Assembly: GCA_017549765.1 (NCBI GenBank)
Contig: JAFYNM010000009.1
Coordinates: forward strand, 72,390-116,158
Direction of reading: 5' to 3'
Origin: Bacteroidales bacterium
GTDB taxonomy: Bacteria; Bacteroidota; Bacteroidia; Bacteroidales; WCHB1-69
Length of the DNA stretch: 43,769 nt
The number at the start of each line of letters is the position of its first letter. The stretch's first letter is position 1. The translations under genes were made by a program, and so were the position numbers. The notes beneath the pieces are model-generated. The model worked only from the letters and a program-made list of their open reading frames with translations, ran no database searches and was not told the origin of the DNA. Shown here in pieces: positions 1 to 43,769 of the stretch.

Positions 1-689
1 TTCACGTAGATGCGGGTAGGGGTGAGGAGGGTGTTGCCGAGGGTGTCGTCCAGATTCTCGTATTTCTGGTTCAGGTCGAGATGGTTGTCTTTGAGGACGA
101 TTTTGCGGACGAGGGAGAAGCCGTTGGAGTGGACGCCGGAGGAGGCCAAGCCGATGAGGACGTCACCCACTTCCACTTTTGAGCCGTCGATGAGTTTGGA
201 TTTCTCCACGCAGCCGACGGTGAAGCCGGCGATATCGTATTCATCCACATCGTACATGTCGGGCATCTCTGCGGTCTCGCCGCCGATGAGGGCGCAGTTG
301 GAGAGCACGCAGCCGTCGGCGACGCCCTTGACGATAGTCTCGATCTTGACAGGGTCGTTTTTACCTACGGCCACATAGTCGAGGAAGAAGAGGGGGGCGG
401 CGCCTTGGGCCAGCACATCGTTGACGCACATGGCCACGGCATCTTGTCCGATGGTGTCGTGTTTGTCCATCATGAAAGCCAGTTTCAGTTTGGTGCCCAC
501 ACCGTCGGTGCCGCTCACGAGCACGGGTTCTTTGTAGTTCAGCGAGGCCAGGTCGAACATGCCTCCGAAGCTTCCGATATTCCCCATCATGCCGGGCCGG
601 TTGGTTCGGCTGATATGCTTTTTGATCAATCGTACGGATTCGTAGCCGGCTTCGAGGCTTACACCTGCATCTTCGTATGTATTTGCCAT
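1..689 (-). CDS. purM: Phosphoribosylformylglycinamidine cyclo-ligase (AIR synthase), 3' end cut off
   Basis: PurM closes the imidazole ring in purine synthesis, converting FGAM plus ATP to AIR in the cytoplasm. About 229 residues are visible from an ATG at 689; the C-terminal part lies beyond the window start. Seen directly: the family motif GTDGVGTK near residues 60-67, the [11 protein letters not shown] stretch near 81-91 followed by [11 protein letters not shown], and the [11 protein letters not shown] stretch typical of the ATP-binding half. The gene runs the same way as queA, with a 21-base gap, so the two are probably co-transcribed from the queA promoter. The start is the only ATG placed correctly for the conserved N-terminus ([15 protein letters not shown]). 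Confidence 0.93.
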
Positions 690-710
690 AATATAAAGCA
701 GTTTTTGAGA

Positions 711-1784
711 TTAAATAATCAACATGGCGTCTCCATAGGTAAGGAAACGGTATTTTTCTTCCACGGCGAGCCGGTAGGCGTTCATGACAAAATCATAGCC
801 ACCGAAGGCGGCCACCATCATCAGCATGGAGCTTTGGGAGGCGTGGAGATTCGTGACCATGGCGTCGGCCACCATAAAGCGGTAGGGAGGATAGATGAAC
901 TTGCTGGTCCAGATGTCCTCTTTTCCGTTCATCTGGGTGGTCTTGACATGTCCGTTGGAATAGACGGAGGACTCCAGGGCTTTCATCGTGGTGGTGCCCA
1001 CGGCGATGATTTTCCGTCCGGCGTCTTTGGTGTCGTTGATGGTCTTTGCCACTTCGGGGAGGATGATCATCCTTTCGGAGTCGGGCTTATGCTTGGAGAG
1101 GTCTTCCACATCGATATCGTTGAAGTTGCTGAGACCGGCGTGCAGGGTGATGTAGGTGCGTTCGAGGCCGAGCAGCTCCATACGTTTCAGCAGTTCGCGG
1201 CTGAAGTGGAAGCCGGCGGCGGGGGCCACCACGGCACCCTCTTCGGTGGCGTAGAGCGTCTGGTAGTTTTCGGCGTCCTCCTCCTCGATGCTGCGCAGCC
1301 GCTGGATGTCGTCCGGCAGCGGGGTGGTGCCAAGGTCCATCAGCTTCTTCTTGAAGGCGTCGTGGTCCCCGTCGAAGAGGAACCGCAAGGTGCGGCCGCG
1401 GGAGGTGGTGTTGTCGATAACCTCCGCCACCAGACTGTCGTCTTCACAGAAACTCAGCTTGTTGCCGATACGGATTTTGCGGGCAGGGTCCACCAAGACA
1501 TCCCACAAACGGCTCTCCGCATCCAGTTCCCGAAGCAAAAAGACGCGGATTTTGGCGCGGGTCTGCTCCTTCTCGCCAAACAGCAATGCCGGGAACACCC
1601 GCGTGTTGTTCATCACGAAGAGATCTCCCTCGTCAAAATAGTTCACAATATCTTTAAATAACTTGTGCTCAATGGTTTTCGTCTTTCTGTTGAGCACCAT
1701 CAAACGCGCTTCGTCGCGCTCTCTTTCCGGATGTAAGGCTATCAATTCCTGTGGAAGATAGTACTTGAATTCTGATAATTTCAT
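711..1784 (-). CDS. queA: S-adenosylmethionine:tRNA ribosyltransferase-isomerase
   Basis: QueA transfers and isomerises the ribosyl part of S-adenosylmethionine onto 7-aminomethyl-7-deazaguanine in tRNA, giving epoxyqueuosine at the wobble position. The 357-residue product has the usual length and the family opening (KLSEFKYYLPQELIALHP). It also shows the VMNNTRVFPALLFG segment and the late AGFHFS and ITLHAGLSNF stretches that shape the active site. One local difference: the usual GTTPLPPYI-type motif reads GTTPLPDDIQ here. A TAnnTTTG box at 1802-1809 lies only about 17 bases upstream of the start, so the leader is very short. purM follows downstream on the same strand. Confidence 0.95.
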   Translation of the reverse strand: MKLSEFKYYLPQELIALHPERERDEARLMVLNRKTKTIEHKLFKDIVNYFDEGDLFVMNNTRVFPALLFGEKEQTRAKIRVFLLRELDAESRLWDVLVDPARKIRIGNKLSFCEDDSLVAEVIDNTTSRGRTLRFLFDGDHDAFKKKLMDLGTTPLPDDIQRLRSIEEEDAENYQTLYATEEGAVVAPAAGFHFSRELLKRMELLGLERTYITLHAGLSNFNDIDVEDLSKHKPDSERMIILPEVAKTINDTKDAGRKIIAVGTTTMKALESSVYSNGHVKTTQMNGKEDIWTSKFIYPPYRFMVADAMVTNLHASQSSMLMMVAAFGGYDFVMNAYRLAVEEKYRFLTYGDAMLII

Positions 1785-1801
1785 ATAAAAAAATTGGCTG
1801 G

Positions 1802-1809
1802 CAAAATTA
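1802..1809 (-). promoter_or_regulatory. -7 promoter box of queA
   Basis: On the minus strand this reads TAATTTTG, an exact match to the Bacteroidota TAnnTTTG box. It lies about 17 bases before the queA ATG, which implies a leader of roughly 10 bases. No clear -33 TTTG was found at the usual distance. Confidence 0.6.
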
Positions 1810-1900
1810 CAACATTTTTATCCGTTTGTCAAGAGCAAAATTCACTTTTTTAAAATGTAATTATTTTAAGAATATTATGGGAAGGTATTTGCTTTTTTAC

Positions 1901-1908
1901 TACTTTTG
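1901..1908 (+). promoter_or_regulatory. -7 promoter box of the alkaline phosphatase gene
   Basis: TACTTTTG matches TAnnTTTG and lies 17 bases before the first ATG at 1926. It is divergent from the queA promoter within a 141-base gap. No convincing -33 element was seen. Confidence 0.55.
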
Positions 1909-1925
1909 CAGTTTGAAAAAAATTT

Positions 1926-3575
1926 ATGATAATGAAGAAACTCGTTCTTTGCAATTTGTTCTTCCTGTGGGCTTTGTTGGCTTTTGCACAACCCGCCCCC
2001 GTGAAGAATGTCATAGTGCTGATTCCTGACGGCACTTCCACCAGCTTGCTTTCCTGCGCCCGATGGTACCAAACCTATCTGGATCCTTCGAGGACTGCCT
2101 TATACATTGACCCCTACCTCGTCGGACTGGTGCGCACCAATTCATCGGATGCACCCATCGGCGATTCCGCCCCGACGACTTCTTGTTACATGACAGGCAT
2201 GCCTTCGCAGACAGGTTTCGTTTCCACCTATCCAGTAAAGACGGACCATGATCTCGTCCCCGTGGATGCCAGTCGCGCCTATCAGCCGTTAACCACGCTC
2301 TTGGAAGCGGCGCGCCAGCGTTTAGGAAAGGCCACCGGCCTGGTGTTCACCTGTGAATTCCCGCACGCTACCCCTGCCGATTGCGCGGCACACACCTATG
2401 CTCGCGGCAAATACGGTATGATTGCCCCGCAAATGGTCTATAACAATGTGGATGTGGTCATCGGTGGCGGCACCTCCTATCTCAAGGAAAGAGAGCAGGA
2501 ATACCTGAAATCCAAGGGCTATAACCTCTTTTTGGATGATGTGAAGGGAATGCGCAACTGCCATAAAGCCCCCTTCTGGGCCCTCTACAGTCCTTCCCAT
2601 ATACCCTACTACATGGAAGCCGATACCACGGCAATCCCTTCTCTTGCCGAATGCACCCAAAAGGCCATTGAAGTGCTCGCCCAAAACCCGAACGGCTTTT
2701 TCATGATGGTGGAAGGCAGCAAGGTGGACTGGGCCGCCCACGACAATGACGCCAAAGCGGCATTGGTAGAGTTCCTTGAGTTCGACAAGGCCTGCAAGGT
2801 GGCTCTCGACTTCGCGCAAAAAGATGGCAATACCTTGGTAGTCATCGTGCCCGACCACGGCACTGGCGCCCTCACAGTCGGCAACGCCACTTCCAATCAC
2901 GGTTATGACAAACTGTCCCTGCAACAGATCATGCAGAAGATCGATAACTATAAAATCACGCTCGGCACGATGAGTGGCAAACTGAAAGCCGCTGATACCA
3001 CGGAATGGCCTAACCTCTTCAAGACCTATTTCGGTATAGATATCCAACCCTCTGAGATGACTTACCTGATGGGGGCTAGCGACTATGCCAACTCTCCCTT
3101 GTCCAAAGAGATGCGCCAAAATAACCTCTCCATGGGCAAAATGCTCAGTCAGATGCTTTATGGCCGCACCTATTTCGGCTTCACCACCTATGGTCATACG
3201 ATGGAAAATGTGTTCTTGGCCATGTATCACCCCCACAACAAAGAACTACACGGCTGTCCCACCAACATCGAGCTGAATCATTATATAGCCGACCAAATGG
3301 GCCTTACCGGCGTTCTTGAAGAACTTACCGAAGAGAATTATGTCGATCATCGCAAAGTTTTTGAAGGCTATGACTATAAAATCGACAGCCTCGACAAATA
3401 CCATTACCGTTTCACCGCAAAGTATAAAAAGAACACGTTGGTTTTTGACAGCTATACCAACTATGTGACTGTCAACAAGAAAACATACGATCTGGAATCG
3501 GTGTTGGTCTATATGCCCATCAACAAAACATTCTATGTGCCGAAAGAATTATATCGCTATCTCTTACTAAAATAG
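1926..3575 (+). CDS. Secreted alkaline phosphatase (PhoA superfamily)
   Basis: Predicted periplasmic or exported metal-dependent phosphomonoesterase. Residues 1-21 form a signal peptide (MKK start, hydrophobic core, cleavage after AFAQ). The metal-binding pattern of alkaline phosphatases is visible. A PDGTS motif lies near residues 34-38, and the nucleophile region is DSAPTTSCYMTG near 80-91. The EGSKVDWAAHDND stretch is near 262-274 and PDHGTG near 309-314. A later SNHGYDK may supply the last histidine ligand. The nucleophile segment differs from the classic DSAASAT form, so the subfamily is uncertain. At 549 residues it is longer than E. coli PhoA, with about 150 extra C-terminal residues of unknown role and no recognisable T9SS tail. 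ATG codons at 1926 and 1932 are both possible starts. Confidence 0.85.
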   Translation: MIMKKLVLCNLFFLWALLAFAQPAPVKNVIVLIPDGTSTSLLSCARWYQTYLDPSRTALYIDPYLVGLVRTNSSDAPIGDSAPTTSCYMTGMPSQTGFVSTYPVKTDHDLVPVDASRAYQPLTTLLEAARQRLGKATGLVFTCEFPHATPADCAAHTYARGKYGMIAPQMVYNNVDVVIGGGTSYLKEREQEYLKSKGYNLFLDDVKGMRNCHKAPFWALYSPSHIPYYMEADTTAIPSLAECTQKAIEVLAQNPNGFFMMVEGSKVDWAAHDNDAKAALVEFLEFDKACKVALDFAQKDGNTLVVIVPDHGTGALTVGNATSNHGYDKLSLQQIMQKIDNYKITLGTMSGKLKAADTTEWPNLFKTYFGIDIQPSEMTYLMGASDYANSPLSKEMRQNNLSMGKMLSQMLYGRTYFGFTTYGHTMENVFLAMYHPHNKELHGCPTNIELNHYIADQMGLTGVLEELTEENYVDHRKVFEGYDYKIDSLDKYHYRFTAKYKKNTLVFDSYTNYVTVNKKTYDLESVLVYMPINKTFYVPKELYRYLLLK

Positions 3576-3622
3576 TTTTTTTTGCGTTATAACCCCATGT
3601 CAAATATTAAATTTTAAATACA

Positions 3623-4558
3623 ATGCAATCAACAAATGAATTGAACGGTGGTACCGTTAACCAGCAAAACCCTTTAAAAAAATGGGTGATTATTTTAGGG
3701 GCGTTGGCGGGATTATTACTCCTTTCCACGCTCTATCTCAGCTTTTTTGCGAAACCTGTCACCAACAAAGAGTATATCAAAGTATATGACGAAAAAGAGT
3801 CTTTGCGGACAGAGTTGGACAACTTGTTGGCTGAACACGAGCGCATCAAAGCGCAATACGGTGACCTGACGGACCAGTTGAGTGCCAAAGACAGCGTCAT
3901 CATGGCCAATGCCGCTGAAATTGAGAAGCTCATCAATTCCCAGGCTGACTATAACAGAATCAAGAAGCAGCTGGCGCGCCTGCAGAACATCTCGCAGGAG
4001 TATGTGCAGGAGATGGACAAGCTCTATCAGGAGAACCAGGCCTTGAAAGAGGAGAACACGCAGGTGAAGGCTGATCTGGAGACAGAGCGTCAGAATACGG
4101 CCACCATCCAGAAGACGAATGAGGATCTCCACGCCAAGATCAACAACGCAGCTGTTTACAAAGCCTACAACATCCACAGCGCCGGCTACAATGTCAAGAA
4201 CAACGGCACGGAGGAGGTTACCGACAAGGCTTCCCGCGTGGATCGCATCAAGACCTCTTTGATTTTGGGTGAGAACTCCCTGATCGATCCGGGTCAAGTC
4301 AATGTCTATTGCCGTATCGCCATCCCGGGCAGTGGCAAGGTGATCTCCATGGGCTCCAGCGACACCTACTCCTTCATGCATGATGGACAGCGTTTGCAGT
4401 ATTCCTGCAAACAGGCCGTGGATTACAACGGCAGTGCCAAGAATGTGACCCTCAACTGGGAGATCCCGTCCGATGACAAAGCCATCAAGGGCAAGTATAT
4501 TGTGCAGATCTTCACCGACAACCAGTTCTTGGGAGAGAGCTCTTTCACTTTGAAATAA
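3623..4558 (+). CDS. Single-pass membrane protein with long coiled coil, unknown function
   Basis: I do not recognise a named family. The 311-residue protein has a short polar N-terminus, one membrane segment (about residues 23-44) and then about 120 residues of heptad-rich coiled coil, roughly 55-175. The C-terminal 130 residues look like a compact beta-rich domain (SLILGENSLIDPGQVNVYCRI and later segments). The topology suggests an inner-membrane anchor with a rod and a globular head in the periplasm. It lies between the phosphatase and nusB on the same strand. A hairpin at 4565-4588 separates it from nusB. An envelope-spanning or scaffold role is a guess from shape only. Confidence 0.7.
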   Translation: MQSTNELNGGTVNQQNPLKKWVIILGALAGLLLLSTLYLSFFAKPVTNKEYIKVYDEKESLRTELDNLLAEHERIKAQYGDLTDQLSAKDSVIMANAAEIEKLINSQADYNRIKKQLARLQNISQEYVQEMDKLYQENQALKEENTQVKADLETERQNTATIQKTNEDLHAKINNAAVYKAYNIHSAGYNVKNNGTEEVTDKASRVDRIKTSLILGENSLIDPGQVNVYCRIAIPGSGKVISMGSSDTYSFMHDGQRLQYSCKQAVDYNGSAKNVTLNWEIPSDDKAIKGKYIVQIFTDNQFLGESSFTLK

Positions 4559-4564
4559 TTTCTT

Positions 4565-4588
4565 GGCATACATCCCCGGATGTGTGCC
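4565..4588 (+). terminator. Hairpin between the coiled-coil gene and nusB
   Basis: GGCATACATC pairs with GATGTGTGCC around a four-base loop, with one T-G wobble. There is no T-run after it, so it is either a weak terminator, a processing site or a structured nusB leader. Confidence 0.4.
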
Positions 4589-4617
4589 ATTATCTGTTCT
4601 AACCAAACACTACATCG

Positions 4618-5568
4618 ATGATTAGCAGACGACATATACGAATCAAGGTCATGCAAGCCTTGTATGCTTTCAACACCCGCACGGGGGTGACGGAGACCAA
4701 GGCGGAGAACGAGCTGTTCAAGACAGTGCAGAACTGTCATGCGCTGTTCGTATGGATTTTCTCTATCCTGCCAGAGGTGGTCCGCTACCGGACTAACAAG
4801 CTGGAGGGATTCAAAGAGAAGAATAATCCCACATACGAAGACCTGAACCCCAACACCAGATTCATCGACAACAAGGTCATTGCGCAGATGGAAGACAACA
4901 AGACCTTGGCCAGCCTGATGGAGCAATATCGTGTCAAGTGGGATAATGACCAGGATTTCATCGTCAATGTATTCAAAGAAATCGAGGCTTCAGAGGTGTA
5001 CCAACACTATATGAAGACCGTTGACCGGTGTTATGAGGCAGACCGCAAGTTTGTGTTGGACCTCATCCAGCACGTGTTCGGCGAGAGCGACTACATCCAG
5101 TGGTTTTTCAGCGAGAAGGACCCGAACTGGGGCGATGACTATTTTGAAGCCCTCTCCATGTTGTATAAGAATGTGGATGCCTTCAAGGAGAACAAAGGAT
5201 CGGAATGCAGGATCTTTCCCGCCTTCAACAACAAAGAAGACGATGAATATCTCTGCCGTCAGCTTTTCAGAAAGGTGCTGGCACATAATGACGAATATGA
5301 GCGTCTGATAGAAAGCAAGATTCAGAATTGGGAGATAGAGCGTCTGATCGGGATGGACATCCTGCTGTTGAAGATGGCCATCTGCGAGCTGACGGAGTTC
5401 CCGCTGATTCCCGTCAAGGTGACGATGAACGAGTACATTGAGATTTCCAAGCTCTATAGTTCCGACAAGAGCAAGGTGTTCATCAATGGAGTGTTGGACA
5501 AGATTATTGAAGAATTACGCAACTCCGGCCAGCTGAACAAGACCGGCCGGGGTTTGTATCAAAACTAA
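4618..5568 (+). CDS. nusB: Transcription antitermination factor NusB, long Bacteroidota form
   Basis: NusB binds boxA RNA with NusE (ribosomal protein S10) and prevents premature termination in rRNA operons. The protein starts with the typical SRRHIRIKVMQALYAF, which is the NusB RNA-binding opening. The remaining helices of the fold are in the C-terminal half, including NWEIERLIGMDILLLKMAICEL and the ending SSDKSKVFINGVLDKI. At 316 residues it is about twice the size of the E. coli protein because of an insert of roughly 150 residues; I recall this long form as normal in Bacteroidales. The DUF1573 gene follows after 4 bases, suggesting co-transcription through yajC. Confidence 0.93.
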   Translation: MISRRHIRIKVMQALYAFNTRTGVTETKAENELFKTVQNCHALFVWIFSILPEVVRYRTNKLEGFKEKNNPTYEDLNPNTRFIDNKVIAQMEDNKTLASLMEQYRVKWDNDQDFIVNVFKEIEASEVYQHYMKTVDRCYEADRKFVLDLIQHVFGESDYIQWFFSEKDPNWGDDYFEALSMLYKNVDAFKENKGSECRIFPAFNNKEDDEYLCRQLFRKVLAHNDEYERLIESKIQNWEIERLIGMDILLLKMAICELTEFPLIPVKVTMNEYIEISKLYSSDKSKVFINGVLDKIIEELRNSGQLNKTGRGLYQN

Positions 5569-5572
5569 GACT

Positions 5573-6040
5573 ATGAGAAAGATCACTGTTTTTTGTTTGA
5601 TTTTCGCTTTGATTGGCTGCATGGCTTGTCGGCAAAAGAAGGAAGAAGGAGGGGATTTCAAGGTCTCGGACGTGCACAACCCGCAAACGGCTAACGGCAT
5701 CTCCGACAAAGAAAGCAAGAATATGCCGGTCATCACTTTTGAGACCACCAACTATGACTTTGGAGAGGTGGTGCAGGGCGAGAAGCTGACATACGCCTTC
5801 AAATTCAAGAATACTGGCAAATCCAATCTGATTATCTTCTCTTCGGAGGCCACTTGTGGATGTACCACCTCCACTCCGCCGAAAGCGCCCATCCGTCCGG
5901 GCGAGGAGGGGGAGATCACCGTCACCTTTGATTCCAAGTCGCAGATGGGCAAGGTAACCAAGCGCATCTTGGTGGCGGCCAACACCTATCCGACAGAGAA
6001 TATCCTGACCATCACCGCGAATGTTTCCAAAATACAATAG
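5573..6040 (+). CDS. DUF1573 lipoprotein
   Basis: A 155-residue exported protein with a lipoprotein-type signal peptide. Candidate lipid-modified cysteines are C16 (LIGC) and C19 (MAC). Residues about 50-153 are a DUF1573 domain, an immunoglobulin-like beta sandwich. Typical motifs are NYDFGEVVQGEKLTYAFKFKNTG, then ATCGCTTSTPPKAPIRPGEEGEI and VTFDSKSQMGKV. Function is unknown for the family; similar proteins are often next to yajC in Bacteroidales. It sits 4 bases after nusB and 26 bases before yajC. Confidence 0.85.
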   Translation: MRKITVFCLIFALIGCMACRQKKEEGGDFKVSDVHNPQTANGISDKESKNMPVITFETTNYDFGEVVQGEKLTYAFKFKNTGKSNLIIFSSEATCGCTTSTPPKAPIRPGEEGEITVTFDSKSQMGKVTKRILVAANTYPTENILTITANVSKIQ

Positions 6041-6066
6041 AATATTAACCTTAAAATCTTAAAATT

Positions 6067-6459
6067 ATGAGTATGTTTACCCTTTTAGCAGCCCCAGGAA
6101 TGGCTTCAGGAACCTCCACCCTTATTTTCATCCTCCTGTTGATTGTCATCTTCTACTTTTTCATGATCCGTCCGCAACAGAAACAGCAGAAGCAGATGCA
6201 GGAATTCCGCAACAGTCTTGGCAAGGGCGACAAAGTGACCACCGTGGGCGGCATCCATGGCAAGATTGTCGGTATCAAGGACAACACTTTTCAGATTGAG
6301 ATTGCCAAAGGCATTGTGATCGAGATAGAGAAGAACGCTATCAACTATCAGCCTGCTGGTGCAGCCAAGAAAGAGCAACCCAAGGATGACGACCGCAGAC
6401 CTGAGGAGCCCGAGACCACCGTTCCGATGGACGATGACCGCAACCCCAATCTCGACTAA
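6067..6459 (+). CDS. yajC: Preprotein translocase subunit YajC
   Basis: YajC is a small inner-membrane partner of the SecDF-YajC complex that assists Sec-dependent export. The 130-residue protein has one membrane segment (about residues 17-36) ending in FFMIRPQQKQQK, the hallmark of the family. The cytoplasmic GKGDKVTTVGGIHGKIVGI beta domain follows. The last 30 residues are acidic and low-complexity, which is common in this family. It sits in the nusB - DUF1573 - yajC - YbbR run. Confidence 0.95.
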   Translation: MSMFTLLAAPGMASGTSTLIFILLLIVIFYFFMIRPQQKQQKQMQEFRNSLGKGDKVTTVGGIHGKIVGIKDNTFQIEIAKGIVIEIEKNAINYQPAGAAKKEQPKDDDRRPEEPETTVPMDDDRNPNLD

Positions 6460-6482
6460 TCTTAACATAGAAACACCCACGT

Positions 6483-6893
6483 ATGAGTGATAAAAAGTTG
6501 CCGGTAAAACTGCCCTCCCTGGCTTTCTTACTCTGTCTTCTGCTGTCCATTATGGCATGGCTGGTGGTGACTTTTTCGCGTGATTACAAGGTCACCCAGG
6601 AATATCGGTTGGTGTCCTACAATTTGCCGGACGGCAAACAGTCTGCCACCTTTTCAGATACGGTTATATCCTTGACTTTCAACCAGAAGGGAGTCAACTA
6701 TCTGATGAAGCCCTATTCCAACAAAGACAAGGTGGTGTATGTGTCCATCACGGATTTGATAAAATCGAAAAAGAAGGTATCGGTATATACTTTCACCAGC
6801 AAAGAGATGCGCGACTTTTTATCCCAATATAATTTCGGGTCGGAATTGGTGGCGGTGGAGGCGCCGGAGGTGCTGACCATCTACGTCAAGTAA
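6483..6893 (+). CDS. YbbR-like membrane-anchored protein, short form
   Basis: A 136-residue protein with a short basic N-terminus, one membrane segment (about residues 11-30, FLLCLLLSIMAWLVVTF) and one beta-rich extracytoplasmic domain. YbbR domains in other bacteria are repeated and can modulate diadenylate cyclase. Here only about one repeat is present, so the protein is much shorter than the roughly 300-residue proteins I remember at this position in Bacteroidales. It begins 23 bases after yajC. The call rests mainly on position and topology and less on motifs. Confidence 0.6.
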   Translation: MSDKKLPVKLPSLAFLLCLLLSIMAWLVVTFSRDYKVTQEYRLVSYNLPDGKQSATFSDTVISLTFNQKGVNYLMKPYSNKDKVVYVSITDLIKSKKKVSVYTFTSKEMRDFLSQYNFGSELVAVEAPEVLTIYVK

Positions 6894-6938
6894 GGCCCAT
6901 CAGTTAGCATTTATTATCAACTAAAATCATTAATTATT

Positions 6939-7253
6939 ATGGCATTAGCAATTACCACAGAAAATTTTGAAACGTTGGTCAAAGACAACCCGTTGGTTGT
7001 TGTTGACTTCTGGGCCACCTGGTGTGGACCCTGCCGCCATATCGCTCCCATCGTGGAGGAGGTGGCTGCCGAGTATGAGGGCAAGGCCGTCATCGGCAAA
7101 TGTGACACCGACGAGAACGGCGACATCGCCATGCAGTTCGGTGTGATGAACATCCCCACGCTCATCTTCCTGAAGAACGGCGAGGAGGTGGACCGTCACG
7201 TCGGCATCATCAGTAAGGACGAGCTCGTCAAGAAGGTGAACCAGTATTTGTAA
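6939..7253 (+). CDS. trxA: Thioredoxin
   Basis: Cytoplasmic 104-residue thioredoxin, a general protein disulfide reductase fed by thioredoxin reductase. The redox motif WCGPC is at residues 28-32, after the classic VVVDFWATWCGPC strand. The cis-proline segment NIPT is near 72-75, followed by FLKNGEEVDRHVG. Length and order of elements are standard. No TAnnTTTG box lies in the 45-base gap upstream, so it may be read from the yajC-YbbR transcript. Confidence 0.96.
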   Translation: MALAITTENFETLVKDNPLVVVDFWATWCGPCRHIAPIVEEVAAEYEGKAVIGKCDTDENGDIAMQFGVMNIPTLIFLKNGEEVDRHVGIISKDELVKKVNQYL

Positions 7254-7271
7254 ACTTTAAATTTTCCTCCT

Positions 7272-8969
7272 ATGAATACAGCATTATTAATTTGCCTTAT
7301 CGGTACGATTGTTATCATACCGTTTTTGATTTACTATGTGCGGGAAGCCAGGCTGCACCATCCGAAAGGATTGATTGCCGCTGCTTTGAGCAATATGGGC
7401 GAGCGTTTCGGTTACTACATCATGAACGCCGTGCTTCTTCTGTTCTTGGTTTCCAAGTTCGGTCTTCCTGACGGCACCGCCGGTGTCATCTATTCAGTCT
7501 TCTACTTCGGCATCTACGTGCTGAGCTTAGTGGGCGGTATCATCGCCGACAAGACCCAGAACTACAACAAGACCATCCAATGGGGTCTCATCATCATGGC
7601 TATCGGCTATGTGGTGATGGCTATCCCGTTGTTCAGCAAGACTGCTGAGGGCGCCATCCTTGACAGTGGCGCTGGCTGGTGGACGATCCTCATCATCACC
7701 TGTATGGCTCTGTTGTTCATTGCCTTCGGTAACGGTCTGTTCAAGGGCAACCTGCAGGCTATCGTCGGTAAACTGTACGACGAGTTTGAGGCTGAGGCAG
7801 CCAAACAAGGTCCCGAGGCTCTTGCAGAGGCCAAGGATCGCCGCGACTCCGGTTTCCAGATTTTCTACGTGTTCATCAACATCGGCGGTTTCTTCGCTCC
7901 GTTCATCGCTCCGTTCTTGCGTGAGTGGTGGTTGAAGGCTCACCATTTTGTCTATAATGCCGACATGTCGGGTTTGTGTCACCGTTTTTTGAACAACACT
8001 TTGATTTACACCAATGACGAAGGTAAAATTGTGGATCTTACCCAAAAATTCACGGAGATTTCCGAATCGGTTGTCAACAATGCCTCCCAATTGGCTGACA
8101 AAGCTTCTTTCTGCAGCGACTACATCACCGTTTTCAATCAGGGTGTTCACTTCTCCTTCATCGCATCTGTGTTGGCCATGGTAGTCTCACTGGTTATCTT
8201 CTTGCTTAACAAGTACAAATTGCCGCAACCGGCCAAGAAAGAAAAAGTGCAGGTGGTGGAATACACCGCAGAAGAGAAACTGGCCATGGCAAAGGAAATC
8301 AAACAACGTCTCTACGCTTTGTTCGCCGTGCTGGGTATCGCTGTTTTCTTCTGGTTCTCCTTCCACCAAAATGGTCAGTCCTTGTCTGTGTTTGCCCGCG
8401 ACTTCGTGCAAACGGACAAGATTGCCCCTGAAATCTGGCAGGCGTTGAACCCGTTCTTCGTCATTGTGCTCACCCCGATCATCATGGTCATCTTCGCTGC
8501 TTTGGCTCGCAGAGGAAAACCCATCTCCACACCTCGCAAAATTGCCATCGGTATGGCCATTGCAGGATGTGCTTACCTCTTCTTGATGATCATTTCCATT
8601 GTCCAAAACTATCCTTCCGGAGATGTGTTCCGCGAAATGGATGCCGCAACCATGTTGAAGGCAGGTCTTGCCAAAGCCGCTCCTTGGGTGCTCTTGGTAA
8701 CCTATTTCTTCCTGACTGTGGCAGAGTTGTTCATCTCCCCGCTGGGTCTGTCGTTCGTCTCCAAGGTGGCTCCGCGCCACATGGTGGGCTTGTGTCAGGG
8801 CTTGTGGCTCGGCGCCACCGCCCTCGGCAACCTCCTCATCTGGCTTGGACCTGTGATGTATAACGCATGGCCTATCAAGTATTGCTGGTTAGTGTTCGCC
8901 ATCGTATGCTTTGTCTCCATGGCTATCATGTTCGCCATGGTGAAGTGGCTCGAGAGAGTGACACAATAA
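7272..8969 (+). CDS. POT/PTR2-family proton-coupled oligopeptide transporter
   Basis: Inner-membrane symporter of the major facilitator superfamily that imports di- and tripeptides with protons. The PTR2 signature is visible as GERFGYYIMNAVLLLFL near residues 43-59. About 14 hydrophobic segments run along 565 residues, and a FWFSFHQNGQSL stretch starts the second half. A central insertion of about 100 residues (about 180-290) is partly polar and would form an extended loop. Ending in MVKWLERVTQ is typical of Bacteroidales members. The gene starts 18 bases after trxA and is closed by a strong terminator. Peptide import fits the secreted proteases elsewhere in the window. Confidence 0.9.
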   Translation: MNTALLICLIGTIVIIPFLIYYVREARLHHPKGLIAAALSNMGERFGYYIMNAVLLLFLVSKFGLPDGTAGVIYSVFYFGIYVLSLVGGIIADKTQNYNKTIQWGLIIMAIGYVVMAIPLFSKTAEGAILDSGAGWWTILIITCMALLFIAFGNGLFKGNLQAIVGKLYDEFEAEAAKQGPEALAEAKDRRDSGFQIFYVFINIGGFFAPFIAPFLREWWLKAHHFVYNADMSGLCHRFLNNTLIYTNDEGKIVDLTQKFTEISESVVNNASQLADKASFCSDYITVFNQGVHFSFIASVLAMVVSLVIFLLNKYKLPQPAKKEKVQVVEYTAEEKLAMAKEIKQRLYALFAVLGIAVFFWFSFHQNGQSLSVFARDFVQTDKIAPEIWQALNPFFVIVLTPIIMVIFAALARRGKPISTPRKIAIGMAIAGCAYLFLMIISIVQNYPSGDVFREMDAATMLKAGLAKAAPWVLLVTYFFLTVAELFISPLGLSFVSKVAPRHMVGLCQGLWLGATALGNLLIWLGPVMYNAWPIKYCWLVFAIVCFVSMAIMFAMVKWLERVTQ

Positions 8970-8988
8970 TATCACTAAACATTCTTCT

Positions 8989-9018
8989 AAAGGCGGCTTG
9001 AACAGGCCGCCTTTTTTT
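8989..9018 (+). terminator. Rho-independent terminator of the peptide transporter gene
   Basis: AAAGGCGGC pairs perfectly with GCCGCCTTT around an eight-base loop and is followed by a run of seven T. It lies 20 bases after the transporter stop. Confidence 0.92.
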
Positions 9019-9030
9019 GTCCCTGACCAT

Positions 9031-9147
9031 AAAAAAAGAAAAGGCAACCGGATTTTTTAAAGAGTAATTGCCAATAGTAGGAGGGAAAGTGTGTGCTAGT
9101 AAAATGTAAGGAAGGACTACCGGTTGCCTTTTCACGATGGGTTCACA
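9031..9147 (-). ncRNA. Candidate structured small RNA, unknown class
   Basis: A 117-base stretch on the minus strand without a credible gene. It has a promoter-like TATTTTTG upstream (minus-strand box at 9153-9160). Its two ends pair perfectly over 13 bases: AAAAGGCAACCGG at 9039-9051 on the plus strand against its complement at 9120-9132. The RNA would end in CTTTTTTT (9038-9031), as at an intrinsic terminator. The 68 bases between the arms are purine-rich on the plus strand and show only weak internal pairing. This long-closing-stem shape recalls 6S-like RNAs, but it is shorter than known 6S RNA and I cannot match it to a family. A plus-strand element is the alternative. Confidence 0.4.
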
Positions 9148-9152
9148 CGAGG

Positions 9153-9160
9153 CAAAAATA
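9153..9160 (-). promoter_or_regulatory. -7 promoter box for the candidate small RNA
   Basis: Reads TATTTTTG on the minus strand, an exact TAnnTTTG match. A TTTG lies at 9177-9180, 16 bases upstream, which is slightly close for a -33 element. No minus-strand gene lies downstream that would otherwise need this promoter. Confidence 0.45.
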
Positions 9161-9230
9161 CACATTATTATTTAAGCAAAATAAAAAATAAATTAACATG
9201 ATATTAACAACATAAAAAGAGGGAAAATTA

Positions 9231-9238
9231 TATTTTTG
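9231..9238 (+). promoter_or_regulatory. -7 promoter box of pcrA, nearly on top of the start codon
   Basis: TATTTTTG is an exact TAnnTTTG match and ends only 7 bases before the ATG at 9246. Transcription would start at or just before that ATG, so the mRNA would be leaderless or use the in-frame ATG at 9258. Confidence 0.6.
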
Positions 9239-9245
9239 CACCCTT

Positions 9246-11594
9246 ATGAAACACGAAATGTCGAGAGAAGAAAGCTTATTATCCTCGTTGAACAGGCAGC
9301 AGCAAGAGGCTGTGAAACAGATAGATGGTCCTATCATGGTACTGGCTGGCGCCGGCTCGGGCAAAACGCGCGTGCTGACGTACCGTATCGCCTACATGCT
9401 GTTGCACGACATCAGCCCTTACCGTATCATGGCCCTCACCTTCACCAACAAGGCGGCGGCGGAGATGCGCGGCCGTATTGTCGACCTCGTAGGCGGCGAC
9501 AGGGCCAAGGCCGTGACGATGGGCACCTTCCACTCTGTCTTCTACCGCATCCTCCGCATCGAGGCCGAACTGCTGGGCTATACCCACAACCTCACCATCT
9601 ACGACACCGACGACTCCAAATCCTTACTGAAGAACATCATCAAAGAGCTGAACCTGGACCCGAAAATCTATACTGCCACGTTCGCCCTCAACCGGATATC
9701 CTCCGCCAAGACCAGCTTGATGTCGGCGGAAGAGTATGCCAACGACAACGAGATCCAGCAGGCCGACAAACGGGCGGGGAAGCCCATGCTGGCTCAGATA
9801 TTCCTGCGCTACAACGCCCGGCTGAAGAATGCCGACGCCATGGACTTTGACGATATCCTCTACTATATGAACGTCTTGCTGCGCGACTTCCCGGAGGTGC
9901 TCTACAAATATCAGCAGCGCTTCCAGTATATCCTGGTGGACGAGTATCAGGACACCAACTTCGCGCAGTATCTGATCATCAAGAAGTTGGCAGCCCTCAA
10001 CCAGAACATCTGTGTGGTGGGCGACGATGCCCAGAGTATATACAGCTTCCGCGGCGCCGACATCCAGAACATCCTCAACTTCCGCCGTGACTATCCCAAC
10101 GCCGCCACCTATAAGTTGGAGCAGAACTACCGCTCTACGCAGAACATCGTGAATGCCGCCAACGAGATCATCAAACACAATAAGAACCAGATCCACAAGG
10201 AGGTCTTTTCTGAAAACGAGACAGGCGGCAAGATCAAACTGTTGCGGACGGGCAGCGACAAGGAGGAGGCGTCGGCCATCGCCAATGCCATCTTTGAGAC
10301 CAAGATGAACGAACATGCCGCCAACAGGCAGTTTGCGGTCCTGTACCGTACCAATGTGCAGTCGCGATCCTTGGAGGAGGCCTTCGTGAAGCGCAATATC
10401 CCCTACAAGATTTTAGGAGGACTATCCTTCTACAAGCGCAAGGAGATCAAGGATGTGCTGGCCTATTTCCGTCTGATCATCAACCATTATGACGAGGAGT
10501 CGTTGCGGCGTGTCATCAACTACCCGCAGCGCGGCATCGGCGACACCACCTTTGCCAGCATCCTGGCCACCGCCGACGAGCAGCATGTCCATCTGTGGGA
10601 CATCATCAGCAACCCCGCGGCCTATCAGTTGCCAGTGAACGGCCCGACTGCCGCCCGCCTGGTGGAGTTCGCCGACATGATCAAAGGCTTCTCGGCACAG
10701 CTCAAGACCCAGGATGCATACGAACTGGCCAAGCAGGTGGTCTTCAAGACGGGCATTGCCAAGTCTTTGAAAGAGATCCCCGATGAGAAAGAGCGCCTTG
10801 ACAATGTGGAGGAACTACTGGATGCCGTCAAGGCCTTCATCGACAACCCGCCGGACAATATGTTCAACGAGCTGACGGGTGAGCTGATAGAGGAGTACTT
10901 CCCCTCTTTGGACTATTTCATGGAGTCGGTGGCCCTGCTCAGCGACACGGACGAGAACAAGAGTGACGAGGATGAAGACAAGGTCAAATTGATGACCATC
11001 CACTCCGCCAAGGGATTGGAGTTCGACTATGTGTTCATCTCCGGCATGGAGGAGAACCTCTTTCCCTCCGCGTTGAGTGTGAACACCCTGTCGGAGATAG
11101 AGGAAGAGCGCCGTCTGTTCTACGTGGCGCTCACACGGGCGCGCAAGCAGGTCACGCTTACCTGTGCGCAGACACGCTATCGCTTTGGCTCGTTGGAGTT
11201 TTGCGAGGAGAGTCGGTTTTTGGAGGAGATACCGGACCGTTTCCTGAGCACCACCAAGAAGGCATCCTCGGGCAAGGGGTTGTTTTCCAGAGAGCGTTCC
11301 GAAGATCGTTTTTCCTCCTTCAGCACCTCTCTCTCCAGGCCGCGGTCCTCGTCTGGCACCCCTGCCGCGCCGCGCGTCAAGAGCAAGCAGGAGGTCAAGA
11401 CGGACCAGATCGGCACCCCTGCCACCAACGACCAGATACAGCCCGGCGTGCGCGTCTATCATTCCACATTCGGCTACGGTACGGTACAATCCACCGAGAA
11501 CAAAAACAACGATGCCCGCGCGGTGGTTGTCTTCGATACTGTCGGCACCAAGACCCTGATGTTGAAATTCGCCAAATTGATCATCCCTAAATAA
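9246..11594 (+). CDS. pcrA: ATP-dependent DNA helicase, UvrD/PcrA family
   Basis: Superfamily 1A 3'-to-5' helicase used in DNA repair and in removing proteins from DNA. Seen in order along 782 residues: motif I GAGSGKT at 35-41, motif Ia TFTNKAAAEM, and motif II DEYQDTN near 232-238. Motif III follows (VVGDDAQSIYSFRGAD), then motif IV with the QNYRST region. Motif V is TIHSAKGLEFDYVF, and motif VI is EERRLFYVALTRA. The C-terminal beta domain (GVRVYHSTFGYGTV) is the PcrA/UvrD tail. The promoter position makes the ATG at 9246 leaderless; the ATG at 9258 gives an equally good N-terminus. GSCFA follows after 8 bases. Confidence 0.95.
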   Translation: MKHEMSREESLLSSLNRQQQEAVKQIDGPIMVLAGAGSGKTRVLTYRIAYMLLHDISPYRIMALTFTNKAAAEMRGRIVDLVGGDRAKAVTMGTFHSVFYRILRIEAELLGYTHNLTIYDTDDSKSLLKNIIKELNLDPKIYTATFALNRISSAKTSLMSAEEYANDNEIQQADKRAGKPMLAQIFLRYNARLKNADAMDFDDILYYMNVLLRDFPEVLYKYQQRFQYILVDEYQDTNFAQYLIIKKLAALNQNICVVGDDAQSIYSFRGADIQNILNFRRDYPNAATYKLEQNYRSTQNIVNAANEIIKHNKNQIHKEVFSENETGGKIKLLRTGSDKEEASAIANAIFETKMNEHAANRQFAVLYRTNVQSRSLEEAFVKRNIPYKILGGLSFYKRKEIKDVLAYFRLIINHYDEESLRRVINYPQRGIGDTTFASILATADEQHVHLWDIISNPAAYQLPVNGPTAARLVEFADMIKGFSAQLKTQDAYELAKQVVFKTGIAKSLKEIPDEKERLDNVEELLDAVKAFIDNPPDNMFNELTGELIEEYFPSLDYFMESVALLSDTDENKSDEDEDKVKLMTIHSAKGLEFDYVFISGMEENLFPSALSVNTLSEIEEERRLFYVALTRARKQVTLTCAQTRYRFGSLEFCEESRFLEEIPDRFLSTTKKASSGKGLFSRERSEDRFSSFSTSLSRPRSSSGTPAAPRVKSKQEVKTDQIGTPATNDQIQPGVRVYHSTFGYGTVQSTENKNNDARAVVVFDTVGTKTLMLKFAKLIIPK

Positions 11595-11602
11595 TTGAGA
11601 AT

Positions 11603-12469
11603 ATGCTTTTCAGATCCAACATACCCGCTCCGGAATACCCGTTTCAAATCGATTACAACAGCACCATCATGTTGCTGGGTTCCTGTTTTTCAGACAATAT
11701 AGGCAACTATTTCGCCCGCCACCAGTTCAATGTGAACTCCAATCCTTTCGGCGTATTGTTCAATCCTATCTCCATTGAGCGCTCTCTACGCCTGTTGTTG
11801 AATCCGGACCTGTTCGACAAGGACCGCTATTTCTATAAAACCCGCGATTTGTGGGTCAGCTTTGCCCACCACGGACGCTTCTCTCGCGAGAATTTCGAGG
11901 ATTTTGAGCAGAATATCATGGAACAGATGGAGCTGGCCTCTAGTTTTCTCCATCGCACTGATGTGCTGTTTATCACCTTCGGCACGGCCTTCTGTTATAA
12001 GTTCATCCCTCGGGATCTGATCGTGTCCAACTGCCACAAGATTCCCAACCATCAGTTCCATCGTTTTCGTCTCTCCGAGAAACAGATTGTCACGCAATGG
12101 AAAGAGACCATTGAACAGCTGCTGGCGGTCCGTCCCGACCTGAAGATTGTCTTTACTGTCAGTCCGGTGCGCCATGTAGGAGACGGTTTGCACGAGAACA
12201 CGCTCAGCAAGGCGGTGTTGTTGTTGGCCACGGAGAAGCTGGTGGACAACGAGCACACCTTCTATTTCCCGTCTTACGAGTATTTGATGGACGACCTGCG
12301 CGACTATCGTTTTTATGCCAAGGATCTTTATCACCCCAACGATTTGGCGGTGGAGTACATAGAAGAGAAGGTGGCGGAATCGTTCTTTGACCCGCAGACG
12401 ACCGAGCAGGTCCGCCTGGTAGCCCAGCAGAACAAGTTCCGCAACCACAGACGGTTGCGGGTGGAGTAG
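11603..12469 (+). CDS. GSCFA domain protein
   Basis: A 288-residue cytoplasmic protein named for the GSCF(A/S) motif, here LLGSCFSDNIGNYFAR from residue 21. This is the nucleophile block of SGNH-type hydrolases. The rest has family features: NPFGVLFNPISI, then LFITFGTAFCY and VFTVSPVRHVGDGLHEN (a probable catalytic block). YHPNDLAVEYIEEK near the end provides the DxxH-like His. Substrate is unknown. It follows pcrA with an 8-base gap. The last 16 codons and the stop are part of a 54-base repeat that recurs at 15921-15974. Confidence 0.85.
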   Translation: MLFRSNIPAPEYPFQIDYNSTIMLLGSCFSDNIGNYFARHQFNVNSNPFGVLFNPISIERSLRLLLNPDLFDKDRYFYKTRDLWVSFAHHGRFSRENFEDFEQNIMEQMELASSFLHRTDVLFITFGTAFCYKFIPRDLIVSNCHKIPNHQFHRFRLSEKQIVTQWKETIEQLLAVRPDLKIVFTVSPVRHVGDGLHENTLSKAVLLLATEKLVDNEHTFYFPSYEYLMDDLRDYRFYAKDLYHPNDLAVEYIEEKVAESFFDPQTTEQVRLVAQQNKFRNHRRLRVE

Positions 12470-12476
12470 GGGTTAG
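12423..12476 (+). repeat. Direct repeat A, copy 1 (3' end of the GSCFA gene)
   Basis: This stretch spans the last codons and stop of the GSCFA gene. It is repeated imperfectly at 15921-15974, with about 85 percent identity by eye and one single-base length difference. Both copies begin CCCAGCAGAA and contain AAGTTCCGCAA and CGGGTGGAGT. Confidence 0.8.
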
Positions 12477-12486
12477 GAAAGGCAAT

Positions 12487-12543
12487 AAAATACGCCAGAC
12501 CAAAGATAGCACCAGCCTATACTTTTCGTTTGGAACACCCCAG
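12487..12543 (+). repeat. Direct repeat B, copy 1
   Basis: A 57-base segment repeated at 13378-13434 with 52 of 57 bases identical. In the reading frame used by the protease gene it encodes KIRQTKDSTSLYFSFGTPQ and then stops (TGA). It therefore looks like a leftover coding fragment of a second, related gene. Confidence 0.85.
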
Positions 12544-12569
12544 TTAGCATGACAAAGTTAAGTTTTTTC

Positions 12570-12577
12570 TATTTTTG
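12570..12577 (+). promoter_or_regulatory. -7 promoter box of the split protease gene
   Basis: TATTTTTG is an exact TAnnTTTG match 25 bases before the ATG at 12603. It decides the start, because the earlier in-frame ATG at 12549 lies upstream of the box. Confidence 0.6.
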
Positions 12578-12602
12578 CCCTTGGAATTTAAAACTCTATA
12601 TC

Positions 12603-13400
12603 ATGATGAAAAACAGATGTTTGATCATAGTATCACTTTTGCTGTTATGCCTCCGCACAGGCTGGTCCCAGGAGATTGACCAGCATTTGGACATGGACAA
12701 CATGTCGTTTTTCAAGGAGGCGACATTGGTGGTGGAGGGGCATTTTTTGAACAATATACACACCTATACGGTGAAGGACGTCCAAGGGAAAGATCATTAT
12801 TATGGTATCTGGAAGGTCATAGCCAACAATGTTTTCAAGGGGGATGCCAAGGCTGGGGATACCATCTATGTGGTTAGGGAAGGTACTTCATGGAAAAATG
12901 CACAATATTCAATATATGAATTTTTCTATGAGTTTGACGCAGCGACGGGAGGGTATAAATATGTGGATATGGATGTGGATTATGATTATTCATATCTTCC
13001 AATAGTCCGTTCAAAGCATATTTTCGTGGATGTGGCAAATATGGAATATAGACAGAACTGTGTGTTGTTTTTTAAGGAATCCTCATTCCCAAAGACGAAG
13101 GAAGAACCATTTATTTCAGTGCCCCTGTACCAGTATCTGTATCCGTGGGTGTATTACGATGAAGGAACAAAACTGTATGTTTCAGGAGGCAAGTTCGCAG
13201 GGTTAAATGACACACTTTTCAATTCAAGAAATGATTTGTACAAGTTTATGTTGGAAGCGGGCGGATATGACACAACGGTGGTGAAGATATTGGAGCCGAA
13301 AACTCAGGACAAAAACAGGGATTACATCAATAAGCCCCTCCCGCCGGAAGTAGAACAACGATGGGGAGGTCAAAAAAAAAATACGCCAGACCAAAGATAA
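12603..13400 (+). CDS. Secreted protein, N-terminal part of a split T9SS metalloprotease
   Basis: 265 residues starting at a double ATG (12603 or 12606), with a clear signal peptide ending TGWSQ. The body resembles the N-terminal module seen before matrixin-like domains in secreted Bacteroidales proteins (EATLVVEGHF, then VFKGDAKAGDTIYVVREGTSW); that resemblance is from memory. The frame ends in PDQR-stop just after a run of ten A (13372-13381). Removing one A joins this frame, without a stop, to the downstream 815-residue frame. The two then make one protein of about 1,103 residues. The tail KKNTPDQR is therefore probably the out-of-frame reading of KKIRQTK. AT-rich codons differ from the neighbouring housekeeping genes. 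Confidence 0.7.
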   Translation: MMKNRCLIIVSLLLLCLRTGWSQEIDQHLDMDNMSFFKEATLVVEGHFLNNIHTYTVKDVQGKDHYYGIWKVIANNVFKGDAKAGDTIYVVREGTSWKNAQYSIYEFFYEFDAATGGYKYVDMDVDYDYSYLPIVRSKHIFVDVANMEYRQNCVLFFKESSFPKTKEEPFISVPLYQYLYPWVYYDEGTKLYVSGGKFAGLNDTLFNSRNDLYKFMLEAGGYDTTVVKILEPKTQDKNRDYINKPLPPEVEQRWGGQKKNTPDQR

Positions 13401-13434
13401 CGCCAAGCTATACTTTTCGTTTGGCACACCCCAG
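13378..13434 (+). repeat. Direct repeat B, copy 2
   Basis: The second copy of the 57-base repeat at 12487-12543. It starts within the ten-A tract and covers the stop of the N-terminal fragment. In the downstream frame it encodes KIRQTKDNAKLYFSFGTPQ, continuing directly into the protease. Confidence 0.85.
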
Positions 13435-13467
13435 ATCCAAATTACTCCAAATTCTGACAATGCATGT

Positions 13468-15915
13468 GTGGAGGTGGACTTGCAGGTACATACCAACCAA
13501 CCTGACGTTTACTTCGATGGCGGATATGTAAAGCTTCAATATGACACCTCTGTCTTTAGTCCTTACATAGTTGCCAATGGAAATTTGGATGTTTCCTTGT
13601 GTGCCGAGTTCCAAAACGGCAGTTATGCCATTCACAATGCTTATGACACATCTGCCAATAATGTCAAAGTTTTGGCTGGACTAGACTTTATAAACTCATT
13701 ACAACGCGTCCTTTTGGACACTGTGCCAAAGCCTTTTTTACATCTTTCATTTGCCGTGACCTTGGACACCATTCCGCACAAAGTTGTTTTTAAAACCTTA
13801 AGTACGGTAGGAAATCCTACATACGCCCAGACTGCCAATGTTTACTATATGATTTATTCTGATTTCAGTCAAATAATACACGCATCATCCGACACATTGA
13901 CTATCCCCATGAACCAAGTCCCGGTAATATATGGTTTGGACAGCCAATACAAGATAGCTGGTGTGGGTGACACACTGACCATTCGAGGAAAGAACTTCGG
14001 CAACGCAAAAGGGGAGGTGTTCTTCAAGGCTGCAGATGACGGAGGGCTGTCTTATCTGCGCGGATTGGATGATCAGTATCATATCTCTTGGACGGACACG
14101 CTGATAAAGGTAATAGTTCCCGCCTTAGTTTATAAAGGATATGAAAATGAAGCAAAAAAATGGAGCGGAGGCGCCTGTTCAGGACCTGTCAAAATCCAGA
14201 CGGCCAACGGGGACACAACGGTGAATGACGGTTCGTCGTATCTGTATATCAATTACTCGGTTATGAACCATAAAGTCAACAATGAGATTAAACGCGTTTA
14301 TCTTGTCCGTCAACAGTGCGACTATGATTTTCAATTTACTTTGCATAGTAGCCTTGCGGGTGACACAAACAAAATTCATGTTATTGACACAGCTTTACGA
14401 TTATGGTCCAGATTGACAGGCTTGACGCTACAGCTGGAACGGGACATTAATGGCAATTTGGTTTTTGAAGATTCAGTTGATATGGTTGGGAAAAACATTA
14501 TTTCATTAACTACTAATATGCAAAGCGGTGGATTAATGTCAACACATCGCAGATTTAATACGGTTAGTATAGATAGTGTTTTGTATTGTTATAGAACAAC
14601 AGGTTCTTATATTCTGATAAGAAATGAACCACAGGGTGATTATATTTGGAGTTATAGTTTGACAGATGTTTCACCAGGTCAACGCAATTTCTATCAAACT
14701 ATCCTTCACGAGATAGGACATGTTTTGTTGATGAGCCACGTGAAGAGTTTAGATGAGCTAATGTACTATGGTAATCATGGCTTAAACTATATCATAGTTC
14801 CCGATACCAGCAGTTGGGCGGTGAAGGGGGTGCTGGCCAATATCGAGGCGAGCCGGAGTATCAACTGGCCAGATAGCTTGGGATTATATCCCATCGGGGT
14901 GCGCCAACCGCAGATTCTGGTTCAAGGTGGCCATCCGCCATACGTGTGCAACGGCCAGGCGATTACCCTGCAGTCTAACTACCCCGAGGAGCAACTCTCC
15001 TGGTCCACAGGGGCCACCACACCCTCCATCGTGGTTCAACAGGCTGGTCAGTATTCGCTTGCCATCACCGACCACGGTTGCGTCTTGAGCGACACCATAA
15101 CCATCGGCAGTTCTTCCCTGCAGGTCAATTTTGTGACCGTTAATGCCGACTGCCCCAACCATGCGAACGGGTCCATCACTGCGAATGTGACGGGAGACCA
15201 TTCCCCCTACACCTACCTGTGGAACGGCAATGGCATTGTACCCGCATACACCTCCCAAATCACGAACCTTTCCCCGGGCATCTACTACCTCACCGTCACA
15301 GATGATGTGGGCTGTCAGGTACAGCTGGAGGAAAGCGTCTTCTCGGAAGCGGACACTCTGCGGGTCTGCATCCCCCGATATTATGATTGTTTCCCAGATC
15401 CGCCATCCTTGCCAAGTGTCTCTGGCTGTCGCAAACCTATAGTCGCTATTGTGTCGGGCGGCGAACCTCCCTATCAATACGGATGGTATGTGGGCGATGT
15501 AGGAATGTCTTCCTTGCCCAATCATGTAGTATATATTTCCACCTCGGATTATGTGTGTTCAAATCAGATCCCAGCGAGAAAGTTCCTCTATGTATTGGTT
15601 CAGGATGCCTGCGGCCAGTCCAAAATTCTGGAAATCACCCCGAGCATGTTGGATGGGGTTCATGGCATCGATGATCCAGTGACGGTCAAACTGTTCCCGA
15701 ACCCGGCCACAAATCATGTTGAAGTAACTCTTGACCAAGAGGATGAGGTTATCCAAACAGTACAGGTTTATGATGTGTATGGCAAACTGATACATGTTGA
15801 GGAAACAAATAGCAATCCCATGAATCTTAACGTTTCAGGTTTGGCTTCCGGAGTGTATTTTGTGCGTGTGACATTTGAGAGTGGCGAGGTGGTGAAGACG
15901 TTGGTGAAAAGATGA
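13468..15915 (+). CDS. Secreted metzincin-like metalloprotease with IPT, SprB-type and T9SS C-terminal domains (C-terminal part of split gene)
   Basis: The first usable start is a GTG at 13468, but the open frame reaches back to 13354 and has no signal peptide. It is most likely the continuation of the upstream frame. Domains in the 815-residue frame: a beta domain up to about 130, an IPT/TIG-like domain near 150-265 (PVIYGLDSQYKIAGVGDTLTIRGKNFG), then the catalytic zinc motif HEIGHVLLMSH near 414-424. The motif fits HExxHxxxxxH, and a Met-turn-like DELMYYG follows. Then come a PKD/SprB-like stretch (ANGSITANVTG ... NLSPGIYYLTVTDDVGC) and a type A T9SS sorting domain (VKLFPNPATNHVEV to the end KTLVKR). 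It is probably a surface or released protease. Confidence 0.8.
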   Translation: MEVDLQVHTNQPDVYFDGGYVKLQYDTSVFSPYIVANGNLDVSLCAEFQNGSYAIHNAYDTSANNVKVLAGLDFINSLQRVLLDTVPKPFLHLSFAVTLDTIPHKVVFKTLSTVGNPTYAQTANVYYMIYSDFSQIIHASSDTLTIPMNQVPVIYGLDSQYKIAGVGDTLTIRGKNFGNAKGEVFFKAADDGGLSYLRGLDDQYHISWTDTLIKVIVPALVYKGYENEAKKWSGGACSGPVKIQTANGDTTVNDGSSYLYINYSVMNHKVNNEIKRVYLVRQQCDYDFQFTLHSSLAGDTNKIHVIDTALRLWSRLTGLTLQLERDINGNLVFEDSVDMVGKNIISLTTNMQSGGLMSTHRRFNTVSIDSVLYCYRTTGSYILIRNEPQGDYIWSYSLTDVSPGQRNFYQTILHEIGHVLLMSHVKSLDELMYYGNHGLNYIIVPDTSSWAVKGVLANIEASRSINWPDSLGLYPIGVRQPQILVQGGHPPYVCNGQAITLQSNYPEEQLSWSTGATTPSIVVQQAGQYSLAITDHGCVLSDTITIGSSSLQVNFVTVNADCPNHANGSITANVTGDHSPYTYLWNGNGIVPAYTSQITNLSPGIYYLTVTDDVGCQVQLEESVFSEADTLRVCIPRYYDCFPDPPSLPSVSGCRKPIVAIVSGGEPPYQYGWYVGDVGMSSLPNHVVYISTSDYVCSNQIPARKFLYVLVQDACGQSKILEITPSMLDGVHGIDDPVTVKLFPNPATNHVEVTLDQEDEVIQTVQVYDVYGKLIHVEETNSNPMNLNVSGLASGVYFVRVTFESGEVVKTLVKR

Positions 15916-15920
15916 TTTTT

Positions 15921-15974
15921 CCCAGCAGAAATAAGTTCCGCAATCACCGGCGGTTACGGGTGGAGTGGGAATTA
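15921..15974 (+). repeat. Direct repeat A, copy 2
   Basis: An imperfect copy of the 3' end of the GSCFA gene (12423-12476), lying 6 bases after the protease stop and reaching the stop codon of the beta-helix gene on the other strand. The encoded remnant RNKFRNHRRLRVEW is still readable. The pair of A repeats brackets the whole split protease gene. Confidence 0.75.
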
Positions 15975-17441
15975 GTTGTTCACTACTACTTTGAAGGTAC
16001 GGGAGCGCGTGCCACAGGTCGTCTTTAACAGATAGAGACCGTTGGGCAAATGACCAGTGCCGACAACCCGTTGCGTCCCGATGCACCAGCCTGCATATAA
16101 GGATTGTCCGGCAAGGGAATACAATTCACAAAAGAGCGGTTCCCCAATCGGATTATGGATAACCACATACCCCGAACAGGCTGGGTTGGGCATGATGGAC
16201 ACATGGAGGGGCTCTTCTTCCGGGATGGCCAGTATGTCCGGATCTGTCTCCAGTATGGGCATGTAGTTGACGATGCCATAAATAGAGTTGTCGGCATGAT
16301 GGAAGATGACGTCCTCAACTTCTATAGTGTCGCTGCTGCCCCAATAATTACCAATTGCATCTATGTTGCTGGTGGCATTGTTGTACAGGGCGTACGTTAT
16401 ACCTTCATTTTCATTGTCGAGAATACAGTTATAGCCATAATCATTGGCCGTACCCATATCGATGCGATGTTTGTTGATGGCAGTGATGCCCCACAGGTTG
16501 CCGCTGATGAGATTGCGGCGGATTTTGGCAGCGCAAGTGGTGTCGCTACCATAGATGCTGATGCCGCTGCCACCGTTCATGGGGTTGGTTTCCAAGTTGT
16601 TGTCGCGGATGATGTTGTTTTCTATCAAGGCATAGATGTTAGATCCGTTCTGGGTATATCCGTAACGGTTGTTCACGATGGTATTGCCCCGGATAATAGC
16701 ATTGGTCTGACTCACATTCATCAGATTGGCGATGGCAATGCCGCCCGACATGCTGACAGATCCTTCAATATGGTTGTCTTCAATCTTGATGGTGTCGTTT
16801 GGGGTGCCCGGGCCCAGGTTGATCTGGGGTTGGTTGGCATTGTTCAAAACATTATGATAGAAGATGTTGTTGCGAATAACAGGCGCGCCCGTCACGTTGG
16901 CGGCAGAGCTGATGGCAGCCTGGCGGTTGTCGTGAAAGAAACAATTTTCGATCACAGGGTTGGCATCCATATATTTGATACTGGGTTGAGAGAAGAAGCG
17001 GAACTCGCATCGGTCGAAGGCGGCGTCACTCTGCAAGATCAGGATACTGTTGCCATATTCAAAGAGGATGTCAGCGAAAGAACAAGCGCTGGCATTGTCG
17101 ATGCGGATGTCGTAGAAATCACCGTTACAGTTGGAGGTGTTGCTGGTGAAGACCAGCGTGTCGGTGCGGGGCTCGCAGAAAAGGCAACCGTTGATGGTGA
17201 TTGTAAGGGTGTTGTTGCAGAAGATCTCTTGGGTGCTGGCATCCAGCATCAGGGTGTCGCCAGCCGATATGGTGAGGGATTGTGTCAGGGTATAATGGCC
17301 TTCCGATGGAGAATTTATGGCGGCTGGATACGCAGAAGCGAGGTTTTGGAAAGTGTAGGAAATGCCAGTTCCAGGAGTCACCACTTGGGCATATCCAACG
17401 CAAAAAAGAAGACTGAAAAGCAGGGAAAAGAGCGTTTTCAT
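15972..17441 (-). CDS. Secreted right-handed beta-helix protein with T9SS C-terminal domain
   Basis: 489 residues with a signal peptide (residues 1-18, ending VGYAQ). Roughly 100-390 contain many short Asn-rich turns such as NNIFYHN, IEDNHIEG, IRGNTIVNN and IENNIIRDN. These are the rungs of a right-handed parallel beta-helix as in pectate-lyase-like and NosD-like proteins. The last 80 residues are a type A T9SS sorting domain (HVSIMPNPACSGYVVIHNP, then GLYLLKT and the end FKVVVNN). No catalytic residues can be assigned, so binding of polysaccharide or a structural role is as likely as lyase activity. The gene converges with the protease gene; their stops are about 56 bases apart. Confidence 0.85.
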   Translation of the reverse strand: MKTLFSLLFSLLFCVGYAQVVTPGTGISYTFQNLASAYPAAINSPSEGHYTLTQSLTISAGDTLMLDASTQEIFCNNTLTITINGCLFCEPRTDTLVFTSNTSNCNGDFYDIRIDNASACSFADILFEYGNSILILQSDAAFDRCEFRFFSQPSIKYMDANPVIENCFFHDNRQAAISSAANVTGAPVIRNNIFYHNVLNNANQPQINLGPGTPNDTIKIEDNHIEGSVSMSGGIAIANLMNVSQTNAIIRGNTIVNNRYGYTQNGSNIYALIENNIIRDNNLETNPMNGGSGISIYGSDTTCAAKIRRNLISGNLWGITAINKHRIDMGTANDYGYNCILDNENEGITYALYNNATSNIDAIGNYWGSSDTIEVEDVIFHHADNSIYGIVNYMPILETDPDILAIPEEEPLHVSIMPNPACSGYVVIHNPIGEPLFCELYSLAGQSLYAGWCIGTQRVVGTGHLPNGLYLLKTTCGTRSRTFKVVVNN

Positions 17442-17477
17442 AACAGCGAGAAGATTTTTAATATATTGATTTGCAAT

Positions 17478-17508
17478 AAAAAAGGAGAATGATTATTCAC
17501 CATTCTCC
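17478..17508 (-). terminator. Terminator of tRNA-Leu
   Basis: On the minus strand GGAGAATG pairs perfectly with CATTCTCC around a nine-base loop and is followed by TTTTTT (17483-17478). It starts 5 bases after the CCA end of the tRNA. Confidence 0.85.
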
Positions 17509-17512
17509 CCAG

Positions 17513-17599
17513 TGGTACCGAAGGCCGGGATCGAACCGGCACGAGTGTTACCTCATTGGTTTTTGAGACCAACGCGTCTACCGATTCCGCCACTTCGGC
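17513..17599 (-). tRNA. tRNA-Leu(CAA)
   Basis: An 87-base class II tRNA with encoded CCA. The acceptor stem is GCCGAAG with CTTCGGT (a G-U pair at 1-72) and an A discriminator. The anticodon stem is TTGGT/ACCAA with loop CTCAAAA, giving anticodon CAA (decodes UUG). A long variable arm and a GCCGG/CCGGC T stem are present. A TATTTTTG promoter box lies 11 bases upstream and a terminator lies just downstream, so it is an independent unit. Confidence 0.97.
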
Positions 17600-17609
17600 T
17601 TGGCGGGCG

Positions 17610-17617
17610 CAAAAATA
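17610..17617 (-). promoter_or_regulatory. -7 promoter box of tRNA-Leu
   Basis: Reads TATTTTTG on the minus strand, with a TTTG at 17640-17643 at a 22-base spacing. This is one of the best complete Bacteroidota promoters in the window. Confidence 0.75.
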
Positions 17618-17687
17618 CAAAAATTATAATATGCTCCAACAAAAAAAATAAAAAGGCGTTTATCCCGTTATTTCAGCGTATATTTTG

Positions 17688-17695
17688 TAATTTTG
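17688..17695 (+). promoter_or_regulatory. -7 promoter box of the lipoprotein-cinA-xerD operon
   Basis: TAATTTTG matches TAnnTTTG and lies 20 bases before the ATG at 17716. It would drive the four overlapping genes that follow. Confidence 0.6.
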
Positions 17696-17715
17696 CAGCC
17701 TTATTTGTAGGACGT

Positions 17716-17883
17716 ATGAAAAAAATGATCTGGATTTTTGTCGTGCTGGTGCTGCTGGCCACCTCTTGTTCCCGCAAGATAGTGGGCAGCCCGCGTCACC
17801 GCCGGGACCGCAACTGCGGGTGCGAACTCCCCAGCCCGTGTGCCCAAGACTCCCTGCTAACCCAAATGATCGACCATGAATAG
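17716..17883 (+). CDS. Very small lipoprotein (55 residues)
   Basis: A 55-residue product from ATG 17716, just after a promoter box. Residues 1-17 form a lipoprotein signal peptide with lipobox LATSC (C18). Only 37 residues remain after processing: basic at first (RKIVGSPRHRRDRNCGCE), with two further cysteines in the CGC group, and acidic at the end. I know no family for it. It overlaps the next gene by 8 bases, so translation is probably coupled. Confidence 0.65.
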   Translation: MKKMIWIFVVLVLLATSCSRKIVGSPRHRRDRNCGCELPSPCAQDSLLTQMIDHE

Positions 17884-18637
17884 GGGATTTTCCTTTTGTA
17901 AACTGTTTGTGCTGCTGCCACTGCTTCTGTGGCTGTTGATCCCTTGCGCTCCCTCCGACCGCCAGGTGGTCATCAGCGGGGATATCCAGCATGGCGGAGA
18001 CCGTATGATCCGGCTGGCCCGTCTGGACAATGCCGAGGTTGTCAGGCTGGACTCCATGCGGATGCGGAACGGACATTTTGAGTTTGTATTGAAAGCGGCC
18101 ACGGAGGAACAGAAGGAGATACTTGCCCAGCCGATGATGTATCAGCTGAGCCTGAGTGGCGTTAACATGCTGACTACTATGGCTCAGAAAGGGGAACAGA
18201 TCCATATCACGGCGGAGGCCGGCAATCTGATCCAGACCTATAGGGCGACGGGCGGTCGTGAGGCTGTGCTGATGAGCTCTTTGGACAGTGCCCTCACCGT
18301 TTTTGTGAAACAGGTGCAACCATTGTGGGATTTTTACCAGCAGCATATAGACCAAGACTCCGTGCGCGAGGAGGTGGAAAAGCAATACCAAGCGCTGGTC
18401 GATCGGCATACCCGTTATCTTCGTCGTTTCATCGCCGAGCATCCAGCGGATATGGCCTCTTATATCGCTTTTTATCAGAGTTATAACCGAAAGAGCTTCT
18501 TTCAGGAAAGGGAAGATTTTGGATTGTTGAAGCAGTTGACGGATACGCTGACGGTTCATTATCCGAACCATCCCTATCTACTGCGTATGCAACAGAAAAT
18601 GGAATTTTTAGAATCACAACAACATGATACTGATTAA
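17876..18637 (+). CDS. DUF4369-like lipoprotein
   Basis: 253 residues with a hydrophobic N-terminus and lipobox LLIPC (C24). The start of the mature part (VVISGDIQHGGDRMIRLARLDNAEVVRLDSMRMRNGHFEF) has the pattern of DUF4369. That domain usually comes before a thioredoxin-fold domain in Bacteroidota thiol-disulfide proteins. Here the thioredoxin part is absent and a helical region (about 130-253) follows instead. The function is therefore unknown. It overlaps the small lipoprotein by 8 bases and cinA by 14 bases. Confidence 0.65.
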   Translation: MNRGFSFCKLFVLLPLLLWLLIPCAPSDRQVVISGDIQHGGDRMIRLARLDNAEVVRLDSMRMRNGHFEFVLKAATEEQKEILAQPMMYQLSLSGVNMLTTMAQKGEQIHITAEAGNLIQTYRATGGREAVLMSSLDSALTVFVKQVQPLWDFYQQHIDQDSVREEVEKQYQALVDRHTRYLRRFIAEHPADMASYIAFYQSYNRKSFFQEREDFGLLKQLTDTLTVHYPNHPYLLRMQQKMEFLESQQHDTD

Positions 18638-19874
18638 CATAGGAGATGAGTTATTGATAGGGCAGGTGGTGAACACCAATGCCGCCTTTATCGGACAGCA
18701 GATGGCTTTGGCTGGCATCGAAATGCAAGAGGTGCTGACCATTGGCGATGCGGGGGATGCCATCCGTGCCGCCATCGTGGCTTCTTTCGAGAAGACCGAT
18801 CTGGTCATCATGACGGGAGGACTGGGTCCTACCAAGGATGACATCACCAAGAAGGTGGTCTGCGACCTCTATCATCGAGAGCTGGTTATCGACGAAGCCA
18901 CATTGCAGGCTGTTACGCAGCGTTTTGCCGACCGCGGCATGGCGTTGACAGAGACCAACCGGCAGCAGGCAGCCGTGCCCACGGGTGCGGTGGTATTGCC
19001 TAACCCTTTGGGCACTGCACCGGGATTGTGGATAGAAGAGGACGGCAAGGTGCTTGTCATGTTGCCGGGCGTGCCTTTTGAGATGGAGCGGCTTGTCAAA
19101 GAGGAGGTGCTACCCCGTCTGGAGGCGCGACGCACAGACCATCACACCATCCAATATCGGGTTTTGCAGTGCACCAACATCACCGAGAGCGGTCTTTCCG
19201 ACCTCTTGGAAGATTACGAGAAACAACTGCCGGAGAATCTCTCTTTGGCCTATTTGCCTAAGCCGGGCATCATCCGCCTGCGCCTGACGGGTAGGGGAGA
19301 AGATGCGGAAGTGTTGCAACAGACCTTGGACAGCCAGTTTCAGCAGTTGAAGCAGGCTGTTGGCGAGTATGCCTTCACCGATGAGGATATCGAGATGGAG
19401 GAGGTGGTGGGAAGACTGCTGTTGAAGCGGAATTGCCGGATGGCTACGGCGGAGAGCTGCACGGGAGGCTATATCGCTCACCTCATTACTTCGGTGCCTG
19501 GCAGTTCCCGGTATTTCCAAGGCTCGTTGGTTTCCTATAGCAACGAGATAAAGAGAGACATCTTGAATGTTCGGGAAGACAATCTCCGCAAACGGGGAGC
19601 CGTCAGTGAGGAGGTGGTCAGCGATATGGCTCTCAACGTGATGGGACTGCTGGATGTGGACTATGCAGTGGCCACTTCGGGCATCGCGGGCCCAGACGGT
19701 GGCACCCCGGAGAAGCCCGTGGGCACTGTGTGGGTTGCCGTGGCCACGCCTGTGCGCTTGGTGACGAACAAGTTCCAGTTTGGAAGTCGCATGGGTCGCC
19801 AACAGATCATCGAGCGTGCCGCCCGTGCCGCCCTCAACATGCTCCGCATAGAGATAGAGAAGGATATCCGATGA
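18624..19874 (+). CDS. cinA: CinA family nicotinamide-nucleotide amidohydrolase / competence-damage protein
   Basis: 416 residues, the usual two-domain length. The N-terminal part is a MoaB/MogA-like domain (IGDELLIGQVVNTNAAFIG near 8-26, VIMTGGLGPTKDD, LPGVPFEM). The C-terminal domain is the NMN deamidase, with AESCTGG near 275-281, GSLVSYSNEIK and ATSGIAGPDGGTPEKPVG. The enzyme recycles nicotinamide mononucleotide to nicotinate mononucleotide in NAD turnover. It starts inside the preceding lipoprotein gene and its stop overlaps the xerD start (ATGA). The four genes from 17716 therefore form one compact operon. Confidence 0.95.
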   Translation: MILINIGDELLIGQVVNTNAAFIGQQMALAGIEMQEVLTIGDAGDAIRAAIVASFEKTDLVIMTGGLGPTKDDITKKVVCDLYHRELVIDEATLQAVTQRFADRGMALTETNRQQAAVPTGAVVLPNPLGTAPGLWIEEDGKVLVMLPGVPFEMERLVKEEVLPRLEARRTDHHTIQYRVLQCTNITESGLSDLLEDYEKQLPENLSLAYLPKPGIIRLRLTGRGEDAEVLQQTLDSQFQQLKQAVGEYAFTDEDIEMEEVVGRLLLKRNCRMATAESCTGGYIAHLITSVPGSSRYFQGSLVSYSNEIKRDILNVREDNLRKRGAVSEEVVSDMALNVMGLLDVDYAVATSGIAGPDGGTPEKPVGTVWVAVATPVRLVTNKFQFGSRMGRQQIIERAARAALNMLRIEIEKDIR

Positions 19875-20770
19875 AACCAATCATTGACAGATTCCGTCAG
19901 TATCTGATACTGGAGCGCAACAAGTCGTCCAACAGCGTGGCAGCCTATATCCACGATGTGGAGTTACTGCTCGACTATCTTGGCGACACTCCGCCCGAGA
20001 AGGCGACACCCGACCAGCTGAAAGGCTTTCTGCAAGAGCTTTACGACCGAGGGATGAAGTCGCGCTCCCAGGCTCGCATCCTGTCGGGACTCAAAGCTTT
20101 TTACTTCTTCCTGACCTATGATGGGGAGCTGAAGGAAGGGGACAATCCCACCGAGTTGCTGGAGGCTCCCAAGATAGGTATGCATCTGCCGGATGTGCTC
20201 TCCATAGAGGAGATAGAGGCGATTATCAACGAGATTGACTTGAGCAAGCCCGAAGGACACCGTAACCGGGCCATGGTGGAGGTGATGTATGGTTGTGGCC
20301 TCCGCGTCAGCGAGCTGGTGACCCTCAAGGTCTCTAACCTCTACTTTGAAGAAGGCTTTATCAAGGTACTGGGAAAAGGCGACAAGGAGCGTTTTGTACC
20401 GATAGGAGAGATGGCTCAAAAGCAGGTCACCCTTTATCTACAGGGAGCGCGTCAGCAGCTGAAGATCCAGAAGGGGGAGGAGAACTATCTCTTTTTGAAC
20501 CGGCGGGGGCATCATCTGACCCGGGAGATGGTCTTTATGCTGGTAAAGAAGTGGGCCAAGGAGGCTGGAATAGAGAAGACCATCAGTCCGCATACTTTTC
20601 GTCACTCTTTTGCGACGCATCTGATCAACGGGGGTGCCGACCTGCGGGCGGTGCAGCAGATGTTAGGACACGAAAGTATCACCACGACAGAGATTTATAC
20701 ACACCTAGACAACGACTATATTCGTAGCAATATAGCGTCATTTCATCCTCGTTACCGAGTTTCTAACTGA
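19871..20770 (+). CDS. xerD: Site-specific tyrosine recombinase XerD
   Basis: 299 residues, standard XerC/D length. With XerC it resolves chromosome dimers at dif. The N-terminal core-binding domain starts at the coupled ATG (19871), which overlaps the cinA stop. The catalytic set is complete: Arg in GCGLRVSEL (near 145), Lys in GKGDKERFVP (near 170), HTFRHSFATHL (near 241-251), the GHES histidine and the nucleophile in TEIYTHL (near 277). Conservation across the whole length favours the housekeeping XerD over a phage or conjugative integrase. It converges with upp, with 12 bases between stops. Confidence 0.94.
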   Translation: MKPIIDRFRQYLILERNKSSNSVAAYIHDVELLLDYLGDTPPEKATPDQLKGFLQELYDRGMKSRSQARILSGLKAFYFFLTYDGELKEGDNPTELLEAPKIGMHLPDVLSIEEIEAIINEIDLSKPEGHRNRAMVEVMYGCGLRVSELVTLKVSNLYFEEGFIKVLGKGDKERFVPIGEMAQKQVTLYLQGARQQLKIQKGEENYLFLNRRGHHLTREMVFMLVKKWAKEAGIEKTISPHTFRHSFATHLINGGADLRAVQQMLGHESITTTEIYTHLDNDYIRSNIASFHPRYRVSN

Positions 20771-20782
20771 GTGGGGAGTATG

Positions 20783-21442
20783 TCAGTCTTTTTTTCCGTA
20801 TGCCAGGTCGCCGGCGTCGCCGAGTCCGGGCACAATATAGGAGTGGGCGGTCAGTTCTTCGTCCACCGCGCCTATCCACAAGGTGCAGTTGGTAGGGGAA
20901 CAGTGGCGTTGCAGGTATTCGATGCCTTGGCGGCTGGCGATGATGCTTACCAGATGCGTGTGAACGGGCTCTCCCTTGGTTAGCAACTCCTCATAGGCCA
21001 GCACCATGGATTGTCCCGTGGCCAGCATCGGGTCGGCCAGAATGAGGGTTTTCTCGTCCAGCTCCGGCGAGGAGATATAGTCGATCTGGATCTCAAAGGT
21101 GCCGTCCTTTTCGTATTTCCGGAAGGCGGAGATGAAGGCGTTCTCGGCACGGTCGAAGTAATTGAGGATGCCCTGGTGCAGGGGTAAACCGGCGCGCAGG
21201 ATGGTGGCCAGCACGGGCTTGTCCACCAGCCGTGACATCTCAGCGATGCCCAGCGGAGTGGTCACCTCTTGACGTTCATAGCGCATGGTCTTGCTGATCT
21301 CGTAGGCGAAGATCTCGCCGATGCGTTCCAGATTGCGGCGGAAGCGCATACTGTCAACCTGTACCTCCGCACTGCGGATCTCCGCGATAAACTCATTAAA
21401 AAGAGAGTTGTTGTTGCCTAAGATGTTCACTTGCTGTTTCAT
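20783..21442 (-). CDS. upp: Uracil phosphoribosyltransferase
   Basis: A 219-residue cytoplasmic enzyme that makes UMP from uracil and PRPP (pyrimidine salvage). The PRPP loop is clear as DPMLATGQS at residues 137-145. RAGLPLHQG near 83-91 and the closing IGAVDEELTAHSYIVPGLGDAGDLAYG are family hallmarks of the uracil-binding region. The start ATG (21442) is set by a TATCTTTG box at 21474-21481. It is a single-gene unit between xerD and purB. Confidence 0.95.
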   Translation of the reverse strand: MKQQVNILGNNNSLFNEFIAEIRSAEVQVDSMRFRRNLERIGEIFAYEISKTMRYERQEVTTPLGIAEMSRLVDKPVLATILRAGLPLHQGILNYFDRAENAFISAFRKYEKDGTFEIQIDYISSPELDEKTLILADPMLATGQSMVLAYEELLTKGEPVHTHLVSIIASRQGIEYLQRHCSPTNCTLWIGAVDEELTAHSYIVPGLGDAGDLAYGKKD

Positions 21443-21473
21443 CGTAGTGGGTTTTTCACACGTTTTGTCGGGG

Positions 21474-21481
21474 CAAAGATA
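21474..21481 (-). promoter_or_regulatory. -7 promoter box of upp
   Basis: Reads TATCTTTG on the minus strand, matching TAnnTTTG, 31 bases before the upp ATG. Confidence 0.6.
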
Positions 21482-21517
21482 GTCAAAATATCAATACCAG
21501 CGCCGAAAATCCTGTTT

Positions 21518-22813
21518 TCATTTCCCAAACACTCGCTCAAAGATGGCGGGCACCTCCTTCATATAGTATTCCAGCGTGAAGCACTGGGCCAGCTCCTCGG
21601 GGGTGAAGTATTGTTGGATGGTCTCGTTCTGGAGCAGCAGCTCTTGGTAGTCGTGCCCGTCGAACCAAGCCTTCATGGCGATAGGCTGTACGAGGTCGTA
21701 GGCCTTCTCGCGGGCGAAGCCCTTGTTGATAAGGGCAGTCATGACGCGCTGCGCGAAGATCACCTTGTTGGTCATGTAGATATGCTTGAGCATGTTCTCG
21801 GGGAAGACGACGAGGTTTTCGAGGATCTTGCCGAAGCGGTTGAGCATATAGTCGAGGAGGATGGTGGCGTCGGGGAGCATGATACGCTCGGCGGAGGAGT
21901 GGGAGATGTCGCGCTCGTGCCAGAGAGGGATGTCCTCGTAGGCGCTGACCATGTAGCCACGGAGGATGCGGGCGCAGCCGCACATGTTCTCGCTCCCGAT
22001 GGGGTTACGTTTGTGGGGCATGGCGGAGGAACCCTTCTGTCCTTTGCCGAAGGCCTCTTCCGCTTCGCGCAGCTCGGTGCGTTGCCAGTGGCGCACCTCC
22101 ACGGCCATCTGTTCCATGGTAGAACCAATGAGGGCCAAGGTGGCCATGTAGTGGGCGTGGCGGTCGCGCTGCAAGACCTGCGTGGAGATGTTGGCGGAGT
22201 GGATACCCAACTGTTCGCACACGTAGTCCTGGACAAAGGGCGGCGTGTTGGCGAAGTTGCCCACGGCGCCGCTGATCTTGCCGCACTCCACATCGGCGGC
22301 GGCGGCCTCGAAACGGGCCATGTTGCGCTTCATCTCCTCATACCAGAGGGCCCATTTCAGTCCCAAGGCGGTGATGTCGGCGTGCACTCCGTGCGTGCGC
22401 CCGATGCAGGGTGTCTCCTTGAACTCGTAGGCGCGCTTTTTCAAGATCTCCATGAAACGCTGGAGGTCTTTCCGCAGGATGTTGTTGGCCTGCAGCAGCA
22501 GGTAGCCGTTGGCGGTGTCCACCACATCGGTGGAGGTGAGCCCGTAGTGCACCCACTTGCGTTCCTCGCCCAACGACTCGCTGACGGCACGGGTGAAGGC
22601 CACGATGTCGTGGCGTGTCTCCTGCTCAATTTCATAGATGCGTTCCACCTTGAAGGAGGCCTTGTCGCGCAGCTTCTGCACATCCTCGGCAGGGATGACC
22701 CCCAGCTTGCTCCAGGCGGCGGCAGCCTCTATTTCCACTTTCAGATAAGCACCGAATTTGTTCTCCTCAGTCCAGACGGCGCTCATCTCCGGACGCGAAT
22801 AACGTGGTATCAT
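21518..22813 (-). CDS. purB: Adenylosuccinate lyase
   Basis: A 431-residue enzyme that removes fumarate at two steps of purine synthesis (SAICAR and adenylosuccinate). The fumarase-superfamily signature [14 protein letters not shown] is near residues 260-273. [13 protein letters not shown] carries one catalytic-region histidine, and [14 protein letters not shown] carries another. The start was set at ATG 22813 ([11 protein letters not shown]), because the box at 22835-22842 lies upstream of it and inside any longer reading. It is divergent from ktrA. Confidence 0.96.
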
Positions 22814-22834
22814 AGCTTTCGTTTTTGTAGAGTG

Positions 22835-22842
22835 CAAAAGTA
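22835..22842 (-). promoter_or_regulatory. -7 promoter box of purB
   Basis: Reads TACTTTTG on the minus strand, matching TAnnTTTG, 21 bases before the purB ATG. Confidence 0.6.
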
Positions 22843-22893
22843 AAAAAAAATAGGTTGTGCCAATAGAAAATGTCATTGCTATCTTCTTTTTGC

Positions 22894-22901
22894 TATTTTT
22901 G
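22894..22901 (+). promoter_or_regulatory. -7 promoter box of ktrAB
   Basis: TATTTTTG matches TAnnTTTG and lies 24 bases before the ATG at 22926, which it selects over an earlier in-frame ATG at 22857. Confidence 0.6.
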
Positions 22902-22925
22902 CCACTTCTTTATAAAATCACGATT

Positions 22926-23624
22926 ATGGCACAGGATAAATTTGTGGTGATTGGGGCCGGACATTTCGGCCAGGCTATCAGCAGAGCGCTCTCCGAGAAG
23001 GGACACGAAGTGTTGGTGATAGACAACGACATCAAGGTGGTGCAGGACATCTCCGAGGATGTGGCTTACGCCGTCTGCACCGACGCCACCAACAAAAGAG
23101 CGCTGATCAACGAGAATATCCAAACTTTTGACGTGGCCATCGTGGCCATCGGCAACGACTTCGTGGGTCGGTTGCTATGCACCGCCAACCTGCTCGACTT
23201 GGGCGTGAAGCGCATCATCTGCCGCGTCATGGGCGAGAACCAGCGGACCATCCTCTCCAAGATGGGCATCAGCGAGTTTCTGTCGCCCGAAGACGAGGTG
23301 GGCGCCTTGCTCGCGGAACGTCTGACAAACCCCAACATCATCTCCTATCTGCAACTGCCCGACGGCTATAAGGTGGCCGAGATCATCGCCCCCAGCAGTC
23401 TGGAAGGCCTCACCTTGGGCGATATTGATTTCCGTGACAACCATAAACTGAGCCTCATCACAATCCGCCGGAGCTTTACAGAGAAGGATGCCGACGACAA
23501 TGATCAAATACAACAGCATATCATCGGTGTGCCCGATACCTCATCCGTCATCAAGAAGGATGACGTGTTTGTCTTGTTCGGCAAGGAGAGCGACTTGGAT
23601 AACTTTATCAAAATCAACTTGTAA
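22926..23624 (+). CDS. ktrA: Potassium uptake regulatory subunit, RCK domain protein (KtrA/TrkA type)
   Basis: 232 residues: one RCK_N Rossmann domain (VIGAGHFGQAISRAL near 8-22, with the nucleotide-binding acidic residue in VLVIDND) and one RCK_C domain from about 140. This peripheral cytoplasmic protein forms an octameric ring under the membrane subunit and gates K+ flow in response to nucleotides. One domain pair per chain is the KtrA layout; TrkA proteins usually have two. The stop overlaps the start of the channel gene (TAATG), so the two are translationally coupled. Confidence 0.9.
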   Translation: MAQDKFVVIGAGHFGQAISRALSEKGHEVLVIDNDIKVVQDISEDVAYAVCTDATNKRALINENIQTFDVAIVAIGNDFVGRLLCTANLLDLGVKRIICRVMGENQRTILSKMGISEFLSPEDEVGALLAERLTNPNIISYLQLPDGYKVAEIIAPSSLEGLTLGDIDFRDNHKLSLITIRRSFTEKDADDNDQIQQHIIGVPDTSSVIKKDDVFVLFGKESDLDNFIKINL

Positions 23625-25435
23625 TGTGGTTTAACAAATCACATAAGGAGTACGCACACAGCAAGCTGAAGATTCACATTGCGACACACAAGGAGAAGGT
23701 GTATCGCATTATGCAGGTGCTGAGTCTGATCATTTCCCTGATCACCATCACCTGTATCATCTGTTATCACGGTCTCTATATCTCCACGCATCTGAAAGAG
23801 GTTATCCGCTGGATTATTTTCGGGAGCCTCCTGTTCTATGTCGTCAAATATTTCCTCATGCTCTTCTATTCGTTGCATCGGAAAGAGTATTTGAAGCGAT
23901 CGTGGTTTGAAGGCATCATCATCGCGGTCCTGATATTGCAGTTTTTCTCCTATTATATCTTCAACTTCGACCTCCGGTTCATCAATTCCATGAACTTTGA
24001 GAACTATTATCTGCTCTTTATCCAGTTCTATTTTCTCATCATCGTACTGATAGAATTCACGAAAGTCAGCGGCCTGATGGGGCGGCACAAGATCAGTCCG
24101 CCCGTGCTGATGTTGCTCTCTTTCTTCATGTTGATACTGGTGGGAACGGTTCTGCTCTCCATGCCGAGAATGACTACCAACGGCATCTCTCTCATTGATG
24201 CGCTGTTCACGGCCACCAGTGCCAGCTGTATCACGGGTTTGACCACGGTGAGCACGGGCACGGCTTTCACCATCAAGGGTCAGATTGTGATTATGATCCT
24301 GGTGCAGCTGGGAGGTATGAGTATCCTATCCTTTGCTACCTTCTTCTCCACCTTCCTGTCGCAGTCGTATGTGGGACTCCGTTACCAGTATATGGTGCGC
24401 GACATCATGAACACTGACCAGCTGTCGGATACGGTTTCCCTGGTTCGGAGCATCGTGCTGACCACCTTCACCATCGAGTTGGTGGGGGCGGCGCTGCTCT
24501 TCACCTATTGGAAGACGACCGGCATATTCCATTCCGATGGACAGAACCTCTTTTACTCGCTCTTCTATGCCATCAATGCCTTCAACAACGGCGGTTTTGT
24601 CTTGGTGGACAAGAGCTTGTTGGAGATGGGCGTCGATAACACCTATTTCCCCCAGATTGTCATGATGGCTTTGGTGTTCTTGGGCGGCATTGGCTTCCTG
24701 ACCATCCGCGACTTCTTCAGTTCCCGTTACATTCGTCAGCGCAACAAATACAAGTGGAAAAAGCTGATGCCCCAGACACAGGTAGTGTTGGTCACCACCA
24801 TGACCCTCATCGTTGTGGGTTCCATCCTCTTTTTCTTCTTGGAGAAAAACAACACCCTGACAGGACAGCGGGGGCTCTTTGACAAGATGTTTGTTTCCGT
24901 TTTTGAGATTGTGACGTGTCGCACCTCTGGATTCACCGTGTTGAATGTTAACAGTATGCACCTCTCCTCGGTGATGATCATCATCTTGTTGATGTTCATT
25001 GGTGGGGCGCCGGGCTCCACGGGTGGCGGTATCAAGACCACCACACTGTTTGTGCTGGTCAAGAGTATCCAGGCTACCATTTTGGGAAAGAAAAGGTTGG
25101 AGTACCATCACCGGACCATTCCGTTCTCCATGGTGGACCGTGCCAGTACCATTGTAACCATGTCGTTGATCTTCATCTTCACCTCCTGTTTCCTCATTGC
25201 GGTGGTCCAGCCTGATGTACCCTTGATGGATGTGGTGTTTGAGACCACTTCGGGCTTTACCACCTGCGGTCTATCCACCGGAGCGCCGGCGGGTTGGAAC
25301 TGGATGGCCAAGTTGATCTTGATCTTCAACATGTACATCGGCCGTATCGGCACGCTGACGATTGCCTTTGCCCTCACCAAGCAGAAGAAAGAATCGCAGC
25401 ATGAATACCCGGACATGTATATTATGGTGGGTTAA
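23624..25435 (+). CDS. ktrB: Potassium uptake membrane subunit, TrkH/KtrB family
   Basis: 603 residues. The superfamily of K+ transporters has four selectivity-loop repeats, and they can be seen as TSASCITGLTTV, AINAFNNGGFVLV, VTCRTSGFTVLN and TTSGFTTCGLST. The signature GGAPGSTGGGIKT precedes the last repeat. About 150 extra N-terminal residues contain four further hydrophobic segments, making it longer than the roughly 450-residue KtrB of Firmicutes; I recall this long form as common in Bacteroidota. It is encoded in an operon with ktrA. No terminator hairpin is visible after the stop. Confidence 0.92.
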   Translation: MWFNKSHKEYAHSKLKIHIATHKEKVYRIMQVLSLIISLITITCIICYHGLYISTHLKEVIRWIIFGSLLFYVVKYFLMLFYSLHRKEYLKRSWFEGIIIAVLILQFFSYYIFNFDLRFINSMNFENYYLLFIQFYFLIIVLIEFTKVSGLMGRHKISPPVLMLLSFFMLILVGTVLLSMPRMTTNGISLIDALFTATSASCITGLTTVSTGTAFTIKGQIVIMILVQLGGMSILSFATFFSTFLSQSYVGLRYQYMVRDIMNTDQLSDTVSLVRSIVLTTFTIELVGAALLFTYWKTTGIFHSDGQNLFYSLFYAINAFNNGGFVLVDKSLLEMGVDNTYFPQIVMMALVFLGGIGFLTIRDFFSSRYIRQRNKYKWKKLMPQTQVVLVTTMTLIVVGSILFFFLEKNNTLTGQRGLFDKMFVSVFEIVTCRTSGFTVLNVNSMHLSSVMIIILLMFIGGAPGSTGGGIKTTTLFVLVKSIQATILGKKRLEYHHRTIPFSMVDRASTIVTMSLIFIFTSCFLIAVVQPDVPLMDVVFETTSGFTTCGLSTGAPAGWNWMAKLILIFNMYIGRIGTLTIAFALTKQKKESQHEYPDMYIMVG

Positions 25436-25476
25436 GAGGTTAAGGGAGTTAAGAAACTAAGAAGTTAAGAGGGTTA
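25436..25476 (+). repeat. Short degenerate GTTAAG repeats
   Basis: Directly after the ktrB stop the sequence repeats variants of GAGGTTAAG, GGAGTTAAG, GAAGTTAAG and GGGTTAAT within about 40 bases. This looks like a decayed simple repeat. Its function is unknown. Confidence 0.5.
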
Positions 25477-25477
25477 A

Positions 25478-25648
25478 TCGGTTCAAACACCCACCAACCG
25501 AAGGCAATATCTTCCCAAAGGAACCTCTTTCGAGAACCTTACAGACGATGATATTCTATTGATACAAAGAAAATCAAACAACAGACCTCGAAAAAAATTA
25601 GGTTTCCTCACCCCGCGTGAATATTTTTTTTTAATTTTGCACCCGTAA
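25478..25648 (+). mobile_element. Relic of an IS30-like transposase C-terminus
   Basis: No start codon, but one frame from 25478 to the TAA at 25646 reads like the C-terminal end of IS30-family transposases. It contains RQYLPKGTSFENLTDDDI, then QRKSNNRPRKKLGFLTP and REYFF. The NNRPRK-LG-TP pattern with the preceding PKGT block is distinctive. The catalytic core and both IS ends are missing and the region before 25478 has a stop, so this is a dead fragment of about 55 codons. The promoter box of the next gene lies inside its 3' end. Confidence 0.75.
25632..25639 (+). promoter_or_regulatory. -7 promoter box of the gene at 25707, inside the IS relic
   Basis: TAATTTTG matches TAnnTTTG. It lies within the last codons of the transposase relic, 67 bases before the ATG at 25707. 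Confidence 0.5.
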
Positions 25649-25672
25649 ACTTCAATTATTTACTTTGAAGTT
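25648..25672 (+). promoter_or_regulatory. Hairpin in the 5' leader of the gene at 25707
   Basis: AACTTCAA pairs perfectly with TTGAAGTT around a nine-base loop, right at the expected start of the transcript. There is no T-run. It may stabilise the mRNA or be a leftover of an element end. Confidence 0.4.
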
Positions 25673-25706
25673 GCATTAATTAATTGAATTCAGCGAATAA
25701 ATAGAT

Positions 25707-26129
25707 ATGAAAAAATCATTGAAATTCTTTACGATTGTGTGTATAATTTTGGCAGGAATAGAACATGTATCCTGTGATAATAATAAATGTGATGGAATAT
25801 TGACTGGCAAGCTTGTCATTTTGGAAGAGCCCTACAAAACGCAGAATTGGTGCAATAAAAAGTACTACAACATTGTAGCACATTTTTACGTTGGGGATAA
25901 CATACCTGATAGCTTTAGCATAGAAGATACAGTATCCATGTATTCTTATTTCAAGATATGTGGACCTATTCCTAAAAAATTCCAAAGAGCTGGGGTTCAA
26001 ACAGTTGCTGTTTCCTTAAAACCATATCATTCATGTTTTCATACGCAGGAAGCAATCGTTCCCCTAGGTGCAGATCCTAATGGGGAATGGTATTTTTACA
26101 GATTGTCATGTGTGGATATAATCAAATAA
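25707..26129 (+). CDS. Small exported protein, unknown
   Basis: 140 residues with a signal peptide; the nearest cysteine (HVSC) is a poor lipobox, so it may be either a lipoprotein or a secreted protein. The mature part has seven cysteines (for example NNKCDG, QNWCNKK, FKICGP, HSCFH, RLSCV), which is unusual for the window and suggests disulfides. I recognise no family. Codons are AT-rich compared with neighbours, and the gene sits between a transposase relic and a broken T9SS gene, so recent acquisition or decay is likely. The next start is 2 bases after its stop. Confidence 0.6.
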   Translation: MKKSLKFFTIVCIILAGIEHVSCDNNKCDGILTGKLVILEEPYKTQNWCNKKYYNIVAHFYVGDNIPDSFSIEDTVSMYSYFKICGPIPKKFQRAGVQTVAVSLKPYHSCFHTQEAIVPLGADPNGEWYFYRLSCVDIIK

Positions 26130-26131
26130 TT

Positions 26132-26654
26132 ATGAAAAAACACCTTCTTTTGTCTTTTGTTCTTCTTATTACCGTTTATAATACTGAAGCACAATCAGAT
26201 TTTTACTTTGCAAATCACCAAAGACAATATTGGCAAGAAGACTCTTCTTCTATTAACATTATTGTTGGAAATATGCAAAACTATGATTTGATTGTTCGGA
26301 ATTTAAGCAGAATTTTTTCTTCAGTTAATGATACAGTTCGATATAGTAATGAGGATGACAATATTATCGTTGTTAGTAATGATTTAAAAAACATGGATTT
26401 ACAACAATTACTGTTATCTGTTTGTCTTAATCCTTCAGATATTCTATTTGTTTCTTATGCGAAAAAAATCAATAATCGGTATAGAGGTGTACAATCACAT
26501 TGGACAATGCGTCATTCGGAATATCTCCTCTCTGAACACGAACACATATCACATTGACATATCCGATCTTCCTGCCGGGTTCTATCTGTTGCGCTTGTCC
26601 GACGAAAAGGGCAACTCCTATTCAACCAAGTTTGTGAAGACGGAGGGAAAATAA
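26132..26654 (+). pseudogene. Broken T9SS-exported protein (prodomain plus sorting domain, core missing or frameshifted)
   Basis: The first frame (26132-26557) starts with a signal peptide (MKKHLLLSFVLLITVYNTEAQ). It continues as about 95 residues resembling the N-terminal region of secreted Bacteroidales proteases (VRYSNEDDNIIVVSNDLKN ... SDILFVSYAKKINNRY); this is from memory. From about 26460 the meaningful reading moves to another frame (to 26654), which encodes a T9SS type A sorting domain: IGIEVYNHIGQCV, then NTYHIDISDLPAGFYLLRLS and the end KFVKTEGK. Deleting one A from the run of seven at 26461-26467 joins the frames. A larger internal deletion that removed the catalytic core is also possible. 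Confidence 0.7.
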
Positions 26655-26682
26655 ACTCAGAAGCATGGAATGATATAATTCG

Positions 26683-26690
26683 TATCTTTG
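26683..26690 (+). promoter_or_regulatory. -7 promoter box of the PfkB kinase gene
   Basis: TATCTTTG matches TAnnTTTG, 49 bases before the ATG at 26740. Confidence 0.55.
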
Positions 26691-26739
26691 CCACCTCGTT
26701 TGATTTATACTAGTTGTTGAAACATAAAAAAACTTCAGG

Positions 26740-27702
26740 ATGAAAAAAGTATTAGGCATAGGAAATGCGTTAGTGGACATTTTAGTGAATGTGGATGATG
26801 CGATGATTGCCGGTTGCGGGTTGCAGAAGGGCGGCATGAGCATGATCGATGCGGAGCGCAAGCGGGCTTTGCATGCGCAGTTGCAGGATGTGCCCCAGGT
26901 GTGCGCCACCGGCGGCTCTACCTCCAACACCATCCACGCATTGGCCCGACTGGGCATGCCTGCCGGCTATATCGGCAAGGTGGGCAACGACGAGATGGGC
27001 GACTTCTTCCGTCGCGAGATGGAGCGCTTCGGCGTCACCCCTCATTTGATACTTTCCGACACTGACACGGGCATTGCCACCACCTATATCTCCGCCGACG
27101 GCGAAAGAACCTTCGCCACCTATCTGGGCGCCGCCGCCGAGATGACCGCCGAGGAACTCAACCCCGACATCCTGTCGCAGTACGACCTCATCCACGTGGA
27201 GGGTTATCTCATCTTCAACCATGACCTGATCCTGCGTGTGTGCCAGGCTGCCAAGGCCCAAGGGCTCCTCATCTCTATGGATATGGCCAGCTATAACCTC
27301 ATCGAGGAGCATTACGACTTTGTGGAGATGCTCTTGCGCGACTATGTCGATATTATCTTTGCCAACGAGGAGGAGGCCAAGGCCTTCACCCACAAGGAGG
27401 GCGTAGAGGCACTGCAAGAGCTGTCCAAATACTGCTCCGTGGCCATCGTCAAGGTGGGCAAGGAGGGATCCTTCATCCAGATCAATGGTGAGATCACGAA
27501 GGTGGAGGCCCTCAAGGCCGACTGTCGCGACACCACCGGTGCCGGCGACATCTATGCTGCAGGCTTCCTCTATGGCTATCTGAACGGGCTGAGTGCCGAA
27601 GAAACGGGCAAGCTGGCCTCGTGGCTCGCCGCCCGTGTGATTGGATATGTGGGCGCCAAACTGCCCGACGAGGAGTGGGAACAGGTGCCCATCAAGCAAT
27701 AA
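26740..27702 (+). CDS. PfkB-family sugar/nucleoside kinase (adenosine kinase-like)
   Basis: 320 residues, a ribokinase-fold enzyme that phosphorylates a sugar or nucleoside with ATP. The first signature is GGSTSNTIHALARLGMPAGYIGKVGND near 58-84. The second is DTTGAGDIYAAGFLYG near 265-280, where the last Asp is the catalytic base. The overall form is closest to the adenosine kinase-like members of Bacteroidota, but the substrate cannot be read from the sequence. It ends against a bidirectional hairpin shared with the tRNA-Thr unit. Confidence 0.9.
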   Translation: MKKVLGIGNALVDILVNVDDAMIAGCGLQKGGMSMIDAERKRALHAQLQDVPQVCATGGSTSNTIHALARLGMPAGYIGKVGNDEMGDFFRREMERFGVTPHLILSDTDTGIATTYISADGERTFATYLGAAAEMTAEELNPDILSQYDLIHVEGYLIFNHDLILRVCQAAKAQGLLISMDMASYNLIEEHYDFVEMLLRDYVDIIFANEEEAKAFTHKEGVEALQELSKYCSVAIVKVGKEGSFIQINGEITKVEALKADCRDTTGAGDIYAAGFLYGYLNGLSAEETGKLASWLAARVIGYVGAKLPDEEWEQVPIKQ

Positions 27703-27728
27703 AAAAAGAGGTCTGTTAATCAGACCTC
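27701..27728 (-). terminator. Terminator of tRNA-Thr, also facing the kinase gene
   Basis: GAGGTCTG pairs with CAGACCTC around a five-base loop. On the minus strand it is followed by seven T (27707-27701). It begins 7 bases after the tRNA. On the plus strand there is no T-run, so it acts best for the tRNA. Confidence 0.85.
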
Positions 27729-27734
27729 CTGAAG

Positions 27735-27807
<73 letters not shown>

Positions 27808-27821
27808 TTGCTTTGAGGCGG

Positions 27822-27829
27822 CAAAAATA
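27822..27829 (-). promoter_or_regulatory. -7 promoter box of tRNA-Thr
   Basis: Reads TATTTTTG on the minus strand, an exact TAnnTTTG match directly upstream of the tRNA. Confidence 0.65.
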
Positions 27830-27940
27830 CACTTTTTTTTGATATGAAACTCATCAATTCATTTTTCACTTTTAAAATACTGGTTTTCAACTATTTATTG
27901 TCAAACAGAAACAAATTCCCAATATAGAAAAACAGCTGCA

Positions 27941-28492
27941 ATGAACATATTCACCCTATTATTATTGGCGCTCAGTCTGGCGATGGACTGCTTTGCGGTC
28001 AGCTGCACCGCGGGGCTCACCCAACCCAACCTCCGCAGGAAAAACATTCTATGGTTTGCCTTTTCTTTCGGCTTCTTTCAGGCGATGATGCCGCTAATTG
28101 GCTGGTTGCTGGGTGTCTCCATCTCCCAGTTTGTGGAAAAATGGGCTCCATGGATTGCTTTTGGCATCCTGTGCTTCATCGGTGTCAAGATGATCATCGA
28201 TGCGTTGAAGGAAGGAGATGAGAAGATGGTTGATATGACCTCCGTCAAGAGTGTCTTGCTTCTCTCCGTGGCCACCAGTATCGACGCCTTGGCAGTCGGC
28301 TTCTCGTTCTCCTTGTTGGAAGGGGTCTCCATCTGGCTGGCAGTGCTGATCATCGGGCTGGTCTCCTTCCTGGCCTCCGTTGTCGGCTATACGCTCACGC
28401 GCCGCGTGGGACAACGCTTCAAGGCCAACATCGCGGAGATTGTCGGCGGCATCGTGCTGATTGGCATCGGCCTGCATATCCTGTTGGGATAG
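27941..28492 (+). CDS. mntP: Manganese efflux pump MntP
   Basis: A 183-residue inner-membrane protein with six hydrophobic segments that exports Mn2+. The family's duplicated acidic motifs are visible as LAMDCFAVS (Asp16) and TSIDALAVG (Asp115), with a polar loop KEGDEKMVDM between the halves. In several other bacteria mntP follows a yybP-ykoY riboswitch. I looked for one in the 133-base upstream gap, which holds the tRNA promoter and AT-rich sequence, and saw none. Confidence 0.93.
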   Translation: MNIFTLLLLALSLAMDCFAVSCTAGLTQPNLRRKNILWFAFSFGFFQAMMPLIGWLLGVSISQFVEKWAPWIAFGILCFIGVKMIIDALKEGDEKMVDMTSVKSVLLLSVATSIDALAVGFSFSLLEGVSIWLAVLIIGLVSFLASVVGYTLTRRVGQRFKANIAEIVGGIVLIGIGLHILLG

Positions 28493-28515
28493 TCGGCTTT
28501 TTCTAAAAAAAATAT

Positions 28516-29583
28516 TTATTGTTTGATAACCTTCTGTACGGCACCATGATGATCGTTGTAGAGGTGCAGGATGTAGAGGCCTCTAGGCAAGCCGTCGAGG
28601 GGTACGGTGAGAGTCTCTCCTCCGTTGGTCGAGGTGGAGGTCCAGAGAATCTGTCCGGTGAGGCTCACCAAAGAGCAATGGAAGGTCTCTTCGTGGTCGC
28701 TGACGGTGACCTGCACGTAGTCGGTGGCGGGGTTGGGATAGACGGAGCAGTGGGCAAAAGCGTAGTCGTGGACGTCGGTGACGAAAGGCTGTAGCGTATC
28801 CCCTCCGAAAATCATGTTAACCAGCTCAGGGTAGTCGATGAAGGGGTTGCGGTTTTCCTGAATGCCATAGATGGCGTTGTTCCGGTCAATCTCTTTCTGG
28901 CTCACCGGATCCATGGCATGCCAGCCAAGCAGCATCTGCAGTGCCCAGGGCTTGAGGGAGCCGCCCTCGAACATGGATTGGTCGTAGCCCATATTTTTGT
29001 CCATATAGCAGACTGCCATGTAGAAGTAGGAGCGGGCCAGGTCACCCTTATAGGCGTCGATGGGTTCAAAGACCTGTCCACTATAGCCTGACGTGGCACA
29101 GGAGCCCACCTTGGAGCCGTTGAGGCTGGTCCAGGTGGCGTTGCCCACCTTGGCAAAAGGCAGGTTGCCTCGTTTGTTGTTGACCCAACCGTCGGTAGGG
29201 TAGAGGTGAAAAAGGTCGGTGTACATGGGTGTGCTACCGTTGAACCAACTTTGGGGCACGGAGTGTTCACGGTTGTAACAGTCGCCTTCCGAGTTGTAGT
29301 TGCCGCACTGATCGGTCCCGAAGGTGTAGAGGTAGGGAGCCTGTCCGTTGGGATTGTCGGAGTAGATGTCCCAAACTTTGCCGTCGGGTCGCACATCGGT
29401 GGTGTAGAAGGCGCTCCAAAGACCCCCATAGGATAGTTCCGTGTGAACCTTGATGATGTTATGCAGCGCCACCTTCAAGGCATACCCGTGCTGGTTCTCT
29501 GCGTTTTGGTAGTAGTCGTCGGGATTCTGGGCAGACAAGAACAGAGGGAAAGCCAATAGTAATATGCAGTATAGAGGTTTCAT
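28516..29583 (-). CDS. Secreted endonuclease I with T9SS C-terminal domain
   Basis: 355 residues from ATG 29583. Residues 1-18 are a signal peptide ending LFLSAQ. The endonuclease I (Dns) core is clear: NREHSVPQSWF near 104-114 with the catalytic His107, DLFHLYPTDGWVNNKRGN near 123-140, and YKGDLARSYFYMAVCY. It degrades DNA outside the cell for nutrients or matrix turnover. The last 75 residues are a type A T9SS sorting domain (SVYPNPATDYVQV, LPRGLYILHL, end KVIKQ). The start is fixed by the promoter box at 29603-29610. Confidence 0.92.
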   Translation of the reverse strand: MKPLYCILLLAFPLFLSAQNPDDYYQNAENQHGYALKVALHNIIKVHTELSYGGLWSAFYTTDVRPDGKVWDIYSDNPNGQAPYLYTFGTDQCGNYNSEGDCYNREHSVPQSWFNGSTPMYTDLFHLYPTDGWVNNKRGNLPFAKVGNATWTSLNGSKVGSCATSGYSGQVFEPIDAYKGDLARSYFYMAVCYMDKNMGYDQSMFEGGSLKPWALQMLLGWHAMDPVSQKEIDRNNAIYGIQENRNPFIDYPELVNMIFGGDTLQPFVTDVHDYAFAHCSVYPNPATDYVQVTVSDHEETFHCSLVSLTGQILWTSTSTNGGETLTVPLDGLPRGLYILHLYNDHHGAVQKVIKQ

Positions 29584-29602
29584 TATGCTAAAAATGGGAT
29601 GG

Positions 29603-29610
29603 CAAAAATA
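29603..29610 (-). promoter_or_regulatory. -7 promoter box of the endonuclease gene
   Basis: Reads TATTTTTG on the minus strand, an exact match, 19 bases before the ATG at 29583. Confidence 0.6.
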
Positions 29611-29658
29611 GCAAAATATGTTTTTTAAACAAATGCGTGAAATATCTGATAAATTGAT

Positions 29659-29666
29659 TATTTTTG
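29659..29666 (+). promoter_or_regulatory. -7 promoter box of mutA
   Basis: TATTTTTG is an exact match 24 bases before the mutA ATG. It faces away from the endonuclease promoter. Confidence 0.65.
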
Positions 29667-29690
29667 CACCTCTTATTTTAGACAACAAAT

Positions 29691-31538
29691 ATGGCTGAAG
29701 AAAAATTATTTACCGAATTTCCGCCCATCTCCACGGAGCAATGGGAGGCCACGATTGAGAAAGATTTAAAAGGTGCAGACTATCAGAAGAAGTTGGTCTG
29801 GCGCACCGATGAAGGTTTTCAAGTACCCCCGTATTATCGTGCGGAGGATCTGAAAGACAAGGACTATCTGAAGACTTTGCCGGGAGAGTTTCCTTTCTTG
29901 CGCGGTTCCAAGGCTGACAACAACCAATGGGATATCGTGCAGACTATCGATGAGCCGGATCCCGCCAAGGCCAACGCCATTGCGTTGGATGCCTTGATGC
30001 GCGGTGCTACCTGCATCTGCTTCGATGCCAGCAAGATCGACAGCGCCGAGTCGTTGGCAACCCTGCTCAACGGTATCGAGCTGACCGCCGCTGGCGTGCA
30101 GTTCAACCATGTGAAGAGCTATATCGATCTGATGAAGCTCTTTGTGGCATACGTGGAGGAGAAAGGTTATGACAAGAAAATGATCTCGGGCCATATCAAC
30201 TTCGACCCGTTGGTATATCGTCTCAAGCACAACAAGTTCTATTTCTCGCAGCAAGAAGACATGCAGCAAACGATGGAGCTGTTGAAGATGGGAGCCGAAA
30301 TGCCGAAGTTCAAGGTCATCAATGTCAATGGTGTGGTGCTCCACAATGCTGGAGCGACCATCGTGCAGGAGATGGCCTACACGCTGGCGCTGGCCAACGA
30401 ATATATCAACTTCTGCGTGGAGCAGGGCATGCCGGTGGCCAAAGTGGCTTCCCGCATCCAGTTCACCCTGTCGGTGGGCTCCAACTACTTCATGGAGATT
30501 GCCAAACTGCGTGCCATCCGTCTGCTGTGGTCCACCATGGTGGAGCAGTACAAGCCGGAATGCGACTGTGCTTACAAGTTGCGCATCAACACGGTGGCTT
30601 CCACGTGGAACAAGACGCTCTATGATCCCTATGTCAACATGTTGCGCAGTACTACCGAGGGCATGTCCGCCGTCATTGGCGGCGCCGATGCCATCTCGCT
30701 GCAGCCTTTTGATGTGGCCTACAAACCATCCGACGAGTTTTCCCGCCGTATCGCCCGCAATGTGCAGGTCATCCTTAAAGAGGAGGCCTTCCTCGACTAT
30801 GTGGTGGATCCGGCCGCTGGCTCCTATTATATCGAGAACCTCACCAACTCTTTGGCAGAGCATGTCTGGATACTCTTCCAGCAAGTGGAGGCCGACGGTG
30901 GTGCATTGAAGGCTATCGAAGACGGCACCATGAAGGCTGCCATCGAGGAGAGCTGTCAGAAACGCGACATGGACATCGCCACCCGCCGCTATGTGCTGCT
31001 GGGTACCAACCAATATCCGAATATCAACGAGAAGATGGCTGACAAGATTGAGCGGGTGCTCGAAGATAACGATGAGGGACTGAAGACTTACCGTGGCGCT
31101 GCCGCTTTCGAAGCCATCCGTCTGGATACGGAGATATATGCGCAGACCCATGTACGTCCTTCCGTCTATCTGCTGAAACTCGGCAACCTGGCCATGCGTC
31201 AGGCACGCGCCGGCTTCATCACCAACTTCTTCGGATGCGCTGGCTACGAGATCATCGAGCCCGCCGGTTTCGCTTCCGTGGAGGAGGGCATAAAGGCTGT
31301 GGCCGAAGCCAAACCGTCGTTGATTGTGGTCTGCAGCTCCGACGAGGAGTACGCCACCCTGGGCGTGGAGGCTGTCAAACAGGCCAAAGCCCAGTTCCCG
31401 AACACGCCTTGTCTGATTGCCGGTAACCCGACAGAGGCTATCGATGCCTTGAAAGAGGTGGGCGCTGACGACTTCATCCATGTGAGAACCAACCTCTTGC
31501 AAAGCTTGAAGAGCTATAATGAGAAACTGTTGAAATAA
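29691..31538 (+). CDS. mutA: Methylmalonyl-CoA mutase small (beta) subunit
   Basis: 615 residues, the usual length. With the large subunit MutB it interconverts succinyl-CoA and methylmalonyl-CoA in propionate production. The opening FPPISTEQWEATIEKDLKGADYQKKLVWRTDEG is the mutase N-terminus. The TIM-barrel half follows, including SVGSNYFMEIAKLRAIRLLW and NTVASTWNKTLYDPYVNMLR. The C-terminal B12-fold domain starts near 510 but lacks the DxHxxG cobalamin-ligand motif (it reads TNFFGCAGYEI), as expected for the non-catalytic small subunit. mutB, normally next, is absent; a cobalamin-uptake lipoprotein gene follows 2 bases later. Confidence 0.95.
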   Translation: MAEEKLFTEFPPISTEQWEATIEKDLKGADYQKKLVWRTDEGFQVPPYYRAEDLKDKDYLKTLPGEFPFLRGSKADNNQWDIVQTIDEPDPAKANAIALDALMRGATCICFDASKIDSAESLATLLNGIELTAAGVQFNHVKSYIDLMKLFVAYVEEKGYDKKMISGHINFDPLVYRLKHNKFYFSQQEDMQQTMELLKMGAEMPKFKVINVNGVVLHNAGATIVQEMAYTLALANEYINFCVEQGMPVAKVASRIQFTLSVGSNYFMEIAKLRAIRLLWSTMVEQYKPECDCAYKLRINTVASTWNKTLYDPYVNMLRSTTEGMSAVIGGADAISLQPFDVAYKPSDEFSRRIARNVQVILKEEAFLDYVVDPAAGSYYIENLTNSLAEHVWILFQQVEADGGALKAIEDGTMKAAIEESCQKRDMDIATRRYVLLGTNQYPNINEKMADKIERVLEDNDEGLKTYRGAAAFEAIRLDTEIYAQTHVRPSVYLLKLGNLAMRQARAGFITNFFGCAGYEIIEPAGFASVEEGIKAVAEAKPSLIVVCSSDEEYATLGVEAVKQAKAQFPNTPCLIAGNPTEAIDALKEVGADDFIHVRTNLLQSLKSYNEKLLK

Positions 31539-31540
31539 CA

Positions 31541-32428
31541 ATGTCCTCACACAGATTTCTTATCTGGATTGTCTGCTTGGTCATGTTGTGTGGATGCCGT
31601 AATCCGCACCATGAGGAGCAGACAATCTTTTTGCATTATACTGACTCCTACCAGCGCGAGGTGGTCTTGCAGAAGGAGCCGCAACGGATTGTCTCCCTGT
31701 CGCCCGCCATTACGGAGTTGCTCTTCATGATAGGGGCTGGAGACCGCTTGGTGGGTATCTCCGACTATTGCCAGTATCCTGACGAGACGCAGAAGATCCC
31801 CAAGGTGGGCGGTATGCAGAATATCAACATGGAGACGTTGCTTTCACTGCATCCCGACGTGGTCCTGATCGGCTCGATGGTGTCGCAGGAAGATGTAGAT
31901 AAAATAGAGAAGTTGAATATTCCCGTCATCGCCTTGATTGAGGAGTCGGACATCACGGGCATCTCTACCCTGATGCTGAACTTGGGCAAGATCACCAACC
32001 AAGACTCTGTGGCGCGGGTGGAGGCCGACCGTTGGCAGCAGACTCTGGAGAACTTCCGACAGCACAACGTGCTTCGGCAGGGTCCTCCCAAAAGCGTCTA
32101 TTATGTGGTCGGTTTTGGGGAGACAGGCGACTTCACCGCGCCTAAGGGAAGCCATATCCATCAGATTATCGAGCTGGCAGGCTGCCGCAATGTGGGAGAG
32201 GATGTGTCCACATGGAATGTGAGCCGCGAGTTCTTGTTCCAGGCAGACCCCGACATCATTGTGGTACGTAAGGAAGACATGCAGAGTTTCTGCTCCCTAT
32301 ATCCCTACACGCTTCTCAAGGCTGTGAAAAACAAGAAGGTGTATCCTATTGAAAGTTCATGGATTGACATCGTGACGCCTCGCAACCTGAAGGCGATCGC
32401 CTATCTGCAGAAAATCACTTCCGAATGA
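31541..32428 (+). CDS. BtuF-like substrate-binding lipoprotein (probably cobalamin)
   Basis: 295 residues with a lipoprotein signal (LCGC, Cys19). The rest is a class III periplasmic-binding fold: PQRIVSLSPAITELLFMIGAGDRLVGISDYCQYPD is the classic opening of BtuF/FhuD-like proteins, followed by VGGMQNINMETLLSLHPDVVLIG. Such proteins deliver cobalamin, haem or ferric siderophores to an ABC importer. Cobalamin is favoured because the gene is 2 bases downstream of mutA, a B12-dependent enzyme subunit. The permease and ATPase are not in the window. Its stop overlaps the converging anti-sigma gene by 14 bases. Confidence 0.82.
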   Translation: MSSHRFLIWIVCLVMLCGCRNPHHEEQTIFLHYTDSYQREVVLQKEPQRIVSLSPAITELLFMIGAGDRLVGISDYCQYPDETQKIPKVGGMQNINMETLLSLHPDVVLIGSMVSQEDVDKIEKLNIPVIALIEESDITGISTLMLNLGKITNQDSVARVEADRWQQTLENFRQHNVLRQGPPKSVYYVVGFGETGDFTAPKGSHIHQIIELAGCRNVGEDVSTWNVSREFLFQADPDIIVVRKEDMQSFCSLYPYTLLKAVKNKKVYPIESSWIDIVTPRNLKAIAYLQKITSE

Positions 32429-33311
32429 TGGTCACAGAGCCTTGCAAGGTCTCTTCTATCTGGTTTCGTCCGAAGGTGAGCTGGTAGAAGTAAACGCCTT
32501 CCGGACAATTGCTACCATCCCAGTTGTTGTTGTATTTGGAAGACTGATACACGGTCTTTCCAGAGCGGTCGCGCACGATCAAGACTCTTTTGTTGCACTG
32601 CTCCAGGCCCATAATGACGAAGAGGTCGTTGTAGCCGTCGCCGTTGGGTGTGAAGACATTGGGAATCTCCAGCTTTTGTGTTGGCTCGACCACCTGCAAG
32701 GTCTCGGTTTGTTCTTGGATGACGGGATCCTCCTGGGCGGAGGTCACGATGATGGGTGTCGCGGGCACTAAAGAGGGGGTAGTGACTGGCTTGGGGGGTT
32801 GGGGCGTGACCGTCCGAGGCGCCAAGGGGGCGGGTTGGACGGCAGGGGTCACGACAACAGGTTGTTCGGAGGTTCTCTCCGTTGCCCTTTCAGGAGCAGG
32901 AGCCTCCTCAGACACTTCGACGGGGCTTTGTGTGGCTGTCGTCGGAGTGGCGGTTGACAGTTCGGGATCATAAGGAATCTCTTCCATGGTCTCGGTGACG
33001 GAAGTGTCGGTGGCGGGAACGGAAATAGGGGTGGGCACTGAGTCGGGAGAAGTCTTGAGGAGAGCCACGGCCGTCAGCACGATGACACTAGCCCCGATGG
33101 TGAGTCCTGCCATCGTAATGAGAAGCTTGGCCTTGGCGGCGCCGGCCAGACGGGATGCATGACGGCCTGCCTCCATGGCCGACTGTCCACTGCCCGCACC
33201 TTCAGCAGATGCTTGGGGCATAAGCTGGTCCAGCCGCCCGCTGAGCTTCTGCCAGCAGTCTGCCGACGGAGTCATCTCATGACTATCCAATATGTCCTTT
33301 ATGGTACTCAT
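32415..33311 (-). CDS. Probable anti-sigma factor with a gliding-motility-type (CHU_C, T9SS type B) C-terminal domain
   Basis: 298 residues, no signal peptide. Residues 1-60 are cytoplasmic and start with a short helical segment (IKDILDSHEMTPSADCWQKL), as in small Bacteroidota anti-sigma proteins. One membrane segment spans about 62-85. Residues 86-210 are a Pro/Thr/Val/Glu-rich stalk. Residues 216-298 are a complete CHU_C domain (PNVFTPNGDGYNDLF, then NNNWDGSNCPEGVYFY and the end GSVTIIRK). The gene starts 5 bases after the ECF sigma stop, the usual place for an anti-sigma gene. The anti-sigma role is inference from position and layout. The C-terminal domain is normally found on T9SS cargo, which makes this protein unusual. 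Confidence 0.75.
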   Translation of the reverse strand: MSTIKDILDSHEMTPSADCWQKLSGRLDQLMPQASAEGAGSGQSAMEAGRHASRLAGAAKAKLLITMAGLTIGASVIVLTAVALLKTSPDSVPTPISVPATDTSVTETMEEIPYDPELSTATPTTATQSPVEVSEEAPAPERATERTSEQPVVVTPAVQPAPLAPRTVTPQPPKPVTTPSLVPATPIIVTSAQEDPVIQEQTETLQVVEPTQKLEIPNVFTPNGDGYNDLFVIMGLEQCNKRVLIVRDRSGKTVYQSSKYNNNWDGSNCPEGVYFYQLTFGRNQIEETLQGSVTIIRK

Positions 33312-33316
33312 CCGTG

Positions 33317-33853
33317 TTATAGATCTTCTTCCTTAATTCGTTTTTGCAACCACTGCCGTCCCCGGAACAGATGCACCCGCACCGTGTTGACCGGCTCCTG
33401 GACCATCTCCGCAATCTCTTCAAACTCATATCCTTCCACCTCTCGTAAGTTGAACACTATCCGCTGTTTTTCCGGCATCTCATCCATCAGTCGCAACAGA
33501 TGTTCCGCTTTCAACCGGGTGTCCAAATCGTCAGTGTACGGCGAAATGGTCTCCACCTCCATGGGAACCTCCGCCTCATATCGCCGTTTGTGCGCCCTGA
33601 AATAGTCGATAGACTGGTTCACCATGATGCTCTTTATCCAGGTGTAGAGCGTACTTTCATTCTTCTTCCCATATTGGTCCAACTTCTGGAAAACTTTGAT
33701 AAAACCCTCCATCATGATGTCCTCGGCCTCCTCCTGTGAGTTACAGTATCTGCGACAGACACCGAGCATTTTAGGTGCAAAAGATTGATATAAAGCATAT
33801 TGTGCTTTTCTATCATTCTTCAGACATCCCTCCAGAATGGATTCTATGTTCAT
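33317..33853 (-). CDS. ECF-type RNA polymerase sigma factor
   Basis: 178 residues from ATG 33853; a GTG at 33865 would add four residues. Sigma region 2 is visible (YALYQSFAPKMLGVCRRYC, EEAEDIMMEGFIKVFQKLDQY, TLYTWIKSIMVNQSIDYFR), and so is region 4 (MPEKQRIVFNLREVEGYEFEEIAEMV, then VNTVRVHLFRGRQWLQ). There is no region 1.1 or 3, as usual for ECF factors. It is co-transcribed with the probable anti-sigma gene. It is divergent from the large lipoprotein at 34062, a possible target. Its own promoter box at 33924-33931 is of the housekeeping type. Confidence 0.92.
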   Translation of the reverse strand: MNIESILEGCLKNDRKAQYALYQSFAPKMLGVCRRYCNSQEEAEDIMMEGFIKVFQKLDQYGKKNESTLYTWIKSIMVNQSIDYFRAHKRRYEAEVPMEVETISPYTDDLDTRLKAEHLLRLMDEMPEKQRIVFNLREVEGYEFEEIAEMVQEPVNTVRVHLFRGRQWLQKRIKEEDL

Positions 33854-33923
33854 TTTCTCATTCACACCTCAAAGACGAAAAAAAGAATTCATTTATTACA
33901 CCTGCCTCATTTTTTTGGGGTGA

Positions 33924-33931
33924 CAAAAGTA
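33924..33931 (-). promoter_or_regulatory. -7 promoter box of the ECF sigma operon
   Basis: Reads TACTTTTG on the minus strand, matching TAnnTTTG, about 70 bases before the sigma ATG. Confidence 0.55.
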
Positions 33932-33967
33932 GCAATTATTAATTTATGGAAGGATTATCTTTTTTAT

Positions 33968-34001
33968 TTTGATAAGGTTAAACATATTTTTTATAAATTT
34001 G
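33968..34001 (+). promoter_or_regulatory. Promoter of the TPR/OmpA-like lipoprotein gene
   Basis: TTTG at 33968-33971 and TAAATTTG at 33994-34001 are separated by 22 bases. Both elements of the Bacteroidota promoter are present, giving a leader of about 55 bases. The 196-base gap to the divergent sigma gene otherwise shows nothing recognisable. Confidence 0.7.
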
Positions 34002-34061
34002 CGCTTTCTTTCATAGAAGAATCAATTAACCTAATATCAACAATATATAACATTTGAAACA

Positions 34062-35885
34062 ATGAAGAAAAATGCTCTTTTAGGCGTATTACTGCTTGCA
34101 ATTCTTTGCAGTGGATGCGGATTTGGTAAGATGGTTACCAAATATCCGGAAGTCTCCATCACCTTGGATGACGAAAACCTGGAGACCAGGGGAGGACAAG
34201 TTGCCTACACCATCAAGGGTGCGATTCCTCCGAAGTATATGAAGAAAAAAGCCACGATGGTGCTGACTCCGACTTTGAAGGTGGACGGTCAGAACGTTGC
34301 TCCTTTCACCACCATCACGTTGAAAGGCGAGAAGGCCAAGGGCGAAGGCACGACCATCAGCTACAAGAAAGGTGGCACCTTCACCAAGACGGGTACTTTC
34401 ACGTATAAAGACGAGTATGACATGGCGGAGATCGTAGCCCCGGCGACAGCCCAGCTCAAGAAGAAATCCACCACGTTGAACCCCGAGAAGATTTTAGGTG
34501 AGGGTATTGCCAACACCTCTTCCCGTGTGGGATTCCAACCGCGTCTGGCCGACAACAACAACAATGGAACGGCCTTCCTATATGCTCCGCACAACTTCCA
34601 GACGGAGTATATCGGCAAGATGGCCACCATCTATTTCGACTTGAACAGCTCCAACATGAACTGGAGTAACAAATACAACAAGTCAACGGCTGCCAAGGAC
34701 TCCATCAAGGCTTTCCTGAACTTTATGAATGAAGGACAGAACATCAACCGTGTGGTCATTTCCGGTTGGGCTTCCCCCGAAGGCGAGGAGAGCAACAACC
34801 AAGGTCTTTCCGAAAGACGTTTCGAGCAAGGCAAAAAGTGGTTTGAGAACCAATATGAACAATATCTGAAAGCCTATGCCAAGGCTAACAAGATCAAAAT
34901 GAAAGACCTGAAGCGCCCCACCTTCGAATATGTCAACAATGCAAAAGGTGAGGACTGGGACGGCTTCGAGGCCGCTATCGCCCAATCCAACATTGCCCAA
35001 AAGAATCAGATTCTCAATGTGGTACACTCCCAGCCAAACAACGATATGCGTGAGCAGAAGATCCGCGAGATGACGGACATCTATCCCGAGATTGCCGACG
35101 TCATCCTGCCTCCGTTGCGTCGTGCCGAGATGTCTTTGATTTGCCAGAAGCACGAGACCTACACCAACGAGGAACTGATCCGTCGTGTGAAGGCCAACCC
35201 GTCTGATTTCTCCATCAATGAGCGTCTGTATGCCGCTTCCGTCTCTTCCGACCTCTCCGAGCAGGAGCAGATATATCTGGCTTTGATCAACGATCGCAAC
35301 ACCGAAGGCGACTGGCGTGCCTATAATGACCTGGGAGCTTTGAAACTCAACGCTTATTACAATGGCGGTGACACCAGAGATTTGGACGATGCTATCAGCT
35401 ATCTCAACAAGGCTGCTGCCATCTCCCCGAACAACGGTGTGATCCTGAACAACCTGGCTCTGGCTCAGTTCTACAAAGGTGACCTGGCTGCTGCCCGTGA
35501 AAACTTCAACGCTTCCAAGAATGCTTCTACCAACGCAGTGAACCAAGACGAGGCCACGGCTGTGTTTGACATTGTGGATGGTAACTATGACGGTGCCCTG
35601 CAGCTGATCGGCACGGGCTCTTGCAACTACAACGCCGCCCTCGTCCAATTGTTGAACAAAGACTACAACACCTGTCTCAACACGTTGAACTGCATCACCA
35701 ACCCCGATGCCAAGACCTATTATCTGAAGGCTGTGTTGGCTGCCCGTATGCATAATGAAGGTGATGTCTATAGCAATCTCGGTTCTGCCATCAACTTGGA
35801 TCCTTCTTACAAAAAGACTGCCAAACGCGATGCAGAATTCAAGAAATACCGTCATACTGACACCTTCAAGAATCTTGTAAGATAA
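34062..35885 (+). CDS. TPR-containing lipoprotein with an OmpA-like region
   Basis: 607 residues. Lipobox CSGC (Cys19) follows a strong signal peptide. Residues about 25-185 are beta-rich with no family I know. About 188-245 resembles an OmpA-type peptidoglycan-binding segment (TIYFDLNSSNMNW, then VVISGWASPEGEESNNQGLSERR), which keeps the Asp/Arg pattern. After a helical stretch, about 410-600 forms degenerate TPR repeats (ISYLNKAAAISPNNGVILNNLALAQFYKGDL). It is probably an outer-membrane or periplasmic lipoprotein that grips peptidoglycan and scaffolds other proteins. It is divergent from an ECF sigma gene and ends in a strong terminator, suggesting a single, well-expressed gene. Confidence 0.8.
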   Translation: MKKNALLGVLLLAILCSGCGFGKMVTKYPEVSITLDDENLETRGGQVAYTIKGAIPPKYMKKKATMVLTPTLKVDGQNVAPFTTITLKGEKAKGEGTTISYKKGGTFTKTGTFTYKDEYDMAEIVAPATAQLKKKSTTLNPEKILGEGIANTSSRVGFQPRLADNNNNGTAFLYAPHNFQTEYIGKMATIYFDLNSSNMNWSNKYNKSTAAKDSIKAFLNFMNEGQNINRVVISGWASPEGEESNNQGLSERRFEQGKKWFENQYEQYLKAYAKANKIKMKDLKRPTFEYVNNAKGEDWDGFEAAIAQSNIAQKNQILNVVHSQPNNDMREQKIREMTDIYPEIADVILPPLRRAEMSLICQKHETYTNEELIRRVKANPSDFSINERLYAASVSSDLSEQEQIYLALINDRNTEGDWRAYNDLGALKLNAYYNGGDTRDLDDAISYLNKAAAISPNNGVILNNLALAQFYKGDLAAARENFNASKNASTNAVNQDEATAVFDIVDGNYDGALQLIGTGSCNYNAALVQLLNKDYNTCLNTLNCITNPDAKTYYLKAVLAARMHNEGDVYSNLGSAINLDPSYKKTAKRDAEFKKYRHTDTFKNLVR

Positions 35886-35896
35886 TCCCAATACCA

Positions 35897-35936
35897 CCAA
35901 GTCTCCTGCTGTTTGGCGGGAGACTTGGCTTTTTTT
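35897..35936 (+). terminator. Terminator of the TPR/OmpA-like gene
   Basis: CCAAGTCTCCTGC pairs with GCGGGAGACTTGG (one T-G wobble) around a six-base loop, followed by seven T after one C. It lies 12 bases past the stop. Confidence 0.93.
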
Positions 35937-35949
35937 GAACAGCACTATT

Positions 35950-36834
35950 ATGAAAGAGAACAGAAATATGGCTATTGCCTATGACTTTGACGGAACGCTG
36001 GCTCCGGGCAACATGCAGGAGTACAGCTTCATTCCGGATTTGAACATGGACAAGGCCTCTTTCTGGCAGGAGGCCAACGAGATGGCCAAGCAGCACGATA
36101 TGGATGAGGTGCTGGCCTATATGCACCTGATGCTCCTCAAAGCTAAAGAACAGAATATCCCTCTTCGAGAAGAGGTCTTTATGAAGTACGGGGAGCACAT
36201 CACCTTTTTCGAAGGGGTGACGACCTATTTTGAACGTATCAATCGGTATGCTGCTTCCCAGAACATACATCTGGAGCATTTCATCATCTCTTCCGGACTG
36301 CGTGAGTTTGTCCGAGGCACCAGCATCGGACACGAGTTCCGCAGCATCTTTGCCTCCGGTTTCCAATACGATGCCGACGGCAATGCCTGCTGGCCCGCTC
36401 TGGCTGTCAATTACACCAACAAGACCCAGTTTCTCTTTCGTATCAACAAGGGTATCTACAACTCCTACGACAACACCTCTATCAACAAGTCCATGCCGGA
36501 GGATTCCCGCGCGGTGCCTTTCTCCAACCTCATCTATGTGGGTGACGGAGAGACCGACGTGCCAGCCATGAAGATGGTCAACCTCTACGGCGGCACCACT
36601 ATTGCGGTCTATAACCCCAACTCTGTGGCTACGCCCAACCATCCCCGTTCCTCCAAAGACATCTGCATCGACCTGATCCGCCAGAACCGCGCCGACTATA
36701 TCGCGCCGACAATCTATACCGAAAACAGCGAACTGGACATCATCTTGAAGAAGATCATCGACAAGGTGGCGATGGAACAGGACTTGCTGAATATAAAATA
36801 TCAAGAGTTAAACAATAACGGCCAAGCAAAATGA
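35950..36834 (+). CDS. HAD-superfamily phosphatase
   Basis: 294 residues from ATG 35950; an earlier in-frame ATG at 35935 falls in the T-run of the terminator and is rejected. Motif I DFDGTLAPG (Asp12 nucleophile, Asp14), a middle FIISSGL motif II, a basic region and motif IV YVGDGETDVPAM near 196-207 are all present. The substrate is unknown; the form resembles phosphoserine-phosphatase-like HAD proteins with a helical cap. Its stop overlaps the start of the SPOR gene (ATGA), so they are coupled. No promoter box is seen in the short gap, so readthrough past the terminator or a weak promoter is needed. Confidence 0.87.
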   Translation: MKENRNMAIAYDFDGTLAPGNMQEYSFIPDLNMDKASFWQEANEMAKQHDMDEVLAYMHLMLLKAKEQNIPLREEVFMKYGEHITFFEGVTTYFERINRYAASQNIHLEHFIISSGLREFVRGTSIGHEFRSIFASGFQYDADGNACWPALAVNYTNKTQFLFRINKGIYNSYDNTSINKSMPEDSRAVPFSNLIYVGDGETDVPAMKMVNLYGGTTIAVYNPNSVATPNHPRSSKDICIDLIRQNRADYIAPTIYTENSELDIILKKIIDKVAMEQDLLNIKYQELNNNGQAK

Positions 36835-37220
36835 AAGTGTTACGTACCATAATCGCTGTCTTGGTGCTCTGTATGGCCACCTCCCTATATGCACAGAGTG
36901 TCCGTTATGACGTGGAGCTAGGCATCCGCAAGATTCAGGAGGATTACAAGAACTCCTGGGGCAAGGTGCGCAATATGGACGGATATCGTATCCAGATCAT
37001 GGCCATCTCGGGTCCCAATGCCCGTACCCGCATGGAGGCTGCCAAAGCCACCATCAAAGCCGACTACCCCGCTTTGCCTGTGTATGCCACCTACCAGGAA
37101 CCCTATTTCCGTATCCGGGTGGGCGACTTCACCAACCGTATTGACGCTTACAGGATGCTGCAACGCATCCTTCCACAATATCCTTCCGCTTATATCATCG
37201 CGGACCAGATAGAATATTAA
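36831..37220 (+). CDS. Secreted SPOR-domain protein
   Basis: 129 residues with a signal peptide (cleavage after SLYAQ near residue 22). Residues about 50-127 are a SPOR domain (GYRIQIMAISGPNARTRMEAA, then PYFRIRVGDFTNRIDAYRML). This domain binds peptidoglycan stripped of its stem peptides, usually at division sites or during cell-wall turnover. It is translationally coupled to the HAD gene and followed 18 bases later by folD. A separate function from these neighbours is likely. Confidence 0.88.
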   Translation: MKVLRTIIAVLVLCMATSLYAQSVRYDVELGIRKIQEDYKNSWGKVRNMDGYRIQIMAISGPNARTRMEAAKATIKADYPALPVYATYQEPYFRIRVGDFTNRIDAYRMLQRILPQYPSAYIIADQIEY

Positions 37221-37238
37221 TTCCAAAAACGTTCTTTC

Positions 37239-38093
37239 ATGCAGCTGTTAGACGGAAAAAAACTCGCTCAGGAAATCAAACAGGAGATTACAGCGGAGGT
37301 CCTCCGTCTGCAACAGGATGGCTTGCGACTGCCCAAACTGGCTTTGATTCTGGTGGGAGACCGGCCCGACAGTCTCTCCTATGTCAACAGCAAAGAGAAA
37401 AACTGTCTTGCGTTGGGAATGTTGTGCGAAAAACATCTGTTGCCGCAGGAGACCACCCAAGAGTCGTTGCTGCAGCTGATCCATCATCTCAACGAGGACT
37501 CTGCCACCGATGGCATCTTGGTGCAGCTTCCCTTGCCGGAGCATCTTGATACGGACTGCATCTTGGAGGCTGTGGACTACCGCAAGGATGCCGACGGGCT
37601 GCACCATGTGAACTTAGGCATGATGCTGACGGGCAATCCCTATATTTTGCCTTGTACACCTAATGGTATCCTTCATCTGCTGAAGAGATATCAGATACCT
37701 ATGGACGGCCGTCAGGCGGTGGTGGTGGGACGCAGTATGCTGGTGGGTGCACCCACAGCCATCCTTTTGCAACAGCACCATGCCACGGTGACGCAATGCC
37801 ATTCGCACACCCGCAATCTGTCGGAGATCTGTCAGAAGGCCGATATCGTGGTCACAGCGGCGGGCGTGCCGCAATTGCTCCGTCCTGAAGATCTGAAGGA
37901 GGGAGCCGTCCTGGTGGATGTGGCCATGAACCACGACGAGCATGGGTTGTGCGGGGATGTCTATAGCCAGACCACGGCCCCGATATTGGAGCAGCGACTG
38001 GCGGCAGCCACACCCGTGCCGGGTGGTGTCGGCCCCATGACCATCGCCATGCTCATGTATAATGTGCTGGAACTGTATCGTCATCATCAATAG
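37239..38093 (+). CDS. folD: Bifunctional methylenetetrahydrofolate dehydrogenase / methenyltetrahydrofolate cyclohydrolase
   Basis: A 284-residue cytoplasmic enzyme that interconverts one-carbon folates and supplies formyl-THF for purine synthesis. Seen: YVNSKEKNCLALGM (catalytic Tyr and Lys region near 48-61), DGILVQLPLPEHLD, the PCTPNGILHLL motif, and the NADP site VVGRSMLVGAPTAILL. The GGVGPMTIAMLMYN ending is a family signature. It is followed by a bidirectional terminator shared with the rubrerythrin gene. Confidence 0.95.
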   Translation: MQLLDGKKLAQEIKQEITAEVLRLQQDGLRLPKLALILVGDRPDSLSYVNSKEKNCLALGMLCEKHLLPQETTQESLLQLIHHLNEDSATDGILVQLPLPEHLDTDCILEAVDYRKDADGLHHVNLGMMLTGNPYILPCTPNGILHLLKRYQIPMDGRQAVVVGRSMLVGAPTAILLQQHHATVTQCHSHTRNLSEICQKADIVVTAAGVPQLLRPEDLKEGAVLVDVAMNHDEHGLCGDVYSQTTAPILEQRLAAATPVPGGVGPMTIAMLMYNVLELYRHHQ

Positions 38094-38107
38094 AAACGAG
38101 ACAAATC

Positions 38108-38143
38108 ATAAAAAAAGGCAGGTCGATCGACCTGCCTTTTTTG
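38108..38143. terminator. Bidirectional terminator between folD and rubrerythrin
   Basis: The self-complementary core GGCAGGTCGATCGACCTGCC is flanked by a run of A on the left and a run of T on the right. It can end transcripts from both sides. Confidence 0.92.
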
Positions 38144-38159
38144 TTTTTGGGAGTGTTTT

Positions 38160-38732
38160 TTAATAGTTGTCTTTCATCACCTCGAAGTAGGCTTGCGGGT
38201 GCAGACAGGCGGGGCATTCCACGGGAGCTGTCTCCGATTCAATGATGAAACCGCAGTTGCGGCACTGCCAAAACACTTTACCGTCTTTCTTGAAGCAGGT
38301 GTATTCTTCCACGTTCTTCAACAGCTTGAGGTAACGCTCTTCATGGCCTTTTTCAGCCACAGCGATTTTACGGTACATCTCGGCGATCTCCGGGAAACCT
38401 TCCTGCTCGGCCACGTCGGCAAAGTGAGGATAGGCTTCTGTCCACTCCTCGTTCTCGCCAGCTGCAGCGGCGCGGAGATTTTCAGCAGTGGTGCCGATCA
38501 CACCCGCAGGGAATGAGGCGTGAACCTCTACCATGCCGCCTTCCAAATACTTGAACATACGTTTGGCATGCTCCTTCTCCTGATTGGCCGTCTCTTCAAA
38601 AATGGCAGCTACCTGTTCATAACCCTCCTTTTTAGCCTTGGAGGCGAAATAGGTGTAGCGCATTCTCGCCTGAGACTCACCAGCGAAAGAATGCATCAGG
38701 TTTTTTTCTGTCTGTGTTCCTTTAAGTGTCAT
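38160..38732 (-). CDS. rbr: Rubrerythrin
   Basis: 190 residues from ATG 38732 ([12 protein letters not shown]). The first 140 residues are a ferritin-like di-iron domain with the Glu/His ligands in [11 protein letters not shown], then [14 protein letters not shown] and [13 protein letters not shown]. The C-terminus is a rubredoxin-like Fe(SCys)4 site (CRNCG and CPAC). It reduces hydrogen peroxide in anaerobes, which supports an anaerobic lifestyle. A longer reading upstream to 38840 has no family match and is rejected. Confidence 0.95.
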
Positions 38733-38778
38733 AATGTCAGTTGTTTTTTTAATGAATAATGATGATTTTTGGTAACGA

Positions 38779-39036
38779 TTAATCACAAAGGGTCTGTTGG
38801 GAAACCAACCCTGTACCAGTGATATTTCCCAAGGAGTCATAGCTGTGCATCACATAGGTGGTGTCAAGGTTCATCAACGAACAATCTTCTTTGGAATCCA
38901 CTACGGTGGAGTCCACGTTGGTGATGGTTTGTCCCGGGCTGATAAACTGATAGGTGGTAACACAGGTACAGTCTTTCATACAGCTCGCAAAGAGCAGTCC
39001 CATACCCATAACAGTTAAAATGAGAACTTTTTTCAT
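38779..39036 (-). CDS. Small lipoprotein, unknown
   Basis: 85 residues with a clear lipoprotein signal (LLFASC, Cys19). The short mature part starts [12 protein letters not shown] and has four further cysteines, of which three lie in conserved-looking polar context (DCTC, EDCS, TLCD). I recognise no family. It sits 12 bases after sufE on the same strand and 46 bases before rubrerythrin, and may share their transcript. Confidence 0.65.
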
Positions 39037-39048
39037 AATAATGCTAAT

Positions 39049-39477
39049 TTATTGATTTTCTTTTGATTGATAAGCAAGTGCATATAGTTTGATCTGTTTG
39101 ATCATGGAGGCCAGACCATTGGACCGGGTGGGGGAGAGGTGCTCTTTCAAGCCGATGGCATCAATATAGGAGAGGTCGTTGTCGAGAATCTCCTGCGGCG
39201 TGCGACCCGACAGGACGAAAATCAACAAGTTAACGATGCCCTTGGTGATGATGGCATCACTGTCCGCCGTAAAGAAAAGAAGGCCGTCTCGATAGTCCGG
39301 ATGCAGCCATACTTGCGACTGGCATCCTTCAATCAGATAGTCGGGCGTTTTGTATTGTTCTTCTATCACCGGCAACTCTTTTCCCAGCTCGATGATATAG
39401 TTGTATTTGTCCATCCAATCATCAAACATGGCAAACTCTTCAATGAGTTGCTGCTCTTTTTCTTGCATTGAGTTCAT
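39049..39477 (-). CDS. sufE: Cysteine desulfuration protein SufE
   Basis: A 142-residue sulfur-transfer protein that takes persulfide from SufS and passes it on for iron-sulfur cluster assembly. The active cysteine is Cys52 in EGCQSQVWL. The rest of the fold is present (DSDAIITKGIVNLLIFVLSG, then GLKEHLSPTRSNGLASMI). The rest of a suf operon is not nearby. It starts 1 base before the M6 protease stop region, so it probably follows it in one transcript. Confidence 0.93.
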   Translation of the reverse strand: MNSMQEKEQQLIEEFAMFDDWMDKYNYIIELGKELPVIEEQYKTPDYLIEGCQSQVWLHPDYRDGLLFFTADSDAIITKGIVNLLIFVLSGRTPQEILDNDLSYIDAIGLKEHLSPTRSNGLASMIKQIKLYALAYQSKENQ

Positions 39478-39478
39478 A

Positions 39479-41281
39479 TTATTGCTTTATGAATTTAGAG
39501 GTATACACATGTTGGGAGACATCCGTTACTTTCACAAAATAACAGCCGGAAGGTAAACGGGAAACATCCATTTTTATTTGGCTATCGCCAGATTTTTCTT
39601 CAAGAACCACTTTCCCGAACAGATCGAGAACCTGTATGGTCTTTGTTGATTCCATGTCGGTTTGGAGGATGAGGCAGTCTGAGGTGGGATTCGGATACAC
39701 TTTGATGGACTGGTCATACGTGGGGATGCCCACATATTCCATATAGTCGAATTCCATAAAAGTGGGAGGATTACTCAGTGTGTAAGAAGAAAAATTGCCA
39801 AAAGCCACATTGACTACTGAACTGTCCGTAAGGAAGGGGTATGGGTTGGTGGTCGGGTTGAAAGCGTTATGAGCAGGGTTGAAATTGGCCTGGCTGACAT
39901 TGTTGTTGCGCCGGAAGACATATATCTCATCGAAGACATCCACCCCATTGTAATTGGCGTTGCCGTCCAACAACGGATTGACACGGTAGAAGATGATGCC
40001 GCCTTGTGGTGTCTGGTCGTACACCTTTTTCTTATTACGATATTCCACCATGATGAATTCAAACGGGTTCTGGGTGGCTATCCGATAGGCCAGACGATCG
40101 ATGGTGTCGCTACAGTTGTACTGCAGACTGTATCGGCCATATTGGGTGAGTTCTGGAATCTGGTCGTAGGAGACCCAGTTGCCGTATTTGGCTTTCATAT
40201 ATACGAGCATCTGCTGTGGGTAGGGGTTCGTGTTGGAGGCCATCAGATCCCACTGGCCGACAGGCGTGGCATTGGTGGAGTCGTCGTAGTGATAGAGGTC
40301 GGGTGCCCCGAGCGTGTGGAACATCTCGTGACAAAGGGTGCTGTTGGCAAAGTAGTAGCCGGCATCTGCCAGTTGGAAGTTGAAATCCCACACACGTTTG
40401 CCGTGGATGTAGGAGTCTTCGCCATACAAAGACCAGCGGTGCGGCCACAACAGCACGTTCCAGTCGCCCACGTCGCCGCGCACGACAAAACAGACATTGT
40501 CCACAAATCCGTCATCGTTGTAGTCCAAGTCAAGATCGGCGGGAATCATGTTTTCCACGTAGGCCACCGCACGAGCCAACAGCGCAAACTCGCGAGTCCT
40601 CCGCTCGTCATCTGTGGTATAACCGTTGGTGTCAGTGGCAGACCATGGCACATAGTAGTCGCGGGTTAGAGAATCTTGATAGGACAGGATAAGGTCTCCA
40701 GCGGGCTGAGGATAGAAATAAGTCTTGATAAACAGCTGGTTGTAAGATGCTTGCCGAAAATAGGAGTACATGGAGTTGTGGGGCTCCACGGAGTCGTTGA
40801 ACATCAGGTTGACGGATTCAAAGCTGTTGGTGAAGTTGGTGTCGTCGGCGAAACGGATGAAGATGCACAGGTTGTTCATGTGTCCCTTGTTGGTATTCTC
40901 GTCGCGGACTTGCTCACGTTGGGCGGGTTCCAGCATGGCCTGGCGTCGTCGGAGGTACTCTTTTTGCGGGATCTTGAGCCAGGGACGCAAACTGCCTTTG
41001 GTGGCGGGGTTGTCATGACCCGGCAGCCAGGAGGTGGGAACCAGCTGATCCTTTTCCAAGGCGGCATAGACAAAAAAACCAGTCTCTCTGTTTTGTATAA
41101 TAGTATAGCCCTCCGCATCGTGCAGCCAGTTGTAGAACTCGTCGCCAGAAGCATAGATGTGCAACACCTCCCCGTTGGGTTGGGTCATGGTGCGTGGGAC
41201 GAAGGAGAAATAGGCCGCCTGCATCGTGAGGCTACTCATAAGCAGTATCGCCGCTATCCATATAGAAAGTCTATTTTGCAT
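39479..41281 (-). CDS. Secreted M6-family metalloprotease with T9SS C-terminal domain
   Basis: 600 residues from ATG 41281 (MQNRLSIW). The signal peptide ends near TMQAA. An N-terminal prodomain (about 25-120) includes YASGDEFYNWLHDAEGYTIIQN. The catalytic zinc motif HEMFHTLGAPD near 317-327 (HExxHxxGxPD) is the M6 (immune inhibitor A-like) form, followed by PVGQWDLMASN. The last 75 residues are a type A T9SS sorting domain (IKVYPNPTSDCLILQ, LPSGCYFVKV, end KFIKQ). Longer in-frame readings upstream run into cvpA and lack a signal peptide. It is the second metalloprotease cargo in the window. Confidence 0.9.
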   Translation of the reverse strand: MQNRLSIWIAAILLMSSLTMQAAYFSFVPRTMTQPNGEVLHIYASGDEFYNWLHDAEGYTIIQNRETGFFVYAALEKDQLVPTSWLPGHDNPATKGSLRPWLKIPQKEYLRRRQAMLEPAQREQVRDENTNKGHMNNLCIFIRFADDTNFTNSFESVNLMFNDSVEPHNSMYSYFRQASYNQLFIKTYFYPQPAGDLILSYQDSLTRDYYVPWSATDTNGYTTDDERRTREFALLARAVAYVENMIPADLDLDYNDDGFVDNVCFVVRGDVGDWNVLLWPHRWSLYGEDSYIHGKRVWDFNFQLADAGYYFANSTLCHEMFHTLGAPDLYHYDDSTNATPVGQWDLMASNTNPYPQQMLVYMKAKYGNWVSYDQIPELTQYGRYSLQYNCSDTIDRLAYRIATQNPFEFIMVEYRNKKKVYDQTPQGGIIFYRVNPLLDGNANYNGVDVFDEIYVFRRNNNVSQANFNPAHNAFNPTTNPYPFLTDSSVVNVAFGNFSSYTLSNPPTFMEFDYMEYVGIPTYDQSIKVYPNPTSDCLILQTDMESTKTIQVLDLFGKVVLEEKSGDSQIKMDVSRLPSGCYFVKVTDVSQHVYTSKFIKQ

Positions 41282-41297
41282 TTTTTTGATGATAGTT

Positions 41298-41774
41298 TTA
41301 TTCTTTATTTTGCCATTCTTTTTTCCAAACCAGTAATTCTGGCACAATGGGTTCCACATGCCGGTAGGCGAAGGAGTGTTCTTTGGTCTCCTTATGGATG
41401 AGAATCTCATGCTTGTCCACCATGTTGAGCAGGTAAAACACAATGCTGAAGACCAACACCACTTTGCAAACGCCAAAAGCAAGTCCCAGCAGATGGTCGA
41501 CAATCTCCGGTAGCGCGATCTTCACCACTTTCTGCATGCCTTTGCCAGCCAGATGAACCAGAAACAGTACCAGTGCGAAAGTGATGGTGAAGGCAACGGT
41601 GCCGGCCATGGGGATATTGAGCCATCCTTGCAACAGGTAGGAGAAGTTCTTGGCCACCCAAAAGCCGAGAATCAGTGCGATCAAGGAGAAGACCTCGTAC
41701 ACCAATCCGTGGCGGAAGCCTTTCAAGCCCCACCAGCACAAGGGTATCAGCACTATGAAATCCAGCCAGTTCAT
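41298..41774 (-). CDS. CvpA family membrane protein
   Basis: 158 residues with four hydrophobic segments. The N-terminus NWLDFIVLIPLCWWGLKGFRHGLVYEVFSLIALILGFW is the CvpA pattern, including the GxxxG-like helix and the FRHGL loop. CvpA is an inner-membrane protein linked to colicin V export and envelope stability in other bacteria; its molecular function is unsettled. It starts 1 base after the mlaF-like stop, so it belongs to the same operon. Confidence 0.87.
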   Translation of the reverse strand: MNWLDFIVLIPLCWWGLKGFRHGLVYEVFSLIALILGFWVAKNFSYLLQGWLNIPMAGTVAFTITFALVLFLVHLAGKGMQKVVKIALPEIVDHLLGLAFGVCKVVLVFSIVFYLLNMVDKHEILIHKETKEHSFAYRHVEPIVPELLVWKKEWQNKE

Positions 41775-41775
41775 A

Positions 41776-42528
41776 TTATAGGTTCTGTCGTATTCTTTGG
41801 GTTAAAGGTTGGGCGTAGATGAAGTCGTTGAGCAGCTCGTTGTCCGAGGTCAGCACGTTTTCTTTGGAGCCACGCCACGCCATGTGACCTTGATAGATGA
41901 AGGAGATGGTCTCGCCAATGGTGATGACCGAGTTGAGGTCGTGGGTGTTGACGATGGTGGTGATGTGCAGGTCATGGGTGATGTCCGTGACGAGCTCGTC
42001 AATGAGGAGTGCGGTTTTGGGGTCGAGGCCGGAGTTGGGCTCGTCGCAGAACAGATAGCGCGGATTACAGGCGATGGCGCGCGCAAAGGCGGCGCGCTTC
42101 TGCATGCCTCCGCTCAACTCCGCCGGATAGAGCTTGTTGACATTGTGCAAATCCACCCGCTCCAGACAGAAGTTGACCCGCTCCCGCTTCTCGTCCAACG
42201 ACATCTCCGTGAACATGTCCAGCGGAAACATGACGTTCTCCTCTATCGTCATGGAGTCGAAGAGGGCAGAGCCTTGAAAGACCATGCCCATCTCGGCCCG
42301 CAAGCCATGTTTTTCCTTCTCGGGGAGGTCGTGAAAACTGCGGTCGTTGTACAAGACCGTGCCAGAATCCGGCGTAAAAAGGCCTACCAGACATTTCAAC
42401 AAGACCGTTTTGCCCGAACCAGAACGCCCGATGATGAGGTTTACCTTGCCTTCCTCAAAAGTGGTGCTGACATCGAACAACACCTGCTTCTCTCCGAAAT
42501 ACTTGCACAAATTGTTAACCTCTATCAT
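41776..42528 (-). CDS. ABC transporter ATPase, MlaF-like
   Basis: 250 residues. Walker A is GRSGSGKT at 34-41, the signature LSGGMQKRAAFARA is near 137-150, and Walker B is YLFCDEPNSGLDP near 157-169. The replacement of the usual LSGGQ by LSGGMQKR and the DEPNSGLDP form are typical of the lipid-trafficking MlaF/MKL group. It powers a permease of the MlaE type, whose gene lies one base upstream in the same operon. The system moves phospholipids between the inner and outer membranes. Confidence 0.92.
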   Translation of the reverse strand: MIEVNNLCKYFGEKQVLFDVSTTFEEGKVNLIIGRSGSGKTVLLKCLVGLFTPDSGTVLYNDRSFHDLPEKEKHGLRAEMGMVFQGSALFDSMTIEENVMFPLDMFTEMSLDEKRERVNFCLERVDLHNVNKLYPAELSGGMQKRAAFARAIACNPRYLFCDEPNSGLDPKTALLIDELVTDITHDLHITTIVNTHDLNSVITIGETISFIYQGHMAWRGSKENVLTSDNELLNDFIYAQPLTQRIRQNL

Positions 42529-42529
42529 G

Positions 42530-43273
42530 TTACAACATTATTTGGGTGATGAGCACGTTCAAAATCAAGATGATAAAGCTGGATACCACAATCCCTTTGG
42601 TGTTGGCCTTGCCCAGTTCCAGCGCGCCACCGTCGATACGGTATCCATAGAATGCCGCGACTGAAGACATGACAAAGGCGAAGACGAAAGTCTTGGTGAC
42701 CGCATAGAAGATGTCGTAAGCGCGGAAGCAATAGGTCAAGCCGTCCATGAAATGGTACGGTGTGATGCATCCCGTCAGCAGAACCGTCAGGTAGCCGCCC
42801 ACCAAGGCGAAGAAGATGCTGAAGATGATCAGGATAGGGTTCACGAACATCGCTGCCAGCACCTTGGGTAACACCAGGTAGGAGGCTGGGTTGATACCCA
42901 TCACCTCCAAGGCATCGATCTGTTCTGTGACGCGCATACTGCCAATCTCCGCGGTGATGCGCGAACCCAGGTTGCCCACCAACAACAGACTGATGATGGT
43001 CGGACAGAGCTCCATGACAATAGAGGTACGGGACACAAAGCCCACTGTCCAGGAGGGTATCCAGCTGCTTTCTATCTGCATGGCCGTCTGGGTGGTGATG
43101 ACGCTGCCCATGGCGATGGACACGATGCTAACGATCAGCATGGAACCTATCCCCATGGATTCCATCTCGAAGACGAGCTTTTTAAAGAAAATCTTGCTCT
43201 TGTCGGGTTTTGAGAAGACCTTCTTCAAAAAGATGAAATATTCTCCGATGATGGATAGTGCGTTCTTTATCAT
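42530..43273 (-). CDS. MlaE-family lipid ABC permease
   Basis: 247 residues from ATG 43273 (MIKNALSIIGEYFIF); a TTG at 43285 would add four. Five hydrophobic segments and the family core EMESMGIGSMLIVSIVSIAMGSVITTQ and RVTEQIDALEVMGINPASYLVLPKVLAAM are present. It is the inner-membrane channel of the phospholipid transporter, in one transcript with the MlaF-like ATPase and cvpA. The MlaD-like substrate-binding gene that I would expect near them is not in the window. Confidence 0.92.
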   Translation of the reverse strand: MIKNALSIIGEYFIFLKKVFSKPDKSKIFFKKLVFEMESMGIGSMLIVSIVSIAMGSVITTQTAMQIESSWIPSWTVGFVSRTSIVMELCPTIISLLLVGNLGSRITAEIGSMRVTEQIDALEVMGINPASYLVLPKVLAAMFVNPILIIFSIFFALVGGYLTVLLTGCITPYHFMDGLTYCFRAYDIFYAVTKTFVFAFVMSSVAAFYGYRIDGGALELGKANTKGIVVSSFIILILNVLITQIML

Positions 43274-43290
43274 GTTACTAAACAAGGCTG

Positions 43291-43298
43291 CAAAGATA
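43291..43298 (-). promoter_or_regulatory. -7 promoter box of the mlaE-mlaF-cvpA operon
   Basis: Reads TATCTTTG on the minus strand, matching TAnnTTTG, 17 bases before the ATG at 43273. Confidence 0.6.
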
Positions 43299-43489
43299 CA
43301 TTTTCTTTCAACATAAAGAAGAAACTCGCCAGTGTTTAGTCAATAATATTATTGTATATATATATAATAACCTTTTCTGACAACAGTCGTGGACGCCATG
43401 AAAGGGGAAGAGGACAAGTCTTCTTCTGAAAGCTTTGGTTTCGGGAGTGCGTTTTGAATGTGTTTTTGCGACTTTTTCCGAAAACTCTC

Positions 43490-43523
43490 CGAAATCAGGT
43501 CTCCAAAGGTGCGAAATCAGGTC
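43490..43523 (+). repeat. Twelve-base direct repeat in the long intergenic region
   Basis: CGAAATCAGGTC occurs at 43490-43501 and again at 43512-43523, a spacing of 22 bases (two helical turns). This spacing would suit a protein binding the same DNA face twice, but no factor is known. Confidence 0.5.
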
Positions 43524-43669
43524 CAAAAAATGCCCAAAAACAGGGTAAAAAAGGGTGTTTTCAGGGCTATAATACAAAAAAATAAAATTTTTTCTCACTG
43601 ATACACAGCGAGTTGCAGAAAAAAATAATTTTTTTGGTTTGGAGTGATACAACCTATTGTGAAAAACAC

Positions 43670-43677
43670 TATTTTTG
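43670..43677 (+). promoter_or_regulatory. -7 promoter box of the putative rRNA leader
   Basis: TATTTTTG is an exact TAnnTTTG match in A/T-rich context, about 92 bases before the window end. No clean -33 TTTG at the usual spacing was seen. Confidence 0.55.
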
Positions 43678-43769
43678 CGGTCCCAATTGAGAGGGAAACA
43701 GAGGCGACGGGATTTTGGGAGAGTTCATTGAAAGAATGAGGAAAGATGTAGCAAATACTCAAGGAAAAA

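Follow-up and report, generated by a model that had tools for sequence, protein, structure and literature searches.

We analyzed a window of 43,769 nucleotides of Bacteroidales DNA in which an ECF sigma factor gene is followed by the gene of an anti-sigma-like protein that ends in CHU_C, a T9SS cargo domain. Our view, which we consider probable, is that the two genes encode an autoregulated ECF sigma factor and a Dma-type inner-membrane anti-sigma factor with a tethered CHU_C domain, and that together they couple the synthesis of cargo to T9SS export. To our knowledge, little is understood about how Bacteroidota match these two processes. An anti-sigma factor that bears a cargo signal domain, together with predicted promoters of the partner sigma factor in front of cargo genes, makes a specific and testable circuit.

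The sigma gene and its anti-sigma-like neighbour

The sigma 1 gene (33317..33865, minus strand) encodes an ECF sigma factor of 182 aa when read from the GTG at 33865, or of 178 aa if the ATG at 33853 is used; the latter start is more likely, because the promoter-like element upstream ends at 33874. The protein matches the Pfam domains Sigma70_r2 (2.4e-16) and Sigma70_r4_2 (5e-16), and no NCBIfam equivalog cut-off was reached among the best 25 of the 110 matches listed. After a gap of 5 nt follows the gene of the anti-sigma-like protein (32415..33311, minus strand; 298 aa). A previous sequence-only reading of this DNA had described the locus as a sigma gene and, 5 bases further on, a gene for a protein with a membrane segment, a stalk and a complete CHU_C domain, and our re-derivation returned the same coordinates and architecture.

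Four parts can be distinguished in the anti-sigma-like protein, all encoded on the minus strand. Residues 1-35 (33207..33311; PSADCWQKLSGRLD) form a predicted anti-sigma domain, assigned from a profile common to barrel-type anti-sigmas and from the AF2 model, which has helices at residues 4-9 and 17-29 and a block pLDDT of about 58-63. Hydropathy places a single transmembrane segment at residues 67-85 (33057..33113). The following Pro/Thr/Ser-rich stalk (residues 86-214; 32670..33056) was delimited by sequence and pLDDT; it is modelled with a pLDDT below 60 across nearly its whole length and is probably disordered. Residues 215-295 (32427..32669) constitute the CHU_C domain, which resembles type B CTDs: it matches Pfam PF13585 (1.2e-20), the protein also matches the NCBIfam type B sorting domain TIGR04131 (9.1e-14), and the AF2 model of this part has a block pLDDT of 80-96. 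Hydropathy detected no hydrophobic N-terminus in the window protein, which bears out the earlier description of a protein with an internal transmembrane segment and without a Sec signal peptide. The sequence likewise supports the earlier proposal of a sigma/anti-sigma pairing with a periplasmic CHU_C domain.

Spread of the pair and kinship with barrel-type anti-sigmas

The same kind of downstream gene was present at 29 of the 30 sigma loci of the genus, and hence the pairing is not due to chance. At the thirtieth locus the contig breaks off; the rest is probably a fragment spanning profile positions 159-296 that lies at the edge of a different contig of the same genome (G033:C109). A full-length profile search found the architecture in seven Bacteroidales families, and two further families have it with a weaker CHU_C. 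At 12 of 80 named CHU_C loci an ECF gene lies no more than 300 nt upstream, and the CHU_C proteins of all 12 have an internal transmembrane segment. No such ECF gene was seen within that distance at the remaining 68 loci, 48 of which have 300 nt of upstream sequence in view. When 20 loci were read, 6 of them overlapping loci examined before, the sigma gene was within 300 nt in 19 and about 350 nt away in the twentieth. None of 13 short CHU_C ORFs of the phylum sample, chosen by frame length among the matches listed, had an adjacent sigma gene, although three of them (L163, L165 and L170) start at a contig edge and so show no upstream sequence.

The sequence-only reading had also proposed co-occurrence of the pair with the T9SS as a test. 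The overlap is complete, in that full-length matches occur in 17 of 279 SprA-positive and 0 of 16 SprA-negative genomes of the order, but it says little, because 279 of the 295 genomes searched have SprA. As a separate observation, one SprA-negative genome (G365) nevertheless has CHU_C matches, and its genus includes SprA-positive genomes; our guess is that the missing SprA reflects an assembly gap.

The N-terminal domain links the CHU_C forms to the barrel-type, Dma-like anti-sigmas. An N-terminal profile of 30 CHU_C forms was run against 241 ORFs, and 13 of 13 barrel-type proteins, which are relatives and not Dma1-3 themselves, outranked the first unrelated ORF (E-values of 3.4e-10 to 0.19, several of them weak, versus 0.84). 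The ORFs downstream of the sigma genes at L047 and L055 also match this profile. Pfam found OMP_b-brl_2 in five of the six barrel-type proteins scanned (L053 gave no match), and seven further proteins were labelled as barrels by look. No C-terminal outer-membrane beta-barrel was found by Pfam in the window anti-sigma, which has CHU_C in its place, and the long tether and single transmembrane segment of the Dma family are present in the window protein and its relatives. Judged by its sequence, the window protein is thus a Dma-type anti-sigma in which the barrel is replaced by the T9SS cargo domain. This suggests a sensor module at the far end of Dma-type anti-sigmas that can be exchanged, in which case it may be possible to read from other C-terminal modules what the pairs that carry them sense. 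In a sigma tree, from which L047 and L055 (anti-sigma unclear) as well as L012, L017, L020, L024, L025, L035, L041, L042 and L198 were left out, the label for the CHU_C form changes 6 times, at least 2 of these changes being forced; as reconstructed from this tree, CHU_C is attached to more than one sigma lineage.

Predicted promoters and cargo genes

Upstream of sigma 1 lies P1 (33874..33900, minus strand; TGTAATAAATGAATTCTTTTTTTCGTC), a predicted ECF promoter for this operon, of the form TGTRAY-N17-CGWC. It occurs exactly upstream of 25 of the 30 sigma genes of the genus; Markov-shuffled upstreams would lead one to expect 0.085 of 30, but the genomes compared are related to one another. By eye, the other five upstreams have near variants. 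Allowing one mismatch, P1 gave 15 sites in nine relatives and 0 with reversed-pattern controls. Eight of these are the sigma factor's own promoter, and each of the remaining seven stands before a gene or operon for CHU_C cargo. It should be noted that the one-mismatch threshold for sigma 1 was picked after viewing the two-mismatch list, and that the run with the reversed-pattern control covers the nine relatives only. With up to two mismatches there was no excess over controls: the nine relatives gave 32 sites versus 41, and six genomes of the window clade gave 98 versus 101. Nor did a loose promoter pattern show any excess in the genome to which the window belongs (32 versus 38). For other families, a similarly loose pattern stood upstream of the sigma gene at 2 of the 19 loci that lie outside family f1.

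In the window clade, the 18 sites with at most one mismatch comprise six self sites, two before CHU_C cargo genes, four before a FISUMP gene and six others that are otherwise placed or unexplained. The four FISUMP sites precede one and the same gene in G000, G005, G001 and G038; the six others include one within an ORF, one before a gene for a 300-aa lipoprotein, one 117 nt before an ORF of 461 or more aa and one followed by no more than a 79-aa ORF. The genome of the window has an exact P1 27 nt before the gene of an 893-aa CHU_C protein, and the corresponding site of its counterpart in G011 has one mismatch. Its relatives of the targets found in the nine genomes (C7 and C33 cargo) have no P1 near their starts.

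The same genome has a second pair, composed of sigma 2 and a CHU_C anti-sigma, which forms an operon-like run together with a gene for CHU_C cargo. The order sigma 2, anti-sigma, M16-like gene and secreted-protein gene is kept at five of five loci; the last gene is CHU_C cargo in four of these, the fifth being cut by a contig end. The sigma 2 promoter element, P2, gave 16 sites in six genomes versus 0 controls: six self sites, five before one orthologous CHU_C cargo gene (present behind P2 in five of the six genomes) and five before other secreted-protein genes. Taken over the stretches examined, P1 or P2 is found at only 2 of the 13 CHU_C cargo genes of the window's genome, and no T9SS machinery genes were recognised among the promoter matches inspected.

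The cargo link of the predicted regulons is well supported by sequence, and, going by promoter prediction, the sigma factor may control substrates of the same export system. That predicted promoters of two sigma factors stand before genes of tagged proteins suggests that cells may adjust how much protein they make for secretion to the condition of the export machine. The earlier proposal of a T9SS-state sensor, in which the sigma factor is released when the secretion system is saturated, blocked or idle, gains from the type-B CHU_C cargo in the predicted regulons as far as the link to the T9SS is concerned; if the regulon consists of cargo, release at free export capacity fits better than release at blocked export.

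The tethered CHU_C domain and related systems

In the mechanism that we favor, sigma 1 would activate the operon that encodes it, and with it a small number of genes for secreted proteins, type-B T9SS cargo among them. The N-terminus of the anti-sigma would hold the sigma factor, and the stalk would present the tethered CHU_C domain in the periplasm, where it may contact a partner that also handles the CHU_C domain of cargo, either the translocon or a PorP/SprF shuttle. With a partner common to both, its occupancy by cargo would decide the release of sigma, and free export capacity would permit further cargo synthesis. That CHU_C senses the export state with a FlgM-like logic is what we infer from this arrangement.

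How far does the tethered domain resemble that of cargo? Because the 66 anti-sigmas collected included 6 repeats, and 12 had been picked using the transmembrane segment as a filter, the counts were redone on 60 distinct proteins, or on the 54 that were not chosen by this segment. A transmembrane segment starting at residue 28-100 is present in all 54, and a hydrophobic start in 0 of 60, versus 64 of 104 cargo proteins (hydropathy). The window protein shares its CHU_C/TIGR04131 C-terminal domain with type-B T9SS cargo such as SprB and PG1035, but differs in having an internal transmembrane segment and no Sec signal peptide, and in the loss of the RWG-type motif. This motif is found in 4 of the 60 distinct anti-sigmas, versus 94 of 104 distinct cargo tails; the window protein has DRSGK at its position and retains NGDGxND. 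Since the motif is mostly gone from the anti-sigma domains, cargo-like binding to the cargo machinery may be absent. For 11 of 12 cargo tails encoded under P1 or second in those operons, the CHU_C domain of anti-1 is nearer than that of anti-2.

The motif loss in most anti-sigmas would also suit another explanation, namely that CHU_C serves as an Ig-like sensor in the periplasm that responds to envelope stress or to a surface ligand, co-opted from cargo and without contact with the T9SS, cargo in the regulon being coincidental or part of surface remodelling. The effects of barrel-type pairs on envelope phenotypes, as described in the portions available of PMC13088901 and PMC9308784, point in the same direction. 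We nevertheless regard this explanation as rather unlikely. CHU_C is seen in more than one lineage of sigma factors, and for both of the paralogous sigmas the promoter element is followed by CHU_C cargo; that this should be coincidental twice is improbable.

An unlikely variant, which differs from our favored mechanism in the partner only, is that the tethered domain reads secreted cargo held by PorP/SprF at the outer membrane, or the shuttle itself, across the periplasm, as a form of surface signalling like PorA-PorXY-SigP. PorP-like proteins anchor type-B cargo (PMC9143113, text available in part), and PorA, a CTD protein, feeds a sigma pathway (PMC7712824, likewise). The genome of the window has three PorP/SprF genes, and in G044 one such gene shares a contig with pair 2, at a distance of about 6 kb; however, none of the three in the window's genome shares a contig with pair 1 or pair 2.

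Finally, the periplasmic part might be cleaved and the CHU_C fragment exported via the T9SS as ordinary cargo, its export lowering anti-sigma activity, as with FlgM. Of the 60 distinct anti-sigmas, 55 retain motif A of type-B CTDs, and the run of pair 2 contains the M16-like gene; however, Pfam found only an M16_C ('inactive') domain in it, and 56 of the 60 lack the RWG-type motif. In the available text of PMC12618676, mutation of any of five conserved motifs of the F. johnsoniae SprB CTD stopped secretion, and it is our guess that RWG is one of the five. We therefore consider export of a fragment quite improbable, and retain the mechanism in which an anchored CHU_C shares a partner with cargo.

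With respect to known systems, the Dma family and a similar Phocaeicola vulgatus pair (PMC13088901 and PMC9308784, parts available) are alike in the adjacent ECF gene, the N-terminal anti-sigma domain, the single transmembrane segment and the long disordered tether with a C-terminal domain at its far end. They end in a beta-barrel, whereas the window protein ends in CHU_C, and the effects described there concern OMV/PUL or O-antigen, whereas here the predicted regulon consists of secreted proteins including T9SS cargo. In the text consulted, PMC8999054 contains nothing on such pairs. The PorA-PorXY-SigP system of P. gingivalis is alike in that a CTD-bearing T9SS protein influences a T9SS-linked ECF sigma; according to the accessible part of PMC7712824, that protein is found on the cell surface and acts ahead of a two-component system, and the regulated genes are those of T9SS components. 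In the present case, by contrast, it is the anti-sigma that bears the CTD, and the promoter matches concern cargo and other secreted proteins.

In the FlgM/sigma-28 system, the sigma factor controls substrates of an export system, and the anti-sigma carries the signal for export by that same system; FlgM is soluble and is exported via the flagellar T3SS. We tentatively suggest, as a possibility that we would not yet favor, that a T9SS counterpart of this checkpoint evolved in Bacteroidales on more than one sigma lineage, as a tethered anti-sigma with an export-signal decoy at its periplasmic end, and that paralogous pairs each watch their own subtype of type-B cargo via matched promoter, sigma factor, anti-sigma CHU_C and cargo CHU_C. 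Compared with FlgM, the window protein is anchored by a transmembrane segment, and its CTD looks altered.

Sigma factor genes followed by genes for CHU_C proteins

The genome to which the window belongs (2.45 Mb in 36 contigs, Bacteroidales) has SprA and three PorP/SprF genes. In the window, the ECF sigma gene sigma 1 (33865-33317, minus strand; Pfam sigma regions 2 and 4) precedes the gene for the anti-sigma-like protein anti-1 (33311-32415, minus strand; 298 aa). The sequence-only reading had described this pair, and we recovered its 5-nt gap, a single internal transmembrane segment (residues 67-85) with no signal peptide found, both by hydropathy, and a CHU_C domain, the type-B C-terminal domain of T9SS cargo, at residues 215-295 (Pfam); this C-terminus also matches the type-B sorting domain TIGR04131 (NCBIfam). 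An AlphaFold2 model built with 13 sequences folds CHU_C with high confidence (block pLDDT 80-96), shows two short helices at the N-terminus (pLDDT about 60) and stays below 60 nearly throughout elsewhere. Nearby, an endonuclease I gene (28516-29580, minus strand) bears a T9SS type-A sorting domain. Divergent from the sigma operon lies a gene (34062-35885, plus strand) for a protein of 607 aa that starts like a lipoprotein and weakly matches TPR; it recurs in part of the window's clade, and most other genus members have another conserved coding end upstream of sigma 1 instead.

The earlier reading had suggested a search for CHU_C proteins with an internal transmembrane segment beside ECF genes. 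A downstream protein of this kind was found at 29 of 30 genus-level sigma loci; at the thirtieth the contig breaks off, with a matching fragment on another contig that is probably the remainder of its protein. The same kind of pair is present in G001, of the same genus. Twenty further sigma loci comprised two from the same genus, six from other genera of the family and 12 from other families. The architecture was the same at all eight family loci (seven by motif expression, L054 by eye), and among the other-family loci we found CHU_C in one (G066) and barrel-like proteins, by look, in nine, two being unreadable at this stage. When scanned, named genomes yielded at least 80 CHU_C loci. Among the matches listed, 12 of 80 had an ECF gene at most 300 nt upstream, all 12 with an internal transmembrane segment; at the other 68 no ECF gene was seen upstream, 20 of these showing less than 300 nt of upstream sequence. 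A profile of the whole anti-sigma matched at full length in at least 17 of 295 genomes of the order, from at least seven families. Twenty loci were read next, six already covered above: a sigma gene lies within 300 nt at 19 and about 350 nt away at the twentieth. Two further families have a weaker CHU_C (G056 and G062; 7e-11 and 2e-8 with our own profile), that of G056 falling under the Pfam cut-off (20.5 of 27 bits).

In one genus member (G013), an ORF for a 938-aa CHU_C cargo (L085:6668-9484) lies downstream of pair 1 on the same strand, at a distance of about 1.4 kb. In family f142, L181 and L182 each have a CHU_C cargo gene (867-868 aa) no more than about 4 kb from the pair.

The window's genome contains a second ECF and CHU_C anti-sigma pair, sigma 2 and anti-2, on contig C29. 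At all five family loci read, it opens an operon-like run that continues with an M16-like gene and a gene for a secreted protein of 679-704 aa, which carries CHU_C in four and is truncated by the contig end in the fifth (G033). In the G037 run, Pfam identifies the cargo as fn3 plus CHU_C and recognises in the third gene nothing but the 'inactive' M16_C domain. The product of this M16-like gene (L191:8593-9873 and its counterparts) might partner either the anti-sigma or the cargo. One genome of the family has a PorP/SprF gene (L194:267-1172, G044, contig C2) about 6 kb from pair 2. A third pair (L078:1890-2966, contig C8) has a 169-aa anti-sigma that lacks a C-terminal module, the stalk being its last part; the pairs at L286 and L288 look similar.

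Predicted promoters and their targets

The predicted sigma-1 promoter (P1) is TGTRAY-N17-CGWC. Of 30 sigma-1 genes, 25 have this exact element upstream, where 0.085 would be expected. For nine relatives we used the clade form TGTAACATT-N14-CGACWTA. With up to two mismatches it showed no excess (32 sites versus 41 controls); with at most one mismatch, a threshold picked after the two-mismatch list had been inspected, it gave 15 sites versus 0 reversed controls. Sigma 1's promoter itself accounts for eight of the 15. Each of the remaining seven precedes, by 24-79 nt, a gene whose product has a hydrophobic start, and in every case a CHU_C protein is encoded by that gene or its operon: four sites lead into a gene for a secreted protein of 147-164 aa and then one for a CHU_C protein of 951-967 aa, two into the gene for an orthologous 949-aa CHU_C protein, and one into genes for CHU_C proteins of 877 and 1368 aa. 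These seven sites are not independent, since they represent three kinds of locus, the first two of which are related to one tandem in the window's genome. The gene for the short protein directly precedes a CHU_C cargo gene at L286, L287, L288, L289 and L295 (the last on contig C7 of the window's genome); the conserved protein ends in Q-[FY]-x-Y, and its L286 copy had no Pfam match.

In the window's genome, exact P1 sites lie 27 nt before the gene for an 893-aa protein (IgGFc_binding, PKD, CHU_C), a site also present in G011 with one mismatch, and before the gene for a FISUMP-domain protein, a site common to three relatives. The latter, secreted protein (L292:10534-11952, minus strand, contig C29) has its T9SS type-A sorting domain internally (residues 89-161), not at the C-terminus, and the site lies 49-52 nt upstream of its gene in four genomes, with a variant in a fifth (G011). 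The genes of this genome that are related to the targets in the nine relatives have no P1 site near their starts; should the prediction hold, the target sets thus differ between clades.

For sigma 2, the predicted element (P2) TGCAAYAAA-N13-CGTCTTA gave, with at most one mismatch in six genomes, 16 sites versus 0 controls. The pattern was written after seeing its sources (the sigma-2 sites of the window's genome G000, of G037 and of G033, and the G000 cargo site), so the G000 sites and the G037 self site are not independent, whereas the others are. Six sites precede sigma 2, and of these two fall within its longest open frame, ahead of the likely start; five precede one orthologous cargo gene, in which CHU_C was seen in the G000 copy (956 aa), the other four loci ending before the C-terminus; and five precede other secreted-protein genes, four of them FISUMP-like by look. 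We examined 228 ORF starts of the window's genome, from stretches in which CHU_C loci are over-represented. P1 occurred without mismatch before sigma 1, the FISUMP gene and the gene for the 893-aa cargo, and P2 before sigma 2 and the gene for the 956-aa cargo; the next-best sites had two (P1) and three (P2) mismatches.

What the tethered domain might sense

We scored the CHU_C profiles of anti-1 and anti-2 on 19 CHU_C rows of the window's genome, one being a 60-aa fragment. The anti-1 profile scored higher on five, each of them either P1 cargo, a homolog of the relatives' P1 cargo, or similar in the tail; among cargo, anti-2 did best, narrowly, on the P2 cargo (72.5 versus 70.8). For 12 cargo proteins under P1 or second in P1 operons, the anti-1 profile won in 11. 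This is suggestive only, at the level of sequence, of a resemblance between the CHU_C of each anti-sigma and the cargo of its own predicted promoter. We favour export-coupled feedback, in which the tethered CHU_C would contact a partner that handles cargo, and cargo occupancy of that partner would set sigma release. Less favoured are three alternatives: CHU_C may be a plain envelope sensor, it may sense surface cargo or the shuttle, or a fragment of the anti-sigma may be cleaved off and truly exported. The sequence-only reading had included a blocked secretion system among the release conditions; because the predicted regulon consists of cargo, release at free export capacity would make more sense.

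The NGDGxND motif is present in 55 of 60 distinct anti-sigmas and 94 of 104 distinct cargo tails, and R-[WYHFIT]-G in 94 of 104 cargo tails versus 4 of 60 anti-sigmas. Secretion by the type-B domain of Flavobacterium johnsoniae SprB is described as needing each of five conserved motifs (PMC12618676). The loss of R-[WYHFIT]-G fits either a domain not meant for export or one no longer binding the shuttle.

Relation to Dma-type anti-sigmas

Among the titles and abstract openings of open-licence papers, we found no CHU_C anti-sigma described. In other families, the protein encoded after most of the sigma relatives read starts similarly but has a longer C-terminus; among six such proteins tested, Pfam found an outer-membrane barrel in five. 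A profile built from 30 CHU_C anti-sigmas, limited to their first 44 alignment columns and searched against 241 ORFs, ranked all 13 barrel-type proteins (seven labelled by look) above the first unrelated ORF (E 3.4e-10 to 0.19 versus 0.84). On a 70-row sigma tree, the CHU_C or barrel label, the latter given partly by look, requires six changes, at least two of them forced by well-supported branches. The anti-sigma of G056 has PKD domains ahead of its CHU_C, as does cargo of the window's genome.

The barrel forms fit the layout outlined for Dma, the dual-membrane-spanning anti-sigmas: an anti-sigma domain, a transmembrane segment, a disordered tether and a C-terminal barrel (PMC13088901). A similar sigma/anti-sigma pair is reported from Phocaeicola vulgatus (PMC9308784). 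Since the N-terminal profile is common to anti-1 and the barrel forms, and the latter fit the Dma description, anti-1 is, judged by its sequence, a Dma-type anti-sigma with an exchanged far end: the same type of anti-sigma, but terminating in CHU_C instead of a barrel.
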